Assembly: GCA_019054805.1 (NCBI GenBank)
Contig: JAHQIY010000005.1
Coordinates: 5,935,501 to 5,999,500, forward strand
DNA from: Brachionus manjavacas
Lineage: Eukaryota > Rotifera > Eurotatoria > Ploima > Brachionidae
Length of the DNA stretch: 64,000 bases
Direction: 5' to 3'
The stretch's first letter is position 1. Each line of letters begins with the position of its first letter. This document shows, piece after piece, positions 1 to 64,000 of this stretch. Both the position numbers and the translations under genes were made by a program. The notes under the pieces were generated by a model. The model ran no database searches and was not told the DNA's origin. It saw nothing but the letters and a program-made list of their open reading frames with translations.

Positions 1-140
1 TAAGCCGAGCTTAAAGCCAAAATGGATTGAGGTTCAAATCGCTGAAAAGAGCGACGTGCCCAAGGAAGAAGTTAAACAAGAGACCGAAGTGTTGACGAAT
101 CGGACAAAAAGCCATGCTGTTCAGTCACAAAATCATTGCT
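1..140 (+). pseudogene. DLGAP/GKAP-family gene fragment (truncated, frameshifted)
   Basis: Bases 3-140 match, on the opposite strand, part of the intact DLGAP-like gene at 17900-20053 (region encoding AEIEIQIAEKSDVPKEEVKQ). A stretch of about 20 bases is missing near position 26, and one base is lost around positions 90-100, which shifts the frame. Similarity ends near 140, about 20 bases before a tRNA-Tyr gene. The left side is cut by the window edge, so how much more of the gene lies outside is unknown. It is a dead partial duplicate and not a second working gene. Confidence 0.85.
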
Positions 141-160
141 TTCGAATGAATTTTGACAAG

Positions 161-250
161 CCCGCGATAGCTCAGTTGGCAGAGCGGAGGACTGTAGAGT
201 TAAAATGCAAAGCGATCCTTAGGTCAGTGGTTCAAATCCGCTTCGCGGGA
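161..250 (+). tRNA. tRNA-Tyr (GUA) with 17-nt intron
   Basis: A complete cloverleaf: acceptor CCCGCGA (161-167) pairs with TCGCGGG (243-249), discriminator A at 250. The D arm is GCTC...GAGC and the T arm holds TTCAAAT. Anticodon GTA is at 194-196, followed by G37 and an intron at 198-214, the canonical position after base 37. It is one of nine near-identical copies in the window and the only one without a head-to-head partner. It follows a DLGAP pseudogene fragment directly. Confidence 0.95.
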
Positions 251-1059
251 TTTTTTTTTTAATCAATTTAAATAATAAATTATATGTTAACAAATTTTTC
301 AAAAAAAAATTTAATGGCTCTGATGAGATTATTTTTTCAAGGAAAAAGTCATTTGAAACTTGGTTTAAAGAATTTTTTTAATACTATAATAGTAATAAAA
401 GTTCAAATACTCTTTTTTTTTGGGAAAGCAAAATTTTTGATCTAATTTCATTCTTCATATTTAATCAGAACATTTTTTAATGCCTTATTAAATTTCATCG
501 CAGATATTTTTCAAAAAGACAGTGAGACAGTAATATCTAAGGATCAAAGGTTTGGATCCGTGTCAAAGGACTGAAGGAAAAAATACACCCAAAATATTGT
601 GGTCTGTTCAATGTTGAAACAACAGTCCTTGCCATCACGAGGACTAATTTGAGATTCATTCCCTAGCAATAAAACTTAAATTGTAAATATGTATAGGATG
701 GTATTATAATCGTGGCGAATTGCAAAAGCAAGTTAGTATTGAAGTCAAAAATTACGACAAGTGTAAAAGGGATCCGAATGTCTCATTCGAATTTAGTGGC
801 AAGCGAATGATACGATAACTAAGTAACGAATGACAGAACAATGCAAAGCTTAGGATCATTGGGTTAGAAAATTAATAATAAAATAATATCAATTGATTAA
901 AATGGAATTGTTTGGGTGTGATCCAATAATTTATTATCAGTAAATAACATAGCAGGTAATTCTTAAAACAAAAAAAAACTACCACGATCATCAAAACATC
1001 TTTTTAGAAGCAAAATACCTAATGAAATAAATAAAGTACAAAAAAAAATAAGAAATTTA
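251..1059. other. AT-rich non-coding stretch
   Basis: No open frame with recognisable similarity. Bases 540-870 are less AT-rich than the flanks and may be an old repeat that I cannot place. Confidence 0.5.
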
Positions 1060-1140
1060 TTAACTCTTATCCGTCCAAAATTGGGTCAAAAATGACCCAA
1101 TATTCGGTTATCGGCTAAAATGGGTCAGAAATGACCCAAG
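1060..1140 (+). repeat. piggyBac-like terminus (TTAA + palindromic GGGTCA repeats)
   Basis: A TTAA (1060-1063) is followed by CTCTTATCCGTCC and then two short palindromes, GGGTCAAAAATGACCC (1085-1100) and GGGTCAGAAATGACCC (1124-1139). TTAA targets and GGTCA/TGACC palindromes near the ends are typical of some piggyBac-superfamily elements. No transposase follows; a LINE begins within 200 bases. It is probably a solo or truncated end. Confidence 0.45.
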
Positions 1141-1362
1141 CCAAATTTCATTGAATTTTTTCTATAAATAAAAAAACTTTTCATTCAACTTAATTTTTGT
1201 TAATAGTTTATTTAATATTTCAAAAGAAATAAAGGCTTTGAGTAATGGAACTCCTTTCGCCTTTGGTATTTAAAATTTTAAAAAAGTGTCCATATAAAAA
1301 GTTGTGTTGAATTAATTAAATTAATAAAATGACATTAGAAGTTGAAAGAGAAAACGGAAATG

Positions 1363-3544
1363 TTACAGAAAAACAGTTGTCCATTGAAATAGCTCATTTG
1401 AGACTTTACAAAGAAGGGTTTTAAGTTCAGAACTTCTTGAGCTTTCAACAAAAACATCAATATAATCCTGTATGAGTGAAGTAATGAGTGTGTTTTCACA
1501 TATTAAACTTTTTTTTATGTATTTTTCGAGCAGAATTCTGAGTCTAGACTCAATTCTATCAACCTTTTGGTCCTTGAGAAGACCAGAAAGTTGGATAGAA
1601 GGTGTGTCATAAGGTAAGTGATAGATTGATTTAAAACATGTATTTTGAATTACTTGCAGTTTTTGAATGTTTGTCTGGGAGACACGGGATAAGATGAAAA
1701 AACTATAGTCTATAATGGAACCTATAAGTGCATTATAGACTCCAATTAAGGTTTTTTTATTTAACTTCCACGAGCTGTGTGACAAAATTTTAATTAAATT
1801 TACGCGATCATGACATCTAGAACGAATGAGTTCAACCTGGGAGTTGAAACAAAGACTTTGGTCAAATTTTATTCCAAGGAAGACTGGGGAGTCAGTTTAG
1901 GGTATTTGTTTTCCAAATAGTTTTAGACTTAGCTTAATGTTTTTTGACGGATTACCAGAGTAAAAAATGTAGCTACATTTTTCTGGGGAAATCTTTAGCC
2001 TCCATTTTTTGTAGCCACAGCTGCAATTTTTTAAGATAGTTATTTATAATGTTAGTAATGTTCCCATACTTTTTAAAAACAAAAAAGGTCACCAGGTGAT
2101 CGGCAAATAACAAGGAATATGAGTGGTTTTTTTGGTCCTGCTTGGGGATATCATTAATAAAAATAGTAAAGAGTAAAGGACTAATGACTGCACCCTGGGG
2201 AACTCCAGTATCTATGGAACCTGAATCCGAGACAAAGTTATTTACTTTCACAAAAAAACTTCGATTTTTTAAAAAGTTAACCACCCACTCCAGAATGTAG
2301 AGAGGGGCCCCAATTTTGGTAAGTTTGTAAATCAATCCACTGTGCCATACCTTGTCAAACGCCTTAGAGATGTCGAAGAAGAGGGAACATACTTTTTTCT
2401 TTCTAACTAAAGTTTCAGAGACCTTTTGAGTTAAAAACACCAAATCGTCGGAGGTACGTCGATGCTGCCTAAAGCCAGACTGTTCCTTGCAGATAAGACT
2501 CTTGTTTTCAAGGAAATTGTAAAGCCTACTTGTAATAATCCTTTCAAGAACTTTTCCAAGACAGCTAGTGACACTAATTGAGCGGTATTTAGACGGGTCA
2601 GAACTAACTTTTTTTTTGGGGATCATTGTTATTTTAGATGTTTTCCAAGCATCTTGGATTTCGGATGTAGCTAGACAGAGGTTGAAAAAACTCGCTAGAC
2701 CGATAATGAACGGGTCAGGGAGATTTTTCAACATACGGTTACATAAGTTGTCAGGTCCAGGGGCTTACTCGTCTTTTAGTTTTCTAATGCTTTTTTTTAG
2801 CTCTTCAATTGTGATTTTAGACAAAGACTTTTTGGCATTCAAATAATGATTGCCTTTCAGATAATCCTTATTTGATGCAAAATCTTCGACCATGTCCCGA
2901 AAGTCATTGTCGAAGGAATCATTTCTTTCTTGAGTAAAGGTTTCCCCAATAATCTCTTTAAAAAGTGTACCTTTTTCGGAATCTGTGTTAAACTCTTTTG
3001 AATTGAGGACCAGTTTGGGGATAACATTGCCGGAGGAGTTTTTTTTAAACGAATTAACTTTTTTCCAAAAAGGACGGGAAGAGTTTGGATTAGGCCCAAG
3101 AGACTTAGGAAATGTATCCCAATTCTCGCATTTGAATTTTTCTATTTCAAAACTGATTTTATTAGTAAGCTTATTACACTCCGCCCTGGTTAACCTTGTC
3201 TTTTTTTTGACTTTTTTTAACACTTTGCGTTTGGAAATTAGCTCTACTATATAGGCCGGAAGTGATTTTTTAAATTTTTTTGGTGGAAATATAGGAATTG
3301 CAGAATTTACTGCTTCTAGTATTTGAGTAGAAATTTGACTTTTAATGTGATTTATGTCACCTGACAGCAAGTCAAAAACACAAGAGTCCAGACTTCTCTT
3401 AAATTTTTCCCAGTTAGTTTTCCTGTAATTGAGAGTAGATCTGTGATTACTTTCAATTTTCAGTAGTTCTTTTTTGTTGGACAGTGAATTGCAGTTCCAA
3501 TGGACAATTTTAAGAACACGCGTTTTAAGGTTTTTTTTAGACAT
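1363..3544 (-). pseudogene. LINE ORF2 (endonuclease remnant + reverse transcriptase), broken
   Basis: The N-terminus reads LKIVHWNCNSLSNKKELL, the opening strand of an APE-type endonuclease, then jumps to the post-endonuclease linker (NYRKTNWEKFKRSLD), so roughly 200 residues are deleted. The RT retains APGPDN, SVTSCLGKVLERII, QSGFRQHRRTSDDL, DISKAFDKVWHSGLIYK and TGVPQGAVISPLLF. The catalytic FADD box reads FADH, replacing an essential aspartate. An in-frame stop lies at about 2762-2764, a frameshift near 1985 and another stop near 1897. After that the thumb region (KILSHSSWKLNKKTL, IIDYSFFILSRVSQ) is open to the stop at 1363. Codon structure is otherwise preserved, so decay is recent to moderate. 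Confidence 0.88.
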
Positions 3545-3599
3545 TTTATAAAAATTTATATTAAATAAAAATACAATAAATAAGTAAATAAGATTTAAT

Positions 3600-4740
3600 A
3601 GATTTATTAAGAATTTGGCTTGCTTTAACTGAGATTGAGAAGTTTTGAGGCTTCTGATTCAATTTCCTTGTCCGTAAAGTCCATACTTTCTTCGTTTTCT
3701 TTGTTTTTGGTGTTTTTGTTGTTTTTCCTGCTAGTCCGAGCCTTTTTCCCAGTGACACTTTCCGGAGTGGACTTTTGGCCAAGCTTTCGAGTCCGATTTG
3801 TCTTAGCCGGCTTTGATAATCTTGAAATCATTGGAGCGCTTAACAGACGTGTTGGGCTAGGTCGGATTGGGAAATTAATTGCTGGAAAATTAAAAAGGTC
3901 AGGTGCCTTATTTGGAGTATTAATTGTAGGTAATTGTCCCAAAGGTGTGTGTCCAAATAGCGTTTGAATATTTGGTAATGGCATTCCGTTTGAGCTGGAA
4001 TTTTCATTGGAGGGGGAATTATTCCCAAATTGACGTGATTGATAATAACTTCGTCACCATTTGTGTCCACATTCGTCATCATTTGTGTATTTTGGTCGTT
4101 TTTGTTGTTCAAATTACTAGACTGGGATGTATTTTTGTTGATTTGGGGTTAAATTCGTCAACTACTGAGATTTCCACTCCTTCACCATCATCAAATAGAT
4201 GATCATCGTTTGACTTGGCAATTCGTCTTGCTAGGTTGCATTCTGGTGCAGTATGCCCACGTCCATTACATTTGACACATTTTAGGTCTTTGAGTTTGCA
4301 GTGTATTATTTTTTTTTCCTACTTTGACAAAAGCGACATCGGGGTTCTCCAACTCTTTCAATCGAAACTGGATGTCCTTGGATATACGCATTTTTTGGAA
4401 TTTTTTTCACAATTTCATTGTATTTTATATTTAGGACAGCATTGAATTTCAGCTTGGCACGGACTGTTCCATTTTTGATGTGACGAAATTCCGCGTCGCT
4501 CAAAAATTCATCATAAATATTGACGATTTCCATTGGCAAGACACCCTCAGAAATGAGGTGTTTTTCAATCAAATAATTGTCAAAGTTTGGTTTAAGTCCG
4601 TAAAATTTGAACGTAAAAATTTTTTCATTTTTTAATGGTTCCTCAGCGTTTTCGATTGATACAATGTGTTCGTTAATCAGTTCCCAATTTTTGATGCTCT
4701 TCCATTTTCGATATTCGTTACAAAATACAGTTAAGTGTTA
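3600..4740 (-). pseudogene. LINE ORF1 (gag-like, CCHC zinc knuckle), broken
   Basis: Reading from 4740 downwards, an open frame carries an RRM-like stretch (FKFYGLKPNFDNYLIEKHLI), then a Cys-rich part ending in the CCHC knuckle CVKCNGRGHTAPEC (about 4240-4290), with an extra CRFC pair before it. This arrangement is known from nucleic-acid-binding ORF1 proteins of Jockey/I-type LINEs. Frameshifts near 4310, 4110 and 3960 break the ORF. The C-terminal part (3984-3625) is basic and rich in Pro, Ser and Lys. No start codon was chosen because the 5' end is uncertain. Confidence 0.75.
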
Positions 4741-6425
4741 ATATATATTCAAGATTACATCTGTTTTTATATTAAAATCTAGGTAGCGACCGTGAAATTC
4801 ACTATCTGCAGCTAACTGACCTTGACCAAATACTTGAACCTGATTAAGGAACAAGAAAATAAAATACTTTGAACATTTATCGTTATAAAGCTAATTATTA
4901 TTGTTTTTTTTTAATTTGAAAATTTAATTTAGTAAGTCTAAATTAATTTTTATAAGTAATTGATACAAATCAGTTGATTTGTAAAAAATATTTCATCAAT
5001 TGATAAAATAATCGAATTGTACCTTGAATGGTCAATTTTTGATGAATTCAGAGAAAAAAATGGCTTTTTCATTTTTTAAAAATAAAGTAGTTCTACACTA
5101 GATTTTTTGTCTTATTTTAACGCTGTAATGTTTTTTTTATTATGGAAAGTTTTTTTTAACACTTTTTTTGGAGCGAACTTTGCATGTAAATATGCACAAC
5201 CTCTTTGGTAAAATATGGCAAAAAAAGAAAAAAATCTAAAAAACAACAAAATTTGTAACATTTGATCTTGAGTCAGAAATTTATAAAGGAACATCACCTA
5301 AACTGGAAAGTCGCAGGGTTCAAAAAGTCATTAATTGACTTATCATTTATTTTACTTAAACAATAATATTCTTAAATCTTTTGATGAATTAAAATCCTTT
5401 TTTAGAAGCATTCTAAGTTCAAAGCCAATTATTTAACATATACTCAAACGAAAGGCCGAGGAAAAACAAGTTCGATTCAAGTACGATCGAATCCGATAAC
5501 TCCTCGGACGAAAATTTGGACTATTGTAAGTTTAGTATAGTTGATATTAATTGATATAATCGGTTTCAAAAAAATATAATAAAGATTTAGGAATATTATT
5601 GTATAAGTTAAGTATTTGATCAGTCAATGCATTGATAGATCAGATGTTACAAATTATATTGTTTACTTTTTTTACCATATTTTACCAAAATTTACCTGTA
5701 AAATTTTGGATTTTACCAATTTTTACGTAAAAAATTAAATTAAAAAAAAATTTAGAAGTCAAAATCATATTTTTTAGAAAAATTTCCGTAAAATTACGTA
5801 ATTTACCACGGATCCTATTATAAAATCACTACTTTAAATAGTTTTTTAAGATGGATTTGTTAATACTTCTATACTCAACTATTCACACAAATTCAAGGTC
5901 AAAAACTCGCTTGAAAGCGTATATAACTACTGATGCATTATGAGATAAAAAATGAGAATTCGATTGATTTTTCGTTTACTTTTTCGTACGTTTCTCTTAT
6001 TGAAGAAAAAAAAATGCAAAATCGTCCTCTGTTTCGTATCTAGTGGCTATGATTTCAACTGAATGGAGTTGCTTGCTTCTATCAGTTATATACCTGTAAT
6101 AATCGGGATATTTTTGTCTATTAATTTGTATGCAGCATCGCTTTTTTCGGCGGATTTAATCAATTGCTTTGTTTTTTAAAAAAACTCGGAATTCTTGTGT
6201 AGGGACAGTTGTATATTCGACCAAAAATTGATTTGGTTGGTGTTTGAATACCTTCTTTTATCAAGCTATTCTTGATATTTCGCCTTTTTTGGCCTGGGAT
6301 AAATACATAATAAATCTTTCTTCAACTTTTAAAGAAAAAGCTGTTGACTCTTGTTCGACTGGATGACTTGAATGTTCGTAATCAAATTAAGGATTTCAGT
6401 GTTTACAAGATTTTTCAATGAATAA
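4741..6425. other. AT-rich intergenic stretch
   Basis: No supported gene. Bases 5450-5524 have coding-like composition, with a frame reading RPRKNKFDSSTIESD that ends at a possible splice donor (TATTGTAAGT). This could be an orphan exon or relic, but no partner exon was found. Bases 5670-5815 contain TTTACC/GTAAAT-rich sequence like the interior of the foldback elements at 6.8-7.4 and 11.1-12.4 kb. Confidence 0.4.
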
Positions 6426-6795
6426 GTCTTGGAGCTCACACATTTCAGTGCTTGAAACCGATATGGAATAAACCGAAAATTAGTATAAGAACTAAAAGTA
6501 AGATTTATTTAGTTACAGTAAAGGCAACTACCATTTACGGTGCAGAGTCGTGGACATGCAGTCCTTTTGACTATTAAAAACTAAGTAGTTTTCACAGAAG
6601 ACGTTTGATGCAGATAATGGGTCCTCGAAGAATTTGATTGACAGAACAAAAACTCTACAATCAAAATGTTTCGCTTGAAAAAATCGTCAGAACAACAATG
6701 CTCAGATTGGCAGAACATGTACGACGAAAGTTGGACACACGTTTACCAAAGATTGTTCTATTCTTTTAAGTGGAAGCGTGGAAAATTCACGATAT
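6426..6795 (+). pseudogene. RTE-type LINE ORF2 C-terminus, first part
   Basis: One frame reads GAHTFQCLKPIWNKPK, then TTIYGAESWTCS, SFHRRRLMQIMGPRR and MLRLAEHVRR, with two internal stops. This is the conserved C-terminal tail of RTE/CFDP2-like retrotransposon proteins (YG-ESW, LRR-MG, RL-HV). It ends at WKRGK near 6795, where foldback DNA starts. The expected next motif, RGRP, turns up at 8440, so the element was split by insertion. Confidence 0.8.
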
Positions 6796-7410
6796 TTTAC
6801 CATATTTACCGTAAAATATGGTAATCTAAAAAAGGGTATTTTTCGTAAAATAACGATAATTACCGTAAAATACCGATAATTACTGTAAAATTCAGTGAAA
6901 AAAAAAATTTCCAAAATTTCTCGAAAAAACACGATTTTCATGAAAAAAAATTTTTTTTGAATTTTTGAAAAAGGAAATCAAAAAAATTTTTTGTTTGTAA
7001 ATAATGTTTAAATATTAATTTTCATAATTTGTTTAGAAAAAAAATTGAATGAAATAATAAAAAATCCATTTTTCCTTTTCTGTTGAATTTTTACCATTTT
7101 TTACCTTTTTTTACAAGAATTTACCGAAATTTACGTCAATTTTTGTCAAAAAAATATTTTTTGTTTTCCTTTTTCAAAAATTCAAAAAAAAAATTTTTTT
7201 CATGAAAATCGGTTTTTTCGAGAAATTTTGGAAATTTTTTTTTTCACTGAATTTTACAGTAATTATCGGTATTTTACGGTAATTATCGTTATTTTACGAA
7301 AAATACCCTTTTTTTAGATTACCATATTTTACGGTAAATATGGTAAAATATCGTGAATTTACCATAATTTACGTTAAATATGGTGAATTCAAGGTATCGT
7401 AGCAGCACTG
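6779..7410. mobile_element. Foldback element, left end missing
   Basis: Two inverted arms (about 6779-6990 and 7095-7410) are rich in TTTACCGTAAAT-type motifs and poly-A/T. They pair with each other and match the arms of the element at 11.1-12.4 kb. The right end is GTAGCAGCACTG followed by TA. The left arm starts inside the element and lacks the CAGTGCTGC terminus. No coding capacity. The TA flank suggests a Tc1/mariner-pogo-like mobilising transposase (inference). Confidence 0.75.
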
Positions 7411-7447
7411 TATTTCACAAAAAAAGTATTTCACTGTATTTCATAAT

Positions 7448-7920
7448 TATTAATTGAATTATTAATTTTGAATTTTAATCAAAAATAATGTAAAATTACT
7501 AGAATCGACTTAAATTTGCACTTATAATTACGAAAAAGCTTTAAAATAATACTTTATTTATTGAAAGTAGTATATAAAAATCATTTTTTTGCTCTAAATC
7601 TTGCTAATCTAGGGCGATATTAGATATATTTAGCTAGATACAGATTTCACTGTCATTCATGTAAAATTTTCTAAATCTTAAAAGTGAAAAATAATTAATA
7701 AAAAAATTTATTATAGATTAATTTACATAAATTAATATTTTTCCAGCAAAAAAATAAATTTTTTTTTTTTTTTCTTAAATTATGTTATTAATTTTCTAAT
7801 TTTTTTCAAGCTTTTATCTCAGAATTATTTTTAAGATAAAAATTATTTCCTAAATTTTCTCAAACTTTTTATTACTTATATAAATTCCTAAATTATGTTT
7901 TTAATGAAAATATTAGATAA
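7448..7920. repeat. Dispersed direct repeat, copy 1 (partner 13741-14160)
   Basis: From the stretch containing TAGAATCGACTTAAATTTGC through GCTTTAAAATAATACTTTAT and onward to TTCCTAAATTATGTTTT, this segment matches 13741-14160 in the same orientation, with small indels. No coding content. One copy sits just after a foldback element and the other just before a tRNA-Tyr pair. It is either an old segmental duplication or a non-autonomous element. Confidence 0.75.
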
Positions 7921-8439
7921 TATTAGCTTTATTAATTTTAAGTTCTATAGTTTAAAAAACGGACTTTAAACAAAAATACGAAAAATCGGAGAAAAGTTAA
8001 AATAATTTCTCAATTTTTTCGAGGTTATAGTTTATTTTCCTAAATTAGCTAAATTGACACTTGAAATGAGATCGTTTGAATGAAAAACTTGACATGTGTA
8101 AAGACCCGAATTTCTTTCAAACTAGTTTACAATCAATAATAAAAGAACAATTGAGTAGAATGCAAATAAATATTTTGAAAACTAGAAATATGACCAAATT
8201 TTGAAGCAATTAAATATTCAATAAAAATATAAGAAAATATTAAATAACTTGATAATTATTATTACAGGCAAAATTTTAATCTTATTTATTTGCAAGCAAA
8301 AAATTACTTTCTTTAATTACGACTGTTTATTTTTTATTTTAAAAAAATTTCGTATAATTGCTTTTAAATTTTTTAAGTTTAAGCCATAATTAATGAAAAA
8401 TTATCAGTATTTGTTGATCGAATTTATATCGAATAAGGG

Positions 8440-8570
8440 TAGTGAATGACGACCAGCAGTAATATGGAGGTCAACAATCACGAAAGAGCTCATCGAAATG
8501 GGAATGACATGGGGAAAAGCAAGGGTAAAGGAAATCAATGACCCTATGCTCCACAAGCAGTGAAAAAGGA
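8440..8570 (+). pseudogene. RTE-type LINE ORF2 C-terminus, last part
   Basis: The frame RPAVIWRSTITKELIEMGMT followed by WGKARVKEINDP matches the terminal RGRP-x-TWRR-x-ELxxxGxxWGxA motif of RTE elements, ending in a stop and a purine-rich tail. It continues the protein broken off at 6795, which implies about 1.6 kb of later insertions between the halves. Confidence 0.8.
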
Positions 8571-9108
8571 AAAAAAAAGAAAAAAAAAGGGTAGTAAATC
8601 GGTCCTTTTATTGTTTGCAATTGAACAATTTATACTAAAACTTTATTTAAATCATATACTTGTTAAATTAAATTAAAAGCTAAATTTTTAGAATAGAATA
8701 ATTAAATAAAAAAATTAATTTCAATAAATAAAAAACTTTTAAATTTTTTCAAATTAAGAATTTAATAAATTTGGGTGTTATCATATTTTTTGAGATAATC
8801 CAAACCATCACTTTAAATAACCATAGCAATCAACAAAAATAAAAAAAGATTTTCGTATTCTAAATTTTTATTTAATAACTAGCATCCAATTCTAAAATGT
8901 TTAAAATTACTTATACAATATGGTGAGACAGGGATCAGAGTTCTGAGGTTCTATTATAAACAGACTTGTTTATAAGTCACAGTTTTAAGTCTTAGTCACA
9001 AAAATTTAAGTCAAAGTCATAACTTGACTTAAAAAAAAAATTTAAGCCATTGACTTGACTTGACTTAAGACTTGTGACTTAAAAACAAGTCTGATTATAA
9101 GGATCCAT
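8571..9108. other. AT-rich stretch with TTAAG/CTTGACTT repeats
   Basis: No gene seen. Bases 8960-9100 contain repeated GACTTGACTTAAG and AAGTCTGA-like words, similar to sequence in the intron at 60.9-61.3 kb. It probably represents a short dispersed repeat. Confidence 0.45.
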
Positions 9109-10569
9109 TCATGCCGAAGCTTGTGCAACATATTCTTCAATTGAATCTAAAAAAAGCTTAGCTGCTTCATCACAAAATAATTTTCTATTGTAACTAAAAG
9201 TCCAAAAAGATTTTGAGTGAATAGAGCAAGTTGCCAATAGACCAAATTCATTATCTACATTATAAGATAAACTGGGATAGTATTCTCTAATCTTAAGCAT
9301 AGTTCCCAATTCTTGATTAGATTTATCGCCCATGTTTGATAGGGCATAGTTGTACACATAATTTTTGAATTTTTGTCCATTTTTCAATAAATGAAGTAAG
9401 ATCGCTGTCATTTCAGGAACTTCGTGGCTCATGAATTCTTTTTTTCGGAGGCTATCATGCAAGGCATTGCATTTTTGTTTGCATAGACTCCAAAAGCTTT
9501 GGGACCAAAAATTTTCCTCACCTTCATCAAAGTCTAAACTGAGTTCTCCTTCAAAAAAAGAAATCCAACATCCCATGACATTATTTGGAATTGCCAAAAA
9601 TGGACGCATATTAATAGAAACTTCGTATTTGCTAGTACCACTTCGGCAAGATTTGTCGCTGAATTTCTCACTTACTTTTTTGAACGCCATCGAACTTATG
9701 ACTTCAAAGATTGAATTTAACTTTAAATTTTTTGCTTTACATTTTTCATACAATCTTTTGATTGCTGAATCAGAAATTTGCTTCAATACAAGACCAAAAC
9801 TTGAAGCATAAATTTTTTGCTCTAAATCTTCAAAAGTAGCATAGTCTTGTCCATCCAAAAAGGTAAATTTTCCGTTTGAGCCAGAGCTAACTTTGTGTTT
9901 TTGACCAATTTTAAAATATTCTGGCAAAAGAGGTCCTTTTTCACTCTCGATAAATTGGTCTAGCGAAACGTCTGGATCTATGATGCCAAATCTTGGATCA
10001 TTTGGAAAATGCAATTCTAAATTTGAACACAAAATTCTTTGCTGATCAGGTTCTTTAAGTTCATTTTTAAAATTGCTTTCAATTATGAATAAAAGTTCTA
10101 TAATAAGTGCAAAGTTATTTGATGCATCTGAAATAGAATGATGCAAGTTTATTGTAAATGAATATCTATAAACTGCATTTGTTGGATTTTTGTCAAGCTC
10201 GACTATAAAAAGTCTCCATAAAAGGTCTTTCTCTATTTGAAATTGATTCAAAAGCTCGTTTCTATGAATTTTAAGCCAATTTTCTGTATTTCTTTCTGAA
10301 TCACTTTGCTTTAGAAAAAAGACATTGCCTAGTCTATTTTCACTGTTTTTGACAAAGAAAAATTCATCCGCAATATTTTTAAGACTACAACACAATAACG
10401 GGTGCGATTTTGTCCAATTCCGAATTGATTCTGTGATTTTCTGGTGATGACAAAACAAGTCAATGGTTGAATCGATAAGGAAGGTGGTTGGAAAAATAAA
10501 GCTTTGTGTTTCTTGGGCGTAAAAATTGAAAAGTGCTTCTAATGGAGTTAATTTTCTTAATATATCCAT
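9109..10569 (-). CDS. HXXXD-type acyltransferase / condensation-domain-like protein
   Basis: A 486-residue single-exon ORF. The motif HHSISD at residues 143-148, in context TINLHHSISDAS, is the catalytic HHxxxD of the CoA-dependent acyltransferase/condensation superfamily, in which the second His acts as general base. Near residue 411 the sequence ALSNMGDK resembles the conserved 'SN-G' strand of alcohol acetyltransferase and PapA5-type enzymes. The length fits that group (about 420-500). No signal peptide or membrane segment is obvious, so a cytosolic enzyme acylating an alcohol or amine is likely; the substrate cannot be told. The ATG at 10569 was chosen because it opens a frame that fits the domain N-terminus (LTPLEALFNFYA). 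Lack of introns, when neighbouring genes have several, may mean retroposition or lateral origin (inference). Confidence 0.85.
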   Translation of the reverse strand: MDILRKLTPLEALFNFYAQETQSFIFPTTFLIDSTIDLFCHHQKITESIRNWTKSHPLLCCSLKNIADEFFFVKNSENRLGNVFFLKQSDSERNTENWLKIHRNELLNQFQIEKDLLWRLFIVELDKNPTNAVYRYSFTINLHHSISDASNNFALIIELLFIIESNFKNELKEPDQQRILCSNLELHFPNDPRFGIIDPDVSLDQFIESEKGPLLPEYFKIGQKHKVSSGSNGKFTFLDGQDYATFEDLEQKIYASSFGLVLKQISDSAIKRLYEKCKAKNLKLNSIFEVISSMAFKKVSEKFSDKSCRSGTSKYEVSINMRPFLAIPNNVMGCWISFFEGELSLDFDEGEENFWSQSFWSLCKQKCNALHDSLRKKEFMSHEVPEMTAILLHLLKNGQKFKNYVYNYALSNMGDKSNQELGTMLKIREYYPSLSYNVDNEFGLLATCSIHSKSFWTFSYNRKLFCDEAAKLFLDSIEEYVAQASA

Positions 10570-11107
10570 TCTTTATTTAATTGAAAATTCTAATTATTTA
10601 GATATTTAATTTTTTTTCTGTACCGAGTTAGAGCTATTTCAGAATAGACTTAAAAATAAAAAATCAAAATAAAGCAAAATAATCTAAAATAAAATGAAAA
10701 TAAAGTTACAAAGTATTGAAATAGGTTGTTACATGTGACACATGTTTACATAGTTGAAGCTTCAGGAAAAAAAGAGCAAATAGTAAGGTAGCAATTACAC
10801 AATGAAGTTTGGTATTCAATAAATCTTGATTTGAAATCTTCTTTGTATTCCTCCACCAGTCTTATTATGACAACCTATGCTATCAAAAAAGCAATTTTTT
10901 TAAAGGGTTCTTTGTACCTTTTTAGTACTCAAAGTATAAAAAAAAATTCGGTGTTTGAGTGCTAAAAAATAAAAAAATTGTTTGATTATGTTTATAATAA
11001 AAATCTATCTAATGACAAAATCGAACTAGTTTTTAAAACATAAATTAAAACCGGGTTGTGAAGTTCATTTCAATTCGATCCTTTCAATTCAGAAAAATTT
11101 GAATAAC
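10570..11107. other. Intergenic stretch with LINE 3'-tail-like sequence
   Basis: Bases 10620-10880 match 57140-57420 in the same orientation, including ACATGT(G)GCACATGT, the words around TTCAGGAAAAAAAGAG and TCCTCCACCAGTCTTA. That second site lies 3' of a minus-strand LINE, so this is probably a LINE 3' UTR fragment, downstream-truncated. The remainder holds nothing recognised. Confidence 0.55.
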
Positions 11108-12369
11108 TACAGTGCTGCTACGATACCTTGAATTCACCATATTTAACGTAAATTATGGTAAATTCACGATATTTTACCATATTTACCGTAAAATATGGTA
11201 ATCTAAAAAAATAACGATAATTACTGTAAAATTCCGATAATTACTGTAAAATTCAGTGAAAAAAAATATTTACAAAATTTCTCGAATAAAAACGATTTTC
11301 ATAAAAAAAAATTGTTTTTTTGAATTTTTGAAAAAGGAAAACAAAAAAAATTTTTTTGACAAAAATTGACGTAAATTTCGGTAAATTCTTGTAAAAAAAG
11401 GTAAAAAATGGTAAAAATTCAACAGAAAAGGAAAAATGGATTTTTTATTATTTCATTCAATTTTTTTTCTAAACAAATTATGAAAATTAATATTTATTTG
11501 TCAATTATTTGTTTTCCTAAATCAGCATTTGAAAATATTAAGTACGAAAATATTAAATTATTTTCTTATATACAAAAATTATCAAAAATCATTTATAAAG
11601 AGCTCTATAAAAAAAGACATTTAATGATCTGACCAGTCACCATTTCTTTCACTTACAATCTCAACAACCTAGAAATGTTTTATTAAAAAATTAAAATAAT
11701 AAAATTGTTTAATATTTTTTACATATTTAAGATGATTTATATATTTCTTACATTTTTCTACTGTCAAAGTTTTTTGAAATGCTTAATATCAAAAGTAAAA
11801 TAATATGCTTTAAATGAAGTCAAAAGTTAGACATAAATTTTTTCAAAAAGCAGGGTTTGTAAAATTTATTCCAAAAGGATCAACATTCAAAGAAGCTTGG
11901 GACAAGACAGCTAACAGCTTAAAAGCAAAAAAAGCTAGAAAATAAAATTTATTTTTTAAATAATGTTTAAATATTAATTTTCATAATTCGTTTAGAAAAA
12001 AATTTAATGAAATAATAAAAAATCCATTTTTCCTTTTCTGTTGAATTTTTACCATTTTTACCTTTTTTTACAAGAATTTACCGAAATTTACGTCAATTTT
12101 TGTCAAAAAAATATTTTTTGTTTTCCTTTTTCAAAAATTCAAAAAAAAAATTTTTTTCATGAAAATCGGTTTTTTCGAGAAATTTTGGAAATTTTTTTTT
12201 TCACTGAATTTTACAGTAATTATCGGTATTTTACGGTAATTATCGTTTTTTTACGAAAAATACCCTTTTTTTAGATTACCATATTTTACGGTAAATATGG
12301 TAAAATATCGTGAATTTACCATAATTTACGTTAAATATGGTGAATTCAAGGTATCGTAGCAGCACTGTA
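11108..12369. mobile_element. Foldback element with CAGTGCTGC termini and TA flanks
   Basis: Left arm about 11110-11420 and right arm about 12030-12367 are long inverted repeats. Both ends read CAGTGCTGCTACGATACC inward and are flanked by TA, as expected for Tc1/mariner-pogo-type insertion. The arms are rich in self-complementary TTTACC/GGTAAA words. The centre (11430-12000) is unique and AT-rich. It includes a short frame (FIPKGSTFKEAWDKTANSLK, about 11860-11945) that could be a captured or relic transposase piece. Non-autonomous. Confidence 0.8.
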
Positions 12370-12381
12370 TTTCACAAAAAA

Positions 12382-12597
12382 AGATAATTTAGTTCTGTAA
12401 AATGCTTATTTAAAAGCAAATTTGCTTAATGCATTAAAATAAGTCTGCAAAATACTCTGCATTTTTCTGCAATTTGCACGCCATTAAAAAGTATTCCAAT
12501 CAAGTGTGCAATTACATTGCAGAGTTTTTACAGACATTTATATTTGGATTAGGCAGAGTTGCTTAACCATTAACCATTTTACAGAACTAAATTATCT
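12382..12597. mobile_element. 216-bp MITE with perfect 23-bp terminal inverted repeats
   Basis: The ends AGATAATTTAGTTCTGTAAA... (382-404) and its exact complement (575-597) are perfect over 23 bases. The interior has repeated TCTGCAAA words. It lies 14 bp from the end of the foldback element. No coding capacity. Confidence 0.75.
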
Positions 12598-13740
12598 CTT
12601 TTAATAAAAAAAATATTCAAATTTTTCTGAATTGAAAAGATCGAATTGAAATGAAATTCCTAACCCCAATTAAAATTTGAATAACAACAACATTTAAATA
12701 GACTATTGGCAAGAAAAGGGCAAAAAGTAAAATCATCCCGTTTTTTTGATCCCGTTGAAAATAATTTTGTTTTCTTATTCTTGAAAAAAAGGTAATTGAC
12801 AACTAATAAATTGTTATTATTATTATTATTATTTATTGATTTAAGCCTCATCGGCAAAAAATAAAAGATTAGAAAAAAAAATTTGTTTCTTCGAGTTCTA
12901 CAAAATTTGAAAATAAAAATAAGCAATTCACAAATTTGAAAAAATTTAAATCATTTATAATTCAAATTATCCATGGAAAAAATTTTACTATTATGTAAAG
13001 AAATCTACCTTTAGTAAGTCGTTTAAAGTTTTAAATAAATAAAAAAAATTTTGACCATTTTCTAACTCTTTTTAAATTTTATACATGACTAGATTGACCG
13101 AATCAACCAACCCGCGATTTTTTTCAGCAAATATATGCTCAACAATCAAAATAGACGTCCTCGATCTTTATGCGGTAACATTAATATGCATTTTATATTC
13201 CAAACTAGCTAGTTGTTAATAATAAACTATTGATTTTTCTTGAAAAAAACTACTCAATTAACATTCATATATTTAATTTTAAATTAAACAATGTTTAGAT
13301 CCAACAAAAGTACTGTTAAATTCTTTTAAACAATTATGATATCATTTACCAAAACAAATTGCACCCAATATAACCCAAAAACAATTAAAATAACAATAAA
13401 ACAAGATAAGTGTGTAGAAATTAAAAATGCTAAACATGCAACTTAATTTTTATTATTTTTTTTTATTTAATCTGAAGCTCGGCAAAGAAAACAAATAAAT
13501 AAATAAAATTAACTAATTTAAAGAGGAATCGCTGTTATTTAAATCCTTATTTTTTTTAAATATTAGGTTATAATTGTCATCTAAATTCTTATTCAATTTT
13601 TGGAATAAATAAGACGAGATAATTTTAATAAGTTTATTTTTTTAAATCATCATAAAGGCTAAAGCTAAGTACCCTAGGATTTTATACCTGAAATCATTTT
13701 AAAATTATAGTTTAGAGATAAATTTTGAGTAAAGTGGTGG
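12598..13740. other. AT-rich intergenic stretch
   Basis: No supported gene on either strand. Contains (ATT)n near 12817-12833 and several AT-rich low-complexity tracts. Confidence 0.5.
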
Positions 13741-14160
13741 AATGAATTATTAATTTTGAATTTTAATCAAAAATAATGTAAAATTAGTAGAATCGACTTA
13801 AATTTGCACTTATAATTACGAAAAAGCTTTAAAATAATACTTTATTTATTACATGTAGTATTTAAAAATTTTCTAAATCTTAAAAGTGAAAAATAATTAA
13901 TTAAAAAATTAATTAAAGATTAATTTACATAAATTTTTAAATTAATATTTTTCCAGCAAAAAAATAATATTTTTCTAGCAAAAAAATAATATTGTTTTTT
14001 TATTTCAAAATTGTGCTATTAATTTTCTAATTTTTTTCAAGCTCTTATCTCAGAATTAATTTTAAGATAAAAATTATTTCCTAAATTTTCTCAAACTTTT
14101 TATTACTTATTATATAAATTCCTAAATTATGTTTTAAATGAAAATTATTAATTATTATTA
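13741..14160. repeat. Dispersed direct repeat, copy 2 (partner 7448-7920)
   Basis: Same orientation as copy 1, with indels and a duplicated TTTTTCCAGC / TTTTTCTAGC stretch around 13950-13985. It ends about 25 bases before the first paired tRNA-Tyr. Confidence 0.75.
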
Positions 14161-14183
14161 TTTATATCGACAAGAAAAAAAAG

Positions 14184-14273
14184 TCCCGCGAAGCGGATTT
14201 GAACCACTGACCTAAGGATCGCTTTGCATTTTAACTCTACAGTCCTCCGCTCTGCCAACTGAGCTATCGCGGG
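14184..14273 (-). tRNA. tRNA-Tyr (GUA) with intron, pair 1 left
   Basis: Identical fold to the copy at 161-250: anticodon GTA and a 17-nt intron after base 37. Transcribed leftwards, head-to-head with the copy at 14379, with a 105-bp spacer. The spacer of this pair is in the opposite orientation to those of the other three pairs. Confidence 0.95.
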
Positions 14274-14378
14274 CTTACTATTCATGCGAAAATAATTTCA
14301 TTTGATAATTTCGAAAATATTGCCTAAGGAAATTAAATTGAATAAGTAAAGAATATATTTTTTCAATATTATGACAAG

Positions 14379-14468
14379 CCCGCGATAGCTCAGTTGGCAG
14401 AGCGGAGGACTGTAGAGTTAAAATGCAAAGCGATCCTTAGGTCAGTGGTTCAAATCCGCTTCGCGGGA
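14379..14468 (+). tRNA. tRNA-Tyr (GUA) with intron, pair 1 right
   Basis: Complete cloverleaf, acceptor CCCGCGA/TCGCGGG, intron AGTTAAAATGCAAAGCG. A T-run directly downstream is a likely RNA polymerase III terminator. Confidence 0.95.
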
Positions 14469-14529
14469 CTTTTTTTTTCTATTAATTTTTATTATTATAT
14501 TATTTATGAAAAATATTCTCAAAATTCAA

Positions 14530-14890
14530 AATTTTGTGGTTTTTGCGGAAATTTGAATTTAGGTTTCAAACGACCTTTTCTTTTTTGATATTGAGTTAAA
14601 AAAATTTGTCTGAATTAAAAAAATAATAGTTGAAAAATAATGAAATGAAGAGAAAAAAATAATCTATTATTTAATATTTGGTGGCTTTTTAGCAATTATT
14701 TCTATGAACAAATAAATAATTCTTGGTACATATTATGATATTTACCAATAAATATATTTGATTTGCAAAATAGATTGAATTTTTTTAAAAAAATGAGATC
14801 TATTAAAATTTAAATATTTTTTTTTTTTAGTCTTTAAAATTAATTTTGTTTTTGAATTAGGATTCTTTTATGGTTTTAAAAAAATCTTTT
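14530..14890. repeat. Segmental duplicate of the DLGAP 5' flank (partner 20112-20460)
   Basis: The sequence beginning ATTTTGTGGTTTTTG and continuing through TTTCAAA(C/T)GACCTTTTC and TTAGGATTCTTTTATGGTTT also occurs at 20112-20460 in the same orientation, just upstream of the DLGAP-like gene. A tRNA-Tyr lies nearby at both sites (before this block, after the other), pointing to local duplication of the gene neighbourhood. Confidence 0.75.
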
Positions 14891-15289
14891 TTTTTTTTAC
14901 TTCTTTTTAGAATAAATTAACTTGAGAATTTGTCCAATAATATAAAACACTTCTGAAAAAAAATAAAAATAATTATTATAAAATTAGAATATTAATATTT
15001 ATAAACAAAATAGCCTTTAATTTAATAAATTAAATACGTTATTATCACGGTTAAATACGAATTAAATACGTTATTATAATTTAGATTATAAACTTTTTCT
15101 CCAAATTTTATTATTTTAGTTTTTGTTTTAATATACTTTAATTCGCTAAATTATTTTTCTCAAATTTTTTTAAATTTTTTGAATCTGGTAATCTGTTTTT
15201 ACGCAATTCTTGGAAATATTTCCTGAAATAACACTTTATATTCAATAGACTTTGATATTTAAGAAAATCACTCCTGTATCTTTTGTAAA

Positions 15290-15480
15290 CCCCTTTAAGT
15301 TTCTTATTATTTCTTTCTTACCTAATTCTGTAAATAATGTCTGTTTACTCTAAATACTTATAAATTCTTGTATTTTTGTAATTTTTTTTGAAAAGCGCAT
15401 TAGGCTACCTCTTAAAAGGTTGCCTCCGCAAGCTTGCTTGTCGTAGTTTTTTTATAGATTATTATTATTAAAAGAGACTT
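15290..15480 (+). mobile_element. LINE 3' tail (CR1/L2-like) ending in ATT repeats
   Basis: AAAGCGCATTAGGCTACC, a GCAAGCTTGCTTG hairpin and ATTATTATTA at the end match the tails at 28180-28290 and 41800-41880. 5'-truncated copy without coding sequence. Confidence 0.7.
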
Positions 15481-15548
15481 GGCTAAGAAATTCAATGACA
15501 GAAGACCGAGTTTCACATTTTATTTATTTTAAATATTTGATTTTGTGA

Positions 15549-15857
15549 ATTTCAGTACAAAATAACACAACAAAATGTAAAAAAATGGAATAACTTTTTT
15601 TCTAAAAGCTTAAAATTAGTTCTGTGAATGCAACATTGTATAAATTTCAAAGTTGCATCATATATCAAGGTCTGCTAAATTTGCAGTTTAGCAATCGAAC
15701 GTAGTGCAGAGATTTTGCACATCATTAACAGACATTGACAATTGATGAAACTTTGAATGTTGTACTATGTTTCACCATTCATAGAACTAATTTTAAGCTT
15801 TTAGAAAAAAAGTTGTTCAATTTTTTTACATTTTGTTCTGTAATTTTGTAATGAAAT
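15549..15857. mobile_element. MITE with long (about 80 bp) imperfect inverted repeats
   Basis: Left arm 15549-15630 and right arm 15772-15857 are inverted copies, sharing CTAAAAGCTTAAAATTAGTT and ACAAAATGTAAAAAAAT. The interior is AT-rich with TTTGCAG/CTGCAAA-like words. Pieces near 28500-28570 and 29930-30100 look related. Confidence 0.7.
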
Positions 15858-16219
15858 ATTCAAAACCAAATATTGAAAAAGAGGAAGTTGAAAATATTGA
15901 TATTGAAGTCAAAGTTGACATTTTATCTTCATTTTGAATAGATTTTAAATAGAAAGAAGAAGTAATTTTAAAAAAATTTTAAAGATAATAAAAAATCAAT
16001 TTTTACTTCGTTTAATGTAATTTCGTTTAAAATAATTCATTTTGATTATTTTTTAATTACAAACTAAATAAATTCAAAAATCAAGATTTCCTTCTCCTGA
16101 GGTAGCTTACATCTGAGATTCGTCTTAGTCTTAAAGAATTTTGGAACCAAAACTTGCTCAAGTTCATTAATAAAACAGGAAAAAATCCACTGTAAAGTAG
16201 GCCTTTTTAAACGAATAGT

Positions 16220-16560
16220 TCCTAGCATTTGGTAATCTTTATAAATCCTTGAAAGGATCATTTTTAGATTATTCTTTTCCTTCACAGAAACTAACATTAA
16301 AAAAATTCAAGTTATTCAAAATTCAGCAGTTAGATCTATTTTGAAGATGAAATATAAAATCCAGTCCAATATTATGTATTAAGAAGCCTTCAATATACTT
16401 TTTTCCTTTTTGAGATTTAAGGAAATTTTAAAACAAAAATTCTTTAAAAATAAATACTTGAAGAATTAGTTGAAAAAAATATTTTGTCTCATCAAAATTA
16501 ATAATCCTGATATCCTGAATCTTGATAAACAAATAATTCATTTAATACTAAATTTATTAA
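16220..16560 (+). pseudogene. LINE reverse-transcriptase C-terminal remnant
   Basis: The frame LYKSLKGSFLDYSF, then (after a shift) ETNIKKIQVIQNSAVRSILK, matches the thumb/tail region of the LINE at 57.4-57.8 kb (LYKSLVGSILDYSF). Several stops and shifts; no 5' part present. Confidence 0.65.
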
Positions 16561-16582
16561 TTGAATTAAAAGAAAAAAAAAG

Positions 16583-16672
16583 TCCCGCGAAGCGGATTTG
16601 AACCACTGACCTAAGGATCGCTTTGCATTTTAACTCTACAGTCCTCCGCTCTGCCAACTGAGCTATCGCGGG
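16583..16672 (-). tRNA. tRNA-Tyr (GUA) with intron, pair 2 left
   Basis: Full-length, intact acceptor, intron as in the other copies. Head-to-head with 16778, 105-bp spacer. Confidence 0.95.
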
Positions 16673-16777
16673 CTTGTCATAATATTGAATAAAAATATTC
16701 TTCACTTATTCAATTTAATTTCCTTAGGAAATAGTTTCGAAATTATGATATGATTGTTTTTTCGCATGAATAGTAAG

Positions 16778-16867
16778 CCCGCGATAGCTCAGTTGGCAGA
16801 GCGGAGGACTGTAGAGTTAAAATGCAAAGCGATCCTTAGGTCAGTGGTTCAAATCCGCTTCACGGGA
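16778..16867 (+). tRNA. tRNA-Tyr (GUA), pair 2 right, acceptor-stem mutation
   Basis: As the others, but the 3' acceptor strand reads TCACGGG in place of TCGCGGG, giving a C-A mismatch at the fifth acceptor pair. The partner copy is intact. The gene may be decaying or simply tolerated. Confidence 0.85.
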
Positions 16868-17899
16868 CTTTTTTTTTCTATTAATTTTATTATTATATTA
16901 TTTATCAAGGATGGTTTGCCAGGATTTTTTTAATTTTTTTTTAATAAGATTTAGTTTTCTAGCAAAAAAATTAGAAAATAAAAAATAAAAAAATTAATAA
17001 TAAATGAAATTTATGTAAGCTTTTAATTTTATATTTTTATTGAATCAGACCGTATCTTCTGACTTTTATGAATTAGGAAAATTTGAGATAATTACGATCA
17101 TTTAAGATTATATTTAAAAAAAATCCTTCAAAAAGTGTTGTTTACAAGTTAAATGGAAGTTATAAAATTCAAATATTCTTTATTTAATTAGCTATTTTTA
17201 AATGGCCTAGAATTCCATAATTTGTTTGAGTTTTAATTAAATTTACTAAAATTTTTGCCATCATTTTTTAGTAAGTTAATCAATTAGATATGAACTTAGC
17301 ATAAAAAAATAATTGTTTTATTATTTATTTCAAATAAAGGTTGTATTCTTAATTTTTCATTTCTTTGAAATACTTTAGAAATTTATCAGATTTGGCCACT
17401 ACTTTTCTCACCAATTTTTCCCCGATTTTTTAATTTTATCAATGAAAAAAAGTAATTTTTTTTTCTCTTGAATATTAAGCATCTTGAAACATTTGTCTTA
17501 TTCTTATTTTTAAATAAAAATATGAAATTTTCTGTTCAAATTTTCTTTTTATGTTTAACAAAAAATAAAAAAAATTAATTCATTTAATTTTAAGGTCCTG
17601 ATTTTTTATTACTATCTGTCTAAAATGAGCACAATTAATTTTGAGGTAATAATGACTTCTTACCGAAAAATAAAGATCATTTTAAAAATTAAAGTTGTCA
17701 ACAAAAATTTAATTCAAATTTAAAAATTGATAATTTCATCTAGACAAGATAAATTAAAAAAATCAAAATAAGATATAATTTTTCTGGAAAATTTTATTAC
17801 CAAGTCTAAAAAAAAATCTATTTTTCCAAAAAATTAAATTTATCACTTGAGCAAATAAAAAAAAATAAGATAAAAATATTACAATTTTGATTAAAAAAA
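16868..17899. other. AT-rich intergenic stretch, 3' of the DLGAP-like gene
   Basis: No supported ORF or repeat family. Its right end must contain the 3' UTR of the minus-strand DLGAP-like gene. Confidence 0.5.
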
Positions 17900-20053
17900 T
17901 TATTCTAATTTATCAAATATTCTATTGAGAGAATTGATAGAAAGTCGCTTACTTTGAGCGGTAATGAGTGACAACTTGAGCAATGGTGAACTGGCCACAC
18001 CAAAGCTTTCTCTGACCGCTGAGACTCTTTTAGGTGTTTGTCTAGCAGGGGTGAAAGGTGCATTCGGGTAAATAGAAGGTCTAGTTTTCCAAGTTACTTT
18101 GGGACAATCGTCAAGACTAAAAAAATCATCATTTTCCTTGTCATCATCTTCTTCACTTATCACTGGATAAATGGACTTTTTCTTGGACTTTTTCTCAGCC
18201 ACCACCGGCGACTGAAAATTGAGCGAACTCGCCAAAACATTACTCTCTTCGGCAGCATGCTCAAAATTGTTCATGACAGGACTATCAAATTTAATCAGAT
18301 CGCTGGGCCGCGATCTCAAATTATATTTTTTCTCAACAATCGCGTCATTGACCACCAGTGATTTTCTGACTGAGCGGCGTGGCTTTTTGTCCGATTCGTG
18401 CGCCTCTTCGGCCTCTTGTTTAACTTCTTCCTTGGGCACGTCGCTCTTTTCAGCGATTTGAATCTCAATCTCGGCCGACTGGCCTTTCATCGCTTTCATT
18501 TTGGCTTTAAACTCGGCCAATTTGCTAGTTCTAGCCTTGGGCTTCTTTTCCGCCACCACCATCTCTTCACCTTTGCAGTACTCTTGGTTCTCCTCTCTTT
18601 CCTTTTGGTCTTTTTTTCGCAAGTAATTTTTGTTCGGTTTGAACACCTTGGGCGCAACACTCTCTGGCTGAGTGTCGACCATGTCCGCCGTTTTCACATA
18701 ACCATTAGATTTCAATTTTTCCAAAAAATCAAACTTTCTACCAACGTCCTTTATTTGTACATCGACCATGTCCCAAAATCCTTGCAGGTCAGAGCACTTG
18801 ACCACAAGTCCAGTCTGAGCGTTCTTGGTCTCTTCACACTGGTTGATCAAGTCGCTGAATTGGGAGAATCTTTCGTCAATGAGCAACTTGGCCAGGCCAC
18901 ATGCAGATCTTATGTCGCCCTGAAACTCCTCGGGAGCCTCGTTCTCTCTAGTCCATTGATCGCTCAGCTTGGTCAGTTTGTCCGTGCTGAATCGAACCAA
19001 ATCCCTGTAGTATTTGACGTCACGTTTGTCTAGCTCAAGTTGGTCAAAGTATTCCTGGGTGAATTTGGTTTTGATTGGCGACGAGGTGTGATTTGGCTGA
19101 GTGCTCAAATGTGTCTCGTTCAGTGCATCAACCTTGGGTGCATTGAGGCAAATGGACGTGTTCATTTTGCTGGTGATTATGTCCAGCTCTTTGGTAAAAT
19201 CGGCTGGTTTGGATGTTTTTTTGCCAGGCTCGGTATTTTTGCGACTAAGAGGCTTGTTTGTAGTGATCGGAGTTTGCTTGGACTTGGGCTTAATGGGTGC
19301 CACTTTGGGTGTTTCTTTGGTGGTTGTTTGCCTAACTGATTGGGATCTGAGCGGGGGTCTTGAGCTGACCGGGCGGCTTGAAGAAGGAGGCAGGGTTTTT
19401 TTGGCAGTGGAAGTGACCGGCTTGGACATGCTTGAAGCGGAAATTGAGAGAGCAAAGTCGAATGTGCTGCTCGTGGGCACTGAAGATTTGCAGCTAGTTT
19501 GGGAAGAAATTCCGGCCTTGAAAACTGGTTTTTTGGGCTTTGCCTTTTCTTCCTCTTGTTTTTTCAATCTCCATTCTTCCAGGAGTTTTTTTCGATTGGC
19601 GCTCGAGATGGTCGATGAGCGGCTCAGGTTGGCGCCAGTCTGTGACTGATCAATGCTGTACGTAGTGCTTAGAGAGTCGTTGGACTTGTTTTTGGATGAG
19701 ATGTTGGCAGAAGCTGCGCGAGTGGCTACTGTTTTGGTCACCGGTCTGGTTTTGATCACGTTTAGAATTTGGTTTTTGCTAGAGCTTGGGTTAGGTGGTT
19801 GGGAAGAGTTTGTGCGGGTGCCAGTGGATGACAGGACAGAGTTGGTGCGCACTCGGTTTTGATTGATCAATTTGTCCCGTTGTTCTTTGCGCTCGAAGTT
19901 GCGCTGGTCGTGAATTTTGTTTGAGAAAAAAGATCTGGATGGAGGCTTGGAAGCTGGTGTATTTGAGTTGGATGAACTAGGTGGCTTGGTGCGCCCCACA
20001 TTAGAGGACTTGAGGAGCTTGAAAAGACCTTTTCGATCTTTGTGTTCACTCAT
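17900..20053 (-). CDS. DLGAP/GKAP-family protein (HURP/DLGAP5-like)
   Basis: A single-exon ORF of 717 residues. Residues about 345-455 form a GKAP domain: YYRDLVRFSTDKLTKLSDQW, EEFQGDIRSACGLAKLLIDE and DLQGFWDMVDVQIKDVGRKF are the family's diagnostic blocks. The N-terminal 300 residues are basic and rich in Ser, Thr and Pro, with a charged helix (RKKLLEEWRLKKQEEEKAK, 154-172). The C-terminus holds Ser/Thr-Pro sites, a KEN-like DDKEND stretch and FTPARQTPKRVS. The basic N-terminus and single GKAP domain resemble DLGAP5/HURP, a spindle microtubule-binding protein regulated by mitotic kinases, more than synaptic DLGAP1-4 (inference). GC content is clearly higher than the flanks, as expected for a constrained gene. 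A truncated copy lies at 1-140. Confidence 0.9.
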   Translation of the reverse strand: MSEHKDRKGLFKLLKSSNVGRTKPPSSSNSNTPASKPPSRSFFSNKIHDQRNFERKEQRDKLINQNRVRTNSVLSSTGTRTNSSQPPNPSSSKNQILNVIKTRPVTKTVATRAASANISSKNKSNDSLSTTYSIDQSQTGANLSRSSTISSANRKKLLEEWRLKKQEEEKAKPKKPVFKAGISSQTSCKSSVPTSSTFDFALSISASSMSKPVTSTAKKTLPPSSSRPVSSRPPLRSQSVRQTTTKETPKVAPIKPKSKQTPITTNKPLSRKNTEPGKKTSKPADFTKELDIITSKMNTSICLNAPKVDALNETHLSTQPNHTSSPIKTKFTQEYFDQLELDKRDVKYYRDLVRFSTDKLTKLSDQWTRENEAPEEFQGDIRSACGLAKLLIDERFSQFSDLINQCEETKNAQTGLVVKCSDLQGFWDMVDVQIKDVGRKFDFLEKLKSNGYVKTADMVDTQPESVAPKVFKPNKNYLRKKDQKEREENQEYCKGEEMVVAEKKPKARTSKLAEFKAKMKAMKGQSAEIEIQIAEKSDVPKEEVKQEAEEAHESDKKPRRSVRKSLVVNDAIVEKKYNLRSRPSDLIKFDSPVMNNFEHAAEESNVLASSLNFQSPVVAEKKSKKKSIYPVISEEDDDKENDDFFSLDDCPKVTWKTRPSIYPNAPFTPARQTPKRVSAVRESFGVASSPLLKLSLITAQSKRLSINSLNRIFDKLE

Positions 20054-20111
20054 TTTAAGATTTTGTTAAATGCTAATTTAGAAAAAAATCGTAACTCTGA
20101 AGTTCTATTAA

Positions 20112-20460
20112 TTTTGTGGTTTTTGGGGAAATTTGAATTTTGGTTTCAAATGACCTTTTCTTTTTTAATATTGAGTAAAAAAAAATTTGTCTGAATAAAA
20201 AAACTAAAACTTGAAAATAATGAAATAAAGTGAAAAAATAATCAAAAATTAAATATTAAAAATATTAAACAAAAAGATAATTTTTGGTACTAATTATGAT
20301 ATTTGTCAGTAAATATGTTTGATTAGCAAGATAGATTGAATTTTATTAAAAAAAATATGATCTGTTAAAATTTAAATATTGTTTTTTTTAAGTCTTGAAA
20401 ATTAATTTAGTTTTTGTATTAGGATTCTTTTATGGTTTAAAAAAATTTGAAATCAAGTTT
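20112..20460. repeat. DLGAP 5'-flank segment duplicated at 14530-14890
   Basis: Lies immediately upstream of the DLGAP-like start codon. Homology to 14530-14890 shows that this flank was copied together with, or next to, a tRNA-Tyr. Any promoter would be here, but no clear TATA box or initiator stands out in the AT-rich sequence. Confidence 0.7.
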
Positions 20461-20581
20461 CAAATGACCTTCTCCTTTTTGATATAAAGTTTAAAAAAAA
20501 ATACGTCCCAATAACAAAATTTTGATTTTAGAAAATTTTTTTGATTAATAATATAATAATTGAATTAAAAGAAAAAAAAAG

Positions 20582-20671
20582 TCCCGCGAAGCGGATTTGA
20601 ACCACTGACCTAAGGATCGCTTTGCATTTTAACTCTACAGTCCTCCGCTCTGCCAACTGAGCTATCGCGGG
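20582..20671 (-). tRNA. tRNA-Tyr (GUA) with intron, pair 3 left
   Basis: Full-length cloverleaf, anticodon GTA, 17-nt intron. Head-to-head with 20777 across a 105-bp spacer. Confidence 0.95.
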
Positions 20672-20776
20672 CTTGTCATAATATTGAATACAAATATTCT
20701 TCACTTATTCAATTTAATTTCCTTAGGCAATAGTTTCGAAATTATCATATAATTTTATTTTCGCATGAATAGTAAG

Positions 20777-20866
20777 CCCGCGATAGCTCAGTTGGCAGAG
20801 CGGAGGACTGTAGAGTTAAAATGCAAAGCGATCCTTAGGTCAGTGGTTCAAATCCGCTTCGCGGGA
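20777..20866 (+). tRNA. tRNA-Tyr (GUA) with intron, pair 3 right
   Basis: Full-length and intact; a T-run downstream may terminate polymerase III. Confidence 0.95.
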
Positions 20867-21634
20867 CTTTTTTTTTCTAGTTAATTTTGTTTATTTTTTT
20901 TTCGGATAGATTCAAATATTTTTCTGTTTATTCATTTTACAAATTTATTATTAAATTATTCGAAAGCTTTTTTATAAAATCAGGACTAATAAATTTAATG
21001 AGTCTTGATTTTTTTTTAAGATTTGATTTCAGCAATATTTTATTCTGATGGAATGAAAAAATAAATGAAAAAATTTAAGTCTTTAAAATTCTAGATGTTT
21101 GTTAAATGAGAAGGGATTTACTTTTGTTTTTACTTCGATCAAAGTCTTAAAAAAAAATCTCAGCGTGAAAAAAGTTAGTTAAATTTTTGATACCTTAAAC
21201 AATTTTGTTAAATATAAAATAAGTATTTTAGTATTACTTTTCATTATTAGACTTTCAAAAATAAAATTTTTTTAGGATCTGTAATTGTTTTTTAATCAGA
21301 ATTTAAAAAAAATTTAGAATTAGCTATTTATTTTCGAAATTAAAATTTTAAACTTACGAAGTTTTTATTATAAAAAATTTATCGATCAATTTTTTGTAAT
21401 ATTATATTTTTTTACGAAAAAAAGAAATTCTTTTTGAGATTAATTTGCAAAAGTAATTTTTTATTTAAAATAAACATAAACTTAAAAAAACTAAAATTTA
21501 TAAATTTATTTTTATAAAAACATAACAATTAATGATTTGAGGTAAACAAATAATGAATGATAAAGCTTAAACAAAAACAAAATATATTAAAATGATATAA
21601 ATTCAGTAGATAAATAATGGAAATAAAAAAAATA
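20867..21634. other. AT-rich stretch, 3' of the micro-exon gene
   Basis: No gene seen. It should include the 3' UTR and poly(A) site of the minus-strand gene ending at 21635. Confidence 0.5.
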
Positions 21635-23203
21635 TTATTTAAATAAAGCGATAAAGCCCACAACGAACGAAAGCAAACTTAAAAATACTGAAATAAATGG
21701 TGTGTACCGGATAAATTTATATGTTAAGCCACTGGTTTCTTTAAAAAAAAATTAGATTTAAAAAAAAATAAATAAAATTTCAAACCATCCAAAAATTTTT
21801 TTTTGGAAATTTTTTAATAAACTCATGCAGTTAAAATCTTCTAGGTTAATAGGAATATTTTATAAGATTAAATTTTTTCATTAAACAAAAAATTACCATC
21901 TTCAATCTTTTGATTAATACCTTAATAAAAATAAAAATAAATGTTTTTCTAAGAAATCATTGAATACTTGTAACATCTTGTTGAATTTTTTTCACTAATA
22001 AAAAATTTATGATTTATTTAAAAAAATTCAATTGAAATTTTACAGCTATCAGCCAAAGTTTTATTATCTTAAATTAATAACAAAATATAATTTTTCAAAT
22101 CAGAATAAATTTTAAAGTTACTTTTAAAATTTTTTTCATGGAATGAAATTATTTCTAAAATAAAACAATTATACAAAAACCCAATAGTAAAACGCAAAAT
22201 ACCTTCAGCATCTTTATGGAGTACATTTCTTGTCTCTAGAAAAATAATCAAGATAACATTAAATCAAATCTTTTTTTTATAAACACAAAATACCTTCAGC
22301 ATCTTTATGGAGTACATTTCTTGTCTCTAAAAAAATAATCAAGATAACATTAAATCAAATCTTTTTTTTATAAACACAAAATACCTTCAGCATCTTTATG
22401 GAGTACATTTCTTGTCTCTAAAAAAATAATCAAGATAACATTAAATCAAATCTTTTTTTTATAAACACAAAATACCTTCAGCATCTTTATGGAGTACATT
22501 TCTTGTCTCTAGAAAAATAATCAAGATAACATTAAATCAAATCTTTTTTTTATAAACACAAAATACCTTCAGCATCTTTATGGAGTACATTTCTTGTCTC
22601 TAGAAAAATAATCAAGAAAACATTAAATCAAATCTTTTTTTTATAAACACAAAATACCTTCAGCATCTTTATGGAGTACATTTCTTGTCTCTAGAAAAAT
22701 AATCAAGAAAACATTAAATCAAATCTTTTTTTTATAAACACAAAATACCTTCAGCATCTTTATGGAGTACATTTCTTGTCTCTAAAAAAAATTGTAAATT
22801 TTATTCGATTTTTTATTTGAAAGAAACCTTCAATTTTATTTAAGACATTCTTTGATTCTTTAAAATCAAACAATTAAAAAAAATTAAATTTAGAAAATAA
22901 TAAAGAAAAAATACCTTTTGAGTCTTTATGAAGTATGCTTTTTGTACCTTTCAATTCAATAATATTAAAAAAATATTCAAAAAAACTTAAATTTACTCTC
23001 AAGTTTTTGATCGATGTTCTTAAATATCTTTAAAAATTCTATCTCTTTTAAAAAAGATTTAAATTTCTTTCATTATTTCAATTATTTTTTTTACCGTTTT
23101 TATTTGTTTCTTGTCCACCTAATTGGTAATAATTTAAATTTTTTTTTATTGATTAACAATCAATACTTGAAGTTTTTTTAGAAGTGGTTGGCTTTTCGTG
23201 CAT
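21635..23203 (-). CDS. Micro-exon gene encoding a tail-anchored 11-residue-repeat protein
   Basis: Eighteen exons by splice site and phase: 23203-23167, 23118-23095, 23044-22997, 22947-22915, 22857-22828, seven 33-nt exons starting at 22781 and repeating every 91 bp down to 22203, then 22154-22122, 22067-22044, 21994-21968, 21920-21897, 21840-21823 and 21738-21635. Every junction is GT-AG, every intron interrupts a codon after its first base (phase 1), and introns are 46-58 bp except the last (84), matching other genes here. All internal exons are multiples of three. The product is 210 residues: a polar start (MHEKPTTSKK), a charged helical region, related 10-11-residue units (STKSILHKDSK, ESKNVLNKIE, then ETRNVLHKDAE seven times, EIISFHEKNFK), a linker, and a hydrophobic C-terminus (YTPFISVFLSLLSFVVGF) three residues or so before the end. 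I recognise no family. The architecture suggests a coiled-coil, tail-anchored membrane protein. The unannotated exon-5 copy and regular phases argue against chance. Confidence 0.8.
22203..22781 (-). repeat. Tandem array of 91-bp exon-intron units (7 copies)
   Basis: The copies start every 91 bp and are nearly identical. Each unit holds a 33-nt exon (AGACAAGAAATGTACTCC... on the minus strand) and a complete 58-nt intron with donor GTATTTTG and acceptor TTCTAG or TTTTAG. Differences between units are few (CTAG/TTAG acceptors; AAGATAAC/AAGAAAAC), so the array expanded recently. Older, diverged units flank it at 22828-22857, 22915-22947 and 22122-22154. Confidence 0.95.
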
Positions 23204-24362
23204 TTTTATTTTTTTGGAAGCAAATTTGAGATTTTAGACGCTTTTTGAATTCTTCTTGTAAAAATAAAATATAATGATTCACCAAAAAGTATAACTTCAC
23301 TAAATACACATTCTTAAAATAGATTTAAATTTTATGCCAAATTGAAAATGAATACTAGAGACAAAAAAAGAATTTTAACAAAGCATATAGTATGCGAAGA
23401 ATTTTTCATCTTTTAGTAAAATTAAAAGAATTGCAAATTTGAAATTTAAATTTTCTCTTATATTTTACTTGAAATAAAAATAATAAATAAGCCAACAATG
23501 CAAACAGAGAATCAAAATCGTAATTTTAATTATTTCATTTATTCTAATCTCTAAATTTAAAAATTTTATTTTTTAGCCGAAGATGAAACTATAAGAAGAC
23601 GTAATTTTTTTTAAAAATTAATGAGTTTCGTTTTTTAAATATTAGATTTAAGTTTATGATATTCTTGATAAAGTTACAGGTAAAATTCCCTTTTTTTTTT
23701 CTAAATAATTATTCGATTTAATTTTTTTTTTGAAATGAGAACTTTGGTTGAAAAGAGTAAATTTTTTAAGCATGTAATATTTATTTTAAATTTTTTAATC
23801 CAAATTTTCTAGGAAAGCAAAGAAGACAAAGTGAAATTTGCCTTAATTTGTTTTCTTTGATATTTGCAATTTCCAGCTTGTTCATGTCAATTTACGCTCT
23901 TTTACATTCACTAAATCGTTAAAAAAAGCAATAATCATGGGTCTATTGTTTTTTTTTAATTAAAAATTTTTTTAAGTTATAAATAAAGAAAAAATTCATG
24001 GATACACATGGTCTTTTCATTTTGAAAATTAAAAGAAAATATTTTTTATAAATAAAATTTTAAAAATTGTTAGTAAAAAAATTAAAACCGAATCAATAAA
24101 GTCATTAAAACTTTAATTAAGTCTGTTTTTGACATCTTAAACCTTTTTTCTCATAAAAAATTAAAAAAAAATTTAACTGTAAGAATCGCATTTTTTTTTC
24201 ATAAATTTTGACTTTAATAATCTTTTTAATTATAAGAACTCTTTGGAATAATTAGCCCTAAGATTAATATAAGTGATTAATTTAATTTATAATTGTAAAA
24301 ATTAATTTCTAATTTTTTTTCTAAAATTTTTTTTACTAAGATACTGGAACATCGACACATGC
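23204..24362. other. AT-rich stretch upstream of the micro-exon gene
   Basis: No supported gene. The promoter and 5' UTR of the minus-strand micro-exon gene should lie in its left part. Confidence 0.45.
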
Positions 24363-24987
24363 AGGACCCGCGTTGTACTTTCGTGAGCCCCCATCTGGAA
24401 TACGCTGCCTTCGTCTGGTCTCCTCCTAGCAAGAAAGACACAAAGCTCCTGGAGACCGTGCAGAGGAGAGCTATCAAACTAGTCCCGAGAATTAAAAATT
24501 GGACTTATGAGGATCGCCTTGCCATCCTAAACTTTACATCCCTTCACGATCGCTGTGCACGAGGTGACATGACCCAACAATTCAAGCTTAAAAACGGCAT
24601 CAGCGAAATAAGATGGGCGAACCGCCAGGTCCTCAACAGATCACTCTCCCTAACCGGGTCGGCTACAGAAATCAGGGGGCATAAGAGGAGACTATCCGGC
24701 CAAGCCACTAACAAATGTTCCCAGAGGGCTAATTCCTTTACGAATAGGGTTGTCAATTAGTGGAATACTCTGCCTCTTGCGGTCAAAATCGCTGACTCAG
24801 TCAATCAATCCAAGAATCGCTATGATGCTTTTAAAACTGACTACCAAGTTTTTACCACATGATAATTTTGTTTATATTTCTTTTTAATTTCTTTTCTACT
24901 CTCAGTTTCTTCTAATTTTTTGACTAATTATTTGTATATTGTATTGTAAATCAAAGTTACCAATTATGTCTATTAGACTACATAGTC
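24363..24987 (+). pseudogene. CR1/L2-like LINE ORF2 C-terminus, 5'-truncated
   Basis: The frame runs SPHLEYAAFVWSPPSKKDTK, LLETVQRRAIKLV, then RRLSGQATNKCSQRANSFTN, RVVN and, after a stop, WNTLPLAVKIADSVNQ. This is the RPHLEYA-VW-P / QRRATKL / NRVVNIWN-LP tail of CR1/L2-type retrotransposon proteins. The copy starts abruptly at about 24363, typical of 5' truncation. Its 3' UTR is interrupted by a hAT element and resumes at 28158. Confidence 0.88.
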
Positions 24988-24995
24988 TTATCAGT

Positions 24996-27900
24996 CAGTG
25001 GCGTAGCGCCATTGAGGCGAAGTGTGGCGGCCGCCACACCATTTTTTTAGTTTAGATGAGAATACATATTGAACTTGTATTTATTTTTTAAAAATTTATA
25101 ACTTGACCTTGCATGAATTAATAATTAAAATAATATAACCCCTCCTGTTTTTCATTATTATGGTTAAAAGTGTTTTAATGCATTAAATTTTTAGATCTTG
25201 TGTTTATTTAAGTTAATTATGAACATTTCAAATTTCAAATTTAAGTTAAATATGAACAAACAAATTCGAATTTTTTATATATTTAAAATTCTGCTCCAAA
25301 ATAAAACAAAAATTTATTATTTATTCAATTGAAAAATGAATAAAAATTTTTAATAAGAATAAAAAATGTAAATATAAAAATTGATTTCTTCTTGCCATTA
25401 TTGTGATTAAAATTTTAAGCTCTAATTATTGAAAAATTCCTAAAAAAATACTTATAACCTTAAAGCTATTAAAAAATTTTTTTATTCCAAATATGCTGCT
25501 CAAATTCAAAATTTTTTGAGAAATAATTTTGTATTTTTTTCAAATGAAACAGGCTAAATTAAATTTTAAAGTCTTTAGTCAAACTCCGCCTCTTGTTTCG
25601 TCTATTTTACAAGCATCAGACTTGCCTTCGGGCTCAATTAGAAATGTATCATCTATTACAATTACCAAAATTTCACCTTCTATTGAGCCATCTTCTTGTC
25701 TTGTGAATGAAACGAATGAAAATTTCTTTGAAATTAAAACTATCACGTCTGTTTCTTCGGAAAATACACAAAACAATCAAACCCCAATTTCATGTATTAT
25801 TGAAAAAATGACCCCAGATCAACCGAAAGATTTTAAGCCGATTAAAGACAAATATGATCGATATTTTAAAGAAAGGTGGTATGATAACTTTAACTGGCTT
25901 GAATACAACGTAGAACAAGACCGCGCTTTTTGTTTTATTTGCCGAAAATTTTGTCGAAACGAAGTCAAGATGGATTCTTTTGTCTCTACCGGATTCAAAA
26001 CTTGGAAAAATGCCTATGATAAGTTCAGAGAGCATGAGAAGACCTCAGCTCATCAAACAGCTAAAATAAAATGGCATCATGCAACCAAAAAAGGTCTTTC
26101 ATGTGCAAGTCTTGTTGCTAAACAACACGAAGACGAGATTAGTTTTAATAGAAAGTGTCTTGGTCAAATAGTAAAAGTTATAATGTTTCCAGGAAAGCAG
26201 GGATTAGCTTTTCGAGGACACGATGAGAGTACTAATTCTGATAACAGTGGAAATTTTATGGAATTTATAAACCATCCTGCAAATAACTACTCTCCAGACT
26301 TAAACAAATTTATAAAAAACTATTCAAATGCGAACTATCTTAGTCCTGATATTCAAATCGAAATAGTTGGAATTATTTCAAACGAGATTCGTAGTTGTCT
26401 AATCCAAAAGATTAAACAAAATAAATATTTTTCAATTATTGTCGACGGGACAAGTGATATTACTAAAAAAGAGCAAATAAGTTTTTGTGTAAGAACTGTT
26501 TCAAAAGACTTAACAATTGATGAGCATTTTTTGGGTTTTTATGAGGCGAAAGACACTACCGGTGACACATTGTTTAACTTATTAAAAAAAGCTTTTTTAG
26601 ACCTATCACTCTCATTTGAAAACTTAACCGGACAGTGTTATGACGGTGCTTCAAATATGTCTGGAATTTATCAGGGACTAGCTAGTCGAATCAAGAACCA
26701 AGTGCCCTATGCGCTCTATGTTTATTGCTATGCCCACCGATTGAATCTTGCTTTACAAGACTCATGCAATGAAATTCAAGAAATTCGAAATTTGTTGGGT
26801 CAGGTCAACTCCATCTACGTTTTGATTGAAGGTTCTTCAAAAAGAAATTACATATTTGAATCGCTCAGAGTAGACTCAAATAAAAGAAATTTACGTTTAA
26901 AGTTGCTTTGTGATACTAGATGGACATCTCGATCAGCAGCACTTAAAAGTGTATTGGAAAATTATGAGACTATCTTGAAAACTTTGGAAGTTATTTAGTT
27001 TTTTATCTCCTATTATCTTCATTTTGACAAACATTTCAAATTTTCAAATATTTTTTTGATGTTAATTTTAGCAAAATATTTGTTACATACAAAAATCTAA
27101 TTATTTTTCATAAAGTTTATTATTTTTGGAGATATAAATTTAATTGACAAAAAATAGTATTTTAAAAAAATAATGATTTTTTTAGGTCCAGTATTAAAAA
27201 TTTGAATTTTCTAATGTTTAACTTGTATTTTTAGACTTTATCTTAAGACTGTCAAACTAAGGTACATAAGCTCGGACCCCACTCCTATTGATTAAAGTAG
27301 AAAAATTAAAATACTCAAATTTTAGGATTTTAATCAAACGAATTAGGTCTTTTAAATGACAAATGTTGTCAAAAATATTCTTTTACCCTTTATAGTTAAA
27401 TTAAAAGTTTATTTTTAAGGAAATAAATAATCGAATGCTATGAGCTTGCTTAAATCGATTAAAAAATTTGAGTTCTATTTTTTACTCGAAGTTTTGACAG
27501 ATATTTTTATTAAAACAAACATACTTTCAGTTCAACTTCAAACAGTTTGTTATGACTATGCAAATGTAAGATTACTAGCTGAGGCTACAATCACCCAGTT
27601 AAAATGTTTAAAACCAAGAGAGTTTTTTGATGAGAAATATGAGCTGATAATGGAAAAATCAAATGATTTGGTGCTAGAGCCACCCAAAAGTCCACGCGTT
27701 ACAAGACTACCTAAGTAGGAAATAATTTATCTTTTATAGTTTTTATTTAATATAATTTTTATTTATAATATCAAAAATAAGGCGATACAGGACTGAATGC
27801 TATAAAGAGCCCACTGAATTGAGCGCAAAAGATACAATTTTCGAAATCTATACAAAAACAATAAATATTTTGATAAAAACAATAAGCTCAAGATTTGATA

Positions 27901-28157
27901 TTGAAAACATTGGCCGGATCGAAACCATCTATTCGTTATTTACTGAAACAGAAAGACAAAACAAAAATTTTAAAGATCTATTGAGATTTATTGAACTTTT
28001 ATCTCTTTCTAAATTTTCTATCCGATTTGTAAATAAAAAATTTTTATAAAAAAATTTTAAATTTTTTTATTTGACTCCCTCGGGACCCCCCTTCCCCCAT
28101 TTTGACCACAAAACTGAATCTCGCCACACCATTTTAAAAATCCTGGTTACGCCACTG
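24996..28157 (+). mobile_element. hAT transposon (TTF zinc finger / DUF4371 type)
   Basis: The left end reads CAGTGGCGTAGCGCC and the right end GGTTACGCCACTG, forming a short terminal inverted repeat. The flanking octamers TTATCAGT (24988-24995) and TTGTCAGT (28158-28165) match at 7 of 8 bases, the 8-bp target duplication of hAT elements. A subterminal CCACACCATTTT is also shared by the two ends. It contains one transposase gene on the plus strand and sits in the 3' UTR of a LINE. Confidence 0.92.
25544..28049 (+). pseudogene. hAT-family transposase (TTF-type Zn finger, DUF4371), C-terminus incomplete
   Basis: The main frame (to 26998) starts with a variable region, then a TTF-type zinc finger (RWYDNFNWLEYNVEQDRAFC, FICRKFC, REHEKTSAHQ). 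The DUF4371/RNase H-like part follows with IIVDGTSDITKKEQ (first catalytic Asp), GQCYDGASNMSG, CYAHRLNLAL (CxxH) and LLCDTRWTSR. The protein seems to resume at 27440-27718 (SLLKSIKKFEFYFLLEVLTD) and 27819-28049 (IGRIETIYSLF). Those pieces are separated by stop-containing gaps of about 440 and 70 bases, which could be introns or decay. The C-terminal hAT dimerisation region with the catalytic Glu is not seen, so the copy is probably inactive. An upstream Met at 25529 is equally possible. Confidence 0.82.
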
Positions 28158-28290
28158 TTGTCAGTTTCTCTTATTTCTGTTATTTTCTTTATATTGCGTA
28201 ATGTGCTACCATAGGCGTAATGTGCTACAGTAGACCGCCTGCGCAGGCTTGCTTGCCCTAACCTATTATTATTATTATTATATTATTTTA
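28158..28290 (+). mobile_element. 3' tail of the LINE interrupted by the hAT element
   Basis: AATGTGCTACCATAGGCGTA, GCGCAGGCTTGCTTGCC and (ATT)n at 28265-28282 match the LINE tails at 15.3 and 41.8 kb. It joins to 24987 if the hAT is removed. Confidence 0.8.
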
Positions 28291-28639
28291 AATCAAAAAG
28301 TAAAAATTTTGATTTGAAATTTATATTTGATCATGAGCTTCAATTTGCCCTAAAAAAGCTATACAATTAGAAGCGAATTTTAAAACTCAGGAAGATCAGA
28401 ATTAATGTAAAATTTAGAATTTTTTGGCAAAAAACAATTAGATGAATGTTACAAAAAAACAAAATAACAAAGCAGAACAGAATTTGACGCTGAAAAAGCT
28501 TGTTTCTTTTTTCAAAAGGTTTTTAACTTGTTCTATAAATGAAATATCCTGCATAGTTGGATCAACAGCCAAAGTCTACTAATGACGTGCAAATTGCATC
28601 GCGCCGTAATATCGGCTTATGAAGAATTCTGTTATGCTC

Positions 28640-28755
28640 TTATGTAAAATCGCACATCGAATTCGGAGCCTCTGTAAACAGTCATATTGATTTACTAGAA
28701 AAATTGCAGAGAAGAGCTGTGAAGTTGCTAAAAAGTCCAGTTAAAGAAAAGCTTT
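28640..28755 (+). pseudogene. LINE ORF2 C-terminal fragment
   Basis: The frame YVKSHIEFGASVNSHIDLLE followed by KLQRRAVKLLKSP matches the same CR1/L2-like tail motif as at 24.4 kb but is diverged and short. It is preceded by MITE-like sequence (28500-28600). Confidence 0.7.
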
Positions 28756-29930
28756 TTTCTTTCTTTTCAAAATCTTTATTTTGAGCTTAAGCCAAAAAAA
28801 CGCGATTCCCCCATGTGCTTCTCCCCTCTCTATTTATATCTTTATTTTATCGAGAGTCATATAACTACTCGAACATGCAAAAATAAAAAGTACAAAAATA
28901 AAATATATAAATATCATAAGTAACTTAACGCTCACATACATAATAAATAAATAAACAGATAAGTATCTGTGGTGAACACCACAAGAGCTACAAAATACCT
29001 CATCAGAGTTGCAGTGAATAAAAAAGTGGTGATCTTTAAAATCCTTCGAAGAAAAGAAGAAGTGATTTGGCACACCAGAAAAACTATAAGAAGGAGGCTA
29101 GAAGGCCCAGATAACTCAGTTTGAGGTTTGAGGTCATTGCTCGAGAATTATTACACAAAAATCTTTTAACTCTTTGTGGAGTCGGCACCATTACTTTTAA
29201 TAAAATATAAAGATGTCTTAAATTAAACAGTTTTTTTATGACTACTCAGCTATTTGAAAAATTTCAACTACAAGTTATTCAAGTTAAATAATTCAAATTT
29301 AACCTCTAAGTTTATAAAGATTAAAATAATGTTATTGAAAATTGAAAGCTTAAATGTAGAAAATTTCAAAAATTATCTTTTGATCATAATGCAATTTTAT
29401 AATCTTGAATAAAAATTTTCGAAGATTTTTTCTCCGCTTTTCATTTTGCCATTGGTTCAATTAATGTATTGCTTCTCCTTAGAAAATATATAAATTTAAG
29501 TGAAATCGCATTTTTTTTTAAAGATGATTGCTTAAAAAACTATTAAATTTCTATAGAATATCTTTTTTATGTGATTTGACTTAAACTAGGCCACCGAAAT
29601 AACTACCTGGAACGGAAAAAATTTCACGTAGCAGTGATCATGACTGATGAATGATCTTTCTGTCGTTCCAGATAGCTATTATGGCAACATAGTCAAAATC
29701 ACCAAAATTAAAGTCCGGAATTGCACTTGACTTTTTTTGAATATTTTATATTTTTTAAAAAAAGCTGAACATTCGATTAGATATTATTTTTTATATCAAA
29801 AATTTCCTAAGATTTTAATTTAAATCTAAAATAGGATAAAAAAAATTAACGATAAATATATTAATAGATGCTATGATAACTTTCTGTTATAAAAACTTAA
29901 TTCAAGTCCAAAATATGATAGATTAAGGTT
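28756..29930. other. Intergenic stretch, unidentified repeats
   Basis: Bases 28795-29120 are less AT-rich and read like the end of an old retroelement, but no protein motif is secure. The rest is AT-rich with no gene. Confidence 0.4.
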
Positions 29931-30600
29931 TTATGAAATTCAGTGTAATGGAAATTGAATAACTTTTGTTCAATAAGTCAAAATAAGTTCTATTAATGAA
30001 ATATGCTGCAATATTCATAGCTGTTTCAACTGCCAAAGTCTTTTAAACCTGCTGAAACTAAATTTAAATATATTCTGGCGCGGTGCAATTTGCACATCAT
30101 TAGTAGTGTATAAACGGTTTAAGATATACGGACGGTCTGAAAAACGGCCTAAAAAATACGGACTCTCAAAAATACGGGCCGCTAAAATATAAGCGGTCAA
30201 ATTTTTGGCTTAAATTGATATTTTTTTCGAAAAAATGTTTATAATTTTTAAAAAATAAATAATTAAAATGACAAAAAAAGTAGAAAAAAATTTTCTTAAA
30301 AAGTTTTTTTAAAATTTTTTTTAAAATTTTTTTATTAATTTTTCAAAATTTTACATAAAATTTAGTGACCACCCGCCAAAAATTTGGCCGGTTTTTAGGC
30401 CGCCCGTTTATTTCGGCGGCCCAAAAATTAGACCGCCTAGCTGACCGGCCAAATGACCGCCCGCTTAAAGGTTGTCCGGTCACGGTTTCTAAAAATTTTG
30501 GCCGATCAAGTGTCCCCTTGTACGGATCCCAACACTAATTATTAGTAGACTTTGGGTGTTGATACAACTACGAATGTTGCAGTTAAAAATCTCAAGGTTA
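29930..30600. mobile_element. MITE-like element interrupted by a hAT-like foldback
   Basis: Bases 29950-30103 (AAGTTCTATTAATGAAATAT, GCCAAAGTCTTTTA, GCAATTTGCACATCATTAG) and 30538-30600 (GTAGACTTTGGGTGTTG, GAATGTTGCAGTT) look like the two inverted halves of one MITE related to those at 15.55 and 28.5 kb. Its centre was hit by the element at 30104-30537. Confidence 0.6.
30104..30537. mobile_element. hAT-like non-autonomous element, 434 bp
   Basis: The left end is TAGTGTATAAACGG and the right end (complement) TAGTGTTGGGATCCGTACAA. Flanking octamers ATCATTAG and ATTATTAG match at 7 of 8 bases. GC-richer arms contain CGG/CCG words like the foldback at 39.64 kb, and the right termini of both are clearly alike (CACGGTTT...GTACGGATCCCAACACTA against GCACGGACACCAACACTA). 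Confidence 0.8.
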
Positions 30601-31039
30601 TCATTGTGGCATTGGAACACAATCAGAAAGCTGGCTTAATTTAGTCGAATCAGTTGGGTCAGTGTGAGTGTCATCATCTACATCATCATAGTGACCAGCG
30701 TCAAATACAATAGAAACATCATCATCAGAATCAAAACAATCGAATTCAGCGAAATCAGTTTCGTTTTCACTACCAGTATTTGAGGGATTATCTTCAACTC
30801 GGGTCAAAGGTTCCAAGGCTTCCAAAACAGCTTTTCTTTTTGAAGTCTTAATGATTAAGTTGATTTGAAAGATTTAGTAATAATCTATCCAAATATTTAA
30901 ATAAATGTTTGGGATTCAAATATACAAATTCAATAGAAATTAGGCAAAATCTTTCTTTTTATAAATTAAAAGTTATATATAAATAAAAAAAAAAAAGTTA
31001 AAGAAGGTCATTTTGACCTAACTCTCCTCTAAGTGTTAA
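30601..31039 (-). mobile_element. 5' end of a piggyBac-like element with transposase N-terminus
   Basis: On the minus strand, TTAA (31039-31036) is followed by CACTTAGAGGAGAGTTAGG and the palindrome GGTCAAAATGACC. About 150 bases further begins a frame rich in acidic residues (KTSKRKAVLEALEPLTRVED, then FDCFDSDDDVSIVFDAG) that ends at 30601. Acidic N-termini are common in piggyBac-type transposases. The catalytic part is absent, cut off at the MITE boundary near 30600. Confidence 0.6.
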
Positions 31040-31217
31040 GGAGATTGAAATAAAATTTTTTAAAAATTTTTACTTTTGAACTAATTGCAAGAGGGTAAAA
31101 TTAAATAGCTTAAATTATAAGATTAAAATTTTCATATAATTTTTCTTTACAATTTTAATTTAATTACCAAAAAATTATTAAAAATAAACTCAGTTGTTAA
31201 TAGTTTTACTAAAAAAG

Positions 31218-31307
31218 TCCCGCGAAGCGGATTTGAACCACTGACCTAAGGATCGCTTTGTATTTTAACTCTACAGTCCTCCGCTCTGCCAACTGAGCTA
31301 TCGCGGG
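31218..31307 (-). tRNA. tRNA-Tyr (GUA) with variant intron, pair 4 left
   Basis: Intact fold. The intron reads AGTTAAAATACAAAGCG, with an A where other pairs have G. The same change is in its head-to-head partner. Confidence 0.95.
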
Positions 31308-31412
31308 CTTGTCATAATATTGAAAAAAAATATTCTTCACTTATTCAATTTAATTTCCTTAGGCAATAGTTTCGAAATTATGATATGATTATTTTTTCGC
31401 TTGAATAGTAAG

Positions 31413-31502
31413 CCCGCGATAGCTCAGTTGGCAGAGCGGAGGACTGTAGAGTTAAAATACAAAGCGATCCTTAGGTCAGTGGTTCAAATCCGCTTCGCGG
31501 GA
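31413..31502 (+). tRNA. tRNA-Tyr (GUA) with variant intron, pair 4 right
   Basis: Intact fold; shares the intron variant ATACAAAG with the left member, from which it is separated by a 105-bp spacer. Confidence 0.95.
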
Positions 31503-31558
31503 CTTTTTTTTCGTCATAAAAAATTCAATTAATTAATCTTAGCTAAATTTCTAACATA

Positions 31559-31600
31559 CACTAGAAGCACCAAATGAGTAATTTTTACTCTTTATCAAAA
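31559..31600 (+). repeat. piggyBac-like terminus CACTAGAAGCACC
   Basis: CACTAGAAGCACC followed by a palindromic GAGTAATTTTTACTC, like the terminus at 38120. No TTAA directly before it and no coding sequence after it. Confidence 0.45.
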
Positions 31601-32101
31601 AATTTTAGTATTTTTTCCTTTAGTAAATTTCTGTTTTATTTAAATATATTTAAAAAAATTTTTTTTTTTGAACAAATAAATTTTATATTTTTAAGCTGTT
31701 TTTATTCAAAATTAGTAAAATTTAAAATTTCAAAATCTTTTATAAAACAAAATATTTGCTTTAAGTTTAAAATTTGGCAAGGTTATTAATTAAACGTAAA
31801 TTTTATTTAATAAATTATGCTTTAGATAAACTTTTTTCTTTTAAATACCGTATTATTTAAAACAGCTTAATAACATTTAAAAAATGCAGCAGCCAGGTTT
31901 TAATAATTATGAAAAACTATTTTCGAATTTTATTTTCTTAAATAGCAAAAAGTGAATAATACTGAGTGCTTCAAGCATTCTTTTTATTAATTCCATTTTT
32001 ATTCATAAGCACTTCAAGTGATTAATTTGGCTTGAGATAATTTCAAAATTTGCTGATTTTATTTATTTGGTAGTTTATTTTGGCATTTACTTATTGAAAT
32101 A

Positions 32102-32827
32102 ATGTCAGTACGCAAAAAACTTGTTGTTGTTGGTGATGGTGCCTGTGGAAAGACTTGTCTTTTGTACGCTTTTTGTAAGGACCAATTCCTAGATGAATAT
32201 GAAGTCACTGTATTTGAGACCTATGTCACTGACATTGAGGTCGACGGAATTAAAGTTGATACATTTTAAATAATATCATAAAAAATGCTTAATTTTTTCT
32301 TTTAGATTGAGCTTGTTCTTTGGGTAAGCCAAATTCAGTTAATTATTTGAAAAATAAGTCAATTAAGAATTTTTAGGACACTGCTGGCCAAGAAGAGTAC
32401 GAAAGACTCAGACCATTAAGCTATCCTGACAGCAATGTTGTCTTAGTGTGCTATAGTATTGACAATCGCGATTCTTTAGAAAATATATATGAAAAATGGT
32501 ATCCAGAAATCAAATATTATTGTCCAAAGATTCCAATTATTTTAGTTGGTAAGATTGGCATTAACGTTAAGGTTAATTTATTGATTAAAATTTTTTCAAG
32601 CAAACAAAAAGGATTTAAGGCTAGAACTAAAAAGAAGCATAGATACTGAGGAGGGTGTTAAAATGGCTGAAAAAATAGGTGCTTATGGGTTCTACGAATG
32701 TTCGGCAAAGACACGAGAAGGCGTTAGAGATGTTTTTGAGACAGCTGCATCAGCATCTTTAGTTTATCTTAAGCCCAAAAAGAGCCTCAAATCAAAGCTA
32801 GCCAAGACTAAATGCCGCATTTTATAA
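32102..32827 (+). CDS. Rho-family small GTPase, four exons
   Basis: Exons 32102-32254, 32306-32323 (18 nt), 32377-32548 and 32601-32827 give 189 residues. The three introns are 51-53 bp, all GT-AG. Motifs: P-loop GDGACGKT (11-18), switch [26 protein letters not shown] from residue 58 (switch II), ANKKDL (115-120) in place of GNKKDL, ECSAKT (147-152), and the C-terminal CAAX box CRIL, whose final Leu predicts geranylgeranylation. Lys-rich residues before the box would aid membrane binding. Against RhoA the segment after NKKDLR is about ten residues shorter, so most of the Rho insert helix is missing. Switch I has EVTVFET where RhoA has VPTVFEN. The protein acts as a GDP/GTP switch for the cytoskeleton. 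Rho subgroup membership rests on [14 protein letters not shown] and the C-terminus; a divergent paralogue is likely. Confidence 0.92.
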
Positions 32828-33821
32828 ATTTGTAAATTTCGACTATTTTTGTAATAAAATTTCAATAAAATTTTAAATGGCTCAGTAAGACTAATCAATA
32901 ATGGTCAGGTATCTCTTTAAAGGGTATGTCATCATCACAGCCATTCTAAGCAAAAATGATTTTTAAAATAATCCTATGCTTTGAAATTTTAAATTCTATC
33001 AATCAACACTTTTAAGACACATTTTTTTTTATTTTTAAAGTCAAGGAAAAAGTATAAGGATATTTTTTATCAAATGCTGAAATTTTTGTCTTTGAAAATC
33101 AAAAATTAATAATTAACACAAATTATTGTAATTTTTTTATCACTGCACTTATGTCTAGAAATGTTGTATTTGCACAAAATTAATAATGAGTTTCTGCATT
33201 TTCAACATTTACTAAGTGAATATAAATATTTAGTAACAAAAATTTTACATTTACTTTATATTTTAGTCATACGATCAATGAAGGAATGAAAATATCCTAG
33301 TGCAATTTAAGCCTATTATACCTTGGTGAAACAAAGTGCTTTTGAACTGTTTATTCTGTAATTGATTCAAGTTAAATATTATTTTCAATAGACAGAATAT
33401 CAGAAAATCTTTAAGTTACTTAGATAAACTTTCTGAAGTATCTATTCACTTTAATAGTCTTAATCATTCACTGGATGATTTAAATTTTTTTTTTTTAAAT
33501 CAAATTTACATGATAAATTAAAAAGACTATCAACAGAAACAGAGTTGATAAATATTTTCTAAAATTTCAAATTTCTTTGTTAAATAAAAAATGCAAAAAA
33601 TTGAAAATATAAAAACTCTAAGTTTTGCTTCTTTTTCAAAATGATTATACACTGTGTTGCAAACTAGAGAAAAACATATAAAAATTTTTTCTTTTATTTT
33701 TCATTTTCATGAAATTTTATTCTTAATCTTTGATTTATAAGAATATTTTCATAATATGTTTTTATATTATTTTTTTAAAAAATTTTAAAAACTAATCAGA
33801 ATTATTCTCAGAATTTAGATA
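32828..33821. other. AT-rich stretch 3' of the Rho gene
   Basis: AATAAAATTT near 32851-32873 offers poly(A) signals for the Rho gene. Otherwise nothing recognised. Confidence 0.5.
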
Positions 33822-33853
33822 CTGAAGAAGGCCACTTTTGGTCGAAACGCGTC
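33822..33853 (+). ncRNA. Hammerhead-ribozyme-like core (retroelement relic)
   Basis: CTGAAGA (33822-33828), a hairpin that can pair GGCC with GGTC, GAAA (33844-33847) and then CGCGTC ending in a GTC cleavage triplet follow the conserved order of a type I hammerhead with a minimal stem III. Such motifs are known from Penelope-like and related retroelements. Stem I pairing around it is weak (three pairs after a mismatch), so this copy is probably degenerate. Confidence 0.5.
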
Positions 33854-36520
33854 GATCATTTAATATTGGAAAAAATTTATTTTTATAAAAAAAATTTTTA
33901 ATTAATTTTTATAAATTAAAAAATTATTTTATAAAAAATATATCTTTTTTATTCAATTATTACTTTATTTGACAAAAGCAATCAATAATTTAAAAAGTTC
34001 AGTTTAAGTTAATTCATTAATTCAAATAATAATAATTTTATTTTTCAAACAAATTATAAATTTTAAAACATAAATTTGTTTTTCTTTTAAAATTTATGGT
34101 TAAATCAATCAAAAACTTTAAACCTATTAAAGTTCAATAAGCAATATTTTAAAATTTTAAATATGAAAATAAAATTGACATAACATGTCAAATAGTTGCT
34201 AGTAGAATTTTTTTATTTCTCTATTTTTAAAATAAAATGTAACATCTTATCTTTTGATCTTTTGATCTTGATCTCAAACTTCAATTTGATCCCAAAAATC
34301 CACTTAACAAAAAAAATTTTTGTTTTTTCACTTTTTAAATACCTAAGAATTTTAATCAAATTTTGTACTTAAATTTCCTCTACTTAAATGTTGAGTTTTA
34401 GCCTTAAGTCGAAATCAGAATTTTTTTTTTTAATTTATGTTGGTTAGATCACAAATCATATCTCTTGATGTGCGTGTTTAATCGATGATGCACAAAACAG
34501 AGAACAAATACTATAAAAATAACATAAATTTAATAAAATTTGAGTCTTTATTTAAAAAAAACTAATTACTACATTAAGCTTCAAATTAAAGCACATGATT
34601 TTTATTATTTTAAACAGTCCCTTTAAATAAAATAAAAAACTCAAACATCTTTCAAATTTAAAATAAATTGAGGCAATCTGAAGTTTATGATCAAATTTAA
34701 ATTTCAAATTATAAGAACACTGTAACATTTGTTATTTCATGTTACACAGTGAATATTTAATTTTTTCTAATTTTTTTACCAGATTATCATAAATACGGTA
34801 AAAAACTAGCTTATTGGGTGATTATTGAAGAAAAAATTCCCCAAATTATTTTTTAGAATACAAAAATTATTTTTTAAGTTTAAAGTATTAAGTTCTTTAC
34901 TTTACTTATTAAAGAAGTAAAGTAAAGAACTTAATATTTTAGAACATTAATGATGAAGGAAAAAACCATAAACGTAATTGTCCTTGAAAATCAAATTTGC
35001 AGCTTTAATATTTTCATTTAAATTCTTTTTACGTGAATAAAGAATGTCTGATATCTTCATTTCGTTGACTCTTTATTATTAATAAACAAATCTTAAATTT
35101 AAAAATTAAGAATTTTAAATTATTTTTAAACATCTGTAATAACCTTTATTTAAAAAAAAATTGAAATTTAACAAAATTGAAATTTTCTAATTAAGTTTTT
35201 ATTGATTAAATTCTGTTTTTTTTTTCGATAATCGAGAGAATTTACATATGCATTAAACAATAGCAGTTATTACATAAACTTTGATTTTAGAGAAATACAA
35301 AAGAAATATTAATAGAAATAAGATATTTTTTTTAGTGTTGTTAATATTATTTTATACTTATGTTATTTGTTTTTTTTTCAGTTGAGAAAATATTTGGTCT
35401 ATTTAATAAACAATCTTTAAAAGAGCGAAATAATTTTGAATTTAATAATGCTTTTATTCTTCCTGCGATTTTGAATACAACTAAATTATACATTTAGTTA
35501 AGACAAGACTTTGGATAAGGGTAAAAACAATCTATTATATAAAAATAATTTTATTTTTATTTTTTGTATTTATTTCTATTAAAAATTGTTTTAATGAATA
35601 TCATATAGATAAATAGACAATTTTAGAGAGATAAACTCCATGTTGTCTCGAAGCAAGGCCTCATATAACCTAAATTTTTTTTACCCGAGAGGAGAGAGGC
35701 TCGGTGGTCCTGGAAGGAACGATTAATTAGAAGAAAAAAAATAAAAAAGAATAAAAATGGTTTAATTTTTTGTATATGAATTAAAAAATGTATCCTCTGT
35801 TGAAATAACATTGCATTGCAATTGGCAATTATATTTGAAATTTAACTTTCTGGTGAAATAGAACGAATTTAATTTAAATTTGAAAAATTGAAAAAAAAAC
35901 ATTGAAAATTCTTTTATAAACTTTAAATTTTAATTTAGAAATATAAATTTAGCCATCGAGTTGAATGATTGATAACTAAAACATTGATCAAATTTTTTGA
36001 GGATTAATTTAGTTGTGACAATTATGGCTAAAATAATCTTAACTAAATGATATTTACAGTATGTACAGCTTAACTAAGGCTTCTGAAGGATATCTATTGG
36101 CGTCGGTCTAAGAATTCCTTTGCAGAATAAGCCCTCACTTATTTGAGGGGCAATCTTAACGAGTTTTACAAGGTCTGCTATTAGAGGGTTTACTAAGAGA
36201 CCTTGTAAAATAGCAATTGGCAAGTGTATATTCATCTTTCCTGAATAGGATCTAGATTAAACTGGTTCAGCATTTTACTGTTCGAGAGGAGATAGGAAGA
36301 TTTTGATATTGTTCTAAGAGGTTTTGTTTGAAAAACAGTCATGTAAAGTCGAAACCATGTATTTGTAAATATTTGTTATGGGAGTTTATTTGGAAAGGTA
36401 AAAAAAAAGAAATTGCTCAAAATCACACTTAATAATTGAATTTCTTGAAGAAAATAAATTATGGCAAGGGTTTTTCTCTTAGAAAATAATAAAATTCTGC
36501 TGAAAAAATAAAAATTTTAT
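33854..36520. other. AT-rich intergenic stretch
   Basis: No supported gene. It contains a near-perfect hairpin at 34887-34935 and, at 36063-36245 on the minus strand, a frame (HLPIAILQGLLVNPLIADLV, then KLVKIAPQISEGLF) whose composition looks protein-coding but which I cannot assign. The second may be a retroelement fossil. Bases 35650-35720 are GC-richer, without a motif. Confidence 0.45.
34887..34935. repeat. Perfect 21-bp hairpin
   Basis: ATTAAGTTCTTTACTTTACT(T) at 887-907 and its exact complement at 915-935 are separated by 7 bases. Function unknown; it may be the core of a small foldback. Confidence 0.7.
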
Positions 36521-39500
36521 TTAATTATTAATGAAGTCTTCGATGGTATCGGGTAATTTTTTGTTCTTTGTTTCAGGTACAAAAAAAATAAATAACAAAG
36601 CACTAACAGAAGAACATGCTCCGAAAATTACAAATGGCATCGGATACCAAAATAATTCACCCTTTTCAAAAATTAAAAATTTTATTTATTGTAAAAATTA
36701 ATTTTAAAAAATACTAATAGCTGAACATTCGGCGCTATAACTGCTCCCATACGAGCAAATGTTTGACAAACCGAGATCGCCGAGGTTCTGATAACAGTCG
36801 GATGACTTTCTCCAGTTATGATATAAATCGTATTGTACGTGAATGAAATTGAAAATTTTCCTAACAAAGCACAAGCTGTAACCAGAAATCCCATGTCTGG
36901 TGGCACAAACAAAACACAAAGCAATGATACACCTGTCAAAACCATGGTAATAGAATATGGAACTTTTCGGCCGTATCGCTCTAATGTAAAATGAGTTACA
37001 ATAATTGCAATTAGTTCTACAATAATCGAAAGGCCAAAATTAAAATACGGGTCCCCTACTAAATCTGAAGTGTTAAAACTTATTCCGTAATAGACCAGTG
37101 AGTTAGTTAGCCAGTTAAACATAATTGTTAGGGTTCTCAGAATTAATTTTTTTGATCTAAAAAATATTTTCAGAGTCTCTAGCGCAGATAACTAAAATAC
37201 AACCTATTTTTACTAGATTAAAAAAAATAAGAAAACAATTACGGTTGTTTCAGTCGTATCACTGGATTCCTCAATCATTTTTTCCATTTCATTTAACTCA
37301 TTTTTTCCATCATTCTGTGACGCCAATTGTTTTAAATTCTCAAGTTCAGTACATTCTTTAAGTTTTTTTTGGTTGGCACGAGCTATTTTTTTGAATACAC
37401 TATAAGCTTGAGCAAATTTTTTCTTAGTCATCAGCCATCTTGGAGATTCGGGAACAGTCCTAAAAATTGATTCATTAGGTTTTTTTTGCTGTCAAAAAAT
37501 TTACCAAAAATAAACTAAAAATGAACACATCAAGACAGTACAATAGAGGTAGAACCTTTGATAATTACGGACAAAATAGGCTAAAATTAAGACTACAAAT
37601 TCTCCTAATATGTAAAAGTAATATATTGAACTAGCAGCTGTAACTCTTTTGGATGTGCCAACAACTTCCATAGCTTTTTTCTATAATTAGTTTTATAAGA
37701 AAAATGTTTGTCTTGAAATTTACCTAAGACCACTGATACAGAATACACATTAGATGCAATGCCGCTTGCAAGTCTTATTACTGCAAATAGAGTCTGGCGG
37801 AGATCATAGTTGATCATGTCGTATGAAATGAGAAGTGTAAGACTTATGTTCAATATTGCGTTGGCCAAAATAAAGCCATAAGTTGTTTTTTTGCGTCCAA
37901 ATCTAACAAATTTTTTTAATTATGATTTAAGACCATTGACACAAGCTTACCTATCAGATAGAATACCGCACAAAATTACTCCATAAGTTCCGATAAAATA
38001 AAATGTTGAGAATAAGCTTTTTTTTGCTGAATTTTGACACACCAGATTCCACTAATAAATTTAATTAGAACTAGAGTTTATTTTAAATGGAGAGTGTTTA
38101 AGTTATTCTTAAATTTTAACACTAGAAGCACCAAAACGAGTCAAAATGACTTGTTTTAATAGAATCTAATGGATAAAAATGGATAATAATTTATTAGTTG
38201 GATAAATCTATTCAAAACTTAATTTTAATTGAGTAAAAATAAAAATTTGGCTAAAAAAAGTATCTTGCAAAAATTTTATCTTCTACTGAATTCATTCCTT
38301 TTTGAACCAGTTTTTCGTCTTTCATGTAAAGTACGCAAACTTTAATTTTTGCATTTTTTTTTTTGCTGCGTTCAACCGATAGTTTTCCGAACACACATTT
38401 TTTAGAATTTGTGCGTTTTATTCTAAAAAATAGGTGAAAAATAAAAAACAAATTTTTATTGAAAATACTTTTTTTGGACTTTTTAATAAACCTACAAATA
38501 AAAATATTGTTTGTAACAATGCAACCTTTTAATAGTGAATAGCGAAAATTCTAATTATTGGTACTTGAAGACCAATTAACTTTGATGCCTAGTACAATGC
38601 TGTCTAAATAATTAAAAATAAATGATCAATTTTTGATTTATCTTTTAACTTTTATTTATATACTGTTGAAAATGACAATGCATATTGATATAAAATGCTT
38701 AATAATTATTTTGAAACATTAAAATGTACCCAAATTCTTTTTACTATAACGATTGTTTTCAAATGCATCCTAATAATTGGCAACCGAATTGTAATAATGG
38801 TTACCAATACAACAATTTAAATAATGGTTATCAAAATAATCAATATTTTTATAATCCGAAAAAATTAATGAAGATGAGTCTGAACATGCTGCGTTAGTAC
38901 TTGCGCCTGATTGTAAAGTTTCGAAAAACGAACAAAGAATCAAAAAGTTTCTTTTGGTTGTAATTTTTCATGAGTCAAAAATCAATTAAATCATGAGTAC
39001 ACAGGTTAAAATACAAGAAGAAGATTCGATTGTAGATCTTTCAAATTTATCATTAGAAAATTATTTTATTTATAATCAATTTCTTAAAAATTTAAACAAT
39101 TTTACGTCATTATTTTCTGATGATGGTCTAAAACAACTTAAAGCTTCTTTATTTTCTTATAAGATTAATTTAAAATGTGACATTTGTAATGAAAACTTTA
39201 ATTTGAAGGAATATGTTAAAATTTGTTCGATTTGTTATAAAAATTTTCATCTTAAATGTTCTAATAGTCTTAAATCGACTGAATTGTGGACTTGTAATTT
39301 TTGTGAAAAATAGCTTACTTTTTTTTTTTAAATTAATTTACTTATTTATATTTTTTTTTATTTTAAATAAAATTTTACCAGAAACTTTGTTTTTTTACTT
39401 TTCACTCATTTTTTAGAATAAAACGCACAAATACTAAAAAATGTGTGTTGAGAAAAAAAATAGGTTGAACGCAGCAAAAAAAAAAAAATGTGAGTAAGGA

Positions 39501-42500
39501 AATTTGTGTGTAACGCAGTGACTCTCTTTTTAAATTTGCTTATCTTCATTCAAGTATTAGGATTTAAGTCAGTTTTTAAAGATTTGTATACTTTTTATAA
39601 ATATTTTATGACTCATCCATTGATTTTGTAGATAAATTCTAGTGTTGGACGCGGACAGAGCTAACCGGTCCAGAAACGGGCGGTTCATCGCGGTTGTTGG
39701 CCCGTTTATTTTGGCGGGCTAAATTTTGACCCGTTTAATAAACGTTTAAAAATAAACGGGCGGTCCAAGAAACCGTTCCAATTTTGGCGGGCGGACTCTG
39801 GCCCGTTTATTTTGGCGGGCTAATTTTTGGCCCGTTTAATAAACGTTTAAAAATAAACGGGCGGTCCAAGAAACCGTTCCAATTTTGGCGGGCGGACTCT
39901 GGCCCGTTTATTTTGACGGGCTAAATTTTGACCCGTTTAATAAACGTTTAAAAATAAACGGGCGGTCCAAGAAACCGTTCCAATTTTGGCGGGCGGACTC
40001 TGGCCCGTTTATTTTGGCGGGCTAAATTATGGCCCGTTTAATAACCGTTTAAAAATAAACGAGCGGTCCATGAAACCGTTCCAATTTTGGCGGACGGACT
40101 CTGGCCCGTTTATTTTGGCGGGCTAAATTTTGGCCCTTTTAATAACCGTTTAAAAATAAACGGGCGGTCCATGAAACCGTTCCAATTTTGGCGGACGGAC
40201 TCTGGCCCGTTTATTTTGGCGGGCTAAATTTTGGCCCGTTTAATAACCGTTTAAAAATAAACGGGCGGTCCATGAAACCGTTCCAATTTTGGCGGACGGA
40301 CTCTGGCCCGTTTATTTTGGCGGGCTAATTTTTGGCCCGTTTAATAACCGTTTAAAAATAAACGGGCGGTCAAATAACCGGCCAGATTTTTGGCGAGCGT
40401 TAATTTTGCCGGTCAACTTGGCGGTCTTAATTTTGACAAAAAACAGGAAATAAATAAAAAATTAAGCTTTCTTAATATATTTATTTTTTAAAAAAAAGTT
40501 ATTTTTTAATTAGAAAAAAAAATAAAAAAAATCTACGAAAAAAAAATTTTATTTAAAAATTAATAAAAAATAAAAATCTTATTTAAAAAAAAAAAAAAAA
40601 AATAAAAATTTTATTTAAAAAATAAAAAATATTTTTAAACGGTTATTAAACGGGCCAAAAATTAGCCCGCCAAAATAAACGGGCCAGAGTCCGTCCGCCA
40701 AAATTGGAACGGTTTCATGGACCGCCCGTTTATTTTTAAACGGTTATTAAACGGGCCAAAATTTAGCCCGCCAAAATAAACGGGCCAGAGTCCGTCCGCC
40801 AAAATTGGAACGGTTTCATGGACCGCCCGTTTATTTTTAAACGGTTATTAAACGGGCCAAAATTTAGCCCGCCAAAATAAACGGGCCAGAGTCCGTCCGC
40901 CAAAATTGGAACGGTTTCATGGACCGCCCGTTTATTTTTAAACGGTTATTAAACGGGCCATAATTTAGCCCGCCAAAATAAACGGGCCAGAGTCCGCCCG
41001 CCAAAATTGGAACGGTTTCTTGGACCGCCCGTTTATTTTTAAACGTTTATTAAACGGGTCAAAATTTAGCCCGTCAAAATAAACGGGCCAGAGTCCGCCC
41101 GCCAAAATTGGAACGGTTTCTTGGACCGCCCGTTTATTTTTAAACGTTTATTAAACGGGCCAAAAATTAGCCCGCCAAAATAAACGGGCCAGAGTCCGCC
41201 CGCCAAAATTGGAACGGTTTCTTGGACCGCCCGTTTATTTTTAAACGTTTATTAAACGGTTCAAAATTTAGCCCGCCAAAATAAACGGGCCAGAGTCCGC
41301 CCGCCAAAATTGGAACGGTTAATACGGTCACGGTCACGGTTTTTAAAATTTTTGGCCCGTTTACTGTCCGCTTGCACGGACACCAACACTAATAAATTCA
41401 TTATTTTTATTAAAAAACGAGTCAAAATGACTCTTTTTGGTGCATCTAGTAGTTTGGTGCATCTACTTGATTTTGTATAAAGGAAATTTTTTTTTATTTG
41501 AATTTAGTTTATTTAGAAAGTTATTCTTATTTTTATGCTGAAAAAAAATTGTGCTCAAATACTAATCTCTACTGCATTGAGATGATCATTTACACCGCAA
41601 TTATTACCCAGTCGAAACTGGTCCCCCTATTTTTATAATGAAAGAGGTTTAAACACTCGCCCCGTATTGCAGAGATATTTTTGAAGAATTTTTCACCCTC
41701 AGCAGGTTTTTTACCCTCGATTCTCTGCTTGCATGACTAACATGAAAATCACTAGGCTATACGAGCTGTATTATAAGTTCTTTGATTCTGTAATTTTTCC
41801 TGTAAAGCGCAATGAGCTACCATAAGTGACCTCTTAGTAGGCCGCTACTTTTATTATTCTTATTGCTATTATTATTTTGAAAAAGCATGAAAAAAGTGCG
41901 TTGTCTCAGGTATTAAAAGTTTTTAAAAGGGAATTTCTGATTTTTTTTTATTAATTAATAAAAATAATATTGTTTATTCTATCATTTATTTCGGTATTCA
42001 AAACGGTACGGTATTTCCGGTATTTCCATTTGGAAATAACACTTATTAATTGAGTAAAAAACAAAATTATGTAATAAGATTGCAAAATTTCATCATAGAA
42101 TGCATAAATTACAAAATTTATTTTTGATGCATTCACATTATATCATTTGATTACTATTAAACATCCTTTTAAAAATCAAAAGATTCAAGGCTGGGCAGAA
42201 AACTCAAAAATTCTACCAACTTGTCAGTATGGCTTCAGAAAGCCAAAAGCACCCAAGATCACATATTGAGATTAAACCAATCAAAAGCAGATGGATTCAA
42301 CCGCAAACAACTAACAGGAGCTATCTTCTTCAATCGATCTTGAGAGAGCCTTTGATAAAACATCACACAACGGTATAATTGCAAAATTAAAAGAACACAA
42401 TCTTCATAGAATATTTCTCCGATGGATTGAAGACTTTCTGACAAACCACTCTTTCAGAGTCAGCTATAATGGCCAGACTTCAAAAGATAGTCTATTAAAT

Positions 42501-45500
42501 GAGGAGTCCCTCATGGAAGTTGCAAGGTGGAGGGGTAGCTTTTTTAATTAAGGAAAATATCAACTATAGTCAAGAAAAAGAATATGATTCGTTCGAATTA
42601 AAACCGAACCAAAAAAAGAATTTTTCGAAAAATTGAATGAAAGTAAAGTAGATTTTGTTTTAGCAGGTGATTTAAATTCCAAAAGTAAAGCTCTAAATTG
42701 CGTAGAAAAAAACCCAAATGTTTTTTTTTTAAACAAAATTTTATTATTGTGTTTTAAATGATAAATTGTAATTTTTGTGTTTTAAATGATAAATCTCCAA
42801 CTCACTGTCATTTTACAACACAAAAAGAGGATATTTTAGATCTTTTTATTGCTTCACCTTCTTTTTACAGCAAAAAAGTTGAATTTTCAAGTCTAAAAAA
42901 ACATGATATGGGCAGTGACCACTATCCTGTTTTACTAGAACTCAAATTTGAATTTGGATCTTAATAAGGCCGAGTGGGAAAAGTTTAGAGGGCTTCTACC
43001 AAAAGAAGTCCCAAATGAAATTAAGAATAATTTAGAAAAATTTAACCGTTTTTTAACGGAAAGCCTTGTTTATGCTGCGACAAATTCAATTCCTACCTTT
43101 AAAACTAGAAATTTAAAAAAAACATTGCCATACTATATTCTGGAATTAATTGATGAAAAACATAGAGCAAAAAATTGTCTTAAAAAACACAACAATCTAG
43201 AAAATAAAGCACGTTTTTTACCTTTTTACAAAATTAGTTCGAGAAGAAATTGCAGCTTTTAGAGACAAAAATTGGCAAGATTTTCTCGATAAAATAAATA
43301 AGAACGTAGTTTCTTCAAAGCACTTTTGGCGAAAAAGTAATAGAAACAGGAATGATTCTAAAAAATCATTAAAGAATTGTCAATTTCCTAAATTAACCTA
43401 TGATGGCAAAGAGTATAATACAGAGATGGAGAAAGTTGAGCTATTTGGTAAGCTTTTGGAAGAAACTTTTAAGGACAAAAACTTAAACAATTATGATAAC
43501 AAACATAAGGAAAAGGTAGAAGAGGAGGTAGCTAATTATTTGACAAAGGAGAGAAGTAACGAAGCTAGCTTTAAAATATCTGAGTTAGAGCAAGCAATAA
43601 ATAAATTAAATATAAGTTTAGCACCAGGTCCCGATAATATCCATAATTTATACTTAATAAACTCTTCTGATGATTTTAGAAAACTAATTCTGGAATTGTT
43701 AAATTTGTCTGCGAGAACAAATGCGTTGCCTAACGCGTGGAAAATTGCAAGAATAAGCATGATCCCCAAAAAAAAAGCAAATAGCCCAAGTCCTAAAGAA
43801 TAAAGACCAGTTAGTGTCACAAGTTGTCTAGGTAAATTATCGGAAAGACTTGTCTTAAAAAGGTTAAACACGTTTATTGAAGAAAATGAGCTGATAATTA
43901 AACAACAATCAGGGTTTAGGAAGCATAGACAAACTAGGGATAATTTATTTCATTTTATACAAAAAACAATTGAAACATTCGAAAGAAAAAAGAACGTTTG
44001 TGCCATTTTTTTCGATATTCAGGCAGCATTCGACATGGTCTTCTTTATAAAATGATCAAAATGAAGATACCGATTGATCTTATTTTATGGTTAAGAGCAT
44101 TTTTAGAAAATAGGAAATTTTTCGTTAATATTGGAAAAACACAATCAAAACTTTACGATATAAAAGCAGAAGTCCCACAAGGAGCAGTGTTAAGTCCTTT
44201 ACTTTTTTCGATTTATATAAATGACATACCAACTAAATATAATAAAAACAAAAGTAATTCGCTACTTTTTGCGGACGATCTAGTGTTTTATTTTATCTTT
44301 AATTAGAACAATAACATTCAAAAAATGATAAATGGTTATATTAGGAACATAGAACAGAGGCTCTCACTGTGGCGCTTAAGTATGGCAGCAGAAAAATGCA
44401 ATTATATAATTTTTTCAAGTACGAAGAAAAATCTGACCAAAAAATTGAAGTTTAAAATGTTAAATAGAGACCTTACACCTTCAGATAACATTTGTTTTTT
44501 GGGTATAAGATTCGATTATAGTTTGAGTTTCAAAAATCAGGTAGAATTTCTTAAAAAAAATTGCCAGCAGCGACTTAATTGCTCGAAAATTCTTTCGCAT
44601 AAATCGTGGAAATTGTCTAAAAATACCTTAAAACAAATCTACTTTGCTCTTGTACGATCGGTTCTAGACTATTCTTCGGTAATTTTACCAAGATTGTCTG
44701 CAAAAAATCTAAAAAATTTACAGAGAATTCAAAATTGTGCTATTAAGGTAATTTTTAAGCTAAATTATCGGGAAAACACTCAAAACATTCATAGAATAGC
44801 AGGCTTTAAAGTTCTAGAGGATAGATATGGGGAACTAAATGAAAATTACTTAAGCGATTCGATTCTGAATAAAAATCCATTGATTAATGATTTAATAAAC
44901 GAATACAAACTATTCAAAAGAGGTAGAATAAATAAACTTAAATTCGATACTCCTAAAAGTGTAGCAGTAAAAGAAAAAATAACTAAAAGAAACATTGCCT
45001 AATTTGTCTTATATTTTTTTTTTTTCTATTTTTTTTTTTCAGTTCTTTTCTTGTTTTGTAATTAGAAAAAACTCCTAGTTCGGCTTGAGTCGGTTTGATT
45101 CGGTTTGGTTCAAAAAAAAAAAAAAAAAACATTTGAAACATTTTATTTAAGCTTGGCAAAGGAGCGAAAGCTCGAGCCAATATTTATTTATTTATTTATT
45201 TAAATAAAGACGTTTATCATCATCAGGGATTTAAGCAAAATGTGCAAAATGTATCAGCTGGTACAAACTTTGTACCACCCAAATAAAGACTCTGCAAAAA
45301 CTCTGCAAGTCTGCAAAGCACTAAAAGTAAGCACTAAAGTATTAGAAAATCATAAAAATTGAATTGCAGAGTTATTGCAGAGACTAAATTTGGGTGGTAC
45401 AAAGTTTGTACCAGCTGATACATTTTGCACAACTATTTTTAGACTTTTAATAAAAAAGTTATTTCATTTTAAGATTATTGTTTTTGTTTTTTGCTTCAAA

Positions 45501-47157
45501 ATTCACAATGCCGTTTTTGATTGCTCTAGTTTATCAATTAAAGGCTATCAATTAAACTTAACAAATGTTCATGTGATTCTATCGTAGATTGCAATCCATT
45601 ATGCCAATCCTCTAAATTATTATTAGTACGCGGCAAACCAAGTTGAGTACTCTGATACAATTCCATAATAAAATTGAGTATCTAGGTTCTTTACATATAC
45701 CATATTTGCCACTATCTTTAACGGATTTTAATGTCCTTTTGTATGAACAGCCCCGTTACAATTGAGAAATTCGGTATTGCCGCACCATGTAAATTTCAAT
45801 TGTTCCCTGACTTTGTAATCAAAATTATTTTCATAAACCAAAAACCAACTCGGAGAACCATCTGTTTTATTTCTTGTTGTTCTTATTAAGTTGCAAATTA
45901 AATACGTAAATTATGAGTGTATTAATTCGTTCATTGTAAATTTAATTACAGAAGTTTTCTTGAAAACACAAATGTCGTAAAAAAACATGTCTAAATTAAC
46001 TTTGTCGAGTTAAAAAAAATTTGGCCAAATTAACCATGCCGAAGTTAATTCTTGCGAAATTTATTTGTCGCATGACTTTAAAATTTTTAGATAGACACTA
46101 ATATTATCTTGAAATATTTCATTGTAATTTGTTTTTCCCTATTAAAAAAGCCTTTCACCTCTTCAAAAAATTTAGAGACCTAGGTTTTTAAGTGATTTTA
46201 AATATTTTTTTTTAAAGACTGCTAAAATTTTCAAAACAACGCACTTTTTTCATACTTTTTTTTAAAAATTGTTAAAAATCTTAATATTTAAAACCCAAAT
46301 GTGTTAAAAAAATTAAAATTTTCATGCATTTAGTAACGAAAACTAACTTTGATATTTGAATATAGTGCTTTTATAAATATTAATTTTTTTACAACTTAAA
46401 AATAAATTTTGATTAAAAATTAAGAAAAGAAAAAAGCATTCAAATTCATTGAAATTCATTAATTTAAGTTTTTCTAACAAGAAATGTTGTTTTTACAGTA
46501 TGTCACAAAAAGTTAGAATCAATTTGTAAAAAATAAAAATATTGTTTTTTTGCAATCAAAAAAATTCGTTAACTATATGAATTTTTTTCAAATAATGCCT
46601 TTTTTAAAGTAAGACTACTTAAAAATCTGAAAAAATAGATAAAAAATGGGTAAAAATAGAATAACTGATCAACAGAGATGACAAATTGGTAAACTTTGTT
46701 ATCATTAAAAGACGAAATAATTGTTTGAATAGATAAACCCATTTAAAGAAAAAAATACTCAATTTTTATTTACCTCTGTTACCAAAGTGTTATCGAAATA
46801 CTTTTTCGAATAAACCCAATGTTTACATTTAGTTAGATTAAATCTTTTTTCACCATCGAACACTCTTACTCTGCACTTATCATAAATGTCTCTATAAGAG
46901 TTTTCACTGGATCGAGGAATATATTTGTCCACTAGATTCTTATGATGGTCATTTTGGATTTCATAAGTGTCGTTTGGATACGAAGGTATTTGACATCTGT
47001 AGTTCGGTGTGGCCGCATAGAATGAAAAGCTGTAGCCTACAATTGCTGGTATAAAAGATATCAATCCGACTAGCACAAACAAAACTAGTTGATACAGCCC
47101 AAACTCACCAACTTGCTCAAATAAATTCGTAGTTGTGTCTTGAGACACTTTTCCCAT
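36521..47157 (-). CDS. SLC22-family (organic ion) transporter, seven exons, giant first intron
   Basis: Exons: 47157-46774, 38051-37951, 37902-37724, 37673-37505, 37459-37243, 37191-36715 and 36661-36521. All junctions are GT-AG and in phase, giving 555 residues, the usual SLC22 length. Exon 1 encodes the N-terminus, TM1 and the large extracellular loop, ending TLVTE. Exon 2 continues WNLVCQ, matching the family's 'TEW-LVC'. GILSDRFGRK (157-166) is the MFS signature in loop 2-3. AMEVVGTSKR, WTVPESPRWLMTKKK (278-292) and the tail VPETKNKKLPDTIED are SLC22 landmarks. Twelve membrane helices are expected, with the central charged loop in exon 5. Substrate (cation, anion or carnitine) cannot be inferred. 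Introns 2-6 are 45-53 bp, while intron 1 (38052-46773) is 8.7 kb and full of transposable elements. The exon-4 acceptor was chosen as AAAAAAG|CTATGG because only it keeps the frame. Confidence 0.9.
38350..39492. repeat. Inverted repeat pair (about 85 bp) bracketing a small zinc-finger ORF
   Basis: Bases 38350-38432 and 39405-39492 are inverted copies with few mismatches (AGAATAAAACGCACAAA, GGTTGAACGCAGCAAAAAAA). Between them are a short Asn/Gln-rich frame starting at 38724 (MYPNSFYYNDCFQMHPNNWQ) and the PHD-like ORF. Confidence 0.65.
38993..39313 (+). CDS. Small PHD/RING-like zinc-finger protein (106 aa)
   Basis: The C-terminal half reads CDICNENF...KICSICYKNFHLKC...LWTCNFC: C-x2-C, C-x2-C, H-x2-C, C-x2-C, the spacing of a PHD-type finger. 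The first 60 residues are acidic and helical (IVDLSNLSLENYF). It lies on the opposite strand inside SLC22 intron 1, within inverted repeats and between piggyBac-like ends. It may therefore be a transposon gene or a remnant of a piggyBac C-terminal Cys-rich domain and not a host gene. An upstream frame at 38724-38900 could belong to the same transcript, but no clear splice join was found. Confidence 0.55.
   Translation: MSTQVKIQEEDSIVDLSNLSLENYFIYNQFLKNLNNFTSLFSDDGLKQLKASLFSYKINLKCDICNENFNLKEYVKICSICYKNFHLKCSNSLKSTELWTCNFCEK
39640..41391. mobile_element. Palindromic foldback element, hAT-like ends and perfect 8-bp target duplication
   Basis: The left terminus is TAGTGTTGGACGCGG and the right terminus (complement) TAGTGTTGGTGTCCGTGC. 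Octamer ATAAATTC is present on both sides (39632-39639 and 41392-41399), an exact 8-bp duplication as hAT transposases make. Each arm (about 39700-40430 and 40635-41330) consists of roughly six tandem units of about 121 bp, containing CCCGTTTATTTTGGCGGGCT and GGCGGACTCTGGCCCG, inverted relative to the other arm. A poly(A/T)-rich hinge lies at 40440-40630. Units are CG-rich against an AT-rich background. No ORF. Unit order and variants (TTGACCCG, ACGAGCGG) are mirrored between arms. Confidence 0.92.
41790..41880 (+). mobile_element. LINE 3' tail (CR1/L2-like)
   Basis: TGTAAAGCGCAATGAGCTACC followed by an ATT-rich end matches the tails at 15.3 and 28.2 kb. Bases 41570-41790 upstream are GC-richer and may be more of the same UTR. 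Confidence 0.6.
42190..42525 (+). pseudogene. Reverse-transcriptase fossil (CR1/Jockey-like)
   Basis: In pieces across frames: QYGFRK, AKSTQDHILRLNQSKADGFN, RKQLTGAIFF, then DLERAFDKTSHNGIIAKLKE and RIFLRWIEDFLTNHSFRVSY. These are RT palm blocks from a different LINE family than the one that follows. At about 42525 it abuts an endonuclease fragment of the next element, creating a chimeric order RT then EN. Confidence 0.75.
42526..45003 (+). pseudogene. APE/RT LINE ORF2 (Jockey-like), broken but nearly complete
   Basis: Endonuclease pieces: GGVAFLIKENINYSQEKEYD (from 42527), FVLAGDLNSKSKALN (catalytic Asp/Asn motif) and GSDHYPVLLEL (SDH motif). Linker from 42948 (LNKAEWEKFRGLL). RT: APGPDNIHNLYLINSSDD, WKIARISMIPKKK, stop at 43801, then PVSVTSCLGKLSERL, QSGFRKHRQTRDNLFHF, AFD with a 7-base deletion at about 44035, HGLLYKMIKMKIP, VPQGAVLSPLLFS, LLFADDLVFYF with intact catalytic Asp pair, a stop at 44304, and the thumb region to 45003. 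It lies in SLC22 intron 1 opposite to the gene's strand. No ORF1 is attached, so it is 5'-truncated. Relative of the minus-strand copy at 1.3-4.7 kb. Confidence 0.87.
45241..45431. mobile_element. 191-bp MITE with perfect 41-bp terminal inverted repeats
   Basis: 45241-45281 and 45391-45431 are exact complements over 41 bases, starting TGTGCAAAATGTATCAGCTG. The interior repeats CTCTGCAA. The lack of any mismatch suggests recent insertion or arm-to-arm conversion. Confidence 0.85.
45690..45895 (-). pseudogene. FLYWCH-type zinc-finger relic (probable MULE transposase piece)
   Basis: The minus-strand frame reads DGSPSWFLVYENNFDYKVRE, then LKFTWCGNTEFLNCNGAVHT, ending at a stop. The pattern W-C-x7-C-x-G-x2-H-T fits a FLYWCH finger, common in Mutator-like transposases. 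No MULE catalytic domain is seen next to it, and frames break on both sides. Confidence 0.5.
45896..46757. other. Rest of SLC22 intron 1, AT-rich
   Basis: No further element identified before the exon-1 donor at 46773. Confidence 0.5.
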
Positions 47158-48690
47158 TGTAAATCAATTTTAATTAGTTTGATTTTTTAGGATATTCTAA
47201 ACTAAAAATTATGTCATAAAATATTCCAAATTATAAAAATTATTTTACCGCACACTAGAAAAAAATTGATTAATAAAATTTCTAAATCCTATTATTTTAA
47301 TTATTTAATAATGGTTAATTTTTTAAGTAAGCATCAAAATATTTAAAAAAATTATTCCATAAAATTAAATGACAAGCTTTTCTATCAGCTTCATGGAATG
47401 TAAAAATGCTAATATTTTTGAAGGCTTAAAGGCACCTTTATAACTAAAGAGAAATCTAGATTTTTAAAGCTGTTTTTTGAATTTTGTTCATTAAAACATT
47501 TTTAAATAAGAATTAAAATTTGTAAAATATTTTTTCAAGACTTTCTGTTAAAAAAATTAAGAGAAAGTCTTGATTTTTTTATTAAATTTCATATTAAATT
47601 TTAAGTTTCTAAAGTAACGACTTGTACCAGGTGATACCCTTTGTTTTCCAAAAATAATAAAATCTGATTTCAACCTTATAAGTTTCATTTGCAAGCATTT
47701 AATGAAGAAAATAGGCAGTTAATTTTGAACCCTTTTTTTTATAAAATCAAATTAGACATTTGACAGTCAAATGAGAAAAAAAGAATCAATAACATAAAAA
47801 TACGTCATAACTTCATTATCTATACCTTGTATAAAGATTATTTTATTTAAAATTCCGATAGCTGTCTATTACAAATCATTTTAAAAATTAAGTAGAAATA
47901 ACCCCTTAAATACATATTTGATTTTATGCAAATAAATTATTCAAAAAATTAATTTAAATTTAAAATATCTAAAATCATTATTGAATTTATTTAGTGTTAA
48001 GACTTAATTTTATTTGTTTAAATAAGAACACAACAGATAGAATTATTGCGAATTTTTAATTTATTTTTAATGGCTTGTATTAGCATAAACCGATACTTGA
48101 GTCTATTCTAGGTTAAATAAAATTTTATTATCACTCTTTATTTGGTAATTTTAGTCTAAAGATATCATCAGTTTTAGAACTTTTCTTTTTTTAAATATTG
48201 ATTATTTTCTAAAAATAGGCAGATTGAACTAATAAAAATAATTTCAAATTTATGAATAAAATTAAAAAAATGCAGATAATTAATATAAATGGTTTGTTTA
48301 ATTACTGATTACTGAAGTTTTTAGTGATGATATCGAATTAATTTTTGATTATATTTATAAATTTGAATTTAATTTTTATCTAAATAAATGAAAAAATAAA
48401 TCATAGCACAAATTCAAAAAAGCTATCTTTAAAACTTTTAAAATTCAATTTTGATATTTAGTTTAATTGAATTATTTGATCAAATTTAGAGTATATTTAA
48501 TTTACAAGTTTTTAATTAAAAAATACAAAAATATTAAAGAATTTAATAAATTATTTTTAAATTATTATAGCATTTTTTTGTAAAGTTTCGACTTTACAAA
48601 AATAAAAAATCTTTTAGATCATATGGCTATATAAGTTCTGATATTTTTTTTGATCATTCATTTACACAATATTTATCAAAAAGCCCCAGT
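47158..48690. other. AT-rich stretch upstream of the SLC22 gene
   Basis: No gene. Should contain the SLC22 promoter; no distinct core element stands out. Confidence 0.5.
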
Positions 48691-48790
48691 TTTGCTTATT
48701 TATAGATTAGGCCACTATGCCAAGCTTTGTCAAAGGCCTTTGAGATACCAAAGAATAGTATCTCAAAGCTTTTGGTTTTGAAGAAATTAA
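48690..48790 (-). pseudogene. LINE reverse-transcriptase fragment
   Basis: The minus-strand frame KTKSFEILFFGISKAFDKAW followed by HSGLIYK matches DISKAFDKVWHSGLIYK of the LINE at 1.3-4.7 kb. About 30 codons only. Confidence 0.75.
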
Positions 48791-49342
48791 AAAAAGCAAA
48801 CAAATAAAAAAATTTCATTGGAATAAAAAAAATTATTTTAAATTCAAATCTAAATATATTTCTATAATTTTAAAAAAATTTAATTAGCATGCACCCATTC
48901 ACATTTAGTTATTAAAAAGTAAAAAACTATTTCAAAAATATTGAAACCCAAATTGTTTACAGTCGACTTAGTACCATTGTGGCTTTTAGGTTTGTCTCTT
49001 CTTCTTCAATATTGCTGTAAGAACTTTGTACGGAATGTTCACTTGAATCTGATGTTTTTTTAAATTTTTAATAAATTTTTGAGCCTATACGTTTTTGAGT
49101 TTTTTAGTAAATAATTTAAAAGAACATGGCTGATTTATAAAAATTAATAAACGTTTTACTTAATTAATTTTTTTTCAACCAAGGCTAGCAAAAAATGATT
49201 TTTAACAAACTCAGCAATTTATTCTGCGGTTAAAGTTTTTTTTTTGAAAATTCGCGACTTCGAGCTCCTTAGATTATTATCTATATTTATTTTAAAAAAT
49301 CTGATTTTCACAGCTTGGCAAATACTATTGGGGTTACACTTA

Positions 49343-49480
49343 TACAGTCCAACCTCGATAATCCGGCGTCATCGGGAAAAGATGATTTTTCCGGTTTAAA
49401 GAAAATGTCGAATACTCGATAGTCCGGAAATCTATTAAAATTTGATTTTGCCGGATTAAAAAATTTTTTTTTACCAAAAT
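49343..49480 (+). repeat. pogo/Tigger-like terminus
   Basis: TA (49343-49344) followed by CAGTCCAACCTCGATAATCC and a second ATAGTCCGG/TGCCGGATTA set resembles the ends of pogo/Tigger-type Tc1-mariner elements, which insert at TA. No transposase is present. Confidence 0.6.
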
Positions 49481-49689
49481 ATTTTATTTCATTTTATTTT
49501 ATTTACTCAATTATTACAAAACAAATACAAAAAACTTAATTTACGGATACAAAAAAAATCAAAAATCAACTTTATTAACTTTTAAAAAACTCCAAAATGG
49601 TCGCTTGTTGTTTATTTTTTTCAATTAACTCTTGAAACCTAAATAAAATCAGAAATAAAATCTAAATTAAATAAGGCATTTCGAATATG

Positions 49690-50205
49690 ATTTTATTTAA
49701 TGGACAACATGGTTTTAAAAATAGACATTCATGTCAAACAGTAATCCATAAGAAAAAAAAACAAACAACTGTTTCTCTGTTTATTGTCTCTGTTTGGGAA
49801 AGCATTTGATGTTATTGATTCAAATTTATTACATTTAAAACTTTTTCACTTTGGTTTTGATAATTCTTCTTTGGGTCTTCTTTCAAACTATTTTGAAAAT
49901 AGATCTCTGATAGTTAGAATTGGATGTGAAATGTCTAATCCAGTAAAACTAAAGCTAGGTGTACCGCAAGGATCTGTCCTGGGTCCACTGCTATTTCTTA
50001 TTTTTGTTAATGATTTACCTTTTTTATTTAAAAATTTAAGGATCAAAATGTTTGCTGATGATACAACAATAAGCATCTCTGGAAAAGACCTTGAAAAAGC
50101 TTTGATAAAATTAAATGTTACAACAAAAAATTTAAATGAATGGTGTATTTTTAACAGAATTGATATAAACTGGTCAAAAACTTTTTGCATGATTTTTGAT
50201 ACCTT
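49690..50205 (+). pseudogene. LINE reverse transcriptase, first part (interrupted)
   Basis: FNGQHGFKNRHSCQTVIH, FGKAFDVIDSNLLHLKL, GVPQGSVLGPLLFLIFVNDL and MFADDTTISISGKDLEKALI are RT blocks with intact FADD. It breaks at FCMIFDT where an RTE element in opposite orientation begins, and resumes at about 53296. Confidence 0.85.
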
Positions 50206-53200
50206 ACGTCGCCCTTGAGGTGTCCATTGAAGGGCCCTTTTTTGTATCCGTGTATCTTTCATTCTAAGTACATGACCGAGCCATCGCAGCCTTTTGTTCT
50301 TAATGCATTGACTAAATAGTTCTGAATTTGTTCTTGTGTAAAGCTCAGCATCTGACAATGTCTCAGGCCAGTGTATCCCGAGAATCCTCCGCAGGCTTTC
50401 AGTGTGGAAGGTGTTAAGGCTTTTCCTTTCAGATTCACTCATCCCCTCAAATTCACTTCCGTACATCAATGTTGCTTTTACTACACTGTTGTATAGTTTA
50501 AGCTTTGTTTCCTTGCTGTAGCTTTTTGATTTCCATGCTGATCGGAGTCTAGCAAAGACATTCTTTGCTTTAGCAAGTCTATTCTTAATGTCTTTGTGTA
50601 TTCCCAACATTGTGCTGATAGTGCTACCTAGGTATGTGAACTCATTTACACACTCGATTTGTGTACCATCGATGATGATCGGGGTATCCAATTTGGTGTT
50701 TATGCACATAACTTTCGTTTTGGCCCCATTTATTTCGAGTCCGGTTGGTTAAGCGTTGTTCGCCAAGTCTTGCATCTTTAATGCATATGTGTTTCTGTAT
50801 TAGATATTAGCACCAGATCATCCGCAAAGTCTAAGTCTTCAAGTTTTGCAGTTAATCCCCATTGAATACCTCTCGCACTAACAGTAGTTTTCTTCATGAC
50901 ATAATCAATCAATATTAGGAATAGTGTCGGAGAGAGAACGCACCCTTGTCTGACTCCTGTACACACTTTGAAACTTTCAGATTTTCCTTTTCCCAGAATC
51001 ACGTTACACTCGAAATTCTCGTAGAAGAGTTTTATCAAGTTAACTATCTTCTGTGGTAGGCCATAAGATCTTAATATAGCCCACAAGGTTTCTCTGTGTA
51101 TGCTATCAAAGGCTTTCTAAAAATCAATGAAGTTAAGATACAGGGGACTATTCCATTCCAGACTTTGTTCTATGATGTTCCTAAGTGTAAATTTCTGGTC
51201 TATGCATCCTCTACCTCGTCTAAAACCTGCTTGTTCTTCTCAAAATATAGCATCCAAAGAGTTCATGATTCTTTCCAGTATTATACTGCAGAACGCCTTG
51301 CTTGCTATTGGTAGCAGTGTTATTCCGCGCCAATTGTCACATATCATTTTGTTACCTTTCTTTGGGAGCCTTACTATTAGGACTTTTGACCAGTACTCAG
51401 GTATTATTTCTTTCCGCCATATCTTGCTGAAGAGGTCTTGCAATATCCCTACTGTGATCCTGCCATCAGCTTTTAACATTTCTGCTGTGACTCCGTCAAT
51501 GCCGGGTGCTTTCCGGTTCTTCAGAGCCTTTATCGCAGCTTCTATTTTTCTTAGGCTTGGAACTTCGGTATTAATATCGAGGTCAGTGCTAGCTGTTTCT
51601 GGTCTTAAAGGCTCTAAAGGTTCTGGTCTATTTAGAACTTCTCTAAAGTGTTCAACCCATCTTTGCCATTGCTCTTTTTCAGTTGTTAGGATACGGCCTT
51701 CTTTGTCTTTCACTAATATTGTTTTTTTCTTTCAAGGGCTACATATCGAAAGTGATCTTGTGTAGCTTATCTAGGTCCCCTTTTGAGCTGCCTTCTTCTG
51801 CTTCGCTAGCAGACTGGTTTATATAATTCCTATTATCACGCCTAGCTCCTTTCTTCACAAGCCTGTTCTTTATTGCGTATGATGATTCTTACGCAATTTC
51901 TCTCGGCTTCGATTAGATTGTGCTTGAAGCATTTTCGCTTTGATATCCCCTCTTTCAGCTATCAGTGCCCATGTCTCATTGGATATCTTCCTTTTCCTTT
52001 GATGTTTTACAAATCCTAGAACCTCTTCTGCTGTTTTACAATTTGCTTCTCGAATTTCTGACAACCTTCGTTGTATATCCGACTCCTCTTGCTGTTCAAT
52101 TTTTTGAAAGCTTTTTCTTAGCTTTCTGCTGTATTCTGTTTTACTTTTGGGATCAGCTAGACGTCCAACATCGTATTTCTTTTCTGTATTCCTCTGATAG
52201 GCTTTAATCAGTTTCAACTTTATACACGCTCCTACCAGATAGTGATCACTATATATGTCGGCTCCTCTAAAGACTTTAGTGTCATTTAGGGAATACTTCC
52301 ATCTTTTATTGATCATTAAATGATCAAATTGGTTTAAAGTTTTCTTATCTGGAGATTGCCATGTCAGTTTGTGTATATTTTAATGCTGAAACATTATTCC
52401 ACCTATGCAGAGGTTATTAGTCATTCATAGATCTATTAGTCTTTCACCATTATTATTTCTTTCTCCGCAACCGTGAGTTCCCATGCACTTTTCAAACCCA
52501 TATTTATCACTTCCAGCTTTCGCATTCATGTCGCCCATGACTATCATGAGGTCATATCGAGGCACTTAATCTAAAGTTTCTTGTAGCTGTTCGTAGAATA
52601 TAGATTTTTCCTCTTCACTTGCTTCGTTAGTTGGGGCATAGCATTGTATGATGGATGTGTTACAATGCTTCCCTTTTAGCCGTGTGCGAATCAGTCTTAC
52701 ACTTATAGGTTCCCATTCCATCATGGCATCCTTGCTTGCTTTGAAAGCATTATCCCTACGCCGTGTTGTCTTGTGTTATCAGTACCAGAATACAGGAAGG
52801 TCCATCTACTGTTGTTTATTTGGCCTGATCCTGTCCAGCGACTTTTACATATACCTAGCACCTCTAAACCGTATTTCTCCATGACCAGTGCGGCTTGAGC
52901 GCATCTGGATGTTTCGGACTTGGTTCTGACATTCCAGGTTCCGACTCTACATCTGTGTTTCGCAGTAAAATCACACTTTTCTGCTAGCAACCTCCTCGTA
53001 GGTTTTCAGTTTCAAGCGTCATGACTGACGTTGTTTCAGCCATTGTGATGTTACCACTACTCACTTGAGCTTCTTTCTGGTTTCTTGATTTCTTTGTAAC
53101 TATTTTCATATACTTAGGCAGTCGGGTAGTTAGTTAGCCCTACGCGCTCGCAGAAGAGCTTTTGTTATACATGATACCTTTCAACCGCGTACTTTCTACT

Positions 53201-53295
53201 TCGAATTCCTCCAGGAGGATTCGAACCATCGACCTTTTGGCTTACTACACTTTTTAAGCGGCTGATCGAACCATTACACAATCAGATCAATTCAA
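50206..53295 (-). mobile_element. RTE-type (CFDP2-like) retrotransposon nested in another LINE
   Basis: From the 5' end on the minus strand: endonuclease VGTWNVRTKSETSRCAQAA (52930-52870) and GICKSRWTGSGQ, SDHYLVGACIKLKL (about 52240), RT blocks KNRKAPGIDGVTAEMLK, DNWRGITLLPIASKAF, F-x-KAFDSIHRETLW with a stop, TGVRQGCVLSPTLFLILID, LEDLDFADDLVLIS, then NEFTYLGSTI, LKLYNSVVKATLMYGSE and RLRWLGHVLRMKDTRIQKRA. Frames change at several points (near 52320, 51720, 51110 and 50770), so it is inactive. The 3' end stops at LQWTPQGRR without the usual tail. It split a plus-strand LINE with loss of roughly 50 codons. Confidence 0.88.
53208..53290 (-). repeat. tRNA-like region (A- and B-box-like) at the 5' side of the RTE element
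   Basis: On the minus strand, TGTGTAATGGTTCGAT resembles a polymerase III A box and GGTTCGAATCC (53218-53228) a B box about 45 bases downstream. It does not fold into a full tRNA. It could be a SINE head or a promoter picked up by the retrotransposon. Confidence 0.45.
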
Positions 53296-54050
53296 TTAAA
53301 TAGAAAATTATTTTCTATTAAGAGAATTTTCTATCTTGCTCCTTCAGTAAAGATCCAGTTTTTTAAGACCTTTATCCTCCCGTATTTTGACTATTGCTCT
53401 ACGATTTTATGCTATTTTTCAAAGGAAGCAATAAATAAATTAGCTTAAAGTTATTATATCTCAATCATAAAACTTTTAAATGTTAAGCTTGAAGCAAACA
53501 GCTTTAATGAAATAAATAACGCATTAGAAAAGTATGGTCTTTATTCATTTCAACATCGAATTTTTGAAAGAATGCTAACTTTCTCTTATAAATGTCTATT
53601 ATTTTTCAATTCTCCGCTAAATCTAAAAGAAAAATTAAAGAAAAATGACTCAAGAAATTTGAATTATATTTTAAGGAACAATAAAACCTTATTGAACCAA
53701 TAACCAAGCCAAAAAGCGGAGAAAAAACATTTGAACATTTTTATTCAAGATTAATAAATTGCTTTGTGATCAACAGATCAATGTTGAATTTTTCAACGTT
53801 TAAGCTTTCAATTTTAAATAACATAAATTTAATTTACACAGATTTTGTTTCCAAATTTGAATTATTTGACTCAAATAGCTTGTTACTAAATTTTTTCAAA
53901 TGATTATTTATCAATAACTCTAATCAATTTTTTTTATAATTTTATGTATTTTTATTTTAACATTTTATATTTTTTATTAATAATGAATTTAAATAAATGA
54001 AGTGTTAATCGGTCTCATGAGGCATGGCCTTGAAATTGAAATTGAAAATT
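53296..54050 (+). pseudogene. LINE reverse transcriptase, second part and 3' tail
   Basis: IQLNRKLFSIKRIFYLAPSV, KIQFFKTFILPYFDYCSTIL, FEHFYSRLINCFVINRSMLN and FVSKFELFDSNSLLLNFFK continue the RT interrupted at 50205, with two stops. The element ends in TTGAAATTGAAATTGAAAA (about 54031-54050), a short tandem tail. Confidence 0.82.
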
Positions 54051-54491
54051 GAAAAAAAATCAATGTTTGTATTAGGTCTAAAAAAACTTTGGACCTTAAC
54101 GCATTGTATTATATTATTTGCAGAAAAATAAAGAGATTTTCAAACTGAAATGGATTTATTTTGATATTTTATTGATTTTAGATTTGATATAAAAAAATGT
54201 CAAAAATGATAACTAACCCCTTGGGCCTTTGAAAACTAAAAAAGAGTCAATAAAAATAATTTTTTGTTTTCTGAAACAAAATAAAATTTAAAATTTAAAT
54301 TTAAATCAATATTAAATTTATTCCCCAGAATCTGAGTAAATTGACAATTAATAAACATTAAAATTTTCAACATTTTTACAGCTTGAATTAACAGCTATGT
54401 GAGAACTAATAAAAGGTAATTTATTTAAAGTGGTTCGTATTTAAAAAAAATAAATAAATATAGATTTTTTTCTTAGATTTCATTATTCAAA
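54051..54491. other. AT-rich upstream region of the receptor gene
   Basis: No repeat or gene seen. Promoter and 5' UTR of the following gene should be here. Confidence 0.45.
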
Positions 54492-56846
54492 ATGTTTTCC
54501 TTTGGAATATTATTTGTTTTATTTATTAAAAATGTATATTGTCACGACCATTCTCCATTGATTAATATAAGCGAATTATCACCAATATCCTATGATGAGT
54601 GTTTTTACATAAAAAGCCACTTCATTAGAAAAACTGTCCAGCTGATTGCCACTTCAGAGCATAAACCCTTAACTGTACGTATAGACTTTGGAAGGTTTTG
54701 GTCTTTTGATCAAATTAAATTTGAATGCTTTGATAGTTCAAGTATTTCTTTTAATTTATTTTTCTTACCTTCAAGATATCTTATTTTGGATTCTTCATTG
54801 AATTTTAATTTCAATGAACCTTCCAAAAAAAAATATGAATACATTCCTGAAACAATTGAGATCAATTTTTCTTATTTAAAAGGTTTTGATCATACAGATC
54901 AAATTTTTAGCAACATATTGAACTATTATGATCGCATAAAAATTTATTTGTTCTATTCAAATTTTAAAATTTTTTCAAATGGGTCTTATCTAACAAGATG
55001 TTCAGCTATGGAAATGTCGGACTATTTCAAAAACATTTCTTTAATTTTTTTTTCTTTTTCAACCAAATACAATTTGAATACTTGTCCACATGTATTTAAA
55101 AATGTTAAATTGGACAGATTAATTTTTTATGGAATAAGTGATTCGTTTCTTAAAAAAAATTTGCTTGAATTTAAACAAGTAAATGAGACAATTTCGAATG
55201 AAATAAATCTAATGGAGATCGATTGTTTCAGATCAAAAATAACTTCTTCACTATTGAACCCAAATATTCAAGAAAATATTGAAACAATCAAGATATCTGG
55301 TTCTGTTCGTTCTATTAGCGATGACGCATTTAAGCATTTGACCAGTTCTAGTCTTATTTCTTTGAAAATCGACAATTTTAATTTTTTTAGCTCTAACAGT
55401 TTTAAATGGTTCTCAAATATACAATCTAATGTACATCTTTATATAATTATCAATTATGATGACAAATTTGTCTTTTCTGATCAAGATATTTGTTTGTATA
55501 AAAATCTTATTGCCAAATATGACAATTTAATTTACATCAAAGATGTAATTTTTACATGTTCATGTACTTTAAGATGGATATATCAAAATTTTATTAATAA
55601 TATGACACATTTGGATGAGATTTTTGAGAAAAATAGATTTTTACACGAAAATATAAACAGTTTTACACATGTATGCAAAAATGCGAATAGATCTTCTTTC
55701 AAGCATTGTGATTTTGAATCAATGCTAAATAATTGTAGACAAAAAAATAAAATAAAAAAAATTTTTAAGGAAAATGATTTACTCTATGCATCCGAAATGG
55801 TCAATTTTATAAATATAATTTTAAATTCGTTGCTTTCATTTTCAGGAATTTTTTTTAATTTTCTTTGCATTTTAGTATCTGTCTCTTTGATTAAATCAAC
55901 TAAATTCAAAAAATCTCTTTTCATTAATCAAAGTATATTTTTTAACTCGATAGCTAATTTTTGTATATTTTTCTTAAATTTATTGCATCTAATGAACAAA
56001 TGTATTTATGTAAATGGAATATTTTGCTCTAAAATAATGCGAAACTATTACGTTCAACTTTTTGAGATAATTTTTGGCGAATTTTTAATCAACATTCTCA
56101 AATTTATGTCAAACTCGTCAATAATTTTTCTATCATTAAGCAGACTTGAAAATTTAATCAACCAAAAAAAAATTATTGAAAATTTGAACAAAAAAAAGAT
56201 TTTTTTTGCAATTTTTTTCTTAGGCATTTTCTTATCTATTGACAAACTTCTATCAGTTAGTGTAAACCAAAATGTGTTTGTTCGCTTCGAAGAAGACTTT
56301 CATGAATTTCCTGATTCGAACACATTTCAGTTTTTATTTGATAGAAAAAATTCAATCCATTCAATCAACTTTAAATATAATGGATTTGAAGCACTAATAT
56401 TTTACATATTTTTCATTATTAACTTTATAATTAATGATATTTTTTTTATATTAATTACTTTAATAATTGATCTAGCCTTATTGTTTATTATGAGGAAAAA
56501 ATTAATGCAGAAAAAACTTATTTTGGACAGATTGTCTTTAAATGGTCTTGAGAAGAAAAAATCTTCAGATAAACGTGAGAGAAAAATATCTATTTTACTG
56601 ATTGGCAATGTTTTAATCATATTTTTGGTAAAGTTTTTTCATTTGGTCATATTTGTTATTTATATTACGAAAAAGATTCATTTTAAAAGAGAGATTAATA
56701 TTTGTGCCACAAACAGTCGAATTTGCTCTAACTTTAAAGAATTTGGCGAAACCATTTACAATCTATCCAATTATTACTCTTTTTATTTATTTTTAAATTT
56801 GAACAAAAATTTCAAATTGAAGTTTTCAAATTTATTTTCAAATTAA
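54492..56846 (+). CDS. Seven-transmembrane receptor-like protein with LRR-like ectodomain
   Basis: A single-exon ORF of 784 residues. Residues 1-17 form a signal peptide (MFSFGILFVLFIKNVYC). The next 410 residues are extracellular, with weak leucine-rich features (IETIKISGSVRSISDDAFKH, SLISLKIDNFNFFSSNSFKW) and an LRR C-cap-like Cys cluster (FTCSCTLRWIYQNF at about 353-366, HVCKNANRSSFKHCDF). From residue 434 there are about seven hydrophobic helices, with SRLEN after TM3 at the place of a DRY motif, basic loops (KKLMQKKLILDRL), and a last helix (LSNYYSFYLFLNLNKNFKLKF) resembling the NSxxNPxxY region with helix 8. The topology fits a class-A-like GPCR. No close family is recognised; a lineage-specific receptor is likely. 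The intronless state and very AT-biased codons are notable. Ligand unknown. Confidence 0.82.
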   Translation: MFSFGILFVLFIKNVYCHDHSPLINISELSPISYDECFYIKSHFIRKTVQLIATSEHKPLTVRIDFGRFWSFDQIKFECFDSSSISFNLFFLPSRYLILDSSLNFNFNEPSKKKYEYIPETIEINFSYLKGFDHTDQIFSNILNYYDRIKIYLFYSNFKIFSNGSYLTRCSAMEMSDYFKNISLIFFSFSTKYNLNTCPHVFKNVKLDRLIFYGISDSFLKKNLLEFKQVNETISNEINLMEIDCFRSKITSSLLNPNIQENIETIKISGSVRSISDDAFKHLTSSSLISLKIDNFNFFSSNSFKWFSNIQSNVHLYIIINYDDKFVFSDQDICLYKNLIAKYDNLIYIKDVIFTCSCTLRWIYQNFINNMTHLDEIFEKNRFLHENINSFTHVCKNANRSSFKHCDFESMLNNCRQKNKIKKIFKENDLLYASEMVNFINIILNSLLSFSGIFFNFLCILVSVSLIKSTKFKKSLFINQSIFFNSIANFCIFFLNLLHLMNKCIYVNGIFCSKIMRNYYVQLFEIIFGEFLINILKFMSNSSIIFLSLSRLENLINQKKIIENLNKKKIFFAIFFLGIFLSIDKLLSVSVNQNVFVRFEEDFHEFPDSNTFQFLFDRKNSIHSINFKYNGFEALIFYIFFIINFIINDIFFILITLIIDLALLFIMRKKLMQKKLILDRLSLNGLEKKKSSDKRERKISILLIGNVLIIFLVKFFHLVIFVIYITKKIHFKREINICATNSRICSNFKEFGETIYNLSNYYSFYLFLNLNKNFKLKFSNLFSN

Positions 56847-57289
56847 ACTTAATTAGGGAAAGTTCTTGGATTTTTTAAATAAAAAAGTTTCAAAATTTTA
56901 AAATTTGAATATAACTTTAGAAAATTTTTGTTGGTCTTTTTTTTCATTATTAAATTTGAATGTTAAAAAATAATTATTTGTTTATTATTTTTTCTGTTTC
57001 GAAAAAATAATTAAAATAAATTCAGTTCCTAAGTTTTCACATATGTTTTCACTATAAATATTTAGAAAAAACAATCGTAATATTCCACTAGTTTACATCT
57101 TGGAAATAACAAGAGAGAAACTATTTTAATTTTATTTAATTGTTTTCTGTACCGATCTAAAGGTCCTTCAGAGTAAAATTAAAAAAAAAAAATTAAATAA
57201 AAAAAAAAATCAAATTAAATAAAATTAGCTAAAAAAATGAAAAAAATTAAAGTTAAGAAGACGTATATTGGAATAGATTGTAACATGTG
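56847..57289. other. AT-rich stretch 3' of the receptor gene
   Basis: Nothing recognised apart from poly-A/T runs at 57180-57250. Confidence 0.5.
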
Positions 57290-57850
57290 GCACATGTATT
57301 AATAGTTCAAGTTTCAGGAAAAAAAGAGGGAATAGTATCAATTGCACAATGGAGTTGGGTATTCAATATATCTTGATTAGAAACCTTTTTTGTATACCTC
57401 CACCAGTCTTACAACCAATGAAATTGAATGACTCAGTCCTGTCCCAACATTTCTCTCACTCAACTCAAAAAGCTGATTCGAGGCTGTTAAGAATTTAAGT
57501 TTATTAAAAGCTTAATGATGCACCATGTTTAAGGTAGATCATATTTTAACTTTAGAATAGATCTGACAGCTGTATTCTAAATTGCTTGTTTTTTGATATT
57601 GTTTTTCTGAAAATGAATTCAAGCAAGGAAAAGAATAGTCTAAAATTGACCCGACTAAAGATTTATATAAATTTCCTAGTGTATTTTGATTAAGACCCCA
57701 TTTTTTGTTCGACAATATCTTAATAATATATGGACTTTCATTGAAACGATCTTTAATTTTGTCTACCAGTTTATGATTGTTTAACTTAGAATCAAATTTA
57801 ATACCAAGAAACTTGATTTCTTTTGGCTTACTTTTTTATTTTCTTAGATT
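57290..57850 (-). pseudogene. LINE ORF2 C-terminus and 3' UTR
   Basis: The minus-strand frame KPKEIKFLGIKFDSKLNNHK, then ILSNKKWGLNQNTLGNLYKS and LVGSILDYSFPCLNSFSE, stops near 57550. It is the thumb region of a Jockey-like LINE. The downstream part (57290-57420) is shared with 10720-10880 and, inverted, with 62210-62320, so it is this family's 3' UTR. Confidence 0.8.
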
Positions 57851-58955
57851 TTTAATTTAAGAGTAACACTTGGATGTGGGTGGAGAATTTCAGATTGCGT
57901 GAGAGGGTGACTCCGAGGTCTTTTTCGGTTACGACATATTTTGAGTTCATAATTTATTTGTTTAACGTTAGCTCTGCTAAAGCCCATCACCTTACATTTG
58001 TCGACGTAAAAGAGCATGCGCCATTGATTGAACCATTCCATGAGTGCGTTGAAGTCATTCTGAAGAATTGAGAGGTCGTTGTTACCACGAACTGTGACGA
58101 TTAGCTTGCTGTCGTCCGCAAATAGTTGAAGTCGAGACCATGCTTGCAAAGGATCTTCTGGCGGGCCAGGCATCCGGAACTTTACGGCTTGCATACGTTT
58201 GTTTTTACTTAAAGTAGATTTCTCTGAGCTTGTTCCATCAAATGCCCCTGTAATCCTTCTTGCCAGCTTTAGCGTGACCAGTGGGTTTAATGCCGTATCG
58301 GTGCCTCCCCTAGTATCAGGATTGACCTCCGTGAGTAACTTGTTTCTTTCACTCAGGGTCTTGTCAGAATTGATATAGATCGGATTGACTTCAGGAGTGT
58401 TTCTGAGCGTTTTCGTCCGTCAAAGAGCGGTGTTCTTTGCTGTATCCTTCCACCACGATCATGTCAATAGGTTTGTTCAATTTTGTTTTCCTGTAGTTCT
58501 TGATGCGTCTCCGGCCTTTAACGAGGGTGATCCTATCTAAATTTCTTTGAAGAAATTCGTTAACCTTGGCCGCATCCTGTTCGTCTCAGTTTCTTGCACC
58601 AGCTCCCGTAATGATGATGCTTTTCTCGATTCTTTCCACTTCTCTCAGATCTTTTTTGACGCTTGTTATAAGGACTTGCTTTTGCTCACTTTGCTTTTTC
58701 CCTGAGACAATAATACTCCAATTTTGGAGCGCTGGGGACTTATCGACTTCCTGTTGCTGTTGCTGTAGTTCAATGTTGCGTACTCTCTTCAGTAGGTCAG
58801 TAATCTCTACACTCTATTTTTTGACTGATGAGCACAGATCGCGAATATAATTGTGTATCTTATTGCGACTTTGCTAGTTCCTTGTCCTAGTGCCGACCAG
58901 TCTTCCAGATCGAGGATATCTTTCGTAAGATCAAGTTCGGTTGTCATTGAAATAG
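57851..58955 (-). pseudogene. CR1/L2-like LINE with ORF1 fused to RT by internal deletion
   Basis: From 58948 (MTTELDLTKDILDLEDWSAL) a frame with shifts gives a Gln-rich coiled coil (RVRNIELQQQQQEVDKSPAL), a basic RNA-binding-like domain (LDRITLVKGRRRIKNYRKTK) and NPIYINSDKTLSERNKLLTE, the conserved end of CR1/L2-type ORF1. At about 58150 it runs into RT sequence with LFADDSKLIVTV, MEWFNQWRMLFYVDKCKVMG and, after a shift, VVTEKDLGVTLSRNLKFSTH. The endonuclease and half of the RT are therefore deleted. At 57850 it abuts another LINE's tail. Confidence 0.78.
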
Positions 58956-60301
58956 AAGTTAACGTGCACGAATACTTTATTATAATTAATAAAATTTGAA
59001 ATTAGCGAAATTTTTTGAATTTTTATGAAAAAAGCTTATTTTGTAATATTTATTTAAGTTGATTAAATTTTTGCTTAAGCTTTTGAGAATTTTCTTCTTA
59101 CTTTCCTACCATCTTTTATCAAGTTAACAATGTTTGGGAGGAAGACTGGTTTTGAAGATATTTTGAGAAAGAAAAGAAATGCTTCAATGTGGAGCAGTAA
59201 TGATTTTTATGTAATTTTATCATTTAGTTGATCTTTAGGGAGGTAACTTTCAGTGATATTTACTATTTGAGAATTTAAAATCTCACTTAATAACTGCCAT
59301 TTTGGTTTCTTAGTAAAACATTTCAAAGTAATTTTTATTAAAAATATGGAAGGTAGGACGCTTTTTATTGATTACTGAAAAGTCTTACTCATTGATTATT
59401 CTTTCCAACATCATACCGTTTTTTTTCAGATTATACGCTTTGTTTTGGCGTTTAGATTATCACCTAAAATTTAGTTTTTAATTTTTTTTTGGCACATGAA
59501 AAATTTGATTATGAGCGTTGAAACACAGAAACACAAGAAGTAATTAAACTAAATGCTAAAAACAACCCAGTAAATTTAAAAACCGAAAAAAAAATGACAA
59601 ATATTCGAAAAAATCCAGCGTAAAAAAACGCCGAAGATGGACATATTTTCTGATAATTTTTCGAAAATTAAAAGCGAATAATTTTCGTAAAATTCAAACG
59701 AAATTTATTTGAAAATTAAAATCGAATAATTTTTGAATATTTCTTACGAAATTTATTTGAAAATAAAAATCGAATAATTTGTGAAAAATTCAAACGAAAT
59801 TTTTACGAAAATTTAAATCGATTTAAATCGAAAAATAAATAATCGATTCATTGTTTAAATTTGAATTAATATTCCATTTTTTTATCAATTCCTTCCTTTG
59901 AATACTATTATATTTTATATATAAAATAAAAAAATTTAACTTCTGATATACAAATTTATTTGGTAATAAAATATAAATTTTTTATAAAGAGTTTTTTAGT
60001 CTATATATACGATTAAAAGAGGATAAAAAGTAAAACCATAAATATTTAGAGTATACAAAAAAACAAAAATACAAAAATTATTATTAAATTGAAATTAAAT
60101 TATTTTATCGTGATAAATGGAAAAAAATACAAAAAAAGAGTATTGAATAAAAAAAAATATTTTTACAAATTGTTTTGACTTGTTTGGACTTGTTTTGACT
60201 TGCTCTCTGTGCATAAGCTTCTTAAACCAGTCTTAAATATTGAATCAGTGAGAGCAACATTTCTGAGTCGCAAAAAATCTTAAAAATAAAATTAATTAAA
60301 A
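58956..60301. other. AT-rich stretch with a minisatellite at 59650-59835
   Basis: Bases 59650-59835 hold about three copies of a roughly 60-bp unit (AATCGAATAATTT, AAATTCAAACGAAATTTA). No gene seen otherwise; it should include the 3' UTR of the minus-strand gene ending at 60302. Confidence 0.55.
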
Positions 60302-62425
60302 TTAAGATTTCAAAATTCTTAAAAGATTACCTCTTGCTGCACTTAGTTCAGAATATTTTTTGATTATTGATTGACCATTATTTGAACTCCAAATTTCGGG
60401 TTCAATTATGAGTGCTTTAGCCATTGTACGAAAAATTCTAGATGGGTTTAATTTTTCGTCTATCATTATGTTAACCCTGTTAAGTAGATTAATCGACATA
60501 TATTTATTCGGATAGCTACAATTGATCAAATTTTCTTGTGAATTCTTACCAAATTTTCTTACCTCATCTCTGTCAGTCTCAGAGCCAACAAATTTAAGAA
60601 CTTGAATAGACAACTGAACCAAATTGCTCAAAAATGTTGAGTCTAATTTAAGGAATGAAAATTAAAAAATTTATGTTAAATCAATGTCAAAATAATTTTT
60701 TTTTTTAAATTTATTTTAAATTCAAATAATTTTAATAAAAATAAACTATATTCAAAACAAGATTTTTTAAGTATCACCAAATAAGGGTCAAGTCCTTTCA
60801 TTAAAAGTCATAGACCGGATTTTTGATTTTTTAAAAAAAAACCTTGACATCATGAATTTTTTGCTGTTCCAGGAAGTTAATGTTGAGGAATTGTTAAAGT
60901 TTAAGTCACTTAAATTAAAGCCAAATCCCGGTTTTAAAATAAACAAAGAAAATTCAAAATGTTTAAAAGTCACAAGTCTCAGGTCAAGTCCAAGTTCGGA
61001 CTTATTTTTCCTAAATTTTCATTCAAAAATTAAGTCCGGGCTTTAAAATTTTGAATATTGAAGAAAAATTGTGAAGTGACATTTTTATTAAAATTGCAAA
61101 AAAATTCTAAAATATGGCAAATCTATTTGTCAAGATAAGCCTAGAGTAACTTGGAATTTAAATATAAATAAAAAAAAGGACTCAGGACTTTTTAATAGGA
61201 TTTTTAAACAAATCTGAAAAATTTTAAAGGTCTGGACTTTTGACTTTTTTTAAAAAAATATATATAAGCCTTTGGCTCGACCATAAAAAGAAATAAAAAA
61301 AATTTGCTCTTTGACTTGACTTGAGACTTGTGACATTTTAACAACTCTGTTTTATAATAAAAATTTCTAATAATTTTTGATTGTTAAACTAAAAATAAAA
61401 ATTACCATTTATTTCTTTGTAAGTTGATACTGATTGTTCTAGTTCAAGAATTTTGCTTTCGTTTTCCAGTTGAGTTTCTCTCAATGAAAAAATTAATGTG
61501 TCCCTTTCAGCTAGTTGTCTTTCGAGTGAATCGGTTTCATTAGTGTTTGAAAAATGCTGCTCTGTCAAACTTTGACTTGAGAGTTAAAATCCTTTTTTAA
61601 ATTTTCATTCTAAAGTCGAAGTCCAGGTTTTTTAATTTTGAATTCTGAATAAGAACTTTAAGGGTTTAAGTGTTCTAAAATTGCAAGAAAATTCTTATAT
61701 ATGGCAAATCTATTGCATTAGACAATTCTAGAGTATATAAATTTGTTGATATGAGGACTGATCTAGAAAATAAAAAAAAAAGTCTGGACTTGGACTTCTT
61801 TTTAAAAAAAAATTATATAACTAAGGAAGAAAAATTTAGATAAGAAGTTTGAATTTACCTTAATGTTTGATACGGTACGGTTGGTACGATACGGCGTCGC
61901 TGATGGTTTTGTTTTGGTTCGCTACCATAACTCCCATATAGATTTTAAAATACCCACTCTTAGTTCAAACCGAATCAAAAAATTACAAAGGAAAGAAATA
62001 ATTAATCTATATAAGCATGATCTAAATATGACCTAAAATAGAGTTTGAACTTGAATAAATTAATTTATCTACAAGCTTGCTCTTTAGTTTGACCTAAAAT
62101 GGAGTTTGAACTTGAATAAATTTAATTATCATAAAGCCTGTATAAAGCGTCAAAAAAATAAAAATTATTAGATTGTTTATTTCCGTCTCGAGTCGACTTA
62201 TTGAATTTTTGTGAGATATATGAAAGTGCTGGTCTTGGTTAGGTCTAGGTCTTTCTAATCAAGGTATCTTGAATACCCGACTCCACTGTGTAATTGCTAT
62301 CTAATTATTTCTTCTTTTTTCCTAGAACAATCAAACATTTAGGAAATGAGCAAAAAATGGGTTCAGAAAACAAATAAATAAATTATTTACCTAGAAGGAA
62401 GTCTCCATAGCTGTCAGATCTCGAC
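60302..62425 (-). CDS. Coiled-coil protein, 3' exons (partial gene, unidentified)
   Basis: Three exons join in phase on the minus strand: 62425-62391 (SRSDSYGDFLL), 61561-61406 and 60642-60302, all with GT-AG borders. The second encodes a charged helix likely to form a coiled coil (LERQLAERDTLIFSLRETQL, ENESKILELEQSVSTYKEI). The third adds 112 residues (FLSNLVQLSIQVLKFVGSET ... NPSRIFRTMAKALIIEPEIW ... ELSAARGNLLRILKS) and the stop. The C-terminal block loosely recalls a BEN-like helical domain, but key positions cannot be verified by eye, so no family is claimed. Upstream exons were not found, and the 5' end may lie beyond the window. The intron between the first two exons (829 bp) contains a LINE tail at 62.2 kb. 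Confidence 0.6.
62210..62320 (+). mobile_element. LINE 3' UTR fragment, inverted relative to 57.3 kb
   Basis: TTTCTAATCAAGGTATCTTG and AATACCCGACTCCA match the complement of 57340-57400. It lies within the coiled-coil gene's intron. Confidence 0.6.
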
Positions 62426-63009
62426 CTGAAATGAAAATAGCGGCAATAAAATAAAAAAAAATGAAAACATGAAAATAAAACACGAATAAAAATTTTGGAA
62501 ATTCAAAAAAGATACTTCTATTAAAAAATTTTTTCATATATAATTATTTTTGTCTTTTTATTAAAATATGCATTATAATTTCTTCGGTTGCTAAGAAATT
62601 TAACAAAAAAAAGAAGAAGAGAAAAGAGAAAAGAAAATTGAAAAAAAAAATTATAATTTTTGAAATTAAAGAAAATTTAAAAAAATTAACATTTAAATTT
62701 AAAATAATCGGATGCTGCTCTTTTTTTTGTCATAAATTTATTTTTATTTATATTTTTCTTTTTTTTGTTTTAAATCTGAAGGAGCAATAGCTCGGTATAT
62801 ATATACAAACAAATATTTTGTTTGATTTTTATTTATTAAACTTTTTTTAATTATTATTTTATACTAAAGAAGTTTAAGCTCGGTATTGTAAAGCAAAAAA
62901 AAATAAAAATAGAAAAATAGAAAAAAAATACTGCAACCTAGTGTATCATACTTTTTGCACTTTTTTTCCTAAAATAATTATTCTCAAGTAACATATAAAA
63001 ATTAATAAA
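62426..63009. other. AT-rich stretch
   Basis: Purine-rich 62600-62660 and TATATATA at 62800; no further exon could be supported. Confidence 0.4.
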
Positions 63010-63490
63010 TAAAAATTCTCAATAAATCGCCAATATTTTAAAAATTTTCAAAAAATAGTTTTACGTAAATATTGAATGCTATATAATCGGAAATATTTGG
63101 AAATTTTGGAATAAATTATTATTCGAAAAAAAAAATTGGAATAAAATCACCAATATTTTGTAAATTTGCAATAGATAATTATTCGAAAAAAAAAATTGGA
63201 ATAAAATCGCCAATATTTCGAAAATTTTTAAAAAATAGTTTTCCGTAAAAAATGAATGTTTTATTATCGTAAATATTTCGAAATTTTGGAATAAATAATT
63301 TTTCGAAAAAAAAAATTGGAATAAAATCGCCAATATTTAGAAAATTTTTAAAAAATAGTTTTCCGTAAAAAATGTATGTTTAATAATCGTAAATATTTCG
63401 AAATTTTGCAATAATAAATTTTTCGAAAAAAAAAAATTAGAAAAAAATCGTAATTATTTCGAAAAAAACATTTTTTTACGAAAATTGTCG
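63010..63490. repeat. Minisatellite, about 120-bp period
   Basis: Units containing AAATCGCCAATATTT, AAAAAATAGTTTTCCGTAAA and TAATTTTTCGAAAAAAAAA recur around 63027, 63148, 63209 and 63329, with a half-length step (about 60 bp) in the middle. A chance frame through it encodes only Phe/Leu/Ile-rich sequence and is not a gene. Confidence 0.8.
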
Positions 63491-63529
63491 AAAATTTTCG
63501 ATGATCAATTTTACTGGGTAATGCCAGGT

Positions 63530-63760
63530 TCCATTTTTTAGATGAATGGTAACAGCCATCTAGAGAAATAATTTGGCGATGAACTCAAACCAGATGGCAA
63601 GTAGAAGCAAAACACTGAAAGCACTAGCTCAAATCCATAATTTAGTTTTTATTCTTTTTAACGTTTCATTTATTTAACTTGATTAGGATTCGAACCCGGA
63701 CTCTCAGTCGCAATAAGCTGTTGTTTTACTCACTACGCTATCACCTCCCAAAAAAGAACT
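63530..63760 (-). mobile_element. tRNA-derived SINE-like element
   Basis: The minus-strand head (63747-63675) carries GATAGCGTAGTGAG (A-box-like) and GGGTTCGAATCC (B box, exact) at tRNA spacing, but the acceptor ends do not pair well. An unrelated body follows to about 63530. This layout is that of a tRNA-derived SINE; a decayed tRNA is the alternative. Confidence 0.6.
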
Positions 63761-64000
63761 GATCGAGGAATTTAAACGATTAGCTTAAATCGTATTAATT
63801 TCCAGTCTTAAGTTACCACAAAGAGTCAATTTTGGAAGCTGGTAATTGGGCGATTGATATCAGAATAAAGCGTTATTGAATCAAATAAAGACTAATTCAT
63901 GCAACGTAGGTCAAACGGGCTGGTCGAGGCAGTGGTCTAAGTGGCCAAGGCAGTAGTTGTTTTAATAAAACTGGCCTAAGTGACCAAAATGCTCAAAGCT
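63761..64000. other. Right edge, unassigned
   Basis: Less AT-rich near 63900-63960, with repeated GGCC(A/T)AAG(T/G)-like words; nothing identified. Confidence 0.35.

Follow-up and report, generated by a model that had tools for sequence, protein, structure and literature searches.

The window analysed here, a 64,000-nucleotide stretch of the genome of the monogonont rotifer Brachionus manjavacas (C5:5935501-5999500), carries on its minus strand, from 23203 to 21635, a predicted gene of 18 exons and 17 GT-AG introns. In gene order the introns measure 48, 50, 49, 57, 46, 58 (six times), 48, 54, 49, 47, 56 and 84 bp, and all 17 interrupt a codon in phase 1. Each of the 16 internal exons is 18-48 nt long and a multiple of three, and since all introns share phase 1, gain or loss of an internal exon stays in frame. 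Joined, the exons form a CDS of 633 nt that would encode 210 amino acids followed by a stop; mean exon size is 35 nt, and internal exons of at most 36 nt hold 444 of the 633 coding bases (70%). No stop or frameshift occurs across the 18 exons, GT and AG are intact in 17 of 17 introns, and G+C content is 30.4% in exons vs. 15.1% in introns (a count made without exon 17, which was taken together with both adjoining introns as one 158-bp intron). Both the splice model and the gene finder described below thus bear out the first-pass annotation, which had listed 17 GT-AG introns in one common phase, 46-58 bp long apart from one of 84, and frame-neutral internal exons of 18-48 nt (16 of 16). A bacterial promoter scan upstream of the gene, a scan type ill-suited to a eukaryote, gave nothing above chance. 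The features are:

23167..23203, minus strand: exon 1, 37 nt, with the ATG, MHEKPTTSKKTSS (splice model and gene finder)
23095..23118, minus strand: exon 2, 24 nt (splice model and gene finder)
22997..23044, minus strand: exon 3, 48 nt (splice model and gene finder)
22915..22947, minus strand: exon 4, 33 nt, diverged copy STKSILHKDSK (splice model and gene finder; likeness to array exon)
22828..22857, minus strand: exon 5, 30 nt, diverged copy ESKNVLNKIE (splice model and gene finder; likeness to array exon)
22190..22790, minus strand: 91-bp exon-intron tandem array, seven exons and six introns (TRF; one genome locus)
22749..22781, minus strand: exon 6, array copy 1, 33 nt, ETRNVLHKDAE (splice model, gene finder, genome pattern search)
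22658..22690, minus strand: exon 7, array copy 2 (splice model, gene finder, genome pattern search)
22567..22599, minus strand: exon 8, array copy 3 (splice model, gene finder, genome pattern search)
22476..22508, minus strand: exon 9, array copy 4 (splice model, gene finder, genome pattern search)
22385..22417, minus strand: exon 10, array copy 5 (splice model, gene finder, genome pattern search)
22294..22326, minus strand: exon 11, array copy 6 (splice model, gene finder, genome pattern search)
22203..22235, minus strand: exon 12, array copy 7 (splice model, gene finder, genome pattern search)
22122..22154, minus strand: exon 13, 33 nt (splice model and gene finder)
22044..22067, minus strand: exon 14, 24 nt (splice model and gene finder)
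21968..21994, minus strand: exon 15, 27 nt (splice model and gene finder)
21897..21920, minus strand: exon 16, 24 nt (splice model and gene finder)
21823..21840, minus strand: exon 17, 18 nt (splice model and gene finder)
21635..21738, minus strand: exon 18, 104 nt, C-terminal hydrophobic segment and stop (splice model, gene finder, hydropathy, genome search)

TRF describes the array as a repeat of period 91 with 6.6 copies and 99% matches; its seven units are the copy number of the assembly, and the count in animals could differ. The seven 33-nt exons share a single sequence and all encode ETRNVLHKDAE, whereas the six array introns comprise three distinct sequences that differ at two variable sites. 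The first-pass description of seven near-identical copies of exon plus intron therefore holds for the exons but not for the introns, of which the array has only six; the intron that follows the seventh array exon differs from them. The intron variants occupy neighbouring blocks (one in units 1-2, the other in units 4-5), a pattern that fits local or unequal exchange. Nine of the 17 donors have an AG/GT junction, among them the donors of all seven array exons.

Several other elements share the window. Four similar units of ~300-360 bp (14175-14537, 16551-16903, ~20514-20901 and 31211-31511; 94.8-97.0% identity to the 20.5-kb copy) each contain two head-to-head intron-bearing tRNA genes, and a single tRNA gene lies at 161-250 in a partial unit (140-260). 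Rfam returned nine tRNA matches, at 57.1 bits apart from one at 52.8, and by eye the anticodon looks like GTA (Tyr); ARAGORN run on the window with the bacterial code returned no tRNA. Two 101-bp tandem arrays (39698-40371 and 40630-41320) appear, by eye from the TRF consensus, to be inverted copies around an AT-rich core. A 721-residue open frame on the minus strand at 17900-20065 matches the GKAP family (71.6 bits vs. a cut-off of 27) and forms a 46% G+C island in AT-rich DNA. The intervals 1363-3658, 42939-45002, 49745-52379 and 25520-26998 hold frames that by eye resemble non-LTR reverse transcriptases, together with a DUF4371 frame over its cut-off that we take to be a hAT-like transposase.

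Splice-site matrices were derived by spliced alignment from 30 introns in 14 small-GTPase loci of the same genome (31 recovered, one of 163 bp left out), one of these loci being the Rho gene of the same window. This set replaced one drawn from long open frames or kinase domains, whose introns were too few or too noisy. The GTPase introns are 40-91 bp long, 24 of 30 falling at 49-60 bp, and occur in phases 0, 1 and 2 in 13, 9 and 8 cases; the introns of the micro-exon gene agree with them in size. Intron definition lets splicing cope with very small exons, and since introns of ~50 bp are normal in the GTPase genes examined, intron-definition splicing could probably handle the tiny exons predicted here. 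The 30 GTPase introns do not fit the length of ~350 nt that was proposed for monogonont introns from one odd transcript in an EST study of B. plicatilis; in the same study no 5′ trans-spliced leader was observed (PMC1925144).

We applied a Viterbi gene finder to positions 21300-23600 with no constraint on phase or exon length, using codon preferences from the GTPase genes, kinase domains (open, below 40% G+C) and one window ORF, and a background model from four AT-rich window stretches outside the locus. The best path on the minus strand consisted of exactly the 18 predicted exons (score 32.8), and the plus strand of the same interval yielded no gene. In 14 of the 17 introns the donor outranked over 80% of decoy GTs, the three exceptions being introns 1, 15 and 17 (52nd, 52nd and 61st percentile of decoys); acceptors exceeded 80% of decoys in 9 of 17, with the remaining eight at the 63rd-80th percentile. 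Because a tandem array multiplies any chance exon, the region was rescored with a single unit. With six of the seven removed, the score was 5.8 with 11 introns, and the flanking exons were unchanged. In neither version did any of 200 dinucleotide shuffles score as high as the real sequence (maxima of 0.8 vs. 32.8 for the full region and 2.1 vs. 5.8 for one unit).

As a control on real sequence, the window and three additional loci of 10 kb supplied 150 strand-windows of 2.3 kb. Chains of at least five introns arose in 29 of these, two of which overlap the gene locus. Several of the other 27 outscore the gene locus, and many coincide with GC-rich coding or transposon sequence or with its opposite strand, with up to 14 introns; three have 25.1-25.4% G+C and scores of 5.7-11.1. 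Among the 50 strand-windows with at most 25% G+C, such chains appeared only in the two that overlap the gene locus. Given the small training set and the long, higher-scoring chains elsewhere, the gene-finder score by itself is no proof of a gene. Uniformity of intron phase is what sets the locus apart from the other chains: phases are mixed in 27 of 27 of those, whereas the strand-window containing most of the gene has phase 1 in 14 of 14 introns, and the second one, in which the 5′ part of the gene is cut off, in 11 of 12. With phases drawn at the frequencies seen in the 30 training introns, the probability that 11 independent introns (the non-repeated ones) fall in one phase is 1.0e-4.

The exons beside the array supply a separate line of evidence. 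As the first-pass annotation had noted, diverged relatives flank the identical copies: exons 4 and 5 each agree with the array exon in 22 of 33 aligned columns, which 0 of 2000 shuffles equalled for either exon. Compared directly with each other, exons 4 and 5 show no significant nucleotide likeness (542 of 2000 shuffles as good), and the likeness of exon 13 to the array exon is weak (30 of 2000). Introns 4, 5 and 12 also weakly resemble the array intron (27, 11 and 15 of 2000 shuffles as good), and intron 3 shows no likeness in the same kind of test; conservation confined to exons is therefore not a clean result, because those three introns are about as array-like as exon 13. At the protein level, the amino-acid similarity of exon 4 exceeds that expected from an equal number of random base changes (p = 0.00035), as does that of exon 5 (p = 0.004 or 0.010, depending on gap placement). 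Of the evidence assembled here for translation of the 11-mer, these conserved amino acids are the strongest, and they join splice grammar and coding signal in backing the earlier proposal of a genuine gene model.

The predicted protein has one strongly hydrophobic segment, with a best 19-residue hydropathy of 2.62 at residues 191-209 of 210, in agreement with the C-terminal membrane anchor earlier assigned to the last exon. No second hydrophobic segment was seen (the best 19-residue window starting before residue 165 scores -0.07), nor did hydropathy in 19-residue windows reveal an N-terminal signal peptide. The product thereby shares the layout of tail-anchored membrane proteins, in which a single hydrophobic segment lies at the extreme C-terminus with none elsewhere; such proteins are inserted into the membrane after translation and keep their N-terminus in the cytosol. 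The 11-residue-periodic rod of the first-pass annotation fared less well: the amphipathic moment of the 11-mer (0.36) does not stand out from those of its permutations (mean 0.30, with 33% of permutations as high), and this test does not support an amphipathic hendecad coiled coil. Because the moment is not significant, a coiled-coil rod would have to rest on weak matches to helical-repeat proteins. The guess of a rod or tether function comes from helix geometry, in which eleven residues make three turns.

The first-pass annotation recognised no protein family, and this stands, although a profile search of the 210-residue translation did lift one Pfam family above its cut-off, namely Op_neuropeptide (PF08035; 31.7 vs. 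23 bits with the whole protein). We reject membership among opioid neuropeptides and judge the match an artefact of summing over repeats, because no single stretch passes on its own and the match is gone once the protein is cut down to one of the seven units. For this shortened protein nothing passes in Pfam (ATG17-like, 20.4 bits vs. a cut-off of 43), and NCBIfam gave nothing above its cut-offs. Apolipoproteins A1, A4 and E have an 11/22-residue helical periodicity; the likeness to them consists of weak helical-repeat matches that lie far under the Pfam cut-off (PF01442, 33.7 bits vs. 90 with the full protein). Searched against the PDB, the full protein matches mostly apolipoproteins and designed helical bundles (ApoA-IV, E = 2.9e-5), and the protein with six units left out matches nothing better than E = 0.057 and no apolipoprotein at E up to 1. 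We read these sub-threshold matches as probably reflecting generic helix composition, pointing to a helix and not to kinship.

Across the genome (114.17 Mb in 61 contigs), searches with the array, the anchor exon and the entire region each led to a single locus, and a 37-base array pattern with up to three mismatches has exactly seven matches, all at the gene locus; the homology search scores only the best candidates and skips common words, so that absences in it are no proof. A protein search at E up to 10 returned 16 matches. Three of them fall within the gene locus (E = 8e-12, 0.0017 and 0.11), and the 13 off-locus matches are weak (E = 0.9-8.4), most of them alike in covering query residues ~18-57 at ~50% identity within longer open frames. 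No spliced retrocopy, which would have supported splicing, was among the matches of this search. Outside the locus, the top DNA match (C1:8253652, E = 6e-8) was considered as a paralogue and rejected, being AT-rich and mostly intron 13, with no matching frame in the portion inspected. In the same assembly, the only COX1-family match found is a 667-residue open frame on contig C21. Animal mitochondrial COX1 is shorter than this, and C21 may be a bacterial contig within the animal assembly.

We consider it most probable, at roughly three chances in four, that the locus is a real single-copy orphan gene, perhaps restricted to its lineage, with phase-1 micro-exons, a tail-anchored helical product and an array formed by recent expansion of the unit. 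An ancestral 11-residue exon would have been duplicated jointly with its intron, older copies diverging into exons 4 and 5, and recent unequal exchange or replication slippage would then have produced the seven-copy exon-intron minisatellite, which is still homogeneous. Presumably transcribed and spliced, the gene would most likely yield a cytosolic helical protein held at a membrane by its C-terminal tail anchor, with a possible role as a spacer or tether. Each array unit would add 11 residues to such a helix and, as these amount to three turns, the frame and the helix face would both survive the addition or removal of a unit. Unequal exchange among identical units would change the array in whole 91-bp steps.

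Three rival readings can be weighed against this account. The 91-bp repeat might be a non-coding minisatellite whose exons are a chance reading of AT-rich DNA, for one chance exon becomes seven in an array, GT and AG occur readily, TRF reports further tandem arrays in the window and the gene finder builds multi-intron chains elsewhere. We hold this to be highly improbable, given that the one-unit chain outscores 200 of 200 shuffles, that diverged copies beyond the array retain amino acids, that the 11 one-unit introns share their phase unforced (0 of 27 other long chains do) and that the chain terminates in a hydrophobic anchor. A once-real micro-exon gene that has decayed or is no longer expressed, and is kept open by chance, would fit a gene predicted from sequence, with a very young array and some weak splice sites. 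Yet 18 exons free of stops and frameshifts, GT and AG retained in 17 of 17 introns and recovery of the full model by an unconstrained gene finder make such a pseudogene very unlikely.

A real gene whose array exons are variably included, by multiple skipping or mutually exclusive choice, and which gives a shorter, variable protein, is unlikely but a possibility to be reckoned with. Identical donors and acceptors permit in-frame joining of any unit to any later one, and the AG/GT junctions at 9 of 17 donors, those after all seven array exons among them, would suit it; human tandem-repeat introns are enriched in an AG-GT motif able to serve as either splice site (PMC10809524), and tandem exon duplications have been linked to mutually exclusive splicing (PMC9013439). 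Weighing against it, choice among identical units has no effect, and the folding of a 215-nt stretch (three array exons, two introns) does not surpass that of its shuffles (z = 0.64; 143 of 200 as good). More specifically, the 91-bp unit could be a heritable length dial, in which a polymorphic copy number sets the maximum and AG-GT skipping in 11-residue steps sets the actual length of a membrane-anchored helical spacer; this we think distinctly doubtful.

If transcripts confirm a real, single-copy orphan gene, a micro-exon gene with tandem exons and compact introns would be present in a free-living rotifer far from schistosomes, and such architecture would require neither long introns nor parasitism. 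Gene editing by CRISPR has been published for B. manjavacas, a laboratory species (PMC10395877). Moreover, the 91-bp array fits within one PCR product or read, making the effect of an exon-intron minisatellite on protein length directly testable. The locus is also a warning for annotation, as 18 exons averaging 35 nt are easily overlooked.

The idea of such an architecture is not new. Davis et al. in 1988 reportedly described S. mansoni transcripts with 81-base repeats encoded by tandemly repeated exons, and the schistosome MEG genes have 10-20 exons each, mostly tiny and multiples of three in length, with introns of 0.1-5 kb and proteins that carry an N-terminal signal peptide (PMC10526429); alternatively spliced isoforms are a further MEG trait. 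The rotifer gene likewise falls within 10-20 very short exons (18), the internal ones multiples of three, but its introns are 46-84 bp and its product has, by hydropathy, a C-terminal instead of an N-terminal hydrophobic segment. No MEG-named match appeared in the profile and sequence searches of Pfam, NCBIfam and the PDB, and the first-pass remark that the gene resembles MEGs with no recognised sequence link is upheld. The rotifer gene works like a schistosome MEG and is not one.

Within the same species, the MMR genes of B. manjavacas encode tandem protein repeats that hardly differ from one another, a likeness their authors attribute to concerted evolution, and the number of repeats varies among gene copies and isolates (PMC2746195, PMC3495898). 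Those repeats are 87-92 codons long in proteins with a signal peptide, and the MMR-B genes give no evidence of introns (PMC2746195), whereas the unit of the present array is 11 codons plus an intron, in a product with no signal peptide seen. The MMR-B forward primer has three matches on contig C7 at ~5.018-5.124 Mb (one exact, two with one mismatch), which suggests that several mate-recognition gene copies may lie in one region of that contig. The 20-base vasa guide target published for the species (PMC10395877) has one exact match in the assembly, at C6:3501247. Spliceosomal introns with an AG-GT motif also occur inside the tandem repeats of polyubiquitin UBC and other genes (PMC10809524); the case singled out in those genes is that of an intron as long as a whole number of repeats, and in the rotifer the unit is one exon plus one intron. 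Among the papers listed, titles and abstract openings in open-licence PubMed Central offered no rotifer parallel for a micro-exon gene or tandem exon array. As far as our searches show, novelty lies in the compact form, in the identical exon-intron minisatellite and in the host being a rotifer.
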